A stretch of 47,659 nt of DNA from Levilactobacillus senmaizukei DSM 21775 = NBRC 103853 (GTDB taxonomy: Bacteria; Bacillota; Bacilli; Lactobacillales; Lactobacillaceae). Both the position numbers and the translations under genes were made by a program. Under the pieces are notes generated by a model, which was not told the origin of the DNA, did no database searches, and was given only the letters and a program-made list of their open reading frames with translations. Positions 1 through 47,659 of this stretch are shown here, in pieces. The stretch covers positions 1 through 47,659 of the forward strand of contig NZ_BCWD01000018.1 of NCBI RefSeq assembly GCF_001592085.1, read 5' to 3'. The first letter of the stretch is position 1, and every line of letters begins with the position of its first letter.

Positions 1-160
1 TTTTTAATTTGATGCAATTTAGCAATATTACCACGTCCACTTCAAAAAGCAACGGATTTTGTCCTGAATTTGCTTGAGTTTTTGAAAAAAGTCACGAAAG
101 CCTTGACCCACCTGGGATCCGGCGATCGTCATTTCTCATTGAACGCTCATAACCGATCCT

Positions 161-205
161 TTTTCATGAAAACAAATCGGCTTTAGTTGCTTCTTTTCAT
201 GAAAA
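161..205. repeat. Paired 12-bp palindromes TTTTCATGAAAA
   Basis: The perfect palindrome TTTTCATGAAAA occurs at 161-172 and again at 194-205. The start-to-start distance is 33 bp, close to three helical turns, so a dimeric regulator could sit on the same face of the DNA twice. The first copy also lies inside a CCGAT/ATCGG inverted repeat (153-157 and 176-180). No gene in the window begins next to it, so any target would lie to the left of position 1. Confidence 0.45.
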
Positions 206-211
206 AAGCGT

Positions 212-251
212 AAAAAAAAACACCCACTCAAGAACTTTCTAAACTTGAGTG
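212..251 (-). terminator. Intrinsic terminator, minus strand
   Basis: CACTCAAG (225-232) pairs perfectly with CTTGAGTG (244-251) around an 11-nt loop. On the minus strand the stem is followed, after four bases, by nine T residues (212-220). It could end transcripts from the MerR gene about 300 bp upstream. Confidence 0.6.
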
Positions 252-547
252 AGCGCCACGGGAGTAGCCTTGGGCGAGCGAAAAATCAAAAATCTTTAAT
301 TTTCCAAAAATACGTCGTTTTAGTTTCACGATCGCTTACGCTGACATTCATCAACGTAGTCCATGCGCAAGAATAAACGCGCTACTACTAATGGTTATTC
401 GCCTGGTTTCACAACACGTCAACAACATGATTGACCACCAATCCAGCCAGAAGATCGATTGGTATCGAAAGTTTTTTCTGCCCAGGACACAAAATCTCCC
501 GTGCCTTCAGACTACCATTGTTACGGCTGATAAACAATGAACTCGGC

Positions 548-988
548 CTAATTTGTGACCTGGCCGAGGCGAAACTCCCAGTGTTCATCCACCTTGTTGG
601 CAATAAGATGTTGATCCGGGTTCGGCGTAAAAGTACCCAGGTCAATTTCAGCCGTCTCATCCGTCACTGTTAGACTTTCAAAACGGTCTTCAAAGAACGA
701 CCGCAGCATCTCTAAATAGTTATGCCGTCGTTGGGCCTGCTTAACCGCCCCAACTAGTGTATAGCCATCATCCAAATACGCCTTAATCTGTTGGACCGAT
801 AACAGCGTCTGATAACTGAATTTCCGATTATGTCCGTCGGCAATCACCTGACTGTGAATATAGCCCTTGCGTTCCCAATACCGAATTTGACTCTGTGAAA
901 CTCCCGTTGCCTCGGCAACGTCCCCGATTCCAAAGATTAAGCCTTCCATCGGAATCTTTTTTAATAATGTTTTTAGGTCTTCATCCAT
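548..988 (-). CDS. MerR family transcriptional regulator
   Basis: This 146-residue protein carries a MerR-type winged helix-turn-helix: residues about 17-45 include the helix-turn-helix and the RYWERKGYI wing entry typical of the family, followed by a helical stretch and a C-terminal tail of about 50 residues. It has no cysteine, so a thiol or metal sensor of the CueR/ZntR kind is unlikely; the ligand is unknown. The frame stays open to a GTG at 1096, but the promoter seen at 1109-1136 would start RNA near 1102 and leave no room for a ribosome site there, so I prefer the ATG at 988. It is divergent from the DHA2 exporter and shares a promoter region with it, so control of that exporter is likely (inference). 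A short stem overlaps its stop codon. Confidence 0.85.
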   Translation of the reverse strand: MDEDLKTLLKKIPMEGLIFGIGDVAEATGVSQSQIRYWERKGYIHSQVIADGHNRKFSYQTLLSVQQIKAYLDDGYTLVGAVKQAQRRHNYLEMLRSFFEDRFESLTVTDETAEIDLGTFTPNPDQHLIANKVDEHWEFRLGQVTN

Positions 989-1108
989 GGTCGTCTTGCC
1001 ACCATCCTTTTCTCCGCCCCTGATCCTACCCAGTCCGGTGTCATCATAATGAAAGCGTTTGTGATTTTTATGAACTTTTTTCGGATCAATGCTCACTTTT
1101 CTCTAATC

Positions 1109-1170
1109 AGTATAGATAATTTAAAACCATTGTCAAGGTTGTTGACAAAGCTCCCCAATCTGAGTATAGG
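1109..1170. promoter_or_regulatory. Divergent promoters sharing a perfect dyad
   Basis: Plus strand, toward the exporter: TTGACA (1142-1147), 17-bp spacer, TATAGG (1165-1170). Minus strand, toward the MerR gene: TTGACA (1131-1136 on the complement), 16-bp spacer, TATACT (1109-1114). The two -35 boxes are the halves of one perfect inverted repeat, TTGTCAA-N5-TTGACAA (1130-1148). A repressor or activator bound there would affect both promoters. The spacing is normal, unlike the 19-bp spacers of classic MerR-activated promoters. Confidence 0.75.
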
Positions 1171-1211
1171 TATTCCCAGAAATAATTTTAATGATAAAAG
1201 AGGGAAAAATA

Positions 1212-2696
1212 TTGGGAAATGCAACTGATACCAATGGAAAGTCCTACAACCGGAGTTTACTGGTTATTCTCCTATTGATTGGGACTTTCTGTACGGTTTT
1301 GAATCAAACCATCTTAAGTACTGCCTATCCAACCTTGATGAAGGCCTTTGACGTCTCAACGTCGACCGTTCAATGGTTAACCACTGGTTTCCTATTAGTT
1401 AACGGAATCATGATTCCGATTAGTGCTTGGTTACTCACCACGGTTAGCACCAAGTGGCTTTACATCGCCGCAATGTCGACCTTCCTATTGGGAACGGTTC
1501 TTTGTTGGACGGCGGTTAGCTTCCCAATGCTCCTAATCGGTCGATTAGTTCAAGCCGTTGGGGTTGGGGTTTCAATGCCACTGCTACAAACGATGATGCT
1601 AACGATCTTCCCAGCTAACCAACGAGGGACTGCCATGGGGTTAGCCGGAATCGTTATCGGGCTGGCGCCAGCCATCGGACCGACCTTGTCTGGTTGGGTT
1701 ATTGACAACTGGACTTGGCGGGACCTATTTGGCATGATCGTGCCAATCGTGGCCATCGTCGTGATTGCCAGCTTCTGGATCATGCGGAGTGTTTTGGAAA
1801 CCCACAAGGAGCCCTTGGACTTCATCTCGGTTATCCTATCCACGATTGGCTTTGGGAGTATGCTCTACGGTTTCTCATCCGTCGGGGACGACGGTTGGGG
1901 CAGCGCCATTGTGCTCTCAACCTTAGCCATTGGGGCCATCTTTGTCGGCCTGTTCATCTGGCGTCAATTAGTGATGGATGAACCATTCTTGAACTTCCGG
2001 GTCTACAAGTCTCGTGAGTTCACGGTTTCAGCTATCCTAAGTTCTGTGGTTAACATGGCCATGGTTGGGGTCGAAATGGTTATTCCTTTATACCTACAAA
2101 TGGTCAAGGGAATGTCAGCCTTTCACTCTGGTTTAACCTTGTTAGCCGGAGCCTTAATGATGGGGATTATGAGTCCCATTACCGGACGGGCGTTTGACCG
2201 CTTCGGTGCCAAACGGTTAGCCGTCATGGGGATGTTTCTCCTGACCCTTGGGACCTTACCATTCGTTTGGATCACCAAGGATACCGCCACGATTTACATC
2301 GTCTTGCTCTACGCCATCCGGATGTTCGGGATTGCCATGGTTATGATGCCAGCCACCACTGCTGGGATGAACGCCTTACCACTCAACATGATCAGTCACG
2401 GGACGGCCGTCAACAACACCCAACGGCAAGTCGCCAGTTCCGTGGGAACTGCCATCTTGATCAGTGTCTTGACTAACGTTACTAAGGGTAACATGCCAGC
2501 CAAGCACGTCTTAACGACAAACCCACTGAGCTATGCTAATGGTGCCATTAACGCCACCCTGTCCGGCTACCACGCCGCCTTCTGGATCGCCATTGGCTTT
2601 AGCTTCATTGCTTTGATTATTGCCTTCTTCTTGAAGGGCAAAAACCACTCCGAGCACCTTGCCGACGAAGATTCCACTCAAGGAGGTGCCGCCTAA
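1212..2696 (+). CDS. DHA2-family MFS drug efflux transporter
   Basis: This is an EmrB/QacA-type major facilitator exporter of the inner membrane with about 14 hydrophobic segments, expected to expel toxic compounds using the proton gradient. The family motif C appears as a Gly/Pro-rich stretch, LAPAIGPTLSGW, about 155-170 residues from the first in-frame ATG, and an arginine-containing loop GRLVQAVG precedes it. The first ATG (1191) has no ribosome site and would lie only about 14 nt from the predicted transcript start. A TTG at 1212 sits 7 nt after AGAGGG, so I prefer it. The stop codon overlaps the next start (TAATG), which couples it to the DUF4811 gene. Substrate cannot be told from sequence. 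Confidence 0.85.
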   Translation: MGNATDTNGKSYNRSLLVILLLIGTFCTVLNQTILSTAYPTLMKAFDVSTSTVQWLTTGFLLVNGIMIPISAWLLTTVSTKWLYIAAMSTFLLGTVLCWTAVSFPMLLIGRLVQAVGVGVSMPLLQTMMLTIFPANQRGTAMGLAGIVIGLAPAIGPTLSGWVIDNWTWRDLFGMIVPIVAIVVIASFWIMRSVLETHKEPLDFISVILSTIGFGSMLYGFSSVGDDGWGSAIVLSTLAIGAIFVGLFIWRQLVMDEPFLNFRVYKSREFTVSAILSSVVNMAMVGVEMVIPLYLQMVKGMSAFHSGLTLLAGALMMGIMSPITGRAFDRFGAKRLAVMGMFLLTLGTLPFVWITKDTATIYIVLLYAIRMFGIAMVMMPATTAGMNALPLNMISHGTAVNNTQRQVASSVGTAILISVLTNVTKGNMPAKHVLTTNPLSYANGAINATLSGYHAAFWIAIGFSFIALIIAFFLKGKNHSEHLADEDSTQGGAA

Positions 2697-3418
2697 TGAT
2701 TATCTTTACGATTATTATCCTGGTTGTGCTCGCCTTTATCTTCTTTATTTACATTGAAAATAAGACAGTCAGCAACACCTTAACCGGATTAGCCGTTTTA
2801 GCTTTACTCGCTAGCATCTTTGCCATGATGCAAAACGACCGCGAACACCTCGGCTTACACAATGTAACCGAGACCAGCACCCAAAAGATCTACTCGGCCT
2901 CCCCTTCTAAGCAGATGCCGATGATGATTTACCAATCCGTGGGGACGGCTGACAAGCACCGGGTCTATGTTTATAAGACTAGTGCCAATGCCAAGAAGAC
3001 CCGTCACACGGCCGCTAAGACTACCACCAAGAACGTGGTTAAGCGGACGACCGGTGCTAACCGAATTGTGACTAAGAAGATTTACCGCGAATACAAGAAT
3101 AATACCAGTAAGTTCTGGTTTGGCTTAGCCGGAAACGGTCATAAGTACGTCAAGGAAACCAACACCATCTACCTCAATAAAAACTGGACGGTCCTGAGCA
3201 CAACTCAAGCCAAACAGCTCCAAAAGATGGCGAGTTCCAAGAGCTTTCAAGCCAAGCAAAAGGCTGCCGCCACTGCCTACGTTAAGCAACAAATGATGGC
3301 TGCGATGCAGAAGAATCCATCAATGAGTCCTGCTCAACAGAAGCAAGTGACCAAGCAAGCTGCTGCGGCCTTCCAAGCCCAAGCCATGCAAAAACTGATT
3401 CAACAAATCAAAAAGTAA
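2696..3418 (+). CDS. DUF4811 domain-containing membrane protein
   Basis: This 240-residue protein starts with two hydrophobic segments (about residues 2-20 and 27-45), then an extracytoplasmic-looking basic domain, and ends in a Gln/Ala/Lys-rich, helix-forming tail (about 165-240). I recognise the arrangement as the DUF4811 family, which in lactobacilli is commonly found next to a DHA2 exporter; its function is not known. Translation is coupled to the exporter by a one-base TAATG overlap, so the two probably work together, perhaps as an accessory subunit (inference). A very strong terminator follows directly. Confidence 0.8.
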   Translation: MIIFTIIILVVLAFIFFIYIENKTVSNTLTGLAVLALLASIFAMMQNDREHLGLHNVTETSTQKIYSASPSKQMPMMIYQSVGTADKHRVYVYKTSANAKKTRHTAAKTTTKNVVKRTTGANRIVTKKIYREYKNNTSKFWFGLAGNGHKYVKETNTIYLNKNWTVLSTTQAKQLQKMASSKSFQAKQKAAATAYVKQQMMAAMQKNPSMSPAQQKQVTKQAAAAFQAQAMQKLIQQIKK

Positions 3419-3425
3419 CCATCAA

Positions 3426-3475
3426 AAAAGGACGTCCCATTTCACTATCTGCGTAGTGGAATGGGACGTCCTTTT
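3426..3475 (+). terminator. Intrinsic terminator of exporter operon
   Basis: A 22-bp stem with a single G-T wobble: left arm 3426-3447, right arm 3454-3475, loop of six bases, ending in TTTT. The left arm begins with A residues, so it can also act on the minus strand. Confidence 0.9.
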
Positions 3476-3481
3476 CATTTA

Positions 3482-3518
3482 CCAACAAACAAAAACAACC
3501 GGTGATCATCACCGGTTG
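3482..3518 (-). terminator. Intrinsic terminator of small MerR-like gene
   Basis: CAACCGGTG (3496-3504) pairs with CACCGGTTG (3510-3518) around a five-base loop. On the minus strand it is followed by a T-rich run (TTTTTGTTTG) and lies just after the stop of the gene at 3554. Confidence 0.8.
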
Positions 3519-3553
3519 CTAATCATTCAAAGTTTACTGATTCGTTACCAACA

Positions 3554-3793
3554 CTAGTTGGTTTGCGTTAATTTGGTTTGTCCCCGGCGACACCGTGGCA
3601 GTAACCCTGAGAGGTCAGCTAAAGATGTCCCGTTATCCTGGAAACATTGGATCATGTCAATCCAGTATAAGTCTGAATCGTCAAATTCGGTGGTTGAGTG
3701 TTCCTCTCCCAGCAACCCATTGTTCACGTATTCTTCTACGCGATTAGCATCAACATGTGCAACCGCAGATAATTCAGTCAGATTCATCTTCAT
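3554..3793 (-). CDS. Small MerR-like helix-turn-helix protein
   Basis: This 79-residue protein begins with a helix-turn-helix resembling the N-terminal half of MerR regulators or the CbpM chaperone-modulator fold (residues about 3-30, with VEEYVNNGLL at the recognition-helix end), followed by an acidic stretch and a helix. It is too short to hold a MerR effector domain. The frame is open further upstream, but the ATG at 3793 has GAGGG 7 nt before it, and the predicted promoter (3830-3858) leaves a sensible leader. It is a stand-alone gene with its own terminator. Whether it binds DNA or a protein partner cannot be told; the family call is tentative. Confidence 0.65.
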   Translation of the reverse strand: MKMNLTELSAVAHVDANRVEEYVNNGLLGEEHSTTEFDDSDLYWIDMIQCFQDNGTSLADLSGLLPRCRRGQTKLTQTN

Positions 3794-3829
3794 CACTGTA
3801 CCCTCGCTTTCTTTATTGTCAATGAGAGT

Positions 3830-3858
3830 ATCATACAACCACCTTTAGACAAATGCAA
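3830..3858 (-). promoter_or_regulatory. Promoter of small MerR-like gene
   Basis: On the minus strand, TTGCAT (complement of 3853-3858), a 17-bp spacer and TATGAT (complement of 3830-3835) lie 37 bp before the chosen start codon. Confidence 0.55.
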
Positions 3859-3896
3859 CCCTTTTTCTTACGATTTTTCGAGGGTTAATTTTCGGG

Positions 3897-3925
3897 TTTA
3901 CGGAACGCCGTCAGAGGGCTAAACT
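3897..3925 (+). promoter_or_regulatory. Possible azlCD promoter
   Basis: TTTACG (3897-3902), 17-bp spacer, TAAACT (3920-3925), placed 43 bp before the azlC start. The match is only fair. No T-box or other leader fold was visible in the short leader. Confidence 0.35.
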
Positions 3926-3968
3926 AAAGATTAAAATCTTCACATTTTACAAGAAAGGAAACCTGTCT

Positions 3969-4679
3969 ATGAGTCCTTCTTTAACCTTTAGATCCGGCGT
4001 GCAAGATGTCTTGCCAACGGTCTTTGGCTATATTGGCGTGGGTCTAGCCTTTGGGATTGTTGCCCATACCAGTCACCTGAGTTTACTGGTTGTGGCGGGC
4101 CTGTCCTTTCTGGTTTATGCGGGATCGGCCCAGTTTATAATCACCAGTATGCTCTTACTCCACGATCCCTTATCCGGCATCTTTCTCTCAACCTTTCTGG
4201 TCAACTCACGGATGATTCTCATGAGTACCAGCCTGGCTCAGTATTTCCGTCATGAAAGCCTGGGAAAGAATCTGTTTATTGGGGCGTTGGTGACGGACGA
4301 GACCTTTGCCTTAGCCATGAGTAAGCAGAATCTCACCCACGGCCGTCTAAGCTTCGCCTGGCAGGCGGCGGCAAACTTGGTCGCCTACCTGGTCTGGGGC
4401 CTGGCAACGCTAGCTGGGGCCTGGTTAGGCGGTTTAATCGCCGATCCCGCCCGCTTTGGCTTTGATTTTGCCCTCACGGCTATGTTCATCGGGCTAGTTT
4501 ACCTCCAACTTATCGGCGACCGCAAGTTAGGGCTTCCCCTGCAATTGCAGGTCATGGCTTTCGTCGCCCTGGCCTACTATCTGCTCTTAAGCATCATGAG
4601 CCAAAATTTTGCCTTATTGATGGCAACCATCGCCGGTTGCCTATTCGGAATGGAGTTGAGAAAATGGCAATCACATTAA
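3969..4679 (+). CDS. azlC: AzlC family branched-chain amino acid exporter, large subunit
   Basis: This 236-residue, very hydrophobic protein matches the AzlC/BrnF family in length and in its N-terminal region (GVQDVLPTVFGYIGVGLAFG, residues about 7-26), with about seven membrane segments. With the small AzlD partner it exports branched-chain amino acids, and in some bacteria methionine or analogues (family knowledge). AAAGGA lies 9 nt before the ATG. The azlD start lies inside its last codons, so the two subunits are translationally coupled. In a peptide-consuming organism such an exporter would relieve amino acid overload (inference). Confidence 0.9.
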   Translation: MSPSLTFRSGVQDVLPTVFGYIGVGLAFGIVAHTSHLSLLVVAGLSFLVYAGSAQFIITSMLLLHDPLSGIFLSTFLVNSRMILMSTSLAQYFRHESLGKNLFIGALVTDETFALAMSKQNLTHGRLSFAWQAAANLVAYLVWGLATLAGAWLGGLIADPARFGFDFALTAMFIGLVYLQLIGDRKLGLPLQLQVMAFVALAYYLLLSIMSQNFALLMATIAGCLFGMELRKWQSH

Positions 4680-4999
4680 CCGAACTGTGGGCCATCCTAG
4701 GATGTGGTGCTGTGACCTTGCTCTCACGGGCGCTACCATTTGCCTTCGTCAAACAGATGCGGATGCCCGGCTGGCTCCTCGACTTCTTGACCTTTGTACC
4801 CATCACCATTATGACGGCCTTAGCCTGCGAGAGCCTCTTTGTGGGCCACACCGGCCACCTGGCTACCCTCAACGTTACCAACTGTCTGGCAGCGATTCCC
4901 GCAACCATTGCAGGGATCCTCACCAAGAGTCTATTGATGGTGGTGGTTGTGGGTATCATGGCCATGGCGGTCATCCGATACTTCACACTTGGAAACTAA
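4664..4999 (+). CDS. azlD: AzlD family branched-chain amino acid exporter, small subunit
   Basis: A 111-residue protein with about four membrane segments, the usual size for AzlD/BrnE. It contains the family's LLSRALPF stretch near residue 20. The chosen ATG (4664) follows GGAG by 8 nt and overlaps the end of azlC by 16 nt; an upstream in-frame ATG at 4637 has no comparable ribosome site. It forms the obligate partner of AzlC. A bidirectional terminator follows. Confidence 0.88.
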   Translation: MAITLTELWAILGCGAVTLLSRALPFAFVKQMRMPGWLLDFLTFVPITIMTALACESLFVGHTGHLATLNVTNCLAAIPATIAGILTKSLLMVVVVGIMAMAVIRYFTLGN

Positions 5000-5065
5000 C
5001 CGAATGGGATAGGAACGACAGCGCTGGTCGTATGCGCATTTCAAACTTATAAGTTCAATTGCATT

Positions 5066-5099
5066 AAAAAACGAGCCTGATTTGTCAGGCTCGTTTTTT
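5066..5099. terminator. Bidirectional terminator between azlD and uracil permease
   Basis: A perfect 15-bp stem (5066-5080 with 5085-5099) around loop TTTG, with A residues on one side and T residues on the other, so it works on both strands. Its last base touches the stop codon of the convergent uracil permease gene. Confidence 0.9.
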
Positions 5100-6376
5100 T
5101 ACGCCTTTTTCTCGTACGGTAAAATTAGATTCAGAACAATCCCGAGCACGGCGGCCACCGCCAGGCCAGAAAATTCGTACTGACCAACCTTCAAGTAGTC
5201 GTTTCCGATCCCAATCACCAGGATGGCGGAAGCAATCATCAGATTACGTTTCTGATTAAAGTCCACGTGCTTCTCAATCAAAATACGCAGACCACTGGAG
5301 GCAATAACCCCGAACAATAGAAAGCTAATACCCCCAATAACCGGGTTAGGAATACTGTCAATTAAGGCACTCAGCTTGCCCACAAAGCTAAAGATAATCG
5401 CAAAGGTGGCGGCGCCAATCAGAACGTACACACTGTGGACTCGTGTGATTGCCAACACACCGACATTTTCGCCATAGGACGTGACTGGTGGGCCCCCCAC
5501 AAAACTGGCAATAATCGAGGCCAACCCATCTCCAGCCAACGTGTGATTCAATCCCGGGTCCTTGAAGAAGTCCCGGTGGGTAATTTCATTTAGAACCGTG
5601 ATGTGTCCAATGTGTTCAGTCATCGTTACAAAGGCAATCGGGGCCAGACTAACGACCGCCCCCCAATAAAAATGTAGCGGATAGCTCACTCCAGGAAATT
5701 CAAACTTGGGGAGCTGGAACCAGGCTGCCTCTAGTACCGGTTGGAAGTTGACCAGTCCAGCCACGACGGCAATGAGATAGCCACCAACAATCCCTAGGAG
5801 AATCGGAATCAGGGCCAAGAATCCCTTCAAATACAGGTTAAACCCAATGGTCAGCAACAGCGTTAGCATGGCCACCAGGAAGAACTGCCAGTGATAGGTG
5901 CCGTTGCTATCGACCGTCGCCTTTTGGGCCGCACTACTGGCCAATGACAGGCCAATCACCATGACCATCGGCCCGACCACCACCGGTGGCAAGGCCCGGT
6001 TGATCCAGTCCGAGCCAAATTGTGCCACGACTAGCGCCACAATCAAGTAGACCAGGCCGACTGCCATCGTCCCCTGAGCAATTCCCGGGTAACCGGTCGT
6101 CTTCATCAGGGCCACCATGGGCACAATAAATGAAAAACTCGAACCCATGTAGGCGGGAATTTTCCCCCGCGTAATCAATATGTACATCAGCGTGCCGACA
6201 CCAGAACTAAATAAAGCAATCCCGGGATTCAGTCCAACCAAGATGGGCACCAGAACCGTGGACCCAAACATCGAGAATAAATGCTGTAGCGACAGACCAA
6301 ACCATTGACCCCAGCTTGGGCGCTCCCAAATATCGATGAGCGCGTCTGGATTGCGATAACGTGACGGTGATTTCAT
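5099..6376 (-). CDS. uraA: Uracil permease, NCS2 family
   Basis: This 425-residue protein is a nucleobase/cation symporter of the UraA/PyrP type with about 14 membrane segments. The family signature region is visible: FVTMTEHIGH in the middle of the protein, with the glutamate that binds uracil in UraA, and NPVIGGISFLLFG near the C terminus. It imports uracil with protons for the salvage pathway. The frame runs on upstream to 6463, but that part is leader RNA; the ATG at 6376 has GGAGG 9 nt ahead. It stands alone, without biosynthetic pyr genes, yet carries a PyrR-type attenuator, so it should be expressed when UMP is scarce. pyrP is an equally good symbol. Confidence 0.93.
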   Translation of the reverse strand: MKSPSRYRNPDALIDIWERPSWGQWFGLSLQHLFSMFGSTVLVPILVGLNPGIALFSSGVGTLMYILITRGKIPAYMGSSFSFIVPMVALMKTTGYPGIAQGTMAVGLVYLIVALVVAQFGSDWINRALPPVVVGPMVMVIGLSLASSAAQKATVDSNGTYHWQFFLVAMLTLLLTIGFNLYLKGFLALIPILLGIVGGYLIAVVAGLVNFQPVLEAAWFQLPKFEFPGVSYPLHFYWGAVVSLAPIAFVTMTEHIGHITVLNEITHRDFFKDPGLNHTLAGDGLASIIASFVGGPPVTSYGENVGVLAITRVHSVYVLIGAATFAIIFSFVGKLSALIDSIPNPVIGGISFLLFGVIASSGLRILIEKHVDFNQKRNLMIASAILVIGIGNDYLKVGQYEFSGLAVAAVLGIVLNLILPYEKKA

Positions 6377-6409
6377 AGGTGGTAACCTCCAAGATGATTT
6401 TTGGGTACG

Positions 6410-6515
6410 AAAAAGGGCGCGTCCGTCCCGTAAGGTAACGTCGTGCCCACTCAGTGTTTGCATTTAGCCCAGCATCAGCCAGAGAGTGCACCCTTCATTG
6501 CCTCACGGGACAATG
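6410..6515 (-). promoter_or_regulatory. PyrR-binding attenuator leader
   Basis: On the minus strand, the leader has a hairpin CATTG-loop-CAATG (6496-6515) whose ten-base loop, TCCCGTGAGG, fits the PyrR recognition consensus UCCNGNGAGG. About 66 nt downstream, CCTTACGGGA (complement of 6426-6435) can pair with that loop over ten bases with one wobble, giving the competing antiterminator. A further stem GGGCACG/CGCGCCC (around 6415-6448) with one mismatch is followed by five T residues (6410-6414) and is the probable terminator. Known logic: PyrR bound to UMP stabilises the loop hairpin and lets termination occur. The exact terminator fold is my inference. Confidence 0.85.
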
Positions 6516-6538
6516 GTTAAAGGAAACTATTTCTACGA

Positions 6539-6567
6539 ATTATACGGAGCGTCAGCACCCCTGTCAA
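6539..6567 (-). promoter_or_regulatory. Consensus promoter of uracil permease
   Basis: A perfect sigma-A promoter on the minus strand: TTGACA (complement of 6562-6567), 17-bp spacer, TATAAT (complement of 6539-6544). It starts only 18 bp after the stop of the upstream MFS gene, so strong initiation is held back by the attenuator that follows. Confidence 0.92.
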
Positions 6568-6584
6568 GGGTTCTAAACCGACAA

Positions 6585-7790
6585 TCATCTCGAGGCCGTT
6601 AGCCGTTGATGCCACACATTAATTAACCACAAACCAATTAACAAACAGCCGCCGATGATAACCAGCGTCCGATTAGCTAACCAGTCCGTCACAAAACCAA
6701 AGATAAAACTCCCCACCGGTTGAAAGGCATCAATTGCTAGAAACAGGATACCAAACATCCGGCCGAGAAACTCCGGGGCCGTTAAATTCTGGGTAATGGT
6801 GATCGCCCGAATTTCAAAACTGGAATAACAGAAACCAAAAACCGCGCTGACCGCTAAGAGCACCCAATAGTTCGGCCAGAGACCCGCCAAGATTAACGCA
6901 CTACCGGCCAAAACCAAATCCCGATAATTCTGGCTCCGCTGCGGATCCTGATGATCCAAGGTCAACCGCAGGCCACCGAGAATGCCCCCGACGGCTAACA
7001 TCATCAGCAAGTAACTATAGCGGCTGGAATCGCCGTCATACAGGTGTTGAACATCATAAGGGAATACCAGCCTGACCGCCGCAAATAGGACATTAATCAG
7101 ACCACCTAAGGCGATCGTTTCTACCAGGCCCGGCCGTTGCCAGACATAGAGCCAGCCCGTAATAAGACTGGCCCGAACCCCGAATTGAGACGCCTCTCCC
7201 GTGGGTGCCTGGTAACGAATGCTCAGGTACAACGCGAATGAAAGTAAAAATGACCCCGCGTTCAGCAAGAGGAATCCTCGCAAGTCTAACCAATGCAATG
7301 CTAGTAGTAAGCCACCCAGTAGTGGCGCGCAGATATCCGCTAGGTCAATCAACGTATTGCTGACGGCATTAAACCGTTGGCGACCACTCAAAGTAATCAG
7401 CTCCGGAATCATCGCCTTGGCAGCCGGCAAACTAAAGGCTAGCCCAATATCCAGGAGAATGGTCAGCGTGATCAACGGCGCGGCTGTGATCTGCTGAGGA
7501 TTCAGCCAGAACGCACACCCCAAGCATCCTAAAACACTCAATAACTCGGCACTTACTACAATCCATTTCCGATTCAAGTTATCAACGACGACGCCACAGA
7601 GGAGGTCACCAAAAAACAAAACCACCCCACCGATCGCCTGAATGATGCCTAACAAGGACGCGTTATCCGTGGCCTTGACCACGAACCAATTTAACCCAAA
7701 CAGGTAAAGGGCATCCCCTAATCGGGAAATAAACGGTGCCAATAACAGGGGATAATTAAAGGACTTGGGGGTCGACTTGACCGTTGGCAT
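6585..7790 (-). CDS. MFS transporter
   Basis: A 401-residue protein with about 12 membrane segments, of the shorter MFS exporter group (MFS_3/enterobactin-exporter-like). The conserved loop after the second segment appears as GVVVDNLNRKWIV (around residue 70), matching motif A (DRxxRR-like). The ATG at 7790 has AGAGG 8 nt before it; an in-frame GTG at 7799 falls within that ribosome site. The substrate is unknown. It is followed closely by the uracil permease promoter on the same strand and shows no sign of co-transcription with the next gene upstream beyond a 29-bp gap. Confidence 0.82.
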   Translation of the reverse strand: MPTVKSTPKSFNYPLLLAPFISRLGDALYLFGLNWFVVKATDNASLLGIIQAIGGVVLFFGDLLCGVVVDNLNRKWIVVSAELLSVLGCLGCAFWLNPQQITAAPLITLTILLDIGLAFSLPAAKAMIPELITLSGRQRFNAVSNTLIDLADICAPLLGGLLLALHWLDLRGFLLLNAGSFLLSFALYLSIRYQAPTGEASQFGVRASLITGWLYVWQRPGLVETIALGGLINVLFAAVRLVFPYDVQHLYDGDSSRYSYLLMMLAVGGILGGLRLTLDHQDPQRSQNYRDLVLAGSALILAGLWPNYWVLLAVSAVFGFCYSSFEIRAITITQNLTAPEFLGRMFGILFLAIDAFQPVGSFIFGFVTDWLANRTLVIIGGCLLIGLWLINVWHQRLTASR

Positions 7791-7819
7791 AAGCCCCACC
7801 TCTTTTGTGATTACCGAAA

Positions 7820-8227
7820 TTAATCGACCATCCGCCAGGCTCCTTCATCGGCCTTCGAAATATCATTCAAGAACTTTAAGACTCGTTTAGCTCGATTGGG
7901 CTGTTGTTCGTTGAGCAGATTCAGCCCCGCACCGGTCACCATTGGTTGACTCAGCCGGAAGTTGCCTTCATCCGTTTCTCCTGTTGCAAAGGCCATTACG
8001 GTTTCACCGGACTCAATCTGCGTGGTCAGGAAGAACATGGTGAAGTCATCATCGTCCATCATGTAAGCCGGCATGGCCCAGATATTGGGGGCAATCTCTT
8101 GCATCTCCCCCGTGCCGGTCCCATCGAGAAACTTAAACTCCTTGTGGTTGGCCTGAGTAACGGGCTCCTTCAATACCAGCATCATTTGAGCAAATTCGTC
8201 GTCGCCCATCTGTAGGTTATCTTTCAT
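7820..8227 (-). CDS. Hypothetical protein, 135 residues
   Basis: I do not recognise this protein. It is soluble, acidic and 135 residues long, with mixed alpha/beta character, a run of four Asp around residue 58 (MMDDDDF) and no signal peptide or membrane segment. AAGGAGG lies 9 nt before the ATG, so it is surely translated. It lies 29 bp before the MFS gene on the same strand and may share its transcript. No terminator is seen in the gap between the two. Confidence 0.7.
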   Translation of the reverse strand: MKDNLQMGDDEFAQMMLVLKEPVTQANHKEFKFLDGTGTGEMQEIAPNIWAMPAYMMDDDDFTMFFLTTQIESGETVMAFATGETDEGNFRLSQPMVTGAGLNLLNEQQPNRAKRVLKFLNDISKADEGAWRMVD

Positions 8228-8263
8228 CTTAAATTGCCTCCTTGAATAGATTCATGCTAATCA

Positions 8264-8785
8264 TTATACCAGCGTTGTTTGTAAAATTAAATCACGCTGT
8301 GCATCGCTGCCCAACTGAAAGACATGATCCCCAATCTGTTGGAAGCCCATCCGCTCGTAAAACTTTCGGGCCGGCCGATTGTGTTCCCAGACACCGAGCC
8401 AAATGGTCGTCTTGTGTAACCGCTGAGCCCGCTCAACCGCATGTTGATACAAGGTCCTGCCCAGTCCCTGCCGCTTGTAGGCGGGGAGGATATAGATTCG
8501 CTCAATTTCTAAGGACTGGTTCCCGCAGGGCTCCGATTGCGACGCGTCCCAATTCAGCTTCAAGTAACCGGCAACCTGACCGTCGACTAGAATGAAGTCA
8601 AACGTTGTGGTTGCCTGTGTCAGTTCCTTCGTCAATTGTTGTGAACTATAGGCCGTATCCAAATAGGCGGCCAAGTCTTCGGGAGTGTTCGCCTCACCAA
8701 ACGTATCCGCAAAGGTCTGGCGGCTCACCCGTTGTAAGGTGGCCAAGTCACCCAGCGTACATGGTACAATCTGTGTTGTCATCAT
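8264..8785 (-). CDS. GNAT N-acetyltransferase, PaiA-like
   Basis: This 173-residue protein has the GNAT fold: the acetyl-CoA loop is visible as KRQGLGRTLY (Q/RxxGxG/A motif, around residue 109), followed by a VWEHNRPARKFYERMGF stretch that is typical of motif B. The N-terminal TFADTFGEANTPEDLAAYL resembles the spermidine/spermine acetyltransferase PaiA group, so a polyamine or small-amine substrate is possible but unproved. AAGGAG precedes the ATG by 7 nt. It starts 11 bp after the MarR gene and surely shares its promoter, so MarR probably controls it. Confidence 0.85.
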   Translation of the reverse strand: MMTTQIVPCTLGDLATLQRVSRQTFADTFGEANTPEDLAAYLDTAYSSQQLTKELTQATTTFDFILVDGQVAGYLKLNWDASQSEPCGNQSLEIERIYILPAYKRQGLGRTLYQHAVERAQRLHKTTIWLGVWEHNRPARKFYERMGFQQIGDHVFQLGSDAQRDLILQTTLV

Positions 8786-8796
8786 TAATAAACTCC

Positions 8797-9249
8797 TTAA
8801 TAGTGCCTGGTCTGTCCCTGCTTAACGCGTTCCCAATCTGCTGCGACGTTGCCCGCCACCTGTTCCAGTAAGGTCGCCAATGTGGTCGCTTCCTCGACCG
8901 TCAGCCCCTTTAGGGCCACACCATTCGAGTAGGCATTCTCGCGTTGAACCAACGGATACACGTCAGCCCCTGCCTCGGTAACATAGAGTCGCCGAATCTT
9001 CCGGTTGGTCTCATCCGGTCGTTTTTCAACCAGCCCCTGCTGTTCGAGCTTCTTAACCGACCGGGCAACCGTGGTCCGGTCAACCTTCACCATCGTCGCC
9101 AAGTGGTCCTGAATAATTCCCGGATGCTCGGCAATTCTTGCCAGATAGAGGTACTGGCCCTTGGCCAGCTTGACCTGCTGGAACTCACGATTGGCAATGG
9201 CGTCTAGTGCCCGGTAGATTGACCCAATCGGTCGTAAAATTTCCGTCAT
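8797..9249 (-). CDS. MarR family transcriptional regulator
   Basis: A 150-residue winged helix-turn-helix regulator of the MarR family: a dimerisation helix at the N terminus, recognition helices around residues 50-75 (KVDRTTVARSVKKLEQQGLV) and a wing with the characteristic DETNRKIRRLYVTEAG stretch. The frame opens at 9309, but the ATG at 9249 has GGAGG 9 nt upstream and the operator lies in the excess part. It forms an operon with the GNAT gene and is probably self-repressed through the dyad at 9289-9312. The effector is unknown. Confidence 0.92.
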   Translation of the reverse strand: MTEILRPIGSIYRALDAIANREFQQVKLAKGQYLYLARIAEHPGIIQDHLATMVKVDRTTVARSVKKLEQQGLVEKRPDETNRKIRRLYVTEAGADVYPLVQRENAYSNGVALKGLTVEEATTLATLLEQVAGNVAADWERVKQGQTRHY

Positions 9250-9277
9250 GAGTGACGACCTCCTTTGAATAGTCTCT

Positions 9278-9312
9278 AGTCTATCGCGATTATGTTGTAT
9301 TTGCAACATAAT
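9278..9312 (-). promoter_or_regulatory. marR-GNAT promoter with MarR operator
   Basis: A perfect 9-bp inverted repeat, ATTATGTTG (9289-9297) and CAACATAAT (9304-9312), with a six-base spacer. It overlaps a minus-strand promoter: TTGCAA (9301-9306) as -35, 17-bp spacer, TAGACT (complement of 9278-9283) as -10. Overlap of -35 and spacer fits autorepression by the MarR protein. Confidence 0.8.
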
Positions 9313-9321
9313 TAAGCGAAC

Positions 9322-9351
9322 AAAAAAAGGCCTCTCCTAATCAAGAGGCCT
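9322..9351 (-). terminator. Intrinsic terminator of second GNAT gene
   Basis: AGGCCTCT (9328-9335) pairs with AGAGGCCT (9344-9351); on the minus strand seven T residues follow (9322-9328). It lies between the GNAT stop and the marR operator, insulating the two units. Confidence 0.88.
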
Positions 9352-9363
9352 CTGCATTAGTCA

Positions 9364-9951
9364 TTAATTAGCGATACTGATTGGTTTCCCAATCTCCAGT
9401 TGCATGTGGTAGTAATTGTGATCGCCAACCACTTGGGTTCCAACAACTTCATAGCCCATCCGTTCATACAAACGCATAGCGCCAGGATTCTCGAAGTCTA
9501 CGATCAGTCCAATTACTGACTGTCGGTCACGCCGGGCATAGACGGGTAAGGCCCGCAACAATTGGCGGCCAATTCCCTTGCCCTGCTGAGCAGGGTCTAC
9601 TGCCAGTGAATCCAAGTACCATTCACCAGCTGCTGTTTCCGGTTCAGATTCCAGCGGTTCGTCGAACGCTTCACTCTGCGCCGTAAGGCGTGTAATGACA
9701 TCATCCACGATGTCTTGTCGTTCGCCAGGATAACCAAAGGCTACCCCAACAACTTGGCCATCGGCCTCGGCCACCACCGTGGTTGCCGCACCGGACAAGT
9801 ATGTCCGGGTACGGTACGCCGCCGTGATGACCTTCAATAAATCGGGGCCTGGAACGTCTTCCAGGTCAGTCAACTCCATCTCATCATAGATCAAGTTCAT
9901 CAACGGTGCTATCTGAGGCGCATCCGCTGGTCGAGCTTCACGAATTATCAC
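9364..9951 (-). CDS. GNAT N-acetyltransferase
   Basis: A 195-residue GNAT protein with an intact acetyl-CoA site: the beta4 strand EWYLDSLAVDP is followed by AQQGKGIGRQLL (around residues 121-133), the canonical QxxGxG loop, and then LYERMGYEVVG as motif B. The start is GTG (9951), supported by GGAGG 7 nt upstream. It is transcribed alone from a good promoter (9982-10010) and ends at its own terminator. The substrate cannot be predicted. The protein at 26117 looks like a distant relative with a spoiled cofactor loop. Confidence 0.87.
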   Translation of the reverse strand: MIIREARPADAPQIAPLMNLIYDEMELTDLEDVPGPDLLKVITAAYRTRTYLSGAATTVVAEADGQVVGVAFGYPGERQDIVDDVITRLTAQSEAFDEPLESEPETAAGEWYLDSLAVDPAQQGKGIGRQLLRALPVYARRDRQSVIGLIVDFENPGAMRLYERMGYEVVGTQVVGDHNYYHMQLEIGKPISIAN

Positions 9952-9981
9952 AAAAAATCCTCCATTTCTAGTTCACTCACT

Positions 9982-10010
9982 AGATTACCGGAGGATGTCA
10001 TGCTTGTCAA
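9982..10010 (-). promoter_or_regulatory. Promoter of GNAT gene
   Basis: Minus strand: TTGACA (complement of 10005-10010), 17-bp spacer, TAATCT (complement of 9982-9987), about 31 bp before the GTG start. Confidence 0.75.
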
Positions 10011-10080
10011 TGAATATGATTACCGTGACGCGTGGATTGCAACCCGTTGTCCAAAGTGCAGGCCAACGAGAAAGAGGACA

Positions 10081-10863
10081 CTAGCTGTGATCCATGTTCT
10101 CATGGTGAGACTCCCTTCGTTTCGTCGAATCACCGTCAGTGGCCGCTGCCGCCTCCCGTAATTCTACTAATTCTTGTCGAATTTCACCTAAAATTTCTAA
10201 CTGAAACCGTTCAATTTCCATTGTATGCGGAACCTGATTCTGAGCCAGGTGATCAACCTTGGCATGGAGCAACCGTAACTCATGCTCCGATTTCAGATTA
10301 ACATGGTAGTCATTTTCGGCCATCATGCGGTCCCGGTCCGCGGAGCGGTTCTGACTCATCATAATAATGGGCGCCTGAATCGCTGCTACACAGCTTAACA
10401 CTAAGTTAAGCAGAATAAAAGGATAGTTGTCAAAGTTGACGCCAAACATATGGAGTCCGTTAATAATCATCCAACTAATCAGAACAAACATAAAAATAAA
10501 GATGAACCCCCAAGATCCCCCAAACCGGGCAACGTCGTCCGACACCTTCTGACCAAACGTTAAACTTTCGGTCAGGCTCTCATTAACGTCAATGATATCG
10601 TAGTCGTCACTCTGTAGGGCCTTGGTGAGCTTGTGATTAATTTTCCGAGTTTGCTTCAAATCGGCGTTGATCATGGCATCGACATGTTCTAAGCGATACT
10701 TTAACAGGTGATGGCCGCAGATATAATCGGTGGTATGACTCTGGGGAAACTCCCGTTTAATTCGATTGCGCAGGCCCGCCTCTAATTCCGACAACTGCAG
10801 ACTAGATTCCAACGAAACAGGTTGTCCATCAACTAGACAAACCAGTGATTCTTTTTCAGCCAT
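10081..10863 (-). CDS. DUF1003 domain-containing membrane protein
   Basis: A 260-residue protein with the DUF1003 pattern: a cytoplasmic N-terminal part, then FGGSWGFI leading into the first membrane segment (about 114-134), a short loop, the second segment within NYPFILLNLVLSCVAAIQAP (about 147-166) and IMMSQNRSADRDR, followed by a C-terminal amphipathic helix with coiled-coil look (about 185-240). DUF1003 proteins have no settled function. The ribosome site is a run of six G 9 nt before the ATG. It is the last gene of a three-gene unit with the RluA-type and GcvH-like genes, 14 bp after the former. No clear terminator follows. Confidence 0.85.
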   Translation of the reverse strand: MAEKESLVCLVDGQPVSLESSLQLSELEAGLRNRIKREFPQSHTTDYICGHHLLKYRLEHVDAMINADLKQTRKINHKLTKALQSDDYDIIDVNESLTESLTFGQKVSDDVARFGGSWGFIFIFMFVLISWMIINGLHMFGVNFDNYPFILLNLVLSCVAAIQAPIIMMSQNRSADRDRMMAENDYHVNLKSEHELRLLHAKVDHLAQNQVPHTMEIERFQLEILGEIRQELVELREAAAATDGDSTKRRESHHENMDHS

Positions 10864-10877
10864 CTGATATTGCCCCC

Positions 10878-11765
10878 CTAATTGGCTTTAAGTGTTATCA
10901 ACAACTGTTTGAGGTCTTCAGGCAATGGACTCACAAATTCGCGGGGCGTCTGATCGAAGGGATCGGTAAACGCCAGTCGCTGAGCATGTAGCGCCTGGCG
11001 GGTTAACCCCGCCACCTCGGGACCACCGTACAGGGCATCCCCGATTAAGGGATGGTCCAAGGCCGCGAAGTGGGCGCGGATCTGGTGGGTCCGGCCGGTA
11101 TGAAGTTGTACCCGGACGACCGTTGCCGTAGCAAAACGCTCGGTCACCCAATACTCCGTCACGGCCCGGCGACCAGCCGGCGATACCATTTGATTATAAC
11201 CGCCCGGATCGCTGGCCAATGGCTGGTCAATGATGTCATGGTCCCGTTTCAATTGACCGGCAACCATGGCTAGGTACTCCTTGTGCACACGATGATCCGC
11301 CTGCAGCTGACTGGCCAGACTGTTGGCCAGCCGATGCCGCGCCACCCAGACCACACCACTAGTGAAGCGGTCCAACCGCGTCACAATATGGGGGCGCAAG
11401 TCCGCACTACCCTGGGCTGCCCAATGGCCTTTAATCCGATTAACCAACGTATCTTCACGATTGGCCGGACCCGGAACAACGTTCAGTCCTGCCGGTTTGT
11501 TCACGATTAACCAATCACGATTCTCAAACAAGACCGCGATCGGCTTCTCACTGGTCGCAACCGTGGGGTCACTCTCCTCGGCAGGCAGGTTAATCGTCAC
11601 CCGATCACCCACCTGTAAATCAACAGCGGCCGTTGCCGGTCGATCATTGACACGAATCGAACCCGCCGTCTTCAGATCACTGAAGACCCGGTGGCTAATG
11701 CCCTGTTGTGTTAAGAACCGCTTTAAACTCGTCACGGGTGCCGTTACCGGCCAACTTAACTCCAT
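10878..11765 (-). CDS. RluA family RNA pseudouridine synthase
   Basis: This 295-residue enzyme converts uridine to pseudouridine in structured RNA, probably rRNA or tRNA. It has an N-terminal S4-like RNA-binding part (about 10-60) and a catalytic domain. The catalytic aspartate is D132 in the RLDRFTSG motif, where the usual first histidine of HRLDR is replaced by threonine. HTGRTHQIRAHF, the second family motif, lies near residue 222. AAGGAGA precedes the ATG by about 9 nt. It is the middle gene of the GcvH-like/RluA/DUF1003 unit. The target site cannot be read from sequence, so I give no rlu letter. Confidence 0.92.
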   Translation of the reverse strand: MELSWPVTAPVTSLKRFLTQQGISHRVFSDLKTAGSIRVNDRPATAAVDLQVGDRVTINLPAEESDPTVATSEKPIAVLFENRDWLIVNKPAGLNVVPGPANREDTLVNRIKGHWAAQGSADLRPHIVTRLDRFTSGVVWVARHRLANSLASQLQADHRVHKEYLAMVAGQLKRDHDIIDQPLASDPGGYNQMVSPAGRRAVTEYWVTERFATATVVRVQLHTGRTHQIRAHFAALDHPLIGDALYGGPEVAGLTRQALHAQRLAFTDPFDQTPREFVSPLPEDLKQLLITLKAN

Positions 11766-11780
11766 TACCCAATCTCTCCT

Positions 11781-12098
11781 TTAATCAACGACCAGATCAA
11801 CCATCCAGTCCAATTGATCATTGTGTTGGTTTAAATACTCCGGATGCGCCATTAACTCTGGGTTAATGGCCGCAATCTTTCCGGCAAACGGAAAACGGAG
11901 GGTCAAGGACTCCTGCTCACCGGTAACAATCATCAGGGGGTCGCCGAGTAAGACACGACCAGCGGGCTTCAACCACTCAATTTCCTTGACGGCTCCCACC
12001 ATTTCCCGGCCGTCATCGGCAAAGCCGATCCGGACCATATCTTCCGCGTGCGGTGTTAACCAAAGAGCATCTGCACTGGCTTCCAAACGATCAATCAT
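11781..12098 (-). CDS. GcvH-like protein lacking lipoyl lysine
   Basis: A 105-residue protein that resembles the lipoyl-like fold of glycine cleavage H protein. From GDPLMIV (residues 52-58) to FPFAGKI (69-75) it aligns without gaps to the H-protein hairpin, but the position of the lipoylated lysine holds glutamine (Q62). It is also shorter than the usual 125 or so residues. No other glycine cleavage gene is in the window. The ATG at 12098 has AAGGGG 8 nt upstream; an in-frame GTG at 12107 overlaps that site. It leads an operon with a pseudouridine synthase (15-bp gap) and a DUF1003 gene. A role in one-carbon metabolism is therefore unlikely; its role is unknown. Confidence 0.75.
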   Translation of the reverse strand: MIDRLEASADALWLTPHAEDMVRIGFADDGREMVGAVKEIEWLKPAGRVLLGDPLMIVTGEQESLTLRFPFAGKIAAINPELMAHPEYLNQHNDQLDWMVDLVVD

Positions 12099-12201
12099 CC
12101 TGGTCACCCCTTCAATAAAGTCTGTTTATCAATCAATAACCATTTTACCATAGGCTCCGAATTCACGGGATTTATTTTCCCCGTTCCCTAGCCAAAACCG
12201 T

Positions 12202-12207
12202 TATAAT
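12202..12207 (+). promoter_or_regulatory. -10 box of small membrane protein gene
   Basis: A perfect TATAAT lies 27 bp before the ATG at 12234. No good -35 box is present at the right distance, so the promoter may need an activator or be weak. Confidence 0.5.
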
Positions 12208-12233
12208 GAGACTATTAAAAGGGGGAGATTGCC

Positions 12234-12419
12234 ATGATGAAACCAGGTTATTTGAACGGGGGACTCATTCTCATCGCCGGCATTGCACTACTAATCTTTT
12301 TGATTTTAAAATTGATTCCCAACACCACTCACGACAAGGATACCACCGCTCTATTGGTGATCTTTACCGTCGTAGCCTTGGGGATTATCGGCATGGGCAG
12401 TTGGATTTGCTGGAGCTAA
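12234..12419 (+). CDS. Small two-segment membrane protein
   Basis: A 61-residue protein with two hydrophobic helices (about 7-27 and 40-58) joined by a short charged loop (THDKDTT). It is probably an integral membrane hairpin with both ends on the same side. GGGGGAG lies 6 nt before the ATG and a terminator follows, so it is a complete one-gene unit. I do not recognise the family. Its size and layout recall small stress-related membrane proteins, but that is not evidence of function. Confidence 0.65.
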   Translation: MMKPGYLNGGLILIAGIALLIFLILKLIPNTTHDKDTTALLVIFTVVALGIIGMGSWICWS

Positions 12420-12446
12420 ACGTTTCACCAGGTGAATAGACACACT

Positions 12447-12480
12447 AAGGGCGAGTGACAACTGTCACCCACCCTTTTTA
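12447..12480 (+). terminator. Terminator between small membrane gene and recQ
   Basis: An imperfect stem (12449-12459 with 12464-12474, 9 of 11 positions paired) ends in TTTTT on the plus strand. It separates the small membrane gene from convergent recQ. Confidence 0.7.
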
Positions 12481-12481
12481 A

Positions 12482-14254
12482 TTACGCCTGTTTATTTGCA
12501 CGAATCACAGCCATGAAGGCCGCACCATACTTGGTAAGCTTACTTAACCCAACCCCCTTAACCGTCAGGAAGGCGTCGTCATCCGTTGGCATGATTTCAC
12601 ACATTGCCTTCAGTGACTGATCGGAGAAGATCACGAATGGCGGCACGTGTTGCTCTTCCGCCAAATCATGCCGAACCGCTCGTAATTCTTGGAAAAGTCC
12701 ATCGTCAACTGGTGCCAGTCGCTGCACGCGTTGGGCCATCTTACGATAGACTTTGGTCTCCCCTTTCAGGACCTGGGCACCAGTGGTGGACACATGCAGC
12801 GTGGGGTATTGACCCCCAATCGCTTGAAGATACCCGCCTGCCGTCAAGAAATCGATCAATGTGGTCAGCGTCTTCTGACTAGTTCCTCGCATGATGCCGT
12901 AGGTTGACAGATCGCTCAGATTATTGTCACGAATCCGCTGGTTATTCGCGCCCGCCAGGACCTGAGCCACCACACCCTTGCCGAACCGCGATCGCAACCG
13001 CACCACGCACGACAAGATCTTCTGGGCTTCCACGGTGATATCCTGCGCCTGTCGGTGGTCCTGACAATTACTGCAACGACCACAAGGCTCCGAGTCCTCA
13101 CCAAAGTACTTCAGAATGAATTGTTGCAGACAATCTTGGGTATTCGCGTATTGACTCATCATCTGCAACTTCACATACGCCTGCTGCCGGTGTGCATCGT
13201 CCATCTCCGATTGATCAATGAAGAAGTGTTGAATCTGCAAGTCGGCCGCATGAAACAGCAGAATGGCCTCACTGGGCAAGCCATCCCGGCCAGCCCGGCC
13301 AGCCTCCTGGTAGTATGCCTCCAAGGTCCCCGGTACTTGAGCATGAATCACAAACCGTACGTTACTCTTGTCAATCCCCATCCCAAAAGCATTGGTAGCC
13401 ACCATGACCTGAACTCGGTCATACAGAAAGTCTTCCTGGTTCTGTTGGCGGACCACATCATCGAGGCCCGCATGGTAGGCTGCCGCCTTAATATGGTGTC
13501 CCGTCAACAGCTTGGTCAGCCGCGTCACTTCCTTACGCGTACTAGCATAGATAATCCCAGTCTCCCCTTGATTGACCTCTAAATAGTCCAGGATGTAGCG
13601 GTCCGTATCCTGATCCTTGACCACCGTCAAGTCCAGATTGTCACGGGCAAAGCCGGTGTTGACCTCGTTTTGGGGATCAATTTGTAATTGCTGGCAGATG
13701 TCTCGGGCCACCTGTTCCGTTGCCGTCGCCGTCAACGCCAAGACCTGTGGGTGCGTTGGCAACTGTTCAATCGCCGTACTCAGCGCGAGATAACTTGGTC
13801 GAAAGTCGTGGCCCCACTGGGAAATACAGTGCGCCTCGTCGACAGCCAGTAGATCAATCGGTAGTTGCGCCAACGCCTGAATAAACCCCGCTGAGTCAAG
13901 TCGTTCCGGGGCAACATACAGCAATCGATAATCCCCGCGCCGTAATGCGCTCAGACGGTCTTGAATATCCGGCCACTCGAGGGAACTGTTGATAAAGGTC
14001 GCCGGGATGCCACTGTCGTTCAAGGCATCGACTTGATCCTTCATCAACGAGATCAGGGGCGATACCACCACCGTGATCCCATCGAATAGCATGGCAGGAA
14101 TCTGATAACACAGGGACTTCCCGCCCCCAGTTGGCATAATCGCCAGGCTATTATCGCCGGCTAAAACATGTTCCAAGACCAATCGTTGCCCAGGTCGAAA
14201 ATCATCAAAGCCGAAATTTTTCTTCAATACTTGTTGGGCCGCCGTTAGATCCAT
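12482..14254 (-). CDS. recQ: ATP-dependent DNA helicase RecQ
   Basis: A 590-residue 3'-5' superfamily 2 DNA helicase used in recombinational repair and fork rescue. The domains are all visible: Walker A in MPTGGGKSLCYQ (about 39-50), DEAH box as VDEAHCISQWGHD (about 141-153), motif III TATAT, motif VI QEAGRAGRDG (about 312-321), the RecQ zinc site with four cysteines around residues 370-395 (CLQQF, then CGRCSNC), a winged helix, and a C-terminal HRDC domain (about 515-585). AAGGAG lies 8 nt before the ATG. It is a single-gene unit with its own promoter at 14285-14313. Confidence 0.96.
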   Translation of the reverse strand: MDLTAAQQVLKKNFGFDDFRPGQRLVLEHVLAGDNSLAIMPTGGGKSLCYQIPAMLFDGITVVVSPLISLMKDQVDALNDSGIPATFINSSLEWPDIQDRLSALRRGDYRLLYVAPERLDSAGFIQALAQLPIDLLAVDEAHCISQWGHDFRPSYLALSTAIEQLPTHPQVLALTATATEQVARDICQQLQIDPQNEVNTGFARDNLDLTVVKDQDTDRYILDYLEVNQGETGIIYASTRKEVTRLTKLLTGHHIKAAAYHAGLDDVVRQQNQEDFLYDRVQVMVATNAFGMGIDKSNVRFVIHAQVPGTLEAYYQEAGRAGRDGLPSEAILLFHAADLQIQHFFIDQSEMDDAHRQQAYVKLQMMSQYANTQDCLQQFILKYFGEDSEPCGRCSNCQDHRQAQDITVEAQKILSCVVRLRSRFGKGVVAQVLAGANNQRIRDNNLSDLSTYGIMRGTSQKTLTTLIDFLTAGGYLQAIGGQYPTLHVSTTGAQVLKGETKVYRKMAQRVQRLAPVDDGLFQELRAVRHDLAEEQHVPPFVIFSDQSLKAMCEIMPTDDDAFLTVKGVGLSKLTKYGAAFMAVIRANKQA

Positions 14255-14284
14255 TGTGTTTACTCCTTAATAGTCAGTGTGTCC

Positions 14285-14313
14285 ATTCTAATAGGAAAAC
14301 TTGTTCGTGACAA
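14285..14313 (-). promoter_or_regulatory. recQ promoter
   Basis: Minus strand: TTGTCA (complement of 14308-14313), 17-bp spacer, TAGAAT (complement of 14285-14290), about 30 bp before the recQ start. Confidence 0.7.
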
Positions 14314-14397
14314 CCGAACAGCGCCGGCCGGCGACTTCAAGTCACTGTGGCAGATCATTGATTTCTACCGCATTAGTTTATCCTCATCGTTCTTTAA

Positions 14398-14406
14398 TGC
14401 TATAAT
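14398..14406 (+). promoter_or_regulatory. Extended -10 promoter of pepD
   Basis: TGCTATAAT, an extended -10 element with a perfect TATAAT, lies 29 bp before the ATG. The -35 region is poor, as is usual for extended -10 promoters. Confidence 0.7.
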
Positions 14407-14435
14407 ATTAATCAACAAAAGGAGTGATTGTATTC

Positions 14436-15836
14436 ATGAAAAAAGCTATCAAAGGTTCATGTACCACTATCCTCGTTGGTAAGAAAGCCTCCCTCGACGG
14501 ATCAACCATTATTTCCCGAAATGATGACGGTCACGAAGCTCTCGACCCAGAACAATTTGTCGTGATTAACCCCGACGATCAACCCCGTGACTACACGGCG
14601 GTTATCAGTGGCGTTAATGTTAAATTACCCGACAATCCCCTGCGCTACACGTCAATTCCTAACTCTGTGTTAACCAATGGTATCTGGCCAGCAGCCGGCA
14701 TTAACAGTGCCAACGTGGCCATGTCCGCTACCGAAACGATTACCACTAACCCCCGCGTCTTGGGCATCGACCCTTACGTTGTTGGTGGAATTGGTGAAGA
14801 AGACCTGGTAACCTTGGTTCTCCCTTACATTCACACCGCGCGTGAAGGGGTTGAACGGATGGGCAGCCTTCTGGAAGAATTTGGGACCTACGAGCCTAAC
14901 GGCATTGGCTTCTCCGATAACGACGAAGTATGGTGGTTAGAAACCATTGGTGGTCATCATTGGGCTGCCAAGCGGATTCCTGACGACGCCTACGTGGTTG
15001 CGCCTAACCGCATGAACATTGACGACTTTGATTTCAACGCCGACGATACCTTAGCTTCCGCCGACTTGGAAGACATGATTGCCAAATATCACTTGAACCC
15101 CGACTTCAACCAAGTCAATCTTCGGCATATCTTCGGGAGTGCTTCTGTGAAAGACACGGTTTACAACAACCCCCGTGCTTGGTTCGGCCAAAAGTACTTC
15201 AATCCTGAAATTGACCAGGATCCCCAAGGCCAAGACTTGCCATTCATTTGCCACGCCAATCGGAAGATTTCCATCGAAGACGTGAAGTTCGTGCTGAGTT
15301 CTCACTACGAAAACACCAAGTACGACCCTTATGGTCACGGATCAGAAGACGATAAGAAACTCTTCCGTCCAATTGGGATCAACCGGAACCATGACGTGCA
15401 CATTCTCCAAATCCGGAACGACGTGCCACAAGCTATCGCCGGAATTCACTGGTTAGCCTTCGGTGCCAACACCTTCAACACGGTCGTACCTTTCTATGCC
15501 AACGTTGAGGACACCCCGGCCGTCTACAAGAACGCTACGAGCACATTTGACTTGAACAACATGTACTGGTTGAGCTGCACCACGGCCCTCCTGGGTGACA
15601 CGGACTACGACCTATACGAAGACTTCCGTAACACCTACGAATTGGAAGCCATGAGTGCCTACCGCAAGATCCAAAACGACACCGATGCCGCCGTTGTTGC
15701 CGGCAAGGATGCCGACTTGGCTCAAGCCAACGAAAATTTAGCTCACGAAGCTTTCACGCGTCAAACCAAGTTACTCGGTGACATGGTCACCTTTGGTTCC
15801 GAACACATGAAGCTCCGTTATAACTTAAACGATTAA
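14436..15836 (+). CDS. pepD: C69 family dipeptidase
   Basis: A 466-residue cytoplasmic dipeptidase of family C69, an N-terminal nucleophile hydrolase. The stretch [17 protein letters not shown] places the nucleophile at Cys9, which should become the N terminus after removal of a short propeptide. These enzymes of lactobacilli cleave a broad range of dipeptides, the last products of peptides taken up by Opp. The ATG (14436) follows AAAGGAG by 12 nt; an upstream in-frame GTG overlaps that site and is not credible. It is transcribed alone between an extended -10 promoter and a strong terminator. Which numbered PepD paralogue it is cannot be told. Confidence 0.92.
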
Positions 15837-15846
15837 TTTCCCATTT

Positions 15847-15883
15847 AAAAAGCGCTGCGAATTAATTTTCGCGGCGCTTTTTT
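15847..15883. terminator. Bidirectional terminator after pepD
   Basis: A 15-bp stem with one wobble (15847-15861 with 15868-15882), flanked by A and T runs, between the convergent pepD and the gene at 15886. It can serve both strands. Confidence 0.88.
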
Positions 15884-15885
15884 GG

Positions 15886-16962
15886 CTAGAATTTCAGCCC
15901 ATATTCAAACTTTAGTTGCTTATAATAATCCAATTCGATAAAGTCGGTGGGTCGGACCTCACCCTCACGCTTGTCAAAATAGGCCACCCCGGCCAGTTTC
16001 AGCATCTTATAGACGAACTGAGAGCAGAATAAGATGTTGGGTTTAAACGAATGTTTCGCCACGAGACCGACCATATTATAGGCACTGCCTTCCCGATTAA
16101 TCTCGGCAATCTTGTCAACGACAAACTGCTTTTGCTCCCGCGTAACTGGCAAGCTGTAGACTAACAGGGATGCCCCGTCCTTTTGGTGAAAGAACTCTAG
16201 GGCTTCAGCATTCATCCCCGGCGGATAGACGTTATCACCCCCGTTATAACTGATGATGGTATCCAAATTGCGGTCAAACGCCAGTGACACGTGGTTAAAT
16301 TGCTTCTGGGTGAACACCGAAATCATCTCGGAAGCCGCGCTACCAGTATTGGAAACGGCTAGATATAAATGTAAGTCATCCAGGGTGGCGGTCGCCGCAT
16401 CGAAGTATTCTGACGTCAACGTCCCATGATTGATGTAATGGGTGGCACTATGCCGGGGTAAATCAGCCAAAATGGTCTTAAGATGATCCAGAGAAATTTT
16501 ATCCCGCGCCTCACTCGCCTGCCCTAAGACATTATTGATTTTCTGAGCGTCCGCTCGTAGCTCATCGAAGCTGACCGTGGCTGCCTCTTCAATGGTTGGC
16601 AGATAGAAAACCTGTTCATTATTGGTCGTCACAAACCGCTCCACCCATAACGGAACGACCAAGACCAGTAACGCCAACGCCTTGGCCACGAAGTACATGA
16701 TCGACTGCCCGCGTAATGGGAAAACCCCCACTGCATAGAAGACTATCTGGAGGGCCAGTAGCAGTCCGTAAACCACGGTCAACCCCCATTTTGCGCCGCG
16801 GGGGAATTGTGCCAACCAAGTCTTCACCACCATCATCACCACCAGATAAACACTGGTAGTAATTAGAATCGGTAAATTAGCAAATAAAAACAGGCCCGCC
16901 AACAGGATCCAGCCCAACCCCCGAATGCGGATTGATTGCAGGTCATTGATTAAACCACTCAT
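15886..16962 (-). CDS. Membrane protein with permuted NlpC/P60-like domain
   Basis: A 358-residue protein with about four membrane segments in residues 15-110, a helical linker (about 115-175) and a C-terminal soluble domain. The domain has the layout of circularly permuted papain-like enzymes of the YiiX/LRAT group: a histidine in FNHVSLAFD (H224) comes before a cysteine in FCSQFVYK (C313), the reverse of ordinary NlpC/P60 order. Such enzymes act on amide, ester or thioester bonds; the substrate here is unknown and may be a peptidoglycan or lipid-linked bond near the membrane (inference). AAGGG precedes the ATG by about 9 nt. It is transcribed alone. The family assignment rests on the motifs only. 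Confidence 0.7.
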   Translation of the reverse strand: MSGLINDLQSIRIRGLGWILLAGLFLFANLPILITTSVYLVVMMVVKTWLAQFPRGAKWGLTVVYGLLLALQIVFYAVGVFPLRGQSIMYFVAKALALLVLVVPLWVERFVTTNNEQVFYLPTIEEAATVSFDELRADAQKINNVLGQASEARDKISLDHLKTILADLPRHSATHYINHGTLTSEYFDAATATLDDLHLYLAVSNTGSAASEMISVFTQKQFNHVSLAFDRNLDTIISYNGGDNVYPPGMNAEALEFFHQKDGASLLVYSLPVTREQKQFVVDKIAEINREGSAYNMVGLVAKHSFKPNILFCSQFVYKMLKLAGVAYFDKREGEVRPTDFIELDYYKQLKFEYGLKF

Positions 16963-17000
16963 TGTTTGTCACCCTTCACTGTTTAAATAACATAGTCTAA

Positions 17001-17029
17001 AGAATACACGAGCCATCACTCCCTAACAA
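17001..17029 (-). promoter_or_regulatory. Promoter of permuted NlpC/P60-like gene
   Basis: Minus strand: TTGTTA (complement of 17024-17029), 17-bp spacer, TATTCT (complement of 17001-17006), 38 bp before the start codon. Confidence 0.5.
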
Positions 17030-17032
17030 CCT

Positions 17033-17067
17033 AAAAATGGATGCGACCATCATGGCCGCATCCATTT
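17033..17067 (-). terminator. pepN terminator
   Basis: An 11-bp stem (17035-17045 with 17057-17067) plus inner pairs, ending on the minus strand in TTTTT. It lies 15 bp after the pepN stop. Confidence 0.88.
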
Positions 17068-17081
17068 CTGTTTAATCCCAA

Positions 17082-19616
17082 TTATTTAATTGCCTGGGCA
17101 ACCGCAGCATTTACCGCTGAGGCTTCTGCTTCGATCAGCGCAACTCGTGTGGCCACCACCTTGGTGTCCATTTGAATTTCTCGGGTCAAACCAGGGGTAT
17201 TGATCTTAGGTTCGAAGAAGGCCTTGAACTCAGCCAACCGCTCTGCCGTCCGGAAGACACCGGATGTGACCGTGATGTAAGTGGAGAACTCCATGTCGCC
17301 ACCAACGGTATCTTCTAACCATTGCCAGTCGTTACGTAACCAATCCCAAGCCGCCTGCTCACCGGCGTCATTTGCCAGGACGCCACGATACCAAGCCCGT
17401 AAGTCTTGGGGCTTAATGGTATCGGCATCTTCAAACTTCTCGATCAAGCGAGCAATCAAGCCCGCATCGGTCGTACTGGTTAAGGCCACTGATAAATCGG
17501 CTTTGTAGCTAGCATCGGCCGACGTCCGGTAGGCGTTCAGCAGCCGGTCAAACAGATCGGCACTCCCAAAGTTCTGGACCTCGTTGCGGAGCACCAAAAC
17601 CCGGGTTGCGGCCGGTAAGGCGACCAAATGGTCACGGTTAGCTGTGAACAAATCATGAGCGGCCTGAATCGCGTCCGCATTCTTGGCGTACAGGGCGGCG
17701 TTCAACACCGTTGGCCGCGCCAATTCATCATCGTTAGCTTCACCAGCCTTAGCCGTCCAGCCTAACCGGCTAACCGCGGCAGCACTTATCTTGTCGAAGA
17801 AGGTCTTCAGAGCCTTTTCGGCATCAGAGTCCGGCGTCACAAACTTCTTCAGGTTACCCGCCACGCTGTACAAAGCGGTATTTACCACCGCCGACTTACT
17901 GTCGGAGAACCGATCTAGTAATGGCACGATCTCGGCGTAGGAAACTTGACGACCATCGGCCAGTAACCGTAGATCTTGGAGTAATTGTAGTTTGGTGATG
18001 GGATCCAAACTGTCGGCGTGATCCAGGATGTCGGCTAACAAGGTGTCGTCGTACTTAACGATGAAATGTGAGCTGTTTCCTTGATTCAACCGGAACGGCT
18101 TCCCGTTAGCTTGCCGTAGGTCGGCATAATCTCCCACCGTTAGACTCTGGTCTTGTAACAAGGTTGGCACCGCTTGATAGTTGCTTTCCAATGGCACTTG
18201 CCATTGACGGCCCACCTGCTTGCCATCCCCGATAAAGAATTGTTCTTGCGTCAACGTTAAGTTGCCATCGACAACAGCGGCCGATACCACCGGATAACCA
18301 GGTTGTTCCAACCAGTCGTGCATGATGGCGCCAATATCCATTCCAGAGGCGGCTCCTAAGGCGGCCCACAGGTCGGCCCCGGTAGCGTTACCGTAACGGT
18401 GTGCCGTGAAGTAGGCTTTCAGGCCCTTACGTAAGGCGTCATCACCGATAAGTGCCCGAACCATGACTAGCATACGAGCTCCCTTGGCGTAAACGATGGC
18501 ACTGTCGAAGACGGAGTCAATCTCTGCCGGTGTTTCTACCTGAACATGAACGGATTGGACCCCATCCGTGGCATCCCGTTGCAGGGCCATTGGCGCTTCA
18601 CCGGTCTGGAAGGCTTCCCAGATGTGCCAGTCCGGTTCCAAGGCATCGACGGCTACGTATTCCATCATGTTAGCAAAGCTTTCGTTTAACCAGAGATCGT
18701 CCCACCACTTCATGGTTACCAGATCGCCGAACCATTGGTGGGCCAATTCGTGGGTGATGACCGTCGCCACGCGACCCTTGATATCAAAGGCCGTGTTGTC
18801 CGGATCAATCAGTAAGTAAGCCTCCCGGTAAGTCACCAGACCCCAGTTTTCCATCGCCCCAGCCGAGAAGTCTGGTAAGGCCAACTGCCAAGAGTGTGGG
18901 AGTGGATATGGCGTTTGATAGAAGTCTTCGTAGAATTCAATTGCCCGCTTCGCAATGTCTAAGGCAAAGTCGAGTTCGTTGGCCTGGTGGGCCTTAGTGG
19001 CGAATACCCCAACCTTGACCCCACTCTTGGTCGTGGTGATCTTGCTTTGCATATCCCCAAAGGCTAAAGCAATCAGATAGGTTGACATCCGAACCGTGGT
19101 ATCGAAGACGTGCACGCCATTGTCGTTGCGGATTTCGGGCATGTTGCTAATAATCGTTTCGCCCGGCTTTTCGTCGAACTTGATAGCCAGGTCAAAGGTC
19201 GCCTTGGCCTCTGGCTCATCAACACAGGGGAAGGCCTGTCGCGCAGCCGTCGTTTCAAACTGTGTCCCGATCAGTTCCTTCTTCACCCCATCGACTTCAT
19301 AGTAGGATGGGTAAATACCCATCATGGAATCGGTCAGGGGCGCCGTGAAATCAATTTTCAGCGTGGTTACTCCCGTCCCTGGCAAGGTGATGTGAATGCC
19401 CTCGCTCTCATCATCAAAGGTAAAGGGAACCGCCTGATCATCGGCCGTAACGGCGCTGATGGTCATGAATTTTTGGTGAACGGCAATGGTCGTCTGCTTG
19501 GCGTCCCCCGTAATGGTGGACGTCCCGGAGATCAACTTGGCTTGCCGGTTAATATCGAGGTAAACGTTGTAATGTGTGGGTTGAAACAACTCGTAAAAAT
19601 GTGTGGATTCTGCCAT
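17082..19616 (-). CDS. pepN: Aminopeptidase N, M1 family
   Basis: An 844-residue cytoplasmic zinc metallopeptidase, the usual length of lactic PepN. It removes N-terminal residues from peptides, with a broad range. The exopeptidase motif GAMEN is at residues 253-257. The zinc site HELAH is at 289-293, and the third ligand E312 follows at the standard 18-residue spacing in WLNESFA. The C-terminal half is the helical ERAP1-like domain. AAGGAG lies 6 nt before the ATG, and TATAAT (complement of 19648-19653) lies 31 bp upstream. It is transcribed alone and works downstream of peptide uptake with PepD. Confidence 0.97.
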   Translation of the reverse strand: MAESTHFYELFQPTHYNVYLDINRQAKLISGTSTITGDAKQTTIAVHQKFMTISAVTADDQAVPFTFDDESEGIHITLPGTGVTTLKIDFTAPLTDSMMGIYPSYYEVDGVKKELIGTQFETTAARQAFPCVDEPEAKATFDLAIKFDEKPGETIISNMPEIRNDNGVHVFDTTVRMSTYLIALAFGDMQSKITTTKSGVKVGVFATKAHQANELDFALDIAKRAIEFYEDFYQTPYPLPHSWQLALPDFSAGAMENWGLVTYREAYLLIDPDNTAFDIKGRVATVITHELAHQWFGDLVTMKWWDDLWLNESFANMMEYVAVDALEPDWHIWEAFQTGEAPMALQRDATDGVQSVHVQVETPAEIDSVFDSAIVYAKGARMLVMVRALIGDDALRKGLKAYFTAHRYGNATGADLWAALGAASGMDIGAIMHDWLEQPGYPVVSAAVVDGNLTLTQEQFFIGDGKQVGRQWQVPLESNYQAVPTLLQDQSLTVGDYADLRQANGKPFRLNQGNSSHFIVKYDDTLLADILDHADSLDPITKLQLLQDLRLLADGRQVSYAEIVPLLDRFSDSKSAVVNTALYSVAGNLKKFVTPDSDAEKALKTFFDKISAAAVSRLGWTAKAGEANDDELARPTVLNAALYAKNADAIQAAHDLFTANRDHLVALPAATRVLVLRNEVQNFGSADLFDRLLNAYRTSADASYKADLSVALTSTTDAGLIARLIEKFEDADTIKPQDLRAWYRGVLANDAGEQAAWDWLRNDWQWLEDTVGGDMEFSTYITVTSGVFRTAERLAEFKAFFEPKINTPGLTREIQMDTKVVATRVALIEAEASAVNAAVAQAIK

Positions 19617-19647
19617 GATTTTCTCCTTAAATTGTTAGAATAGTTTA

Positions 19648-19653
19648 ATTATA
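19648..19653 (-). promoter_or_regulatory. -10 box of pepN
   Basis: A perfect TATAAT on the minus strand, 31 bp before the pepN start. The -35 region is weak. Confidence 0.55.
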
Positions 19654-19702
19654 CGACAATTAAATACCGGACGCCACGAATCCTATCGGAAGAATCGAAA
19701 CG

Positions 19703-19737
19703 GGCCCACCAGTCGATTAAGTACCGACTGACGGGCC
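19703..19737. terminator. Probable terminator hairpin after small secreted protein gene
   Basis: GGCCC (19703-19707) with GGGCC (19733-19737) and CAGTCG with CGACTG form a stem interrupted by a 2x2 internal loop. The minus-strand tail (GTTTCGATT) is only moderately T-rich, so termination may be partial. Confidence 0.45.
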
Positions 19738-19774
19738 TATTTGATAGACTGGTTTAAAATATCACGAAAAGCAG

Positions 19775-20191
19775 TTACTTCGCGCGGGTCATGAAGATGC
19801 TAGTGCCCCGTTCCGTGCCAAAGACGATCTTCTTGCCATAGGCCGCCAAAAAATTTTGTCGGGTGAACATCGTTTTCCCTTTCAAGGTAACCATGCCATA
19901 ACGATATTTAGTTGACTTGATGGTATGAACCTTATGGTCATAGTGTCCACCATCAACCGGCAAAGTCCCCTTCATCTGCCATTTAGCCGACTTCTTGTAG
20001 ACCTTCAGCTTCAGTTTGGGTAGCCACATCGTCTTCTTGCTGTGATGCTTACTGTTGTATTGTGCCTTCGATACCCAGGTCCCCCGTAGCTTCTTCGGAA
20101 TCGTCTTCGAACTCGCACTAGCCGATACCGTTAGTGACGGGAGAATGAGTCCTAATACCATGACTGATAATAACCGCTTTTTGAATTTCAC
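19775..20191 (-). CDS. Small secreted basic protein
   Basis: A 138-residue protein starting with a signal peptide (positive MKFKKR, hydrophobic core, then VSASAS, cleavage expected near residue 26). The mature part is basic (about 20 lysines), rich in beta strands, with no cysteine. It is probably released or kept at the wall by charge. The start is GTG at 20191, 8 nt after GGAG; an in-frame GTG at 20200 overlaps the ribosome site. I do not recognise the family. It is the first of several secreted basic proteins in this stretch (20367, 21520, 23601). Confidence 0.7.
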   Translation of the reverse strand: MKFKKRLLSVMVLGLILPSLTVSASASSKTIPKKLRGTWVSKAQYNSKHHSKKTMWLPKLKLKVYKKSAKWQMKGTLPVDGGHYDHKVHTIKSTKYRYGMVTLKGKTMFTRQNFLAAYGKKIVFGTERGTSIFMTRAK

Positions 20192-20244
20192 ATGTCTCAC
20201 TCCAAATATGTATTTTGCCCCATCATTAGAATAACATGTTAATT

Positions 20245-20275
20245 AAAAACAGCCAACCTTTAATCAGGTTGACTG
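20245..20275 (-). terminator. Terminator of NlpC/P60 gene
   Basis: CAGCCAACCT (20250-20259) pairs with AGGTTGACTG (20266-20275) at nine of ten positions, and the minus strand continues with TTTTTAATT. It lies about 90 bp after the stop of the NlpC/P60 gene. Confidence 0.75.
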
Positions 20276-20366
20276 TCCAAGTTCTAATAACTTAACTCAC
20301 TGTCCGTGGCCAAGTCGTCATAAGATTCAGATTCCAGCCCAGACGCGGGCGTGAAATAGTTAATGT

Positions 20367-21404
20367 CTAATGAAAGACGCGGGCGATCCCCGCAACGTTA
20401 GAGCGTTGACCGTTCTTGATCGGTTGCACCATAATCCGTGGTGGCCAGCTTTCAATAACCTTGCCTTTGCCCAGGTAAATGGCGACGTGCCAAATCGTAT
20501 GCGTCCCTGGTTGGTAGTAGAAGACCAAGTCGCCCCGCTTCTTGTGACGGTAAGCCACGTGTTGAAACTTCTTGCTAGCCCACAAGTTCCGGGAATTCCA
20601 TTCATTGCCGGGATAAGCATGATGGATAGCGCTGATTGGCTTGGGATTGATGCCACCCGCATACAGTGCCTGCATGACGAGGCCAGAACAATCCGTCCCA
20701 TAAATTGGCTTGGAAGAGGAACCCACTAAATAAGGCTTGCCCTTATACTTATAAGCTTGTTTGATCATGGCTTCAATGTGGTCAGTCCGACCGTTCCAAG
20801 CATGGGCTCTTAATGGCGCCACATATGAATCAATACTCTTCCAGCTAGACTTAGAGAACCCGAGCTTGACCCAGGTCTTCTCGTTGACCGTCCCTGTGGC
20901 CTTCAGGTGATGCTTACGCTGGAATCTCTTCACGGCATAAGACGTGGCTGAATTGTACTTGTTGTACCCATTTGCAGTGCCCAAGCGGCGCATAATTTTC
21001 CACGTTTTGATACCTTCGTAGCCGCGCTTGACCGTGTACCCCACCTTGCCGTAAGGTTTGATCTGGTTGTAATTGACTTGATAATACTTCTTCGGGTTTT
21101 GGTAACCCTTCGTCTTGGCAACGCAGGCCTTGTTGGCGGTGACGTATTTGCCGGTATTGGTCTTTAAAACGGGGGCATGCCCATCAACCGTCACTACCTT
21201 AGAAATCTTGGCATAGTGGCCTTTGTGTACCGTTGATGCGTGATGCTTCTTCGCGGCGTCTTTGTAGTAGGCAACCGTCTTCTTAACCCGGATGATCCCA
21301 GGATTGGTCGTGTAGTAACTGGTCTTAGCTTGCGCGGAAGTACTGAACCCAACGCTGGTTAGACCGGCAATAACAAGTAAAGTGGATAGCCATTGTTTCT
21401 TCAT
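20367..21404 (-). CDS. Secreted NlpC/P60 peptidoglycan hydrolase with binding domain
   Basis: A 345-residue exported enzyme. It has a signal peptide (cleavage near residue 26, AQA), an SH3-like or SLAP-like basic region (about 30-115), a peptidoglycan-binding helical domain (about 130-185, with the repeat signature SYAVKRFQRKHHLKATGTV), and an NlpC/P60 catalytic domain (about 212-345). Catalytic residues visible are C239 in TDCSGLV and H306 in WHVAIY. It should cut cell-wall peptides, probably gamma-D-glutamyl bonds, during growth or daughter-cell separation. AAAGGAG lies 9 nt before the ATG. A 14-bp palindrome sits in its promoter region (21441-21454). Confidence 0.9.
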   Translation of the reverse strand: MKKQWLSTLLVIAGLTSVGFSTSAQAKTSYYTTNPGIIRVKKTVAYYKDAAKKHHASTVHKGHYAKISKVVTVDGHAPVLKTNTGKYVTANKACVAKTKGYQNPKKYYQVNYNQIKPYGKVGYTVKRGYEGIKTWKIMRRLGTANGYNKYNSATSYAVKRFQRKHHLKATGTVNEKTWVKLGFSKSSWKSIDSYVAPLRAHAWNGRTDHIEAMIKQAYKYKGKPYLVGSSSKPIYGTDCSGLVMQALYAGGINPKPISAIHHAYPGNEWNSRNLWASKKFQHVAYRHKKRGDLVFYYQPGTHTIWHVAIYLGKGKVIESWPPRIMVQPIKNGQRSNVAGIARVFH

Positions 21405-21440
21405 GATGATCTACTCCTTTATAAATTTTTATGTAATCAG

Positions 21441-21454
21441 TGACTAATTAGTCA
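21441..21454. promoter_or_regulatory. Palindrome TGACTAATTAGTCA upstream of NlpC/P60 gene
   Basis: A perfect 14-bp palindrome, 37 bp before the start codon. On the minus strand it overlaps a possible -35 box (TTGACT), so it may be an operator for a cell-wall regulator. The -10 box is not clear (TAAAAA at an 18-bp spacing). Confidence 0.5.
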
Positions 21455-21516
21455 AACAAGCTCCAGTGGGGGCGACCAGGACGATTAATGCCCCAGCCAC
21501 TGAATGACCACTTGTT
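21455..21516 (-). terminator. Probable terminator after secreted-protein pseudogene
   Basis: Nested arms: AACAAG/CTTGTT (21455-21460 and 21511-21516) outside, and a CAGTGG..GGGGC/GCCCC..CACTG arm inside. The minus strand continues TTGACT, so the T run is short. Confidence 0.4.
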
Positions 21517-21519
21517 CGT

Positions 21520-21927
21520 TCAGTAATAATACGGCTTATGAGCAAAGGCTCTAGTTTTCGAAATCTTTAACCGGTGATGGCTGAACGTCTTGATGTAATA
21601 GTGAACATGTTTGCCATGCCGGGTAACACTTTTAATCGCATAAGGATTCGAACTGATTTTGTGCGAAGGAACCTTCGTCATCAGCAGAACAGTCAGTTTC
21701 CCGGCTTGTTCTTTTGGGGCCTTGCCGGATCGGTATTCATTAGAAATGAAGTTTTTACCAATCCCGAGTAGCTTAAAATGTTTCTTGACCACCTTCGTGA
21801 CATACATCGTCCGAACCCTTTTCGGCGTCTCGGTTTGCCATTGGTCGCAGCTGGGGCTTTATGGGTGACCCAAATAGACTAACGCCGACGATGATCAGTG
21901 TCATGGCGATCACCAGCCTTTTTTCAT
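21520..21927 (-). pseudogene. Decayed small secreted protein gene
   Basis: The 3' part (to 21807) encodes a basic, Lys/His/Tyr-rich segment of about 95 residues like the mature part of the neighbouring secreted proteins, but it has no export signal. Upstream on the same strand there is one in another frame. The ATG at 21925-21927 is followed by six A residues and soon by a TGA. One more A would give MKKRLVIAMTLIIVGVSLFG, a perfect signal peptide. A second frame change is needed before TETPKRVR, which is in frame with the 3' part. I infer one exported protein broken by at least two small indels. Slippage at the A run could restore the first, not the second. Confidence 0.65.
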
Positions 21928-21948
21928 AAACTTCTTTTCTTAAACTAA

Positions 21949-22509
21949 TTAATCTTGCCTGTCTGAATCGCCGATAAACGTGCCATCCTCACGATAATTA
22001 AATGAGTAGTTTTCTGGCTTAAACGTCGCTAAATACCGGCCAACCCCTACGATGGTAAAGAACAATGCAAAGCACCATAAAATGGCGTGGCCAAAAACCT
22101 TAAACATCATTTTCATGCCAGCGGCATCGCTCTTGACACCACTTTTAATTTCGCCAAAGGAATGATCGTTATTTCTAAAATTAGAGTTAACCAATCGGAC
22201 CGCTCGAAATTGTGCTTTTCTGAAATCTGCCGCCTGCATCTCAGAATAGTTGTCAAAGATCCCCTTAGCCTGTCGGCCATGTTCCCATTCATAAAACACT
22301 AAAAATCCGTTCGCAATTGGATAGAATATGGCGGCCTGAACACCTAAAAAAATGAAGTAAAAGGGCATCTGGCCACCCATAAAGGCTTGCTTACCTAAGT
22401 AAATCCAGGCGATGGCGGAAAAAATTGAAATACCGTAACGCGTTGCCCAAAACCGTGCGTTCAATCCGAAAAATAACTGCTTAAGAATATCCAATACTTT
22501 TTGAAACAT
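21949..22509 (-). CDS. Membrane protein of unknown function
   Basis: A 186-residue protein with three hydrophobic segments: about residues 24-40 and 48-70, and one at about 140-162, with a hydrophilic helical loop between the second and third. There is no signal peptide or catalytic motif. AAGGAGG lies 6 nt before the ATG, and TATATT (minus strand, near 22570) may be its -10 box. I do not recognise the family. It stands upstream of the broken secreted-protein gene on the same strand with a 21-bp gap to it. Confidence 0.7.
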   Translation of the reverse strand: MFQKVLDILKQLFFGLNARFWATRYGISIFSAIAWIYLGKQAFMGGQMPFYFIFLGVQAAIFYPIANGFLVFYEWEHGRQAKGIFDNYSEMQAADFRKAQFRAVRLVNSNFRNNDHSFGEIKSGVKSDAAGMKMMFKVFGHAILWCFALFFTIVGVGRYLATFKPENYSFNYREDGTFIGDSDRQD

Positions 22510-22690
22510 AAAGTACCTCCTTATTAATAATTCTCCACTTACTCCTATATAAGTAGATTCATAGACTAATATACCGCAAACGTGTACTATTTTCCTTCTT
22601 TTTTAAATAAAAGAGTCTTTTTTTCTCTGTCAATGGCATAAATACTCCATTATGGTTAGCTTTAACGCTACAAGAGGAGATCAGCCAACC

Positions 22691-23002
22691 ATGCAAAACT
22701 CAATTAGTAAATTGGTGAGCCAGAAACGACGCGCATTAGATTTGACCATTGAAGCCTTAGCCGAAAGAGCTAGCGTATCAGTTAGCTTAATATCACGAAT
22801 CGAACGCGGGGAACTTAACAATATCAGCCTGAATAAGTTACAGTCCATTGCTTCAGCTCTGAACCTAAAGCTAAGCGACTTCTTCACGGACGAATCGCTA
22901 ACCGGCATCCACACTTTAGAGTTAATTTCCTACTTGAAATCCCTGCCAGAAGATCAACGGGAACTCGCCTCAGAAAGTATCTTGCGAATTTTAAAACTAT
23001 AA
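22691..23002 (+). CDS. XRE family helix-turn-helix regulator
   Basis: A 103-residue protein with a single Cro/C1-type helix-turn-helix in residues about 8-62 (LTIEALAERASVSVSLISRIERG is the core) and a short C-terminal helical tail (LPEDQRELASESILRILKL) that could mediate dimerisation. AGGAG lies 11 nt before the ATG at 22691. It overlaps the convergent small gene at its 3' end by six bases, the two stop codons being adjacent. A decayed second copy lies at 24217-24288. Its targets are unknown; the neighbours suggest the secreted-protein patch (inference). Confidence 0.85.
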   Translation: MQNSISKLVSQKRRALDLTIEALAERASVSVSLISRIERGELNNISLNKLQSIASALNLKLSDFFTDESLTGIHTLELISYLKSLPEDQRELASESILRILKL

Positions 23003-23224
23003 CTGGTACTTCTGAATAATAAGCTTGGCGATCTCGGGCAAGGTACACTCACTCGCATGAGTCCGGTACTCGGCCACCAGATCAATCACCCCCGTCGTCA
23101 GCCTAATTTCGAAGATCCGAAAGCGTCGATAGTCAATCCGGTGGTTCGAACCTTGATCAATCAGAAACTTCAAATCTTGCAATAACTGTAATTTACTCAA
23201 CAATGGATCTGCAACCTTCTCCAT
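22997..23224 (-). CDS. Small protein convergent with XRE regulator
   Basis: A 75-residue protein of mixed alpha/beta character, with no membrane segment or signal peptide; its middle is basic (RIDYRRFRIFEIRL) and it ends in a helix. AGGGGTG lies 8 nt before the ATG, so translation is likely. Its stop overlaps that of the XRE gene tail to tail. Two intrinsic terminators lie just upstream on the same strand (23252-23294 and 23311-23334), so expression from the promoter at 23371-23399 would need read-through or antitermination. I do not recognise the family. Confidence 0.6.
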   Translation of the reverse strand: MEKVADPLLSKLQLLQDLKFLIDQGSNHRIDYRRFRIFEIRLTTGVIDLVAEYRTHASECTLPEIAKLIIQKYQL

Positions 23225-23251
23225 ACGCTGTTCACCCCTAAAAAGATAAGC

Positions 23252-23294
23252 AAAAAAATAAGCTAGCCTTAACCAAATTGGTTAAAACTAGCTT
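23252..23294 (-). terminator. Intrinsic terminator upstream of 75-residue gene
   Basis: AAGCTAG and TTAACCAA (23260-23276) pair with TTGGTTAA and CTAGCTT (23278-23294), with a 2x2 internal loop. On the minus strand a run of seven T residues follows (23252-23258). It ends 28 bp before the start codon of the 75-residue gene. Confidence 0.75.
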
Positions 23295-23310
23295 AACGCG
23301 CCCCAAAAAT

Positions 23311-23334
23311 AAAAAACAGACTTGTAAAAATCTG
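23311..23334 (-). terminator. First of two tandem terminators
   Basis: On the minus strand CAGATTT, loop TTAC and AAGTCTG (complement of 23317-23334, one wobble) are followed by TTTTTTATTTTT. Confidence 0.7.
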
Positions 23335-23364
23335 AAAATTAATTGTTTAAGGTCGGCTCTTAAA
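23311..23364 (-). ncRNA. Candidate small RNA or leader RNA
   Basis: A minus-strand promoter (23371-23399) and the first terminator (23311-23334) bracket a transcript of about 54 nt with no open frame, or about 110 nt if it reaches the second terminator. It could be a free small RNA or an attenuated leader of the 75-residue gene. The prediction rests only on the promoter and terminators. Confidence 0.4.
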
Positions 23365-23370
23365 TTTATT

Positions 23371-23399
23371 TATTAAATTAATTTTAACATACGTGTCAA
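23371..23399 (-). promoter_or_regulatory. Promoter of candidate small RNA
   Basis: Minus strand: TTGACA (complement of 23394-23399), 17-bp spacer, TTAATA (complement of 23371-23376), in a very AT-rich setting. Confidence 0.55.
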
Positions 23400-23417
23400 G
23401 TCTAGAGTGAATATTCC

Positions 23418-23465
23418 AAAAAGGACAGCTACCAGCGAATTTCTCCGTTAGTGGCTGTCCTTTTT
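23418..23465. terminator. Bidirectional terminator
   Basis: AAAAAGGACAGC pairs with GCTGTCCTTTTT over 11-12 bp, with further pairs inside. It carries A and T runs on opposite sides, so it can end transcripts of the XRE gene (plus) and of the secreted-protein gene at 23601 (minus). A second perfect hairpin, CTTATCAAC-GGGT-GTTGATAAG, lies beside it at 23471-23492. Confidence 0.8.
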
Positions 23466-23600
23466 GGTTCCTTATCAACGGGTGTTGATAAGCGGGGAAG
23501 GATTTTAAATTCACTTCTTTTACGTGAATTAAGCATTGAAAATGGCCTTTTTATTTACCAAAACGATCAAAGTCGGATTGGTAAGTTTTTCTGCCGAGAC

Positions 23601-24017
23601 TTATGACCAGCCCTTATGTGGCTTGACCGTCTTCAATATTCTAGTCACTGACTTAGTCGTGTTGCCCTTTTTCAACGCGCTACGCCGGACCCAGCCAGTG
23701 AACCCAGCTCCGTTTTTAAACTTGTAGTAAACGACTTTTTTTCCGTTTTGAGTGACGTGCGATGCGTAGGTAACAAGCACATACTCACCTTTGTCCCCGA
23801 AGGCCCCCAGCATAAAAATGGTCTTGTGCGTGATTTTACCGTTAGAGTAGACATAAGGCTTCGTCGTCTTGATTTTATATGTATGGTCCTTGATGTTCTT
23901 GTAATACCGAAACTTGGTGTTAGCCGAAGCCGTAACGGGATTGGTCGTGGTGATAATGCCGCCGGTGACCCCCATCGTGGCAACAATCAGGGTGATAAAT
24001 TTTGTAATCTTTAACAT
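23601..24017 (-). CDS. Secreted SH3-like basic protein
   Basis: A 138-residue protein with a signal peptide (cleavage near residue 33, VTASA) and a mature part of about 105 residues, rich in lysine, tyrosine and beta strands. The arrangement, including YASHVTQNGKKVVYYKFKNG and GFTGWVRRSAL, resembles SH3-like wall-binding repeats of lactobacillar surface proteins (SLAP/GW type). AGGAGGAG lies 6 nt before the ATG. It is a single-gene unit. It probably binds the cell wall, but has no catalytic domain. Confidence 0.75.
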   Translation of the reverse strand: MLKITKFITLIVATMGVTGGIITTTNPVTASANTKFRYYKNIKDHTYKIKTTKPYVYSNGKITHKTIFMLGAFGDKGEYVLVTYASHVTQNGKKVVYYKFKNGAGFTGWVRRSALKKGNTTKSVTRILKTVKPHKGWS

Positions 24018-24216
24018 GATAATCTCCTCCTATAAAGTTAAGTACCAACCGATAGTGACCAACAATCCTCCTCTCGGTTAAATGTTTATCGAATTATTTA
24101 TTATGGTCAACGGCTATATTCTATCACATTAAGGGATTATTATCCTGAATTATTTATAAAATAGGTATTTTAATATCTAAAATTAGCAAAACAGACCTTA
24201 CCGCCCCTCCTATAAG

Positions 24217-24288
24217 CGCACCCATTAGTACGTTGGTGAACCAGAAATGATGAGCATTGGCTTTACTCATTGAAAAATTAGCGGTAAG
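24217..24288 (+). pseudogene. Relic of an XRE regulator gene
   Basis: These 72 bases line up without gaps with the first codons of the XRE gene at 22691 (its residues about 4-27). Translated in the same frame they give PISTLVNQK, two stop codons, then ALALLIEKLA, against SISKLVSQK, two arginines, then ALDLTIEALA in the intact gene. The two arginine codons have become TGA stops. The similarity ends at the terminator that follows. It is clearly a decayed paralogue, not chance. Confidence 0.8.
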
Positions 24289-24292
24289 CCTA

Positions 24293-24340
24293 AAAAAAGA
24301 CAGATGCTAGCCAGTAGGTGCGCTAGTGTCTGTCTTTTTT
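24293..24340. terminator. Strong bidirectional terminator
   Basis: A 19-bp stem with two wobbles (24293-24311 with 24322-24340), A run on the left and T run on the right. It probably ends guaA on the minus strand and once ended the decayed XRE copy on the plus strand. Confidence 0.85.
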
Positions 24341-24467
24341 ACCTATATCCAAAATCCCCGGTAGGAAAATTGGTAGGGAACTACTTGATGTTAACCCAAA
24401 TTTGACTCAATATAGTTGTTCTAAATGCCGTCTTATCGGCATTCACAATTCAACTTGTCTGTTGGAA

Positions 24468-26024
24468 TTATTCCCACTCAATTGTCGAAGGCGGCTTGCT
24501 CGTGACATCGTATAAGATACGGTTAACGTGCTTGACTTCGTTAACAATCCGCACAGAGATGTCTTGAAGGACATCCCATGGAATGTGGGCGAAGTCTGCC
24601 GTCATCCCATCGATAGACGTTACGGCCCGAATACCCACGGCGTAATCGTAGGTTCGGCCATCCCCCATGACCCCAACACTCTTGATATTAGGTAAGACGG
24701 TAAAGTATTGCCAGATATCGCGGTCGAGGCCGGCCTTCTTGATTTCCTCGCGGAGAATCAGGTCACTGTCCCGGACGATCTGTAACTTTTCGGGCGTAAT
24801 TTCACCGAGCACCCGAATCCCTAAGCCGGGACCAGGGAACGGTTGTCGCCAAACGAGGTCGCTGGGCATCCCCAACTTTTCACCTAGCTCACGCGCTTCA
24901 TCCTTGAAGAGTGAGCGGAGTGGTTCGATTAACTGGAAGTGCATGTCTTCTGGCAAACCACCCACGTTATGGTGCGACTTGATCGTCTGCGCGGTGTCGG
25001 TCCCACTTTCGATAACGTCGGTATACAGGGTCCCCTGCGCCAGAAAGTCAATCCCATCGAGCTTTTGGGCCTCGTCATTGAAGACTTGGATAAACTCGTT
25101 CCCGATGATCTTCCGCTTTTTCTCGGGTTCGGTCACCCCAGCCAGCTTGCCCAGGAACCGGTCCTGCGCGTCGACCTTCACAATATTCAGGCCAAACTTA
25201 CCTTCCAGGCTATCCATAACCTGCTTGGCTTCACCCTTCCGCAACAAGCCATGGTCCACGAAGATACTGGTCAGTTGTGAACCGATCGCCTTGTGTAACA
25301 GGACACCGACGACGGAGGAATCAACTCCACCGGATAACCCGAGCAGGACGCGCTTGTCGCCAACCGTCTCCCGGATTTGTTCGATTTGCAGATCGATGAA
25401 GTCATCCATGGACCAGTTCGACTTTGCCTGACAAACGTCAAAGGCAAAATGCTTGAGGATGTCATTCCCGTAAACCGTGTTCCGCACCTCAGCATGGAAC
25501 TGAATCCCATAGAAGTTGCGGTCAACGTTTTGCATTGCGGAAATTGGGCAATTCTCACTGGTAGCAACCCGTTCGAAACCATCAGGAACGGCGGTGACCA
25601 GGTCACCATGACTCATCCAAACGGTTTGTTCCTTAGGCGTGCCCCGGAAAAGGGTTGCGTCGTCACTTAAAACAGTGATATCGGCGCGGCCATACTCGCG
25701 GTTATCGGCGGATTCCACCTTACCACCAGGGAGATAATGGGCCATCAGTTGCATCCCGTAACAGATACCGAGAATTGGGATCCCGAGTTCAAAAATTTCT
25801 GGATCCACATTAAAAGCGCTGCTGTCGTAGACACTGTTGGGACCGCCGGAGAAAATAATCCCTTTGGGACCCCATGCCTTGATTTCAGCGGCACTCATGG
25901 TGTGTGCCTTGAGTTCTGAGTAGACCCCCAGGTCGCGAATGCGCCGGGTAATCAACTGGTTGTACTGACTACCAAAGTCTAAGACGATGATCTTGTCAAA
26001 TTTTGACATATCAACGTTTGCCAA
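24468..26024 (-). CDS. guaA: GMP synthase (glutamine-hydrolysing)
   Basis: A 518-residue enzyme that makes GMP from XMP, ATP and glutamine. The N-terminal class I glutamine amidotransferase domain shows ILGICYGMQ with the catalytic cysteine (about residue 87) and FHAEV with the histidine of the triad. The ATP pyrophosphatase domain shows the P-loop [10 protein letters not shown] (about 230), and the C-terminal dimerisation domain ends in the typical PPSTIEWE. The best start is TTG at 26024, 8 nt after AAAGGG; the in-frame GTG at 26033 overlaps that site, and the ATG at 26009 has none. It is a single-gene unit; no purine riboswitch was visible in its short leader. Confidence 0.96.
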
Positions 26025-26059
26025 GCCCTTCACCCTTTCTTCATTTTAACATTGGGTCT

Positions 26060-26088
26060 ATCATACCGATTTCTGAAAGGCCGGTCAA
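26060..26088 (-). promoter_or_regulatory. guaA promoter
   Basis: Minus strand: TTGACC (complement of 26083-26088), 17-bp spacer, TATGAT (complement of 26060-26065), 36 bp before the TTG start. Confidence 0.75.
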
Positions 26089-26116
26089 TCTAAATTCAAC
26101 CGACCCACTTAAATTG

Positions 26117-26695
26117 TCACCCCAATCGGTAACGTAAGTGAAGTGTCAATTGCCGGTCCAGCCGGCGTTCTTGCTGCACCACAAAGCCAAACTGGGCCGC
26201 CAAATTAGCCAGGTGCGTCCCCGGTCGAACATCCATCCCCATAACGGGTAGGCCACTCAGTCGCGCCTGATGAATGGCATCGCCCAACAGCCATTCGTCG
26301 AACCACCATTGCTGATAAGTCTTCCCGGCTGAACGAGAACGCACCGTCAACAGATCGAGATACCATTCGTCCGGCAACGCTCGCGGCGTCACCACGGGTT
26401 GTTGTGGCGGCGTGATCTGCAGGCGTTCAAATAGGCCGGTCCACTGATTATCCAGCTCGACTTCCCGCGCAGCCGGATAGCCATAGGCCACCCCCACCGC
26501 AACGCCCTGATTCTGATAGACTCGAGCTTGTGGATAACCGTAGCGAAAGTTGGGCTGCCGAAACCCCACAAATAGCAGCTGAGACAACTGTTCCTTACTG
26601 ACGCGCCGGAGTCGTCGCAATTGCCGCCGTTCCAGTTCGTGCAAAACCAACATAGCAACGGCGTCCGCATCAACCAACGTGGCCTCACGTAACAT
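26117..26695 (-). CDS. Degenerate GNAT-like protein
   Basis: A 192-residue protein with GNAT-like layout: an N-terminal REATLVDADAVAML start, a central GVAVGVAYGYPAARE strand pair and EWYLDLLTV as beta4. The segment after beta4, where the acetyl-CoA loop should read like QxxGxG, is RSRSAGKTYQQWW, so the cofactor loop is lost or much changed. It may bind a ligand without acetylating it. AGGAGG lies 7 nt before the ATG. It starts 11 bp after coaA stop, so the two are almost surely one operon; CoaA leads to CoA, the precursor of the GNAT cofactor, which may be coincidence. Confidence 0.7.
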   Translation of the reverse strand: MLREATLVDADAVAMLVLHELERRQLRRLRRVSKEQLSQLLFVGFRQPNFRYGYPQARVYQNQGVAVGVAYGYPAAREVELDNQWTGLFERLQITPPQQPVVTPRALPDEWYLDLLTVRSRSAGKTYQQWWFDEWLLGDAIHQARLSGLPVMGMDVRPGTHLANLAAQFGFVVQQERRLDRQLTLHLRYRLG

Positions 26696-26706
26696 GGCCT
26701 CGCCTC

Positions 26707-27630
26707 CTAATATTTCCGCAAGAGTAGCCGATCGATCCGGTGACCAATCGTCTTGTGAATAATCATATCGGCCCGATTACGGGTTGGCAGAATATATTCC
26801 TCCAGATTTTTCAAATCGATATCTTCCCAGACCTTCTTACCCTTAGCCATCGCCTCGTCGCGATCGCCGATGGCATAAGGATAGTAATAGTTTTCGGGAT
26901 CTCGAAAAGCCGTTTCCAACAACAGCTCAAATCGTTCGAGAAACCAGTCTTCGATCAGATTGGCTTCGGCATCGACATATATTGAGAAATCAGTGAAGTC
27001 GCTAACATAAATTTGTTCATTAGTCGGCAATTGGAGGGTATTGATCCCCTCGACAATCAGGATATCTGGCGCCGTGATGGTCTCAAACTCATCGGGCACA
27101 ATATCGTAAATTTTATGTGAGTAGAGTGGGGCCTTGATCGAAGGCACCCCCGCCTTGACATCGTTGAGAAATTGAATCAACGCGGCCATGTCATAGCTTT
27201 CGGGAAAGCCCTTACGACTCATCAACTGACGCCGTTTCAACTCATCATTGGGATAGAGAAAGCCGTCGGTCGTAATCAATTGGATATTAGAATTCTTAAA
27301 GTAGTGATTTAATAACACTTCCAACAGTCGCGCCGCGGTACTCTTGCCAACGGCCACACTCCCGGCGATCCCAATGATGAAGGGAACCCGGTGGGCCGGC
27401 TGTTGCAAGAACGTCGCCTTGTCCTGTTGCAGCAAGCGATAATGGTTGAATTGTAGCCGCAATAAATGGATCAACGGAATATAAATATCCTGGACGTCTT
27501 GCAACGAGATGCGGTCATTAAACGCCTTGATTTGACGCAGACTTTCCTGGGTCAACGGGAGCTTAGCGTCGTCGGAAAATGCCCGCCACTCGGCCCGGGT
27601 AAATGCATTGTAGTTAATGGGATCGCTCAT
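26707..27630 (-). CDS. coaA: Type I pantothenate kinase
   Basis: A 307-residue CoaA that phosphorylates pantothenate, the first and controlled step of CoA synthesis. The P-loop GIAGSVAVGKST is at about residues 88-99 and is characteristic of the type I (bacterial, CoA-inhibited) form. ITTDGFLYPN, SRKGFPESYD and IVEGINTLQ, all CoaA signatures, follow in order. GAGGTG precedes the ATG, with only about 5 nt spacing. TATAAT (complement of 27667-27672) lies 36 bp upstream without a good -35 box. It is co-transcribed with the GNAT-like gene. Confidence 0.96.
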   Translation of the reverse strand: MSDPINYNAFTRAEWRAFSDDAKLPLTQESLRQIKAFNDRISLQDVQDIYIPLIHLLRLQFNHYRLLQQDKATFLQQPAHRVPFIIGIAGSVAVGKSTAARLLEVLLNHYFKNSNIQLITTDGFLYPNDELKRRQLMSRKGFPESYDMAALIQFLNDVKAGVPSIKAPLYSHKIYDIVPDEFETITAPDILIVEGINTLQLPTNEQIYVSDFTDFSIYVDAEANLIEDWFLERFELLLETAFRDPENYYYPYAIGDRDEAMAKGKKVWEDIDLKNLEEYILPTRNRADMIIHKTIGHRIDRLLLRKY

Positions 27631-27666
27631 GAAGACACCTCAACTTTAATAAAATAATTAAGTCCT

Positions 27667-27672
27667 ATTATA
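27667..27672 (-). promoter_or_regulatory. -10 box of coaA
   Basis: A perfect TATAAT on the minus strand, 36 bp before the coaA start. Confidence 0.55.
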
Positions 27673-27728
27673 CCGCAAACCACCTGTCGGTCGGGTGAAA
27701 AAGGTTGTCTCCGACTGATTGCCGACAC

Positions 27729-27757
27729 AAAAAGGCAGCGACCATCATCGCTGCCTT
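27729..27757 (-). terminator. helD terminator
   Basis: A perfect 10-bp stem AAGGCAGCGA/TCGCTGCCTT (27732-27741 with 27748-27757), followed on the minus strand by TTTTT, 21 bp after the helD stop. Confidence 0.9.
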
Positions 27758-27778
27758 CATAATTAATCTAATTTACGG

Positions 27779-30076
27779 TTATTTGGTAACCGTGTATTCA
27801 ACTTCGGGCACATCGCTCAGTAGTGGTGACAGTTCACCAACCCCGACAATGCTCAGGCGATGCATCGCCCGTGAACAAATCGTGTAGAGTAACTGTCGTT
27901 CGTCCTCCGCCGCATAACGACTAGCAGATGCTTGCCAAACGATGACGGCATCGAATTCCAACCCCTTCGCTAAGAAGGACGGCACCACGATGACACCAGG
28001 TGCAAGTCGTTGGTTTTCGGATTGAATCAAGGTCACCGCCACGCCGGCAGCCTTCAGCTCCTCGGTTAAGGAGCGACAGTCCGCTAGGTCCTTACCGATG
28101 ATGGCGGTCGTCTCATCCTCCGCATTATTTTGCTTCAGTTGCGCGATCACCCGCTCACGAGCGGCGGCCTCATCCGGTGCGACCGTAATCGTCGGTAGTT
28201 CCCCTTCACGGGCAAACGCCGTCACGGCTTCCCCATTTTTGAGAATGTGCTTGGTAAAGTCCGTCACCTGTTGCGTCGACCGGTAAGACTGAGTCAACTG
28301 AACGACCCGTGTCTTATCAGGGTCAAACATGGTGCTCAACTCCTGCAAGAGGGTCCGACTGTTTTCTTTGGTGAAGATGGCTTGGTTCAAGTCACCCAGC
28401 ATGGTGAACCGGGCCCGTGGAAAACTGTACTTCAAGAAGGCCAGTTGAAAAGCATTGTAGTCTTGGATTTCATCCATGAAGACGTAACGCATATCCCGTT
28501 CACCGGTCTTCCCGGTCATCTTGTCGTACAGATAGAGATATGGCGTGGTATCCACCAACTGCATCCGGTGGTCCTTCAACTTGGTGATGGTTTCTTCGAC
28601 GCTAGCATTCCAGTCGGCCACCGACACGTGGCTATCCTTTAACTCCAAGCGGTTCGGCATGTCGCGTAACATATGAACATACTGATTATTAATGCTGAGG
28701 AACCGGGCCCGGACAATGGCCTTACGAATCGGATCGAAGGCCTTCATGACAATCTTACGAGCCAGGAACTGGAATTCTTTGTCGGAAGATTCAAACTCCC
28801 GTGGATCATCGCCGTACAAGCTATCCAGCTCTTGCTTACTCAGATCTTGAATCGCCTGTTCAACCCACTTGGTCTTCATTTCACTGGAAATTCGCCGGTT
28901 CAGGATTCGAATCAAGGCTTCCTTCGTGGCCTGAAGCCGGTTAGCCAGATGATAGTTCCGGTTGAAGCTGTAGTAGATGGACTCGATCTTTTCCTTAGGA
29001 ATGAAAACATTCCCTTGGAACTTGATGTTTCGAAAGACCATATCGCTGGCCTCTAGGTGGTCGGCATAGGCCGTCACAGCATCAAAGAAGGCCAAGCTCC
29101 CCTTCAAGCGGTTAATCTGCTTTTGAGCCGGCGTGTTAGTTTCACCAAAGCGTTGGGCAAGCGTTTCTACCTCAATCTTGGGTAACCGCCGACCGGCATA
29201 TTGATAATACGTCATTTGAACCATGTTATGTTCCCCTAATTCGGGCAGCACTTGGTCAATATAGTCATTAAATAATTGGTTAGGTGAGAACAGCATGACC
29301 TGACCCGCGTTCAGATGGCCCCGGTAGCGATACAGGAGGTAAGCTACCCGTTGTAAAATTGCGGCCGTCTTCCCCGATCCGGCAGCCCCTTGAACAAATA
29401 GCAGGTCGGACTTGGTATCACGGATAATTTGGTTTTGTTCCTTTTGAATCGTCGTCACGATACTCTTCATCTTGGTATCGGAGTGCTCACTCAGTGCCGA
29501 TAGCAGCATCTGGTCGGTCACGGTCTGATCCGTATCGTAGAGGGTCACAATTGTCCCATCTTCAATCTGGAATTGCCGCTTCAATTGCACATCGACCGTC
29601 TGCTCGCCATCCGGCGTTTGGTAGCTAACGTCCCCTAATTCCCCATCATAGTAAATGCTAGAGATGGGGGCCCGCCAGTCGTAAATCAGGAAGTGATCGG
29701 GGGTATCAGAAAATGATCCCAGCCCGATATAGATGGTTTCTGGCTTCGACTTAGGCCCTTCTTGAAAATCAATTCGGGCAAAGTAGGCCTTCTTCTCCAG
29801 CCGTTGCAACGTACTCAGTTCAGTTGTGGCATGTTGCCAACTGTTCTGACGTTCGGCTAGCAATTGTTGTTGTTGGCGAACGGATAAGGCCGTTTCCAAT
29901 AACCCCTCGTAACTATCTGTCTTAATTCGCAGATCGTTCACAAAGTTCTTACGAATCCCCGCCTCATCGTCTTCAGCCGAATCAATTCGCTGCTTGGCCT
30001 CCGTCTGGGCCGTTCTAATCTTAGCAACCACAGCATCTAAATGTTTTTGTTCTTGAGCTCTAATTGAATCTGGCAA
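27779..30076 (-). CDS. helD: UvrD-like helicase HelD, RNA polymerase recycling factor
   Basis: A 765-residue superfamily 1 ATPase close in length to Bacillus HelD. It begins with a long charged helical arm (about 1-75), then the HelD-specific YIGLGSFSD and IYDWRAPISS block (about 115-145). Walker A, GAAGSGKTAA, lies around residue 230, Walker B, FMDEIQDYN, around 530, and QSYRST motif IV follows. HelD releases stalled RNA polymerase from DNA and nucleic acid rather than unwinding it as a repair helicase (family knowledge). The start is TTG at 30076, 7 nt after GAGGAGG. It is a single-gene unit with a strong terminator. Confidence 0.9.
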   Translation of the reverse strand: MPDSIRAQEQKHLDAVVAKIRTAQTEAKQRIDSAEDDEAGIRKNFVNDLRIKTDSYEGLLETALSVRQQQQLLAERQNSWQHATTELSTLQRLEKKAYFARIDFQEGPKSKPETIYIGLGSFSDTPDHFLIYDWRAPISSIYYDGELGDVSYQTPDGEQTVDVQLKRQFQIEDGTIVTLYDTDQTVTDQMLLSALSEHSDTKMKSIVTTIQKEQNQIIRDTKSDLLFVQGAAGSGKTAAILQRVAYLLYRYRGHLNAGQVMLFSPNQLFNDYIDQVLPELGEHNMVQMTYYQYAGRRLPKIEVETLAQRFGETNTPAQKQINRLKGSLAFFDAVTAYADHLEASDMVFRNIKFQGNVFIPKEKIESIYYSFNRNYHLANRLQATKEALIRILNRRISSEMKTKWVEQAIQDLSKQELDSLYGDDPREFESSDKEFQFLARKIVMKAFDPIRKAIVRARFLSINNQYVHMLRDMPNRLELKDSHVSVADWNASVEETITKLKDHRMQLVDTTPYLYLYDKMTGKTGERDMRYVFMDEIQDYNAFQLAFLKYSFPRARFTMLGDLNQAIFTKENSRTLLQELSTMFDPDKTRVVQLTQSYRSTQQVTDFTKHILKNGEAVTAFAREGELPTITVAPDEAAARERVIAQLKQNNAEDETTAIIGKDLADCRSLTEELKAAGVAVTLIQSENQRLAPGVIVVPSFLAKGLEFDAVIVWQASASRYAAEDERQLLYTICSRAMHRLSIVGVGELSPLLSDVPEVEYTVTK

Positions 30077-30207
30077 GCCAATCCCTCCTCGATTAACCGG
30101 TCAACATCCCGCTTAATGCTTGATAATTCGACTTACAACTATACACTTACTTCCCTTATAAGGAAAGCATTCTGTTTACGTTTAACCCGGTTAGTAAGCC
30201 CCATCTT

Positions 30208-30216
30208 TGTTATAAT
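30208..30216 (+). promoter_or_regulatory. Extended -10 promoter of CPA2 antiporter
   Basis: TGTTATAAT, an extended -10 element, 27 bp before the ATG at 30244. The -35 region is poor. Confidence 0.65.
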
Positions 30217-30243
30217 AGTGGTGATTTCTGAAGGGGTGACATT

Positions 30244-32100
30244 ATGGATCAAACGTCCTTATTAATTGTCTTAACGGCTGCACTTATTACGCCACTAGCC
30301 ATGGCTCGGTTTAAACTAACCATTCTTCCCACCGCCGTCGTGGAAATCCTCGTCGGCATCCTATTGGGACCCAGTCTGTTCAACATCGTTCACACCAACA
30401 GTACCCTGTCGTTACTATCTAATACAGGGGTTATTTTCCTATTGTTCCTGAGTGGGATGGAAATTGACTTTAGCCTGTTCAACCGCCGCCAGCGGCCCCA
30501 AACTCCGCTTGCCGCCAAGGTCGCCGGTCAGGCCTCAAAGTATTCACCGGTTTTCCTAGCAATATCCAGTTACGTGGCCGTCATCGGCTGCTCACTGATT
30601 CTGGGATTCTTGTGTCAATGGACCGGAATCTTCAAGGATCCGTGGCTCGCGGCCATCATTTTCATGACGATTTCCCTCGGCATCGTGATTGCAACACTAA
30701 AGGAGAAAGAACTATTGAGTAAGCCCTTTGGCCAAACGGTCCTCCTGATCGCGGCACTAGGTGAAATTATCCCGCTGTTCGCGTTGACCATCTACGCGTC
30801 CATCTTCGGCAGCGATAGCCAGTCGCTCTGGCTAATCCTGTTGGTCTTCGCCGCGGCTGCCCTCTTATTCCGGCGGTTCAAGCCATTCTTTAACTTCTTC
30901 GATCGAATCAACAAGTCCACCACCCAACTCGACATTCGTCTGGCCTTCTTCTTAATCTTCAGTCTGGTGGTCATTGCCGAATCCGTGGGGGCCGAGGGTA
31001 TTCTGGGGGCCTTTGTCGCCGGGATCGTGATGAAGCTTCTTCAACCTCATGAGGACACTAAGGTCCGCCTCGACGCCATCGGATATGGCTTCTTTATTCC
31101 CATCTTTTTCATGATGAGCGGTATCGAACTGAATCTTAAGACCCTGCTAGCCGATCCAGCAACGTTATTACTCATCCCGATCTTCTTTGGTGCCTACCTG
31201 GTCTCAAAGTTCGCGGTTTTCCCAATTCTACGGTTGCGATTCAAGACTAAGAATGCGCTAGCCGGAACCGCCATCTCGGCCACAACCATCACCATGGTCC
31301 TGGCCGTCCTGCAGGTGGCAAAGACCATGAAGGTCGTCACGGCCCAACAATCGGGGGCCTTCCTGCTAGCTGCCATCCTGACCTGTGTCCTGGGCCCTCT
31401 GTTGTTCAACACCAGCTACTCAGCTGAGGCGGAAGATCTCCAACGAACGACCGTTCATTTCATCGGGACCAACCTATTTACGGTTCCCGTCGCCCAACAA
31501 TTGGCCAAGGAATGGTACGACGTCAAGATGTATACGGACAAGCCCGAAAACTACAAAACTTATAATTCGGAAATTAACGTCGAGCTCTTGGACTCACTGG
31601 AGGTCAGTGCCGCCGAAAAGGTGGCCGCCTTCGATGCCGATATCGTGGTCCTCGGTCACTTCAATGCCGACAAGAACTATGAATTGGCCAAGGCGGCCAA
31701 GGCCTACGGTGTTCGTCGGGTCATCGCCCGGTTCGAAGACCGTAACGTCCTCAACGAACACGAGGACGAGTTGACCGACCTGGGAATTGAAGTCTACAAC
31801 ACGCCCAACGTCAATATTGCCATGTTGCGAAGCCTGGTTGAGGCCCCAACGACGCTGAGACTGCTCACCTCATCGACGTCCGTCGTGTACGAAGTGGCCC
31901 TGCGAAACCGCCGGTATACTGACCAGGAGATTCGCAGTTTACCCTTCATTGCCGATATTACGATCAGTCAAATATTCCGCGCCGGGAAATTTATTCGACC
32001 AACTGGTACCACAGTCTTAAAGATGAATGACCGCATCATTTTCACCAGTAGTCCCGAAACGGCTCGCGAAATCCGGCAGAATCTTGGCATCCTGAATTAA
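30244..32100 (+). CDS. CPA2 family cation/proton antiporter with RCK domains
   Basis: A 618-residue membrane antiporter of the KefB/Na+-H+ exchanger group, about 12 membrane segments (about 5-390), followed by a cytoplasmic RCK_N domain (about 400-515) and an RCK_C domain (about 530-618). It should exchange K+ or Na+ for protons and be gated by a ligand. The nucleotide motif of RCK_N, usually GxGxxG, reads FIGTNLFTVP, with two of three glycines missing, so NAD binding is doubtful. RCK_C domains of related CpaA proteins bind cyclic di-AMP (established for that family; inference here). AAGGGG lies 7 nt before the ATG. The next gene starts 43 bp downstream with no terminator between. Confidence 0.87.
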   Translation: MDQTSLLIVLTAALITPLAMARFKLTILPTAVVEILVGILLGPSLFNIVHTNSTLSLLSNTGVIFLLFLSGMEIDFSLFNRRQRPQTPLAAKVAGQASKYSPVFLAISSYVAVIGCSLILGFLCQWTGIFKDPWLAAIIFMTISLGIVIATLKEKELLSKPFGQTVLLIAALGEIIPLFALTIYASIFGSDSQSLWLILLVFAAAALLFRRFKPFFNFFDRINKSTTQLDIRLAFFLIFSLVVIAESVGAEGILGAFVAGIVMKLLQPHEDTKVRLDAIGYGFFIPIFFMMSGIELNLKTLLADPATLLLIPIFFGAYLVSKFAVFPILRLRFKTKNALAGTAISATTITMVLAVLQVAKTMKVVTAQQSGAFLLAAILTCVLGPLLFNTSYSAEAEDLQRTTVHFIGTNLFTVPVAQQLAKEWYDVKMYTDKPENYKTYNSEINVELLDSLEVSAAEKVAAFDADIVVLGHFNADKNYELAKAAKAYGVRRVIARFEDRNVLNEHEDELTDLGIEVYNTPNVNIAMLRSLVEAPTTLRLLTSSTSVVYEVALRNRRYTDQEIRSLPFIADITISQIFRAGKFIRPTGTTVLKMNDRIIFTSSPETAREIRQNLGILN

Positions 32101-32143
32101 GACTGTTAGACTAGATCCAAATGATTCTAAAGGAGCGACTTAC

Positions 32144-32800
32144 ATGGCAACCGTCACACTTTACCTGGTCCGTCACGGCCAAACCTATTTAAACAAGTAT
32201 CACCGCATCCAAGGGTGGTCCGATTCACCCCTGACCACCAAGGGTGAGGCTGACGCCGCACGGGCCGGCCAACGGCTCTCAGACATCCATTTTGCCGCGG
32301 CTTATGCCAGTGACACGGCTCGGGCTCAGAACACGGCTAAGGCCATCTTAGCGGCCAATACCACGCCCGTTACCTTGACGACCGAACCGGCCTTTCGTGA
32401 AGTTAACTTCGGTTACTTCGAGGGCTTGGATGCCGGCTTCACGTGGCACACTCTAGGCAGTCCGCTAGGTTATGATGACTTCAATACCATGATTGCCAAT
32501 CTGACCATCGAAAAAACCAAGGACCTGTTCCACGCGCAGGACCCCTGGGGTGACGCGGAAGACAACACCACCTTCTGGGCGCGGGTACAACCGGGCCTCG
32601 ACCATGCTGTGGCTGCCGCCAAGGACGGCGACAACCTCTTGATCGCGACCCATAGCACAACCATTCGAAGCATTGTCTCCAAGTATTCCGATGTCGACGT
32701 GTCGATTCCGGTTAAGAACGGAAGCATCACCCAGTTGGTTGTCACGGACGGTCACTACAGCGTTACCGATTACAACAACAGCGAGGGTCCCCTCGCCTAG
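32144..32800 (+). CDS. Histidine phosphatase family protein
   Basis: A 218-residue protein of the phosphoglycerate mutase-like histidine phosphatase superfamily. The phosphate-accepting histidine lies in LVRHGQTYLN (about residues 8-17), the second histidine in THSTTIRS (about residue 170), and the arginine and glutamate of the pocket in DTARAQNTA and FREVNFG. These enzymes remove phosphate from varied small molecules; the substrate is unknown. AAAGGAG lies 9 nt before the ATG. It follows the antiporter gene and probably shares its transcript; a strong terminator closes the unit. Confidence 0.9.
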   Translation: MATVTLYLVRHGQTYLNKYHRIQGWSDSPLTTKGEADAARAGQRLSDIHFAAAYASDTARAQNTAKAILAANTTPVTLTTEPAFREVNFGYFEGLDAGFTWHTLGSPLGYDDFNTMIANLTIEKTKDLFHAQDPWGDAEDNTTFWARVQPGLDHAVAAAKDGDNLLIATHSTTIRSIVSKYSDVDVSIPVKNGSITQLVVTDGHYSVTDYNNSEGPLA

Positions 32801-32810
32801 ATGAGATGAC

Positions 32811-32849
32811 AAAAAGACGAGTCGTTAGAAATAACGGCTCGCCTTTTTT
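32811..32849 (+). terminator. Terminator after histidine phosphatase gene
   Basis: A stem of about 16 bp with one mismatch, a wobble and a bulge (32811-32827 with 32832-32849), loop GAAA, ending in TTTTTT. Confidence 0.8.
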
Positions 32850-32988
32850 GAGGTCGATTTTTGATTGATAATCTGTAGCAGTGGAACCATGCCGGAAATC
32901 CACCGGCTAGGCCATCTCGTGATAAATATCCCTGCCTAAGGAACGATACCATACGGATAGTCGATACCGTCGTTATTAAACTGCCAAG

Positions 32989-33245
32989 CGTAGCCGGAGG
33001 GGGCCAACGTACACCCCCACCCAAACTCAGACGAGTGTTTGCAAAGGTCGTCAGTCGTAGCCGGAGGCCGGCAGGAAGGGTCCGGCTATGACGGCAATGT
33101 TGGTCGGTGGTCTGCCGACTTACTGTGCGGGGCGAGCTTGGAGACCTGCGGGTTTGGCAGGGCTGCAAGTCGAGGTGTAAGCCCGCTCTTTGGCTGGAAC
33201 CGACCCCATAGCGGGCGCCCTTCCTGGCGGCCGGAGGCGGCCAAC
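32989..33245. repeat. GC-rich, self-complementary non-coding element
   Basis: This stretch between two convergent operons is markedly GC-rich against its neighbours. Two 16-bp copies at its ends agree at 15 of 16 positions: 32993-33008 and 33230-33245 (GCCGGAGGxGGCCAAC). A 12-mer, CGTAGCCGGAGG, is repeated at 32989 and 33056. Inside, 33066-33090 pairs with 33207-33232: 14 of 15 bp, then nine more pairs. Nested within are GGTCGG (33102-33107) with CCGACC (33200-33205) and GCGGGTTT (33148-33155) with AAGCCCGC (33179-33186). No reading frame looks coding. It could be a structured RNA or a dispersed repeat; the strand is undecided. Confidence 0.65.
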
Positions 33246-33260
33246 ATCAATAGAAGAGCA

Positions 33261-33303
33261 AACAAAAACCCGCCAAGCTCCTCACAGTGAGCTAAGCGGG
33301 TTT
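33261..33303 (-). terminator. Terminator of the opp operon
   Basis: AAACCCGC (33266-33273) pairs with GCGGGTTT (33296-33303), and an inner AGCTC/GAGCT pair adds five more. On the minus strand TTTTTGTTTG follows. It stands 6 bp after the oppF stop. Confidence 0.9.
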
Positions 33304-33308
33304 CGTAT

Positions 33309-34268
33309 TTAGTCTTTGATCAATGACGCTTCATGGGCCCGCCTGGTGTACATGGCGATTTCATCATCGGCCGCACGAACCCAGTGCCGTGGCGAAATTT
33401 CCACCATGTGACGGGACTTGCCATCGTTCTCTTGACTGCCATCATAGGCAATCTCTTGGCGAGTCCGTTCGAACTCGGGATCAGGAACTGGCACCGCTGA
33501 CAACAAACTCTTAGTGTAGTCATGCAGCGGGTGCGCGTAGATTTCATCGGAATCAGCAATTTCCAACATCCGGCCATAGTGCATCACACCAATTCGGTCG
33601 GAGATATACTTCACCATCGAAAGGTCATGGGCGATAAACAGGTAAGTTAAGCCCTGCTCCCGTTGCAGCTTCTTCATCAGGTTGACCACTTGGGCTTGAA
33701 TCGACACGTCCAACGCGGAAATCGGTTCGTCAGCAATGACAAACTTAGGATCCACGGCCAACGCCCGGGCAATCCCAATCCGTTGCCGTTGCCCCCCAGA
33801 GAATTCGTGAGGGTACCGACTGGAGTGGTCCTTATTCAACCCAACGGTTTCCAGCAAGTCTTCAACCCGCTTAGAACGATCGGCATCGTCCTTTGCTAAA
33901 TGGTTGATATCGATCCCTTCGGCCACAATATCCTTAACCTTCATCCGTGGATTCAAGGAGGCATATGGGTCTTGGAAGATCATTTGCATATCTTGCCGGA
34001 ACTCGCGGTGATCGGCGGCACTAGTGAAAGTGTCCACGTTTTTCCCGTTAAACAGGATTTCACCATCAGTTGGTTCGTAGAGGTGAATAATAGCCCGACC
34101 AGTGGTGGTCTTACCAGAACCAGATTCACCAACTAAGCCAAAGGTTTCGCCCCGGTAGATGTCAAAGGAAATGTCATCAACGGCCCGGACTTCATCGGGC
34201 TTGCCCACGTTGAAGTATTGCTTGAGGTGCTTCACTTCGAGGATTTTCTCGGCATTTTCATAGTCCAT
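33309..34268 (-). CDS. oppF: Oligopeptide ABC transporter, ATP-binding protein OppF
   Basis: A 319-residue ATPase subunit of the Opp importer. Walker A is GESGSGKTTT (about residues 47-56), the ABC signature is FSGGQRQRIG (about 156), Walker B is FVIADEP with the catalytic glutamate, and the H-loop is IAHDLSMV. The C-terminal extension after residue 240 has the oligopeptide-transporter type region (PVPDPE). It pairs with OppD as the nucleotide-binding heterodimer at the cytoplasmic face. Its start overlaps the oppD stop by one base (TAATG). It is the last gene of the operon before the terminator. Confidence 0.95.
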   Translation of the reverse strand: MDYENAEKILEVKHLKQYFNVGKPDEVRAVDDISFDIYRGETFGLVGESGSGKTTTGRAIIHLYEPTDGEILFNGKNVDTFTSAADHREFRQDMQMIFQDPYASLNPRMKVKDIVAEGIDINHLAKDDADRSKRVEDLLETVGLNKDHSSRYPHEFSGGQRQRIGIARALAVDPKFVIADEPISALDVSIQAQVVNLMKKLQREQGLTYLFIAHDLSMVKYISDRIGVMHYGRMLEIADSDEIYAHPLHDYTKSLLSAVPVPDPEFERTRQEIAYDGSQENDGKSRHMVEISPRHWVRAADDEIAMYTRRAHEASLIKD

Positions 34269-35368
34269 TATTGCTTTTCCTCCTCTTCTTCAACCGGACC
34301 CTGAGTCCGTTGCTGTGCTAACAATTCCTTATGCATCGCGGCGTACTTCTTTTGCCGTTCGACAATTTGTTCTGGTGGCGTAACCTTGGGTGCGTCCGGA
34401 TGAAGCAACCAGGTTGCGGCGTAGTGTGTATCGGAGACCTTAAAGAATGGCGGTTCTTTCTCCGTATCAATCTTCAAGGCGTACGCGTTCCGGGCCGCAA
34501 AGGCGTCGCCCTTTGGTGGATCCAATAAGTCAGGTGGCGTCCCCGGAATCGATGGTAACTCGTCACCACCGGTATCCAAGGTTGGCATGGAACTCAGTAA
34601 GCCCCACGTATATGGATGCTTAGGATTGTAGAAGATTTCATCGACGGTACCGTATTCCACGATTTTACCCGCGTACATCACGGCCACTCGATCGGCCATC
34701 CCGGCAACCACCCCTAAGTCATGGGTGATAAAGATGATAGACGTTGAAATCTTATCCTGGAGTTCCTTCATCAAATTCAAGATTTGTGCTTGAATTGTCA
34801 CGTCCAACGCGGTCGTTGGTTCGTCGGCGATCAGAATTTCTGGGTAGTTAATCAGGGCAATGGCAATAACGATCCGTTGCCGCATCCCCCCTGAGAATTG
34901 GTGAGGATAGTCGTTGATCCGATTCTCGGCATCGGTAATCCCAACCAGCTTCATCATTTCCAAGGCTTGGGCCAAGGCCTTTTCCTTCTTCATACCCTTA
35001 TGAATTATGAGTGGTTCGGCAATTTGCCGACCAATCTTCATGGTAGGGTCCAAAGAAGTCATCGGGTCTTGGAAGATTTCGGCAATATCTTGGCCCCGAA
35101 TCTTTTCCATGTCGGCCTCACTCTTCTTGAGCAAGTCCTCCCCTTTGTACTTAATGGTGCCACTAGCAATGTCCGCGTTGTTGGCATTTAAGCCCATGAT
35201 TGTCCGTGTCGTCACTGACTTACCGGAACCAGACTCCCCAACAATCGCAAGGGTTTCACCCTTACGCAAGTCGAAGCTGACATTCCGAATAGCCTTAACG
35301 TCACCGGCATAAGTCTTAAAGTTAACTTGTAAGTCGCGAACTTCCAAAATGTTCTTGTCGTTATCCAT
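34268..35368 (-). CDS. oppD: Oligopeptide ABC transporter, ATP-binding protein OppD
   Basis: A 366-residue ATPase subunit, longer than OppF, as usual. Walker A is GESGSGKSVTT (about 40-50), the signature FSGGMRQRIV (about 160), Walker B ILIADEPTTALD and the H-loop FITHDLGVV. The C-terminal third holds the oligopeptide/dipeptide transporter region and an acidic Glu-rich tail (VEEEEEK). It works with OppF to power peptide import. It starts 13 bp after the oppC stop and overlaps oppF by one base, so the four transporter genes are tightly coupled. Confidence 0.95.
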   Translation of the reverse strand: MDNDKNILEVRDLQVNFKTYAGDVKAIRNVSFDLRKGETLAIVGESGSGKSVTTRTIMGLNANNADIASGTIKYKGEDLLKKSEADMEKIRGQDIAEIFQDPMTSLDPTMKIGRQIAEPLIIHKGMKKEKALAQALEMMKLVGITDAENRINDYPHQFSGGMRQRIVIAIALINYPEILIADEPTTALDVTIQAQILNLMKELQDKISTSIIFITHDLGVVAGMADRVAVMYAGKIVEYGTVDEIFYNPKHPYTWGLLSSMPTLDTGGDELPSIPGTPPDLLDPPKGDAFAARNAYALKIDTEKEPPFFKVSDTHYAATWLLHPDAPKVTPPEQIVERQKKYAAMHKELLAQQRTQGPVEEEEEKQ

Positions 35369-35381
35369 GACGTTTCTTCAC

Positions 35382-36407
35382 CTACTCTTTCGTCCGGGGG
35401 TCAAATGCATCCCGCAAGCCATCACCTAACAGGTTAAAGGCTAACATGATAATAGAAAGAACCACTGCTGGCCACCACATTTGGTAAGGCAAGAACTGGA
35501 AGTTCTTTTGCCCATCGTTCAACAACGTCCCTAGTGATGCTTGAGGCGAAGAAATCCCAATCCCGATGTAAGACAAGGTTGCTTCGAAGAAGATCGCGTT
35601 AGGAATCGTGAACATGGTGTTAATGATGATGACACTGGAAAGGTTCGGCAACAGGTGTTTAAACGCGATTTTCATCGGGCGTTCACCCAGTGTTCTCGCC
35701 GCCAAGATAAATTCTTGTTCCTTCAATTCCAGCGTCTGCGCTCTGACTAGCCGGGCCATGTTGGTCCAAGACGTCAGGGCAATCGCAATGATAATGGAAA
35801 GCATCCCGGGCTTCAGAATCAGAATCAACAGAACGATCACCACTAAGTTAGGAATAGACAGGATGATTTCAATGACCCGTTGCATGAACGTGTCGATTCG
35901 ACCACCCTTCCAACCCGAGAACATCCCATACGCTACTCCAATTGTCAGGTCAAATAACGTGGCAACTAAGGCAATGATGAGGGAAACTCGCGTCCCGTAA
36001 AGGACCCGGGAGAAGAGATCTCGACCCAAGTAGTCGGTCCCCATGATGTAGTGGACATTGGATGCGCCCGCTTGTTTATAAGCATCAATCCGTTGGCCCG
36101 CTTGCACCAGCGTTCCGTTAAATCCGTTAATGTTAATCCCAGGAATCTTCGAAGGTAAGTTCGCATACGACGGGTTCGTCGCATTAGGATCGTGGGGTGA
36201 AACGAAAATGGACCCGAAGGCCATCAGGAAGACAATCGCCAAAACAATCAGGGATGCCCAGGCACCCTTGTTCTTCTTCAACCGACGCCATGCATCTTGG
36301 GCGAAGGTTAACGAAGGTGCGGCAATCTTTTCACTGTCCAGCGCTGCCCGGTCATCGGCTGAAATTGGCTTAAAGCTATCTTCAGGGAGTTTTACTGTAT
36401 CTGCCAT
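35382..36407 (-). CDS. oppC: Oligopeptide ABC transporter permease OppC
   Basis: A 341-residue permease with a cytoplasmic N-terminal arm of about 50 residues, six membrane segments and the ABC EAA loop (ILAARTLGERPMKIAFKHL, about residues 230-248) that contacts the ATPases. A long extracytoplasmic loop after the first segment carries MGTDYLGRDLFSR, a signature of OppC/DppC. AGGAGG lies in the 11-bp gap after oppB, 7 nt before the ATG. It forms the membrane pore with OppB. Confidence 0.95.
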   Translation of the reverse strand: MADTVKLPEDSFKPISADDRAALDSEKIAAPSLTFAQDAWRRLKKNKGAWASLIVLAIVFLMAFGSIFVSPHDPNATNPSYANLPSKIPGININGFNGTLVQAGQRIDAYKQAGASNVHYIMGTDYLGRDLFSRVLYGTRVSLIIALVATLFDLTIGVAYGMFSGWKGGRIDTFMQRVIEIILSIPNLVVIVLLILILKPGMLSIIIAIALTSWTNMARLVRAQTLELKEQEFILAARTLGERPMKIAFKHLLPNLSSVIIINTMFTIPNAIFFEATLSYIGIGISSPQASLGTLLNDGQKNFQFLPYQMWWPAVVLSIIMLAFNLLGDGLRDAFDPRTKE

Positions 36408-36418
36408 TTATTTACCTC

Positions 36419-37348
36419 CTAGTTAGCCTTTCCTGTAATCCGAATCCGTGGGTCAACGATTCCGTAAAGGATATCGGTGAACAACAGAACGACACATAGC
36501 ATGAATGAGTAGACAATCGTCAATCCCATGATAGTTGGGTAATCGTTAGTCAACACGGACTTAACGAATTGTTCCCCAATCCCAGGAATAGAGAAGATGT
36601 TTTCAACAACCATGGATCCCGTCATGATGTTAACCGCTAACGGACCGACGATCGTGATTAGAGGAATTAAACTGTTCCGCAACGCGTGATGGAAGATCAC
36701 ACCAGTCTTGCTCAGCCCCTTGGCTTTCGCTAACTCAATGTAATCCGAACTCAACACGTCGACCATTTCGGTTCGGACGAACCGGGCCGATTCAGCCAAC
36801 GGTTGCGCTCCCAAGGCCAATGTTGGCAACACCGTGTAGATGAAGCCACCCCATTCAGCGATTGGGAACCAACCGGCCTTTAACCCCAAGTAATATTGAA
36901 GTAAGACAGCCAAAACGAAGGAGGGAATTGAAATCCCTAAGATTGAAACAACCGTCGTGGTTGAATCAACCCAAGTGTTTTGTTTCATCGCACCGAAGGC
37001 CCCAACGATAATCCCAATGACGACACCGACGACCATAGCTTGCAGCCCAATCTGTAAGGAAGGCCCGATCCGACTTGAAATCAAGTAAGAGACCGGTTGA
37101 TCGCTGAATTGGAATGAGGTCCCGAAGTCCCCCTTAACCGCACCAGCGAGGTACAGAAGGTATTGCTGCCATACGGGTTTGTTCAGGCCATATTGTTCGT
37201 AAATTAACGCAATTTGACTCTTGGACAACTTCGCTTGGTTGGTCAGTGGCGTCCCGGGTAACAACTTCATCAGGAAAAACGTCACGGTAATAACGATGAA
37301 TAAGGTCAGGATCAGATAGAAGATCCGCTTTGCTAGGTACTTTGCCAT
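36419..37348 (-). CDS. oppB: Oligopeptide ABC transporter permease OppB
   Basis: A 309-residue permease with six membrane segments and the EAA loop (YIELAKAKGLSKTGVIFHH, about residues 205-225). The N-terminal AKYLAKRIFYLI start and DFGTSFQFSDQPV are typical of OppB. The ATG at 37348 has AGAGG 7 nt upstream; an in-frame TTG at 37363 overlaps that site. A gap of about 195 bp with an attenuator-like hairpin separates it from the last oppA, so the pore and ATPase genes are probably made in smaller amounts than the binding proteins. Confidence 0.95.
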   Translation of the reverse strand: MAKYLAKRIFYLILTLFIVITVTFFLMKLLPGTPLTNQAKLSKSQIALIYEQYGLNKPVWQQYLLYLAGAVKGDFGTSFQFSDQPVSYLISSRIGPSLQIGLQAMVVGVVIGIIVGAFGAMKQNTWVDSTTTVVSILGISIPSFVLAVLLQYYLGLKAGWFPIAEWGGFIYTVLPTLALGAQPLAESARFVRTEMVDVLSSDYIELAKAKGLSKTGVIFHHALRNSLIPLITIVGPLAVNIMTGSMVVENIFSIPGIGEQFVKSVLTNDYPTIMGLTIVYSFMLCVVLLFTDILYGIVDPRIRITGKAN

Positions 37349-37452
37349 TTGTTTACCTCTCAATCAGTAGACTTATTCGTTACCGTTAAGTTGTTAAACT
37401 TAACAAGAACTCCACGAAAACAACAAGATGATAAATGATTGCAATAATATCG

Positions 37453-37485
37453 AAAAGTAAGGACCAACTCGCGTCAATCCTTACT
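37453..37485 (-). terminator. Attenuator-like hairpin between oppA and oppB
   Basis: On the minus strand AGTAAGGA, a 14-nt loop and TCCTTACT (complement of 37456-37485) are followed by a short T run (TTTTCG). The eight-pair stem and short run suggest partial termination. Next to it, GTCGG-TTCG-CCGAC (complement of 37504-37517) forms a small hairpin with a TTCG loop that may protect the oppA mRNA end. Confidence 0.6.
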
Positions 37486-37543
37486 CCCCGATAAAGCTTA
37501 TTATGTCGGCGAACCGACGAGTAATAACAGAATTAATCGTGGC

Positions 37544-39169
37544 TTACTTAGAAATGTAAGCTTTACTGAAGTCCCAGTTGGCGCCGGTTGGGAAGTAAAT
37601 TAATCCCTTAACATCGGACTTAACCAATTGTGCCTTACCTTGTTGGTAAACCGGGATAATCCCTTGGTCGTTGAGGATGGTCTTTTGGGCATTGACCATG
37701 TCGTTCCAACGAGCGTCAGCATTGTTGGCATCCTTACCACTTGCGGCCTTAACATACTTGTCGTAAGCAGATGAAGACCATTTCCCGTTGTTGTAAGAGT
37801 TACCCGAGGTGAACAAGGATAAGAAGGAGATTGGGTCAGGGAAGTCGGCACCCCATGCAGAGATAACGGCATCGAATTGGCCATTTTGTGAACGACTCAA
37901 ACGGGTCTTGAACGGTAAGTTACTGTTCGTGACCTTGATGTTGCCTAACTTAGCCCATTGACTTTGGACAAACTCGGCGGAGTTCTTACCAGCCGGCGTA
38001 TCGTCAGCAAGTAAGGTCAAGGAGTAGTTTGACCGACCAGTTTCCTTCAAGGCTTCCTTCCAAAGCTTCTTAGCCTTGGTTAAGTCTTGTGTGGTCGCTG
38101 ATGGTACCGCAGCATCATCGTTGAAGTCCTTACCATTCTTAGTTGCTAAACCGGTTGAAACGAGGCCATCGGCAGCAGTTGAGCCGTCTTGCAAGACCTT
38201 GTTGACAAATTGCTTCCGGTCGATAGCCAATGATAAGGCTTGACGAGCCTTCTTGTTCTTCATCATTGTATCTTTCTTTTCGTTCATTTCAATGTAGAAG
38301 GTTGAAGCACTCTTCCGTTCAACGTATTGCTTGGAGTGCTTGTAGTTCTTAGGTTGTTGGCCACTCAGGTAAGTTGCATCCAACTTGCCACTCTGGTATT
38401 GACTCAAAGCCGTTTGTGGATCTTTAATCGTCTTGACGTTAATCTTCTTAAGTTTAACATTCTTGGCGTTCCAGTAGGAAGCGTTTTTACTCATCGTCCA
38501 ATTGTCAGACGTCCCGGTCCAGTAAGTCAGCTTGAACGGTCCGTTGTAGACGTTGTCCTGGGCCGTGGTAGCATATTTCTTACCGTACTTTTCAACAACT
38601 GACTGGCTTTGTGGGAAGAACATTGGGCTAGCAACTAAGGCTGGGAAATAGCTCGTTGCTTGCGTCAAGGTAACGACCACTTTGTAATTACCTTCCGCTT
38701 TAATCCCTAAGCTAGAGACGGGCTTCTTTTTAGCAATGATGGCGTTAGCGTTTTTAACTTGCGCATACATGTAAGCATATTGCGAAGCCGTCTTAGGATT
38801 AACGGTGCGTTGCCAGGCATAAACGAAATCTTTAGCGGTAACTGGCTTCCCATTACTCCATTTGGATTTACGAAGATTGAAGGTATACGTTTTTCCGTCT
38901 TTTGACTTGGAATAGCTCTTAGCCACACCAGGAAGCGTCTTACTATTCTTCCCAAACCGGAGTAAACCTTCACCAGTGTTGTTCATGGTTTCCCCGGAAA
39001 CCACGTCGGTAGCGGTTGATGCGTCCATTGAAGGTAATGCTGAACTTTCCATCCAATTTAACGTCTGTTTATCTGCTTCTGAACTAGATGACGAAGACCC
39101 ACACGCCGCTAGGAATACTGCGGAGAACAGCGCCACCGTCCCTAATTTGACTGCCGAATTAATTTTCAT
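37544..39169 (-). CDS. oppA: Oligopeptide-binding lipoprotein OppA, third copy
   Basis: A 541-residue extracytoplasmic solute-binding protein of family 5. It starts with a lipoprotein signal (LAAC, lipidated Cys23), a serine linker and then the cluster-C domain, with GLLRFGKNSKTLPGVAKSYSKSKDGKTYTFNLRKSKWSNG split over residues about 68-108. It captures peptides at the outer face and hands them to OppBC. GAGGGG lies 10 nt before the ATG. It is the copy nearest oppB; transcripts from its promoter could run into oppBCDF through the attenuator. It is very like the two copies upstream. Confidence 0.94.
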   Translation of the reverse strand: MKINSAVKLGTVALFSAVFLAACGSSSSSSEADKQTLNWMESSALPSMDASTATDVVSGETMNNTGEGLLRFGKNSKTLPGVAKSYSKSKDGKTYTFNLRKSKWSNGKPVTAKDFVYAWQRTVNPKTASQYAYMYAQVKNANAIIAKKKPVSSLGIKAEGNYKVVVTLTQATSYFPALVASPMFFPQSQSVVEKYGKKYATTAQDNVYNGPFKLTYWTGTSDNWTMSKNASYWNAKNVKLKKINVKTIKDPQTALSQYQSGKLDATYLSGQQPKNYKHSKQYVERKSASTFYIEMNEKKDTMMKNKKARQALSLAIDRKQFVNKVLQDGSTAADGLVSTGLATKNGKDFNDDAAVPSATTQDLTKAKKLWKEALKETGRSNYSLTLLADDTPAGKNSAEFVQSQWAKLGNIKVTNSNLPFKTRLSRSQNGQFDAVISAWGADFPDPISFLSLFTSGNSYNNGKWSSSAYDKYVKAASGKDANNADARWNDMVNAQKTILNDQGIIPVYQQGKAQLVKSDVKGLIYFPTGANWDFSKAYISK

Positions 39170-39232
39170 TAATATCCAACCCCTCTTAGTTGTTTGAGCA
39201 ATAAATTGACAACCTCAAATTTGATGTTTCCA

Positions 39233-39261
39233 ATTGTATATTAGAAAACAATTAAAATCAA
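39233..39261 (-). promoter_or_regulatory. Promoter of third oppA
   Basis: Minus strand: TTGATT (complement of 39256-39261), 17-bp spacer, TACAAT (complement of 39233-39238). The -35 box sits in GATTTTAATT, a variant of the palindrome found at the other oppA promoters. Confidence 0.75.
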
Positions 39262-39374
39262 TAACAAAAACTAATTTATTTTAACTTTTCATAAATAAAT
39301 ACCTCTATACCAGCGTTTTAACCGAAAAATTAAAATTTGATTTCACATTTTAAATACGATTATTCGCTATTTTT

Positions 39375-39389
39375 TGTATAGCATATACA
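39375..39389. promoter_or_regulatory. Dyad TGTATA-GCA-TATACA
   Basis: A perfect inverted repeat with a three-base centre, 114 bp upstream of the -35 box of the third oppA and absent from the other two oppA upstream regions. The rest of the 39262-39503 stretch is AT-rich and holds, besides a small CCGAC/GTCGG hairpin near 39460, nothing I can name. Confidence 0.4.
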
Positions 39390-39503
39390 GGTTTATGAGA
39401 ATTTTTTCGTTCAAACCTTTTAATTATTCAATTTTTCAAAATGATAAAAAATACGAGTCACCCGACAGTTGGTCGGTACACGTACCACCCAGTTAGAATG
39501 GCC

Positions 39504-39536
39504 AAAAAAAGAATCCGGGTTTGGTCCCGGACTCTT
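39504..39536 (-). terminator. Terminator of second oppA
   Basis: An 11-bp stem with one wobble (39509-39519 with 39526-39536), followed on the minus strand by seven T residues, 10 bp after the second oppA stop. Confidence 0.9.
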
Positions 39537-39546
39537 GATTTCTAGC

Positions 39547-41172
39547 TTATTTAGCAATGTAGGCTCGACTGTAATCCCAGTTGGCACCAACTGGGAAGTA
39601 GACGACACCCTTGACCTTTGACTTGAGTAATTGCGGAACCCCGGCTTGGTAAACCGGAATGATCCCTTGGTCTTTGAGCAGAACCTTCTGCGCATCGACC
39701 AGGTTTTGCCACCGAGCAGCTGGCTTGTTAGCATTCGTTACCGAAGCAGCCTTCATCAACTTGTCGTAAGACTTGTTGGACCACCGACCGTTGTTGTAAC
39801 TGTTCCCAGTAGTGAAGAGGGACAGGTCGGTTGATGGGTCTGGGTAGTCTGCGCTCCACCCACTAACAACGGCTTGGAATTGGCCATTTTGTGACCGGGA
39901 CAACCGCGTCTTGTAAGGAATGTTAGAGTTCGTTACCTTGAAGTCAGATAACTTGCTCCACTGACTTTGGATGTATTCAGTGGCACTCTTACCGGCTGGT
40001 GTATCGTCGGCTAACAGCGTCAGGGAATAACTCTTACGACCCGTTTCCTTCAACGCCTGCTTCCAAAGTGATTGGGCTTTCTTCAGATTGTGTGACGTAG
40101 CGGATGGCACCGTGGCCTCCGAAGCAAAGTCTTTGCCGTTGCGAATAGCTAAGCCACTGGAAACAATCCCAGTTGCGGCCTTAGAGCCATCTTGCATAAC
40201 CTTGTTCACGTATTGCTTCCGGTCGATGGCCATTGACAAGGCTTGACGAGCCTTCTGGTTCTTGAGCATCGTGTCCTTCCGTTGATTCAATTCAACGTAG
40301 GTAATCCGGGAACTGGTCCGTGAATGGAAGTCGTTATTATTCTTGTAGTTCTTTGGTTGTTGACCACTCAACGTGATCGCATCAAGCTTGCCACTCTGGT
40401 ATTGGCTTAGCGCGGTCTGGGGGTCCTTAACCGCACTGTACTTCACGTGTTGGAGCTTAACAACCTTCGCATTCCAATACTTTTTGTTCTTGGTTAAGGT
40501 CCAGTTGTCTGAGGTTCCAGACCATGACGTCAACTTGAAGGGACCGTTGTAGACGTTGGTCTTAGCATTACTAGCGTAATTTTTCCCGTACTTATCAACG
40601 GCACCCTTGTTAACTGGGTAGAAACATTGTTGAGCCACTAACGTTGGGAAGTAGCTAACTGGATGCGACAGCGTGACAACCAGCTTGTAATCTCCCGCCT
40701 TCTTCACGCCTAAGGCTGACGGATCCTTCTTGCCTGCCATGACGGCGTTAGCGTTCTTAATATCGCCATACAGGTAAGCGTATTGCGACCCGGTCTTAGG
40801 ATCGACCGTCCGACGCCAAGCGTAAATGAAATCTTGAGCTGTCAGCTTTTCACCGTTGCTCCAGACCGATTTCCGCAGGTTAAAGGTATAGGTCAGCCCA
40901 TCCTTGGACTTAGAGTAAGTCTTTGCTAACCCTGGCAAGGTCTTGCTGTTCTTACCAAATCGCAGCAAACCTTCACCAGTGTTGTTCAACGTTTCCCCGG
41001 AAATAATATCCGTGGCTTTCGCATTATCCATTGAGGCTAATGCTGATGTTTCCATCAGGTTCAAGGTCTGATCCTTGGCCTGACTACTACTGGACGAGTT
41101 CCCACACGCTGCAAGAATTACCGTTGCAAACGTGGCGACCGTCCCGAGCTTAATGGCTGATGTAACCTTCAT
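39547..41172 (-). CDS. oppA: Oligopeptide-binding lipoprotein OppA, second copy
   Basis: A 541-residue family 5 binding lipoprotein (LAAC, Cys23). It aligns with its neighbours over the full length but differs in the binding region, for example SALASMDNAKATDIISGETL near the N terminus, ESNIPY-type loops near residue 415, and SADYPDPSTDLSLF where the others read GADF.DPI.FL. A different peptide preference is plausible. AGAGGGG lies about 11 nt before the ATG. It is isolated by its own promoter (41225-41253) and terminator (39504-39536), so it is not simply part of the oppBCDF transcript. Confidence 0.93.
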   Translation of the reverse strand: MKVTSAIKLGTVATFATVILAACGNSSSSSQAKDQTLNLMETSALASMDNAKATDIISGETLNNTGEGLLRFGKNSKTLPGLAKTYSKSKDGLTYTFNLRKSVWSNGEKLTAQDFIYAWRRTVDPKTGSQYAYLYGDIKNANAVMAGKKDPSALGVKKAGDYKLVVTLSHPVSYFPTLVAQQCFYPVNKGAVDKYGKNYASNAKTNVYNGPFKLTSWSGTSDNWTLTKNKKYWNAKVVKLQHVKYSAVKDPQTALSQYQSGKLDAITLSGQQPKNYKNNNDFHSRTSSRITYVELNQRKDTMLKNQKARQALSMAIDRKQYVNKVMQDGSKAATGIVSSGLAIRNGKDFASEATVPSATSHNLKKAQSLWKQALKETGRKSYSLTLLADDTPAGKSATEYIQSQWSKLSDFKVTNSNIPYKTRLSRSQNGQFQAVVSGWSADYPDPSTDLSLFTTGNSYNNGRWSNKSYDKLMKAASVTNANKPAARWQNLVDAQKVLLKDQGIIPVYQAGVPQLLKSKVKGVVYFPVGANWDYSRAYIAK

Positions 41173-41224
41173 AAACTTCCGACCCCTCTATTATGTAATG
41201 CTTGGTAACTTGACGTTGCAAACT

Positions 41225-41253
41225 ATACTAAATTAAAAACAGATTAGAATCAA
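41225..41253 (-). promoter_or_regulatory. Promoter of second oppA
   Basis: Minus strand: TTGATT (complement of 41248-41253), 17-bp spacer, TAGTAT (complement of 41225-41230). The -35 box overlaps GATTCTAATC, a near-palindrome shared with the other oppA promoters. Confidence 0.78.
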
Positions 41254-41382
41254 TAGTGAATTTTAATTTCCGGTTACTGCCCTTTCTGATATCGCCGTCA
41301 TAACAACGTTTTAACTGATTATAATTTATTTTATCTAAGAACTTGATGATAAGGTAAGGGTAAGCTTCAATCGTTTTGATCC

Positions 41383-41414
41383 AAAAAAAGGCGTGGCACT
41401 TTGGCCACACCTTT
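41383..41414 (-). terminator. Terminator of first oppA
   Basis: An 11-bp stem with one wobble (41387-41397 with 41404-41414), loop of six bases, followed on the minus strand by seven T residues (41383-41389), 22 bp after the oppA stop. Confidence 0.9.
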
Positions 41415-41435
41415 CGTCAATCATTACTAATCAAT

Positions 41436-43073
41436 CTACTTAGCCATGTACGCGCGGCTGAAGTCCCAGTTGGCGCCAACCGGGAAGTAGACCACGCCTT
41501 TGACGTTACGCTTAACCAATTGGGGCTTACCTTGTTGATAGAACGGAATAATCCCTTGGTCTTTCAACAAGACTCGTTGGGCCTTAATCAGATCTTGCCA
41601 ACGCTTACCGGTCTGGTTGGCATCGACACCGGTAGCGGCATCGATCAACTTGTCATAGGTCTTGTTAGACCACTTGCCTTCGTTATAGGAGTTTCCCGTT
41701 GTAAAGAGTTGCAGGAAGGTAATTGGGTCGGCAAAGTCGGCCCCCCAAGCAGTCACAATACTGTCAAAGTCTCCACTGGCACACCGAGCAAGCACCGTCT
41801 TATAGGGTACATTTGCATCGGTAACCTTCAAACCAGGTAACTTAGCCCATTGACTTTGAACATATTCAGTCGAGCTCTTGCCAGCAGCCGTATCATCCGC
41901 CGTCAAAGTCATCGAGTAACTCTTGCGCCCCGTCTCCTTTAAGGCTTCTTGCCACAGCTTCTTCGCCTTGGCCAAGTCTTGGCTGGTGGCAGATGGGACC
42001 TTAGCGGAAGCCGCGAAGTCCTTGCCCTTATATGAAGCCAGTCCATCCGTAACTAAACCAGTCGGTGCAGCCGACCCATCATCCATAATTTTATTGGTAA
42101 ATTGTTCCCGGTTAATGGCCAAGGAGAGGGCTTGACGGGCCTTCTTATTCTTCATCATAGTGTCCTTACGCTGGTTCACTTCGATATAAGAGGCCCGTGA
42201 ACTGGTTCGGGAAACGTACTCTTGGCTATTCTTGTAGTTCTTAGGTTGTTGACCGCTCAAGTAAATTGCATCCAACTTACCACTTTGATATTGACTCAAA
42301 GCCGTTTGGGGATCCTTGACCGTGTTAAACGCCACCTTGTTTAGCTTGACGTGCTTGGCATCCCAGTAACTGGCATTCTTAGAAATTGTCCAATTATCGG
42401 AGGTCCCCGACCAGGAAGTTAACTTGAATGGTCCGTTATAAACATTGTCCGCGGCGTTGCTGGCATACTTCTTGCCATAGTGATCCACGACCTTTTGGTT
42501 TTGGGGGAAGAAGGTGGTTCCAGCAACCAGGTCTGGGAAGTAGGAAACCGGATGGGTCAGTGTAACCACCAATTTGTAGTTTCCTTCCGCCTTGATACCA
42601 AGATTAGAGACCGCCTTCTTATGCTTCATGATCGCATTTGCATTTTGAACATCGCCGAATAGATAGGCGTATTCCGAGGCGGTCTTAGGGTTCACCGTAC
42701 GTTGCCAGGAATACACAAAATCCTTGGCCGTTACGGCATCCCCATTACTCCACTTAGATTTGCGAAGATTAAAGGTGTAAGTCTTCCCATCCTTAGATTT
42801 GCGGTAACTCTTGGCTACCCCAGGATGTAGACTGGTCTTTTTACCAACCCGCAGTAGGCCCTCACCCGTATTGTTCAACGTTTCCGCGGAAACCGCATCC
42901 ACGGATTTTGAAATATCCATCGTTGGCAAGGCCGAGTTTTCCATCCAGGTTAAGGTTTGATCCTTGGCCTGGGCCTGACTGTTGCTGGTACTTGACGTGG
43001 TCCCACAAGCTGCTAAGACACCCGCTGCTAAGGTTGCCACAGTTCCTAACTTTACAACTGAACTAATCTTCAT
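41436..43073 (-). CDS. oppA: Oligopeptide-binding lipoprotein OppA, first copy
   Basis: A 545-residue family 5 binding lipoprotein with LAAC lipobox (Cys23) and a longer Ser/Gln/Ala linker than the other copies. It shares most of its sequence with them, including LSQYQSGKLDAIYLSGQQPKNY split around residue 275, and GANWDFSRAYMAK at the end. It has a cysteine in the mature part (ARCASG, near residue 430), where the other copies have SQNG. GAGGGG lies about 11 nt before the ATG. It is separated by a terminator from the second copy and by 185 bp from divergent hflX. Confidence 0.93.
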   Translation of the reverse strand: MKISSVVKLGTVATLAAGVLAACGTTSSTSNSQAQAKDQTLTWMENSALPTMDISKSVDAVSAETLNNTGEGLLRVGKKTSLHPGVAKSYRKSKDGKTYTFNLRKSKWSNGDAVTAKDFVYSWQRTVNPKTASEYAYLFGDVQNANAIMKHKKAVSNLGIKAEGNYKLVVTLTHPVSYFPDLVAGTTFFPQNQKVVDHYGKKYASNAADNVYNGPFKLTSWSGTSDNWTISKNASYWDAKHVKLNKVAFNTVKDPQTALSQYQSGKLDAIYLSGQQPKNYKNSQEYVSRTSSRASYIEVNQRKDTMMKNKKARQALSLAINREQFTNKIMDDGSAAPTGLVTDGLASYKGKDFAASAKVPSATSQDLAKAKKLWQEALKETGRKSYSMTLTADDTAAGKSSTEYVQSQWAKLPGLKVTDANVPYKTVLARCASGDFDSIVTAWGADFADPITFLQLFTTGNSYNEGKWSNKTYDKLIDAATGVDANQTGKRWQDLIKAQRVLLKDQGIIPFYQQGKPQLVKRNVKGVVYFPVGANWDFSRAYMAK

Positions 43074-43130
43074 CTAAGGTCCGACCCCTCTAAATTTGTA
43101 AACTGATGCTTTTTTCTAAAACCGAGGATC

Positions 43131-43159
43131 ATTCTAGATGATAGGACGATTAAAATCAA
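43131..43159 (-). promoter_or_regulatory. Promoter of first oppA
   Basis: Minus strand: TTGATT (complement of 43154-43159), 17-bp spacer, TAGAAT (complement of 43131-43136). The -35 box overlaps the palindrome-like GATTTTAATC. Confidence 0.8.
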
Positions 43160-43218
43160 CCTCAGATTTTAATAATGCAGGTAGACCAATCGTCAAAATT
43201 CTTTCAAGTTGCCGGCCA

Positions 43219-43227
43219 TGTTATACT
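43219..43227 (+). promoter_or_regulatory. Extended -10 promoter of hflX
   Basis: TGTTATACT, an extended -10 element, 31 bp before the TTG start. The -35 region (near 43199) is poor. Confidence 0.6.
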
Positions 43228-43258
43228 GGTAACAATAACTTTAAAGGAGGGTGATTCT

Positions 43259-44548
43259 TTGGAAGAAACCCCACGAACACCAGTCATTACGATTGGTTTA
43301 AACTCGGGTCAGGCGACGTTCGATTACGCCATGACCGAACTGAAAAACCTGGTGGAAGCCAACAATATGACGGTCGTTGAAGAGATTCAGCAGGCCCTCA
43401 CCAAGCCCAATCCCGGCACCTACTTTGGAACCGGTAAGGTCGAGGAATTGGCCGCCATCGTGGTCGACGACGGCGTCGACACCATCGTGGTTAACGACGA
43501 GCTGTCACCCAGTCAAATCCGTAATTTGGAAAAGGTTACCAAGGCACGAATCATGGACCGGACGGGACTCATTTTGGAGATCTTTGCCAACCGAGCCCAG
43601 TCTCGGGAAGCCAAACTCCAGGTTCAATTAGCGATGTTGCAGTACCAACTTCCGCGGTTGCACACCAGTGCGTCGCAACGGCTGGACCAACAAACTGGTA
43701 GTGGCGGTGGTGGCGGCTTCACCAACCGTGGTGCTGGTGAGTCACAAACGGAAATGAGTCGGCGGACCATCCAACGATCCATCAACCACGTTAACCATGA
43801 ATTGAAAGAAATTAATCAGGCAGCCGCCACTCAACGCCAACAACGTGAACGAAATCAATTACCTTCCGTTGCACTAGTCGGCTATACCAATGCCGGAAAA
43901 TCAACTTTAATGAATGCTTTGGTCCGGCAATTTGGGATGAACGAGGAGAAGCAAGTCTTTGTTAAAAATATGCTCTTCGCCACCCTAGACACCAGCGTGC
44001 GGCAGCTCACCTTCCCCGATCAAAAGAAGTTGCTTTTGAGCGATACGGTTGGCTTCGTCAGTCAGTTGCCAACCCAACTGGTCAAGGCCTTCCGTTCCAC
44101 GTTAGCCGAGGCCGCCAATGCCGATCTGTTGATTCAGGTTGTCGACTATGCCGATCCCAACAAGGCCGCCATGATGGCGACGACGGAACAAACCCTACAT
44201 GACATTGGGGTAACCGATGTCCCAATGATCACGGTCTTCAATAAGGCCGATCTAACCGACACCAGCTTCCCGAGTCGGGCCGGAGACGCCTTGATCCTCT
44301 CGGCTAAGGATACCGATTCCATTGCGTTGTTGACGCAAACCATTAAGGAAAAAGTCTTCCACAATTACGTCACGGCAACCTTCCTGGTCCCCTTTGCCAA
44401 TGGGGACGTCGTGGCCTACCTAAATGACAACGCCAACGTGTTACAGACGTCGTATGAAGAAACTGGTACCGCCCTGAAGGTCGAACTTCAACAGGCCGAT
44501 TTTGCCCGTTTCAAGAAATATGTCGTCACGCCCTCAACGAATGACTAA
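43259..44548 (+). CDS. hflX: GTPase HflX
   Basis: A 429-residue ribosome-associated GTPase that splits stalled or hibernating ribosomes after stress (family knowledge). The N-terminal HflX domain holds the Gly-rich GTYFGTGKVEEL and SGGGGGFTNRGAGESQTE linker (about residues 140-170), followed by a coiled helix. The G domain shows GYTNAGKST (G1, about 205), DTVGF (G3, about 255) and FNKADL (G4, about 325). The start is TTG at 43259, 8 nt after AAAGGAGG; the earlier frame from 43175 covers the promoter and is not credible. It ends at a strong terminator. Confidence 0.95.
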   Translation: MEETPRTPVITIGLNSGQATFDYAMTELKNLVEANNMTVVEEIQQALTKPNPGTYFGTGKVEELAAIVVDDGVDTIVVNDELSPSQIRNLEKVTKARIMDRTGLILEIFANRAQSREAKLQVQLAMLQYQLPRLHTSASQRLDQQTGSGGGGGFTNRGAGESQTEMSRRTIQRSINHVNHELKEINQAAATQRQQRERNQLPSVALVGYTNAGKSTLMNALVRQFGMNEEKQVFVKNMLFATLDTSVRQLTFPDQKKLLLSDTVGFVSQLPTQLVKAFRSTLAEAANADLLIQVVDYADPNKAAMMATTEQTLHDIGVTDVPMITVFNKADLTDTSFPSRAGDALILSAKDTDSIALLTQTIKEKVFHNYVTATFLVPFANGDVVAYLNDNANVLQTSYEETGTALKVELQQADFARFKKYVVTPSTND

Positions 44549-44561
44549 GCCTTAAATAACG

Positions 44562-44596
44562 AAAGTCCCGCGGATTTCTGATCCGCGGGACTTTTT
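44562..44596. terminator. Terminator between hflX and glnP
   Basis: A perfect 14-bp stem (44562-44575 with 44581-44594), loop TTCTG, ending in TTTTTT on the plus strand. The minus-strand tail (TTTCGTTA) is weaker but lies right after glnP, so it may serve both. Confidence 0.9.
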
Positions 44597-44601
44597 TACG
44601 C

Positions 44602-45264
44602 TCATGCTCTAGCCTGGCGCCGTTCCAGCCAATGAGCCAGTAACGACAGCAAGAAACAAACAATGAAATACAACGTCGCAACCGCCACGAACATGGGCAC
44701 AATGTAATTGCTATCTTGGCCATAAATAATCTGCGACCGATACAGCATTTCGGGTAACAGAATAATCGTCGCCAGGGACGTATCCTTTACGAGTGAAATG
44801 AATTGACTCACCAGGGCGGGAATCATCTTGACCATGGCTTGCGGTAACACAATATGCCACAGCGCCTGCCAATAAGTCAACCCGTTGGCGCGCGCCCCTT
44901 CCATTTGCCCCTTGTCGATCGCTTGAATACCGGAGCGAACAATTTCGGCCAACATGGCCGATTCGAAGATGGTCATCGCCAGAATTGCCGCCACCAGCAC
45001 CCCGGGACGAATCCCCAGGTTGGGGAGGCCAAAGTACGTAAAGAACAGGATTAGAATCAATGGTAAATTACGGATGACATCGATGATGCCACCAACCGCC
45101 GCCGACAGCCCCTTGATGCGTACATACCGGATAATTCCTAGGATCGATCCCAACAAGAAGCTCGCCAGGATTGACACCACGGATACCAACAGAGTCAGGC
45201 CCAGGCCACCGAAGAGATACCGGAGATTGGCCGGCGTATAGGCTGCAATAAAATCATGTAACAT
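44602..45264 (-). CDS. glnP: Amino acid ABC transporter permease
   Basis: A 220-residue permease of the His/Glu/Gln/Arg family with about five membrane segments. The EAA loop, GQMEGARANGLTYWQALWHIVLP (split about residue 118-140), is clear. It pairs with the permease encoded 13 bp upstream to form the channel. AAGGAGG lies 8-9 nt before the ATG. It is the last gene of the glnQ-H-M-P unit. The symbol follows usual naming in Gram-positives and does not prove glutamine as substrate. Confidence 0.88.
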   Translation of the reverse strand: MLHDFIAAYTPANLRYLFGGLGLTLLVSVVSILASFLLGSILGIIRYVRIKGLSAAVGGIIDVIRNLPLILILFFTYFGLPNLGIRPGVLVAAILAMTIFESAMLAEIVRSGIQAIDKGQMEGARANGLTYWQALWHIVLPQAMVKMIPALVSQFISLVKDTSLATIILLPEMLYRSQIIYGQDSNYIVPMFVAVATLYFIVCFLLSLLAHWLERRQARA

Positions 45265-45277
45265 GCCACTCCCCTCC

Positions 45278-45916
45278 TTAGGCCAAACGCTTTTCCAGAT
45301 AACGCATATATGAACTTATGGGTAACGTGATGGCTAAATACAACAGGCCAACCACCGCATAGGTGGCCATGGTCGCCATGGAATCCGAAGCGATGTTATT
45401 ACCCTGATACATCAGATCAAAACCGCCCACAAAAGCCAACGTCGACGAGTTCTTAACCAGGTTAACGAATTGGTTACCCAGTGGCGGAATCACATAGCGA
45501 AAGGCCTGCGGCAAAACAATGACGCGCATGGCCTGCCAGTAGCTCAAGCCATTGGCCCGGGCGCCTTCCATTTGCCCTGGGTCGACCGCCCGAATGCCAG
45601 AACGAATCGTCTCGGCAATGAAGGCCGACGTGTAAAGGGACAGCCCGATGGTTCCGGCCACGAAGCCCGTGAGCTTAATCACGTAGAGCGGCACCACCAC
45701 GTAGAAGAAGAGCGTGATGACCAACAACGGAATGTTGCGAAAGATCTCGATATAGGTGCGAGCGACCCCACGCAACCAGCGTTCCGGCGCCACCTCTAGT
45801 AGGGCGACGACGGTGCCCAGTAGCAGGCTGGCCGCCAATGCAATTAGGCTACAGGTTAGCGTATGCCGGAGACCTACCAGGAGCAGACTACCATAGGTAT
45901 GAATAAGATTTATCAT
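45278..45916 (-). CDS. glnM: Amino acid ABC transporter permease
   Basis: A 212-residue permease, partner of the next one. It has five hydrophobic segments and the same EAA loop (PGQMEGARANGLSYWQAMRVI), only slightly different from its partner, so the two arose by duplication. Its ATG overlaps the last codons of the binding-protein gene by four bases (ATGA), so translation is coupled. It forms half of the channel for the amino acid. Confidence 0.88.
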   Translation of the reverse strand: MINLIHTYGSLLLVGLRHTLTCSLIALAASLLLGTVVALLEVAPERWLRGVARTYIEIFRNIPLLVITLFFYVVVPLYVIKLTGFVAGTIGLSLYTSAFIAETIRSGIRAVDPGQMEGARANGLSYWQAMRVIVLPQAFRYVIPPLGNQFVNLVKNSSTLAFVGGFDLMYQGNNIASDSMATMATYAVVGLLYLAITLPISSYMRYLEKRLA

Positions 45917-46749
45917 TGTCGGGCCGCCTCCTCGTAATCGAACCCCTTAACAGTATGGAACCACTTGTTGATGAGTCGTTGATACTCCCCATCGCGACGT
46001 AAGGTGACCAGTGCCCGGTCAACGGCCCGCTTAAGGGGCTGTTGATTCTTAGCCATGGCAATTCCGTAAGGTTCAGCAACAAAGGTCCCACCGGTCACCA
46101 CATAGCCGGGATTCTGTAGCGACAGGCCGTAGAGAATGCCGTTGTCAGTCGTCAATGCTTGCCCCTGGCCGGACTTTAATGCCGTCATGGCTTGTGCGTA
46201 ATCGGTCAATTGGAGCCCCTTGGCGTGGGGTGCGATGGCCAACGCTTTTTCCACCGAATTGGCTCCGACAACCCCCAGAATGGTCCCATGTTGCGCATTC
46301 AAATCCCGGATGTTCTTGATCGAACTCCCCTTCTTAACCAACAACGACTGACCCGCATTGAAATAAGTGCTGGAGAAGGCCACCATTTTGGCCCGCTCCG
46401 GTGTCTTAGTGACGGTCGCCATGATGGCATCGACATCCCCATTTTCCAGCATCGGCATCCGGGTGGCGCTGGTGACCTGAACAAACCTGGCCCGACCATT
46501 GGGCCCAAGAATCTGTTTCGTAATCGCCTTAGCCAGATCAATTTCGAATCCTTTAATCTGGTTGTCCTTGGTATCTAGTAGGCCAAACAACCGAATATCG
46601 GCACGGACACCCCAGGTCATGGTCTGATGCTTACGATCCGACTGCAAGACATCTTGGGCCGCCAGCGAAGGATTCCCACAAGCGCTGAGGCCGATCGACA
46701 GCCCCAGCACACCAAGGATGCCAGCTAGTATCCTGACCAATCTTCGCAT
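45913..46749 (-). CDS. glnH: Amino acid ABC transporter substrate-binding lipoprotein
   Basis: A 278-residue family 3 solute-binding protein. It has a lipoprotein signal with LSAC lipobox (Cys24). The mature domain includes GFEIDLAKAI (about 64-73), VTSATRMPMLENGDVDAIMAT (about 90-112) and GILYGLSLQNPGY, all typical of polar amino acid-binding proteins. It delivers an amino acid, probably glutamine or glutamate, to the permease pair. A run of G residues forms the ribosome site. It starts 16 bp after glnQ and overlaps glnM. Confidence 0.9.
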   Translation of the reverse strand: MRRLVRILAGILGVLGLSIGLSACGNPSLAAQDVLQSDRKHQTMTWGVRADIRLFGLLDTKDNQIKGFEIDLAKAITKQILGPNGRARFVQVTSATRMPMLENGDVDAIMATVTKTPERAKMVAFSSTYFNAGQSLLVKKGSSIKNIRDLNAQHGTILGVVGANSVEKALAIAPHAKGLQLTDYAQAMTALKSGQGQALTTDNGILYGLSLQNPGYVVTGGTFVAEPYGIAMAKNQQPLKRAVDRALVTLRRDGEYQRLINKWFHTVKGFDYEEAARQ

Positions 46750-46765
46750 GGGTCTCCCCCCCCTT

Positions 46766-47506
46766 CTAATGAGTCAAAATTTTACTGAGAAATTGTCGAG
46801 CCCGCTCATTCGTCGGTTGCCCGTCAAAGAAGGTCTCCTTGGGATCATCTTCCAAGATTTTCCCATCAGCCATGAAAACCACCCGATTGGCGACCTCGCG
46901 GGCGAAGCCCATCTCATGAGTCACCACCAGCATGGTCATGCTAGAATCCCGAGCAATTCCCTTCATGACATTCAAGACATCATCGATCATCTCGGGATCG
47001 AGGGCACTTGTCGGTTCATCGAAGAGTAAACACTTAGGATGCATGGCCAACGATCGGGCAATCGCAATTCGTTGTTTTTGGCCCCCTGAGAGTTGTGCGG
47101 GGCGCTTCACCGCTTGGTCGGCCAAGCCCACGCGGTCCAACATGGCCAGTGCGGTCCGATGATTCTCGGCCTCATCACGATGAAGGACCAAGCGTGGTGC
47201 TAACATGATATTTTCCAACACCGTCTTGTTGGCATACAAATTGAAGTGTTGAAAGACCATCCCGACGTTCTTCCGAATGCGGTTGATGTCCGTGCGCTTC
47301 TCCGCCAGATCTTGCCCATTCACGATCAGTTGACCCTGTTGAATCGATTCCAGCCCGTTGATCGTTCGAATCAACGTGGACTTGCCCGATCCAGATGGCC
47401 CAATCAAGACCACCGTCTCACCGGCTGCAATGGTGAGATTGATATCGGTCAGCGCGTGAAAGTTACCATAGTATTTCTCGACATGATGAAATTCAATCAT
47501 CGACAT
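46766..47506 (-). CDS. glnQ: Amino acid ABC transporter ATP-binding protein
   Basis: A 246-residue ATPase of the GlnQ/HisP group. Walker A is GPSGSGKSTL (about residues 37-46), the ABC signature is LSGGQKQRIA (about 140), Walker B is CLLFDEPTSALDPE and the H-loop VTHEMGFA. The EDD-type end (ILEDDPKETFFDGQPTNERARQFL) is standard. GGAGG lies 7 nt before the ATG. It is the first gene of the four-gene unit, in the order glnQ-glnH-glnM-glnP, under a promoter at 47570-47598. Confidence 0.93.
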   Translation of the reverse strand: MSMIEFHHVEKYYGNFHALTDINLTIAAGETVVLIGPSGSGKSTLIRTINGLESIQQGQLIVNGQDLAEKRTDINRIRKNVGMVFQHFNLYANKTVLENIMLAPRLVLHRDEAENHRTALAMLDRVGLADQAVKRPAQLSGGQKQRIAIARSLAMHPKCLLFDEPTSALDPEMIDDVLNVMKGIARDSSMTMLVVTHEMGFAREVANRVVFMADGKILEDDPKETFFDGQPTNERARQFLSKILTH

Positions 47507-47569
47507 CGTTATCCCTCCTCAGCTAAATCCTAACCAGCGATGGTAACGGTGGTCCCGTCACTTGGGGCC

Positions 47570-47598
47570 ATCCTAGTTGCCTACTCAGCATCGGTCAA
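47570..47598 (-). promoter_or_regulatory. Promoter of glnQHMP
   Basis: Minus strand: TTGACC (complement of 47593-47598), 17-bp spacer, TAGGAT (complement of 47570-47575), giving a leader of about 56 nt before glnQ. The window ends at 47659, so any upstream regulatory site may be incomplete. Confidence 0.65.
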
Positions 47599-47659
47599 AA
47601 TTGGTTACCGCATATGGTTGGTGACCGAACTATTTAATCCGAAAACGTCACCTGACGGG

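Follow-up and report, generated by a model that had tools for sequence, protein, structure and literature searches.

The window analysed here is a stretch of 47,659 nucleotides of Levilactobacillus senmaizukei DSM 21775, taken from contig G000:C18 (NZ_BCWD01000018.1), which belongs to a 2.2-Mb assembly. A histidine phosphatase gene and an oppF-like ABC ATPase gene converge on the noncoding region considered in this work (Table 1). The initial annotation had described positions 32989–33245 as a GC-rich stretch without a credible gene, lying between two terminators. The GC content is about 0.63–0.66 across 33000–33249, and the two open reading frames that overlie this stretch (83 and 123 aa) had no Pfam match at E<=0.01, in agreement with that description. 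Concerning the terminators, the upstream one on the plus strand was found by the terminator scan; the downstream one on the minus strand, adjoining the 3' end of the element, was missed by the scan and is recognised by eye and by a sub-threshold Rfam hairpin match. No promoter-like site was found in 32750–33350. Two open reading frames of 91 and 115 aa within 32465–32812, antisense to the phosphatase gene, are probably due to chance.

Table 1. Features of the locus, in window coordinates
Feature	Position	Strand	Basis or remark
Histidine phosphatase gene (PF00300)	32144..32800	+	ORF list and Pfam
Terminator-like hairpin 3' of the histidine phosphatase gene	32818..32841	+	terminator scan
67-nt stretch missing from the near relative G026, beginning with CGTAGCCGGAGGGGGCCAAC	32989..33055	+	by eye
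Element, one structured type I module, model positions 1-203	33049..33247	+	covariance model R1, 176.1 bits, E 1.2e-51
Closing stem P1, 5' arm	33060..33090	+	consensus structure laid on the window
Hairpin P2	33094..33128	+	12/12 pairs with compensatory change in alignment A3
Junction stem P3, 5' side (partner 33204-33206)	33129..33131	+	mostly invariant, weakly supported
Hairpin P4	33133..33172	+	13/15 pairs with compensatory change in A3
Hairpin P5	33174..33201	+	loop region similar across the main subfamilies
Junction stem P3, 3' side	33204..33206	+	consensus structure
Closing stem P1, 3' arm	33207..33238	+	consensus structure laid on the window
Terminator-like hairpin 3' of oppF, adjoining the 3' end of the element	33265..33305	-	by eye and sub-threshold Rfam hairpin match
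oppF-like ABC ATPase gene (ABC_tran, oligo_HPY)	33309..34268	-	ORF list and Pfam

Two direct copies of a 16-mer, GCCGGAGGGGGCCAAC (32993–33008) and GCCGGAGGCGGCCAAC (33230–33245), are identical at 15 of 16 positions, a match that was reached in none of 300 dinucleotide shuffles. Their interpretation as near-identical end repeats of the element had to be given up: the upstream 16-mer is situated outside the element (about 33049–33247) and inside the 67-nt stretch that is missing from G026. The arms 33066–33090 and 33207–33232, which had been proposed to pair, do so, and their best 15-nt inverted match (14 of 15) was reached in none of 40 shuffles. Folding of the single sequence was not unusual, with z values of −1.41 and −1.00 and with 22 and 32 of 200 shuffles folding equally well or better. 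As the single sequence folds no better than its shuffles, only comparison reveals the fold.

A BLAST search of the host genome with the window element returned one copy and no others. This copy count is misleading and a covariance model was therefore needed. With model R1, 48 matches were obtained in the same genome at E<=1 and 44 at E<=1e-3; three of the latter are antisense shadows, leaving 41 places (150 of 395 candidates scored). In the genus Levilactobacillus 28 of 35 genomes matched by BLAST, the core of the element extending over about 33056–33244, with up to 23 matches in one genome when at most 19 candidates were scored. A profile made from such copies yielded, at E<1e-3, 94 hits in 400 kb of genome G015 and 50 hits in 400 kb of genome G032, corresponding to about one module per 4 kb in the former and per 8 kb in the latter. 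After merging, 7 of 94 hits in G015 and 1 of 48 in G032 overlapped an open reading frame of at least 100 aa. Across the Lactobacillaceae, with eight candidates scored per genome, the genomes matched by the covariance model at E<=1e-5 numbered 80 of 301 and represented 10 of 40 genera. Plasmid and phage records contained no match to the window element, and the plasmid records contained none to an L. brevis copy either. Among the single copies neither strand of the neighbouring gene was clearly favoured, and cis regulation of the neighbours was rejected on this ground. The dispersed repeat that the initial annotation had considered possible is supported: copies in the relatives are mostly intergenic, and the covariance model places many in the host genome.

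Inside its long closing stem the module has hairpin P2 together with a weakly supported, short junction stem that encloses hairpins P4 and P5; the window copy forms 52 of the 56 testable consensus pairs. Among 38 copies, 45 of 58 pairs change on both sides and 95.5% of the cells pair, compared with 81.4% in shuffled alignments and at most 42% in slid ones. Stretches of five genomes gave 176 matches, the best 150 of which formed a larger set; these were aligned to the model, a procedure that favours the structure. Compensatory change was seen in this set at 54 of the 58 pairs, the score being 0.495 compared with 0.150 after shuffling. None of 500 shuffles attained any of five covariation measures, be it in the 38-copy or in the 150-copy set. 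The compensating changes that the initial annotation had proposed to look for are strong among the copies, and by this comparative evidence the fold is real. Three main subfamilies were found, which differ in their outer parts and have inner stretches in common, including unpaired ones.

The consensus folding energies calculated with alifold were −70.3 on the plus strand and −43.9 on the minus strand. In alignment A3, G-U cells exceed A-C cells by 116:30 (shuffled means 227:143). The single departures from pairing in 34 reciprocal-best cross-species pairs (identity at least 0.85) gave a G-U:A-C ratio of 51:18 (p 9e-5), the 17 flank-matched pairs alone giving just 20:12. Because G-U departures exceed A-C departures and alifold favours the plus strand, this strand is probably the folding strand.

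All 32 opposite-strand neighbours at most 1 kb apart in G015 and G032 were found in −+ order, and single copies had their 3' end closer to an open reading frame in 101 of 113 cases (median distance 52 nt from the 3' end versus 284 nt from the 5' end), as expected of halves of a head-to-head element. The spacers of paired modules in G015 and G032 show little mutual likeness; therefore not every module pair in these genomes represents one insertion.

Complete elements were recognised in other species. In G320, a genome of another genus, the repeating unit is made up of two head-to-head modules with about 40 nt between them in the consensus, and its ends are CTAAAGGTTGAAAG and the complement thereof. 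At least seven of eight flank letters are duplicated in 4 of 12 G320 repeat pairs versus 0 of 132 mispaired ones. At the site of one G320 copy the flanks lie 49–294 nt apart in 17 of 20 relatives, the longer stretch of G320 including other intergenic DNA as well; in the remaining three relatives the flanks are farther apart (two genomes) or on separate contigs (one genome). In G003 the same terminal 14-mer (CTRAAGGTTGAAAG) was counted 56+64 times (control 1+3). It is frequent too in G009, G014, G022, G027, and others, and is near background in other Levilactobacillus genomes, including that of the window (4 versus 2 for the control). Twenty regions of G003 were picked by hand from the 14-mer list as repeat pairs, and 13 of them have target duplications of 7–8 bp (7/7 or at least 7/8 letters; null 2 and 1 of 380). 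Dissection covered the nine intact G003 relatives, which are 615–644 bp long, carry one module per strand and 14-bp terminal inverted repeats, and are 83–97% identical to each other; the other eleven regions are shorter. Of the characteristics of a MITE, terminal inverted repeats are present in the G003 and G320 relatives and not recognisable at the window copy, target duplications occur in G003 and G320, the window copy having no ends at which to look for them, and a presence/absence difference between relatives was observed at the G320 locus. Intact terminal repeats vary sharply in number among the 35 Levilactobacillus genomes, some having none and G003 having 120, a pattern suggestive of bursts in particular lineages.

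Insertion sites were also compared between genomes of Levilactobacillus. In comparisons among G015, G029, and G017, the copies that could be tested numbered 68, 36, and 19, and the site was occupied in the partner for 37, 20, and 10 of them; 5, 2, and 0 sites were empty and 26, 14, and 9 unclear. At least five of the seven Levilactobacillus sites inspected read as internal deletions and not as insertions, and two alignments were poor. At sites in G029 and G015, recurrent internal deletions leave only the module ends, resembling solo scars; one of these scars was apparently joined at a short common motif.

The composite profile of G003 aligns to the window over its right-hand module only (33044–33242), and at the window copy neither a recognisable terminal repeat nor a left module was found. 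This copy stands by itself as a single module with no recognisable ends. As the 14-mer is also near background in its own genome, it is the module that assigns it to the element. The 67-nt stretch with the upstream 16-mer is probably what remains of a tandem copy that collapsed. The motif GCCGGAGG can occur at both module ends, so that a tandem neighbour lost between its two ends would have left a trace of this kind.

Several transposases were considered as the mobilising enzyme. A Y1 transposase as a required partner was rejected, since PF01797 is found in 23 of 35 genomes and in none of the copy-carrying genomes G000, G002, G003, G009, and G029. The ISL3 and IS256 families make target duplications of about 8 bp. 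They were rejected as movers as well, given that G320, G007, and G022 had no match and that no terminal-repeat pair was found around the 59 loci of ISL3 or IS256 transposase matches that were covered. Nine regions of G003 and G001 with widely spaced repeats were chosen, and ten open reading frames from five of them (L357, L358, L359, L362, and L365) were tested with Pfam; these ten contained no transposase domain, the remaining frames and the other four regions being inspected by eye. No autonomous partner emerged from these loci and regions. The L. brevis strain CD0817 (G030) has 20 IS256-type transposase matches, which fall mostly into two groups of identical scores.

In our interpretation the stretch is a solitary module from a MITE-like mobile element that occurs in the Lactobacillaceae, its fold most likely working at the RNA level; we assign to this reading a probability of roughly 60%. 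The initial annotation had offered a folded RNA, a MITE/BIME-like repeat, or a protein-binding site as possibilities; the first two go together, the stretch being part of a dispersed mobile element with an RNA-like fold. The intact element of other species comprises about 500–645 bp with two paralogous modules of about 200 nt, their 5' ends pointing inward. Full copies, being too short for a transposase gene, would be moved in trans by a transposase encoded elsewhere. After insertion the ends, and in many cases one of the modules, would decay, a course suggested by the layout, leaving single modules like the one described here. The plus strand would fold into the closing stem with three hairpins, and statistical evidence points to maintenance of this fold at fixed genomic positions. 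In the least certain step, the transcribed plus strand may fold into a structured RNA platform or a transcript boundary. The action of the module would be largely independent of the strand of the neighbouring gene.

Maintenance was assessed with copies matched by position. Between G015 and G029, which are closely related species, 34 copies could be matched by their flanks; ten of these were absent from the 150 aligned rows, to which 16 of 20 G015 stretches contributed, and seven were below 0.85 identity, so that 17 were kept. All 28 double changes in these 17 copies preserve pairing, 3.0 such cases being expected if the changes were independent, and single changes keep the pair in 20 cases and break it in 23 (45 cells unpaired in both copies were set aside in these counts). 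Paired positions diverged by 5.9% and unpaired positions in loops by 10.7%; in the 5' flanking sequence of position-matched copies the divergence was 19.1%, flanks that were too short or more than 0.4 divergent having been dropped. Reciprocal-best copies with unchecked flanks gave 43 double changes in 27 pairs versus 4.7 expected and, for G027 versus G031, 5 in 10 pairs versus 0.4 expected. Of the single changes in these two sets, 42 of 73 and 13 of 22 preserved pairing (expected 29% and 28%). Judging from these counts, the fold seems to be kept at fixed positions after insertion.

A purely selfish MITE, whose fold serves mobility alone in the form of single-stranded DNA hairpins or by contact with the transposase, could produce the same in-place pattern by gene conversion or by template switching between hairpin arms. 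The terminal repeats, the target duplications, and the one insertion difference suit such an element, and 18 of the 28 double changes fall in four copies, where they are largely clustered in the outer stem. Just 16 of the 28 are double transitions and 12 are not. Gene conversion or hairpin-templated repair may therefore contribute to the in-place double changes. When the four copies are removed, the remaining 13 nevertheless contain 10 double changes versus 1.4 expected, with a divergence of 4.6% in pairs and 9.3% in loops; their single changes keep the pair in 19 cases and break it in 22. This result, together with the unpaired stretches common to the subfamilies and the G-U:A-C ratio of 51:18 (though 20:12 in the position-matched subset), makes a fold that serves mobility alone the less likely reading.

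We regard as improbable a feature of duplex DNA, for instance a cruciform or a BIME-like element to which a DNA protein binds. The intergenic and dispersed occurrence and the lack of a clear neighbour-strand preference would fit such a site. A duplex, however, has no preferred strand, yet the excess of G-U over A-C (51:18) and the alifold energies both favour the plus strand.

The position next to oppF raises the question of a cis regulator retained 3' of this gene. The oppF gene is present in 35 genomes, and at 14 of the 30 same-genus loci examined a module whose 3' end faces oppF was found downstream of it (E<1e-10). At the other 16 loci there is no module at this threshold. The strand that folds runs antisense to oppF, and the element occurs in many other intergenic regions too. 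Moreover, in a tree of 82 copies those downstream of oppF split into several species groups instead of forming one; repeated insertion and deep divergence are therefore both possible for these copies. A regulator of oppF is consequently very improbable. A single conserved noncoding RNA gene would agree with the size and the fold and can be dismissed, being refuted by the many copies per genome and by the mobile-element ends of the relatives.

Returning to the lone module of a mobile element, we tentatively propose that this element seeded Lactobacillaceae genomes with one RNA fold, by extrapolation in hundreds of copies in some of them, and that the hosts keep most copies functional, perhaps with one shared bound protein. 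Should in-place maintenance of the fold hold true, a sequence of parasitic origin would have become a genome-wide RNA feature in bacteria including L. brevis, and the density of modules could affect transcript ends, annotation, and assembly. The many semi-independent copies would provide a test bed for what selects a dispersed fold, a question that the BOX, ERIC, and BIME repeats raise as well.

The initial annotation knew of no named family that matches, and no family of Rfam 15 reached its gathering score; a lax search yielded two sub-threshold matches. In the open-access literature, as far as titles and the beginnings of abstracts go, nothing describing this repeat was found. The folding repeat of about 200 nt in Levilactobacillus and relatives is apparently undescribed. 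The BIME/REP and ERIC repeats of enterobacteria are intergenic and abundant, occur in adjacent opposite orientations and are imperfect palindromes; REP units measure about 35–40 nt and are linked to Y1 transposases. The present element resembles the enterobacterial repeats in being intergenic, abundant, and arranged side by side in opposite orientations. It differs from BIME/REP in its modules of about 200 nt and in that Y1_Tnp had no match in several copy-rich genomes. BIME and ERIC are also named in sections of PMC3049150.

The same sections of PMC3049150 describe BOX, RUP, and SPRITE of S. pneumoniae as small dispersed structured repeats, proposed to be slow-inserting parasitic mobile elements, which can be co-transcribed and of which other streptococci are almost free. 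PMC3049150 nowhere uses the word "compensatory". Both these repeats and ours are small dispersed structured repeats of Firmicutes; as far as those sections go, ours differs by extending to 10 of the 40 genera sampled in its family instead of a near restriction to one streptococcal species, by strong compensatory change, at fixed positions too, and by two inverted modules of about 200 nt. With the prokaryotic MITEs, as treated in parts of the review PMC10969869, in which the word Lactobacillus is absent, the element has in common that it is short, apparently without a transposase gene, and has terminal inverted repeats and target duplications. It is distinguished from them by inverted repeats of just 14 bp and by folding in two separate multi-hairpin modules. 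Lacto-rpoB and Lacto-usp, given as structured RNA candidates of Lactobacillales in a portion of PMC2864571, belong to the same order; the present element is below the gathering score of every Rfam 15 family. In PMC2267715, on stem–loop families, a word search returned Lactobacillus johnsonii only as a row of counts.

By eye, type II resembles the core placed within the outer stem of type III (G015 stretches L032–L051), and G015 copies have about 50 nt of additional flank homology on either side of the core. Terminator-like hairpins were more numerous in the 5' than in the 3' flanks of modules in G015 (56:16), G029 (40:11), and G017 (13:7), and nearly balanced in G032 (19:17).
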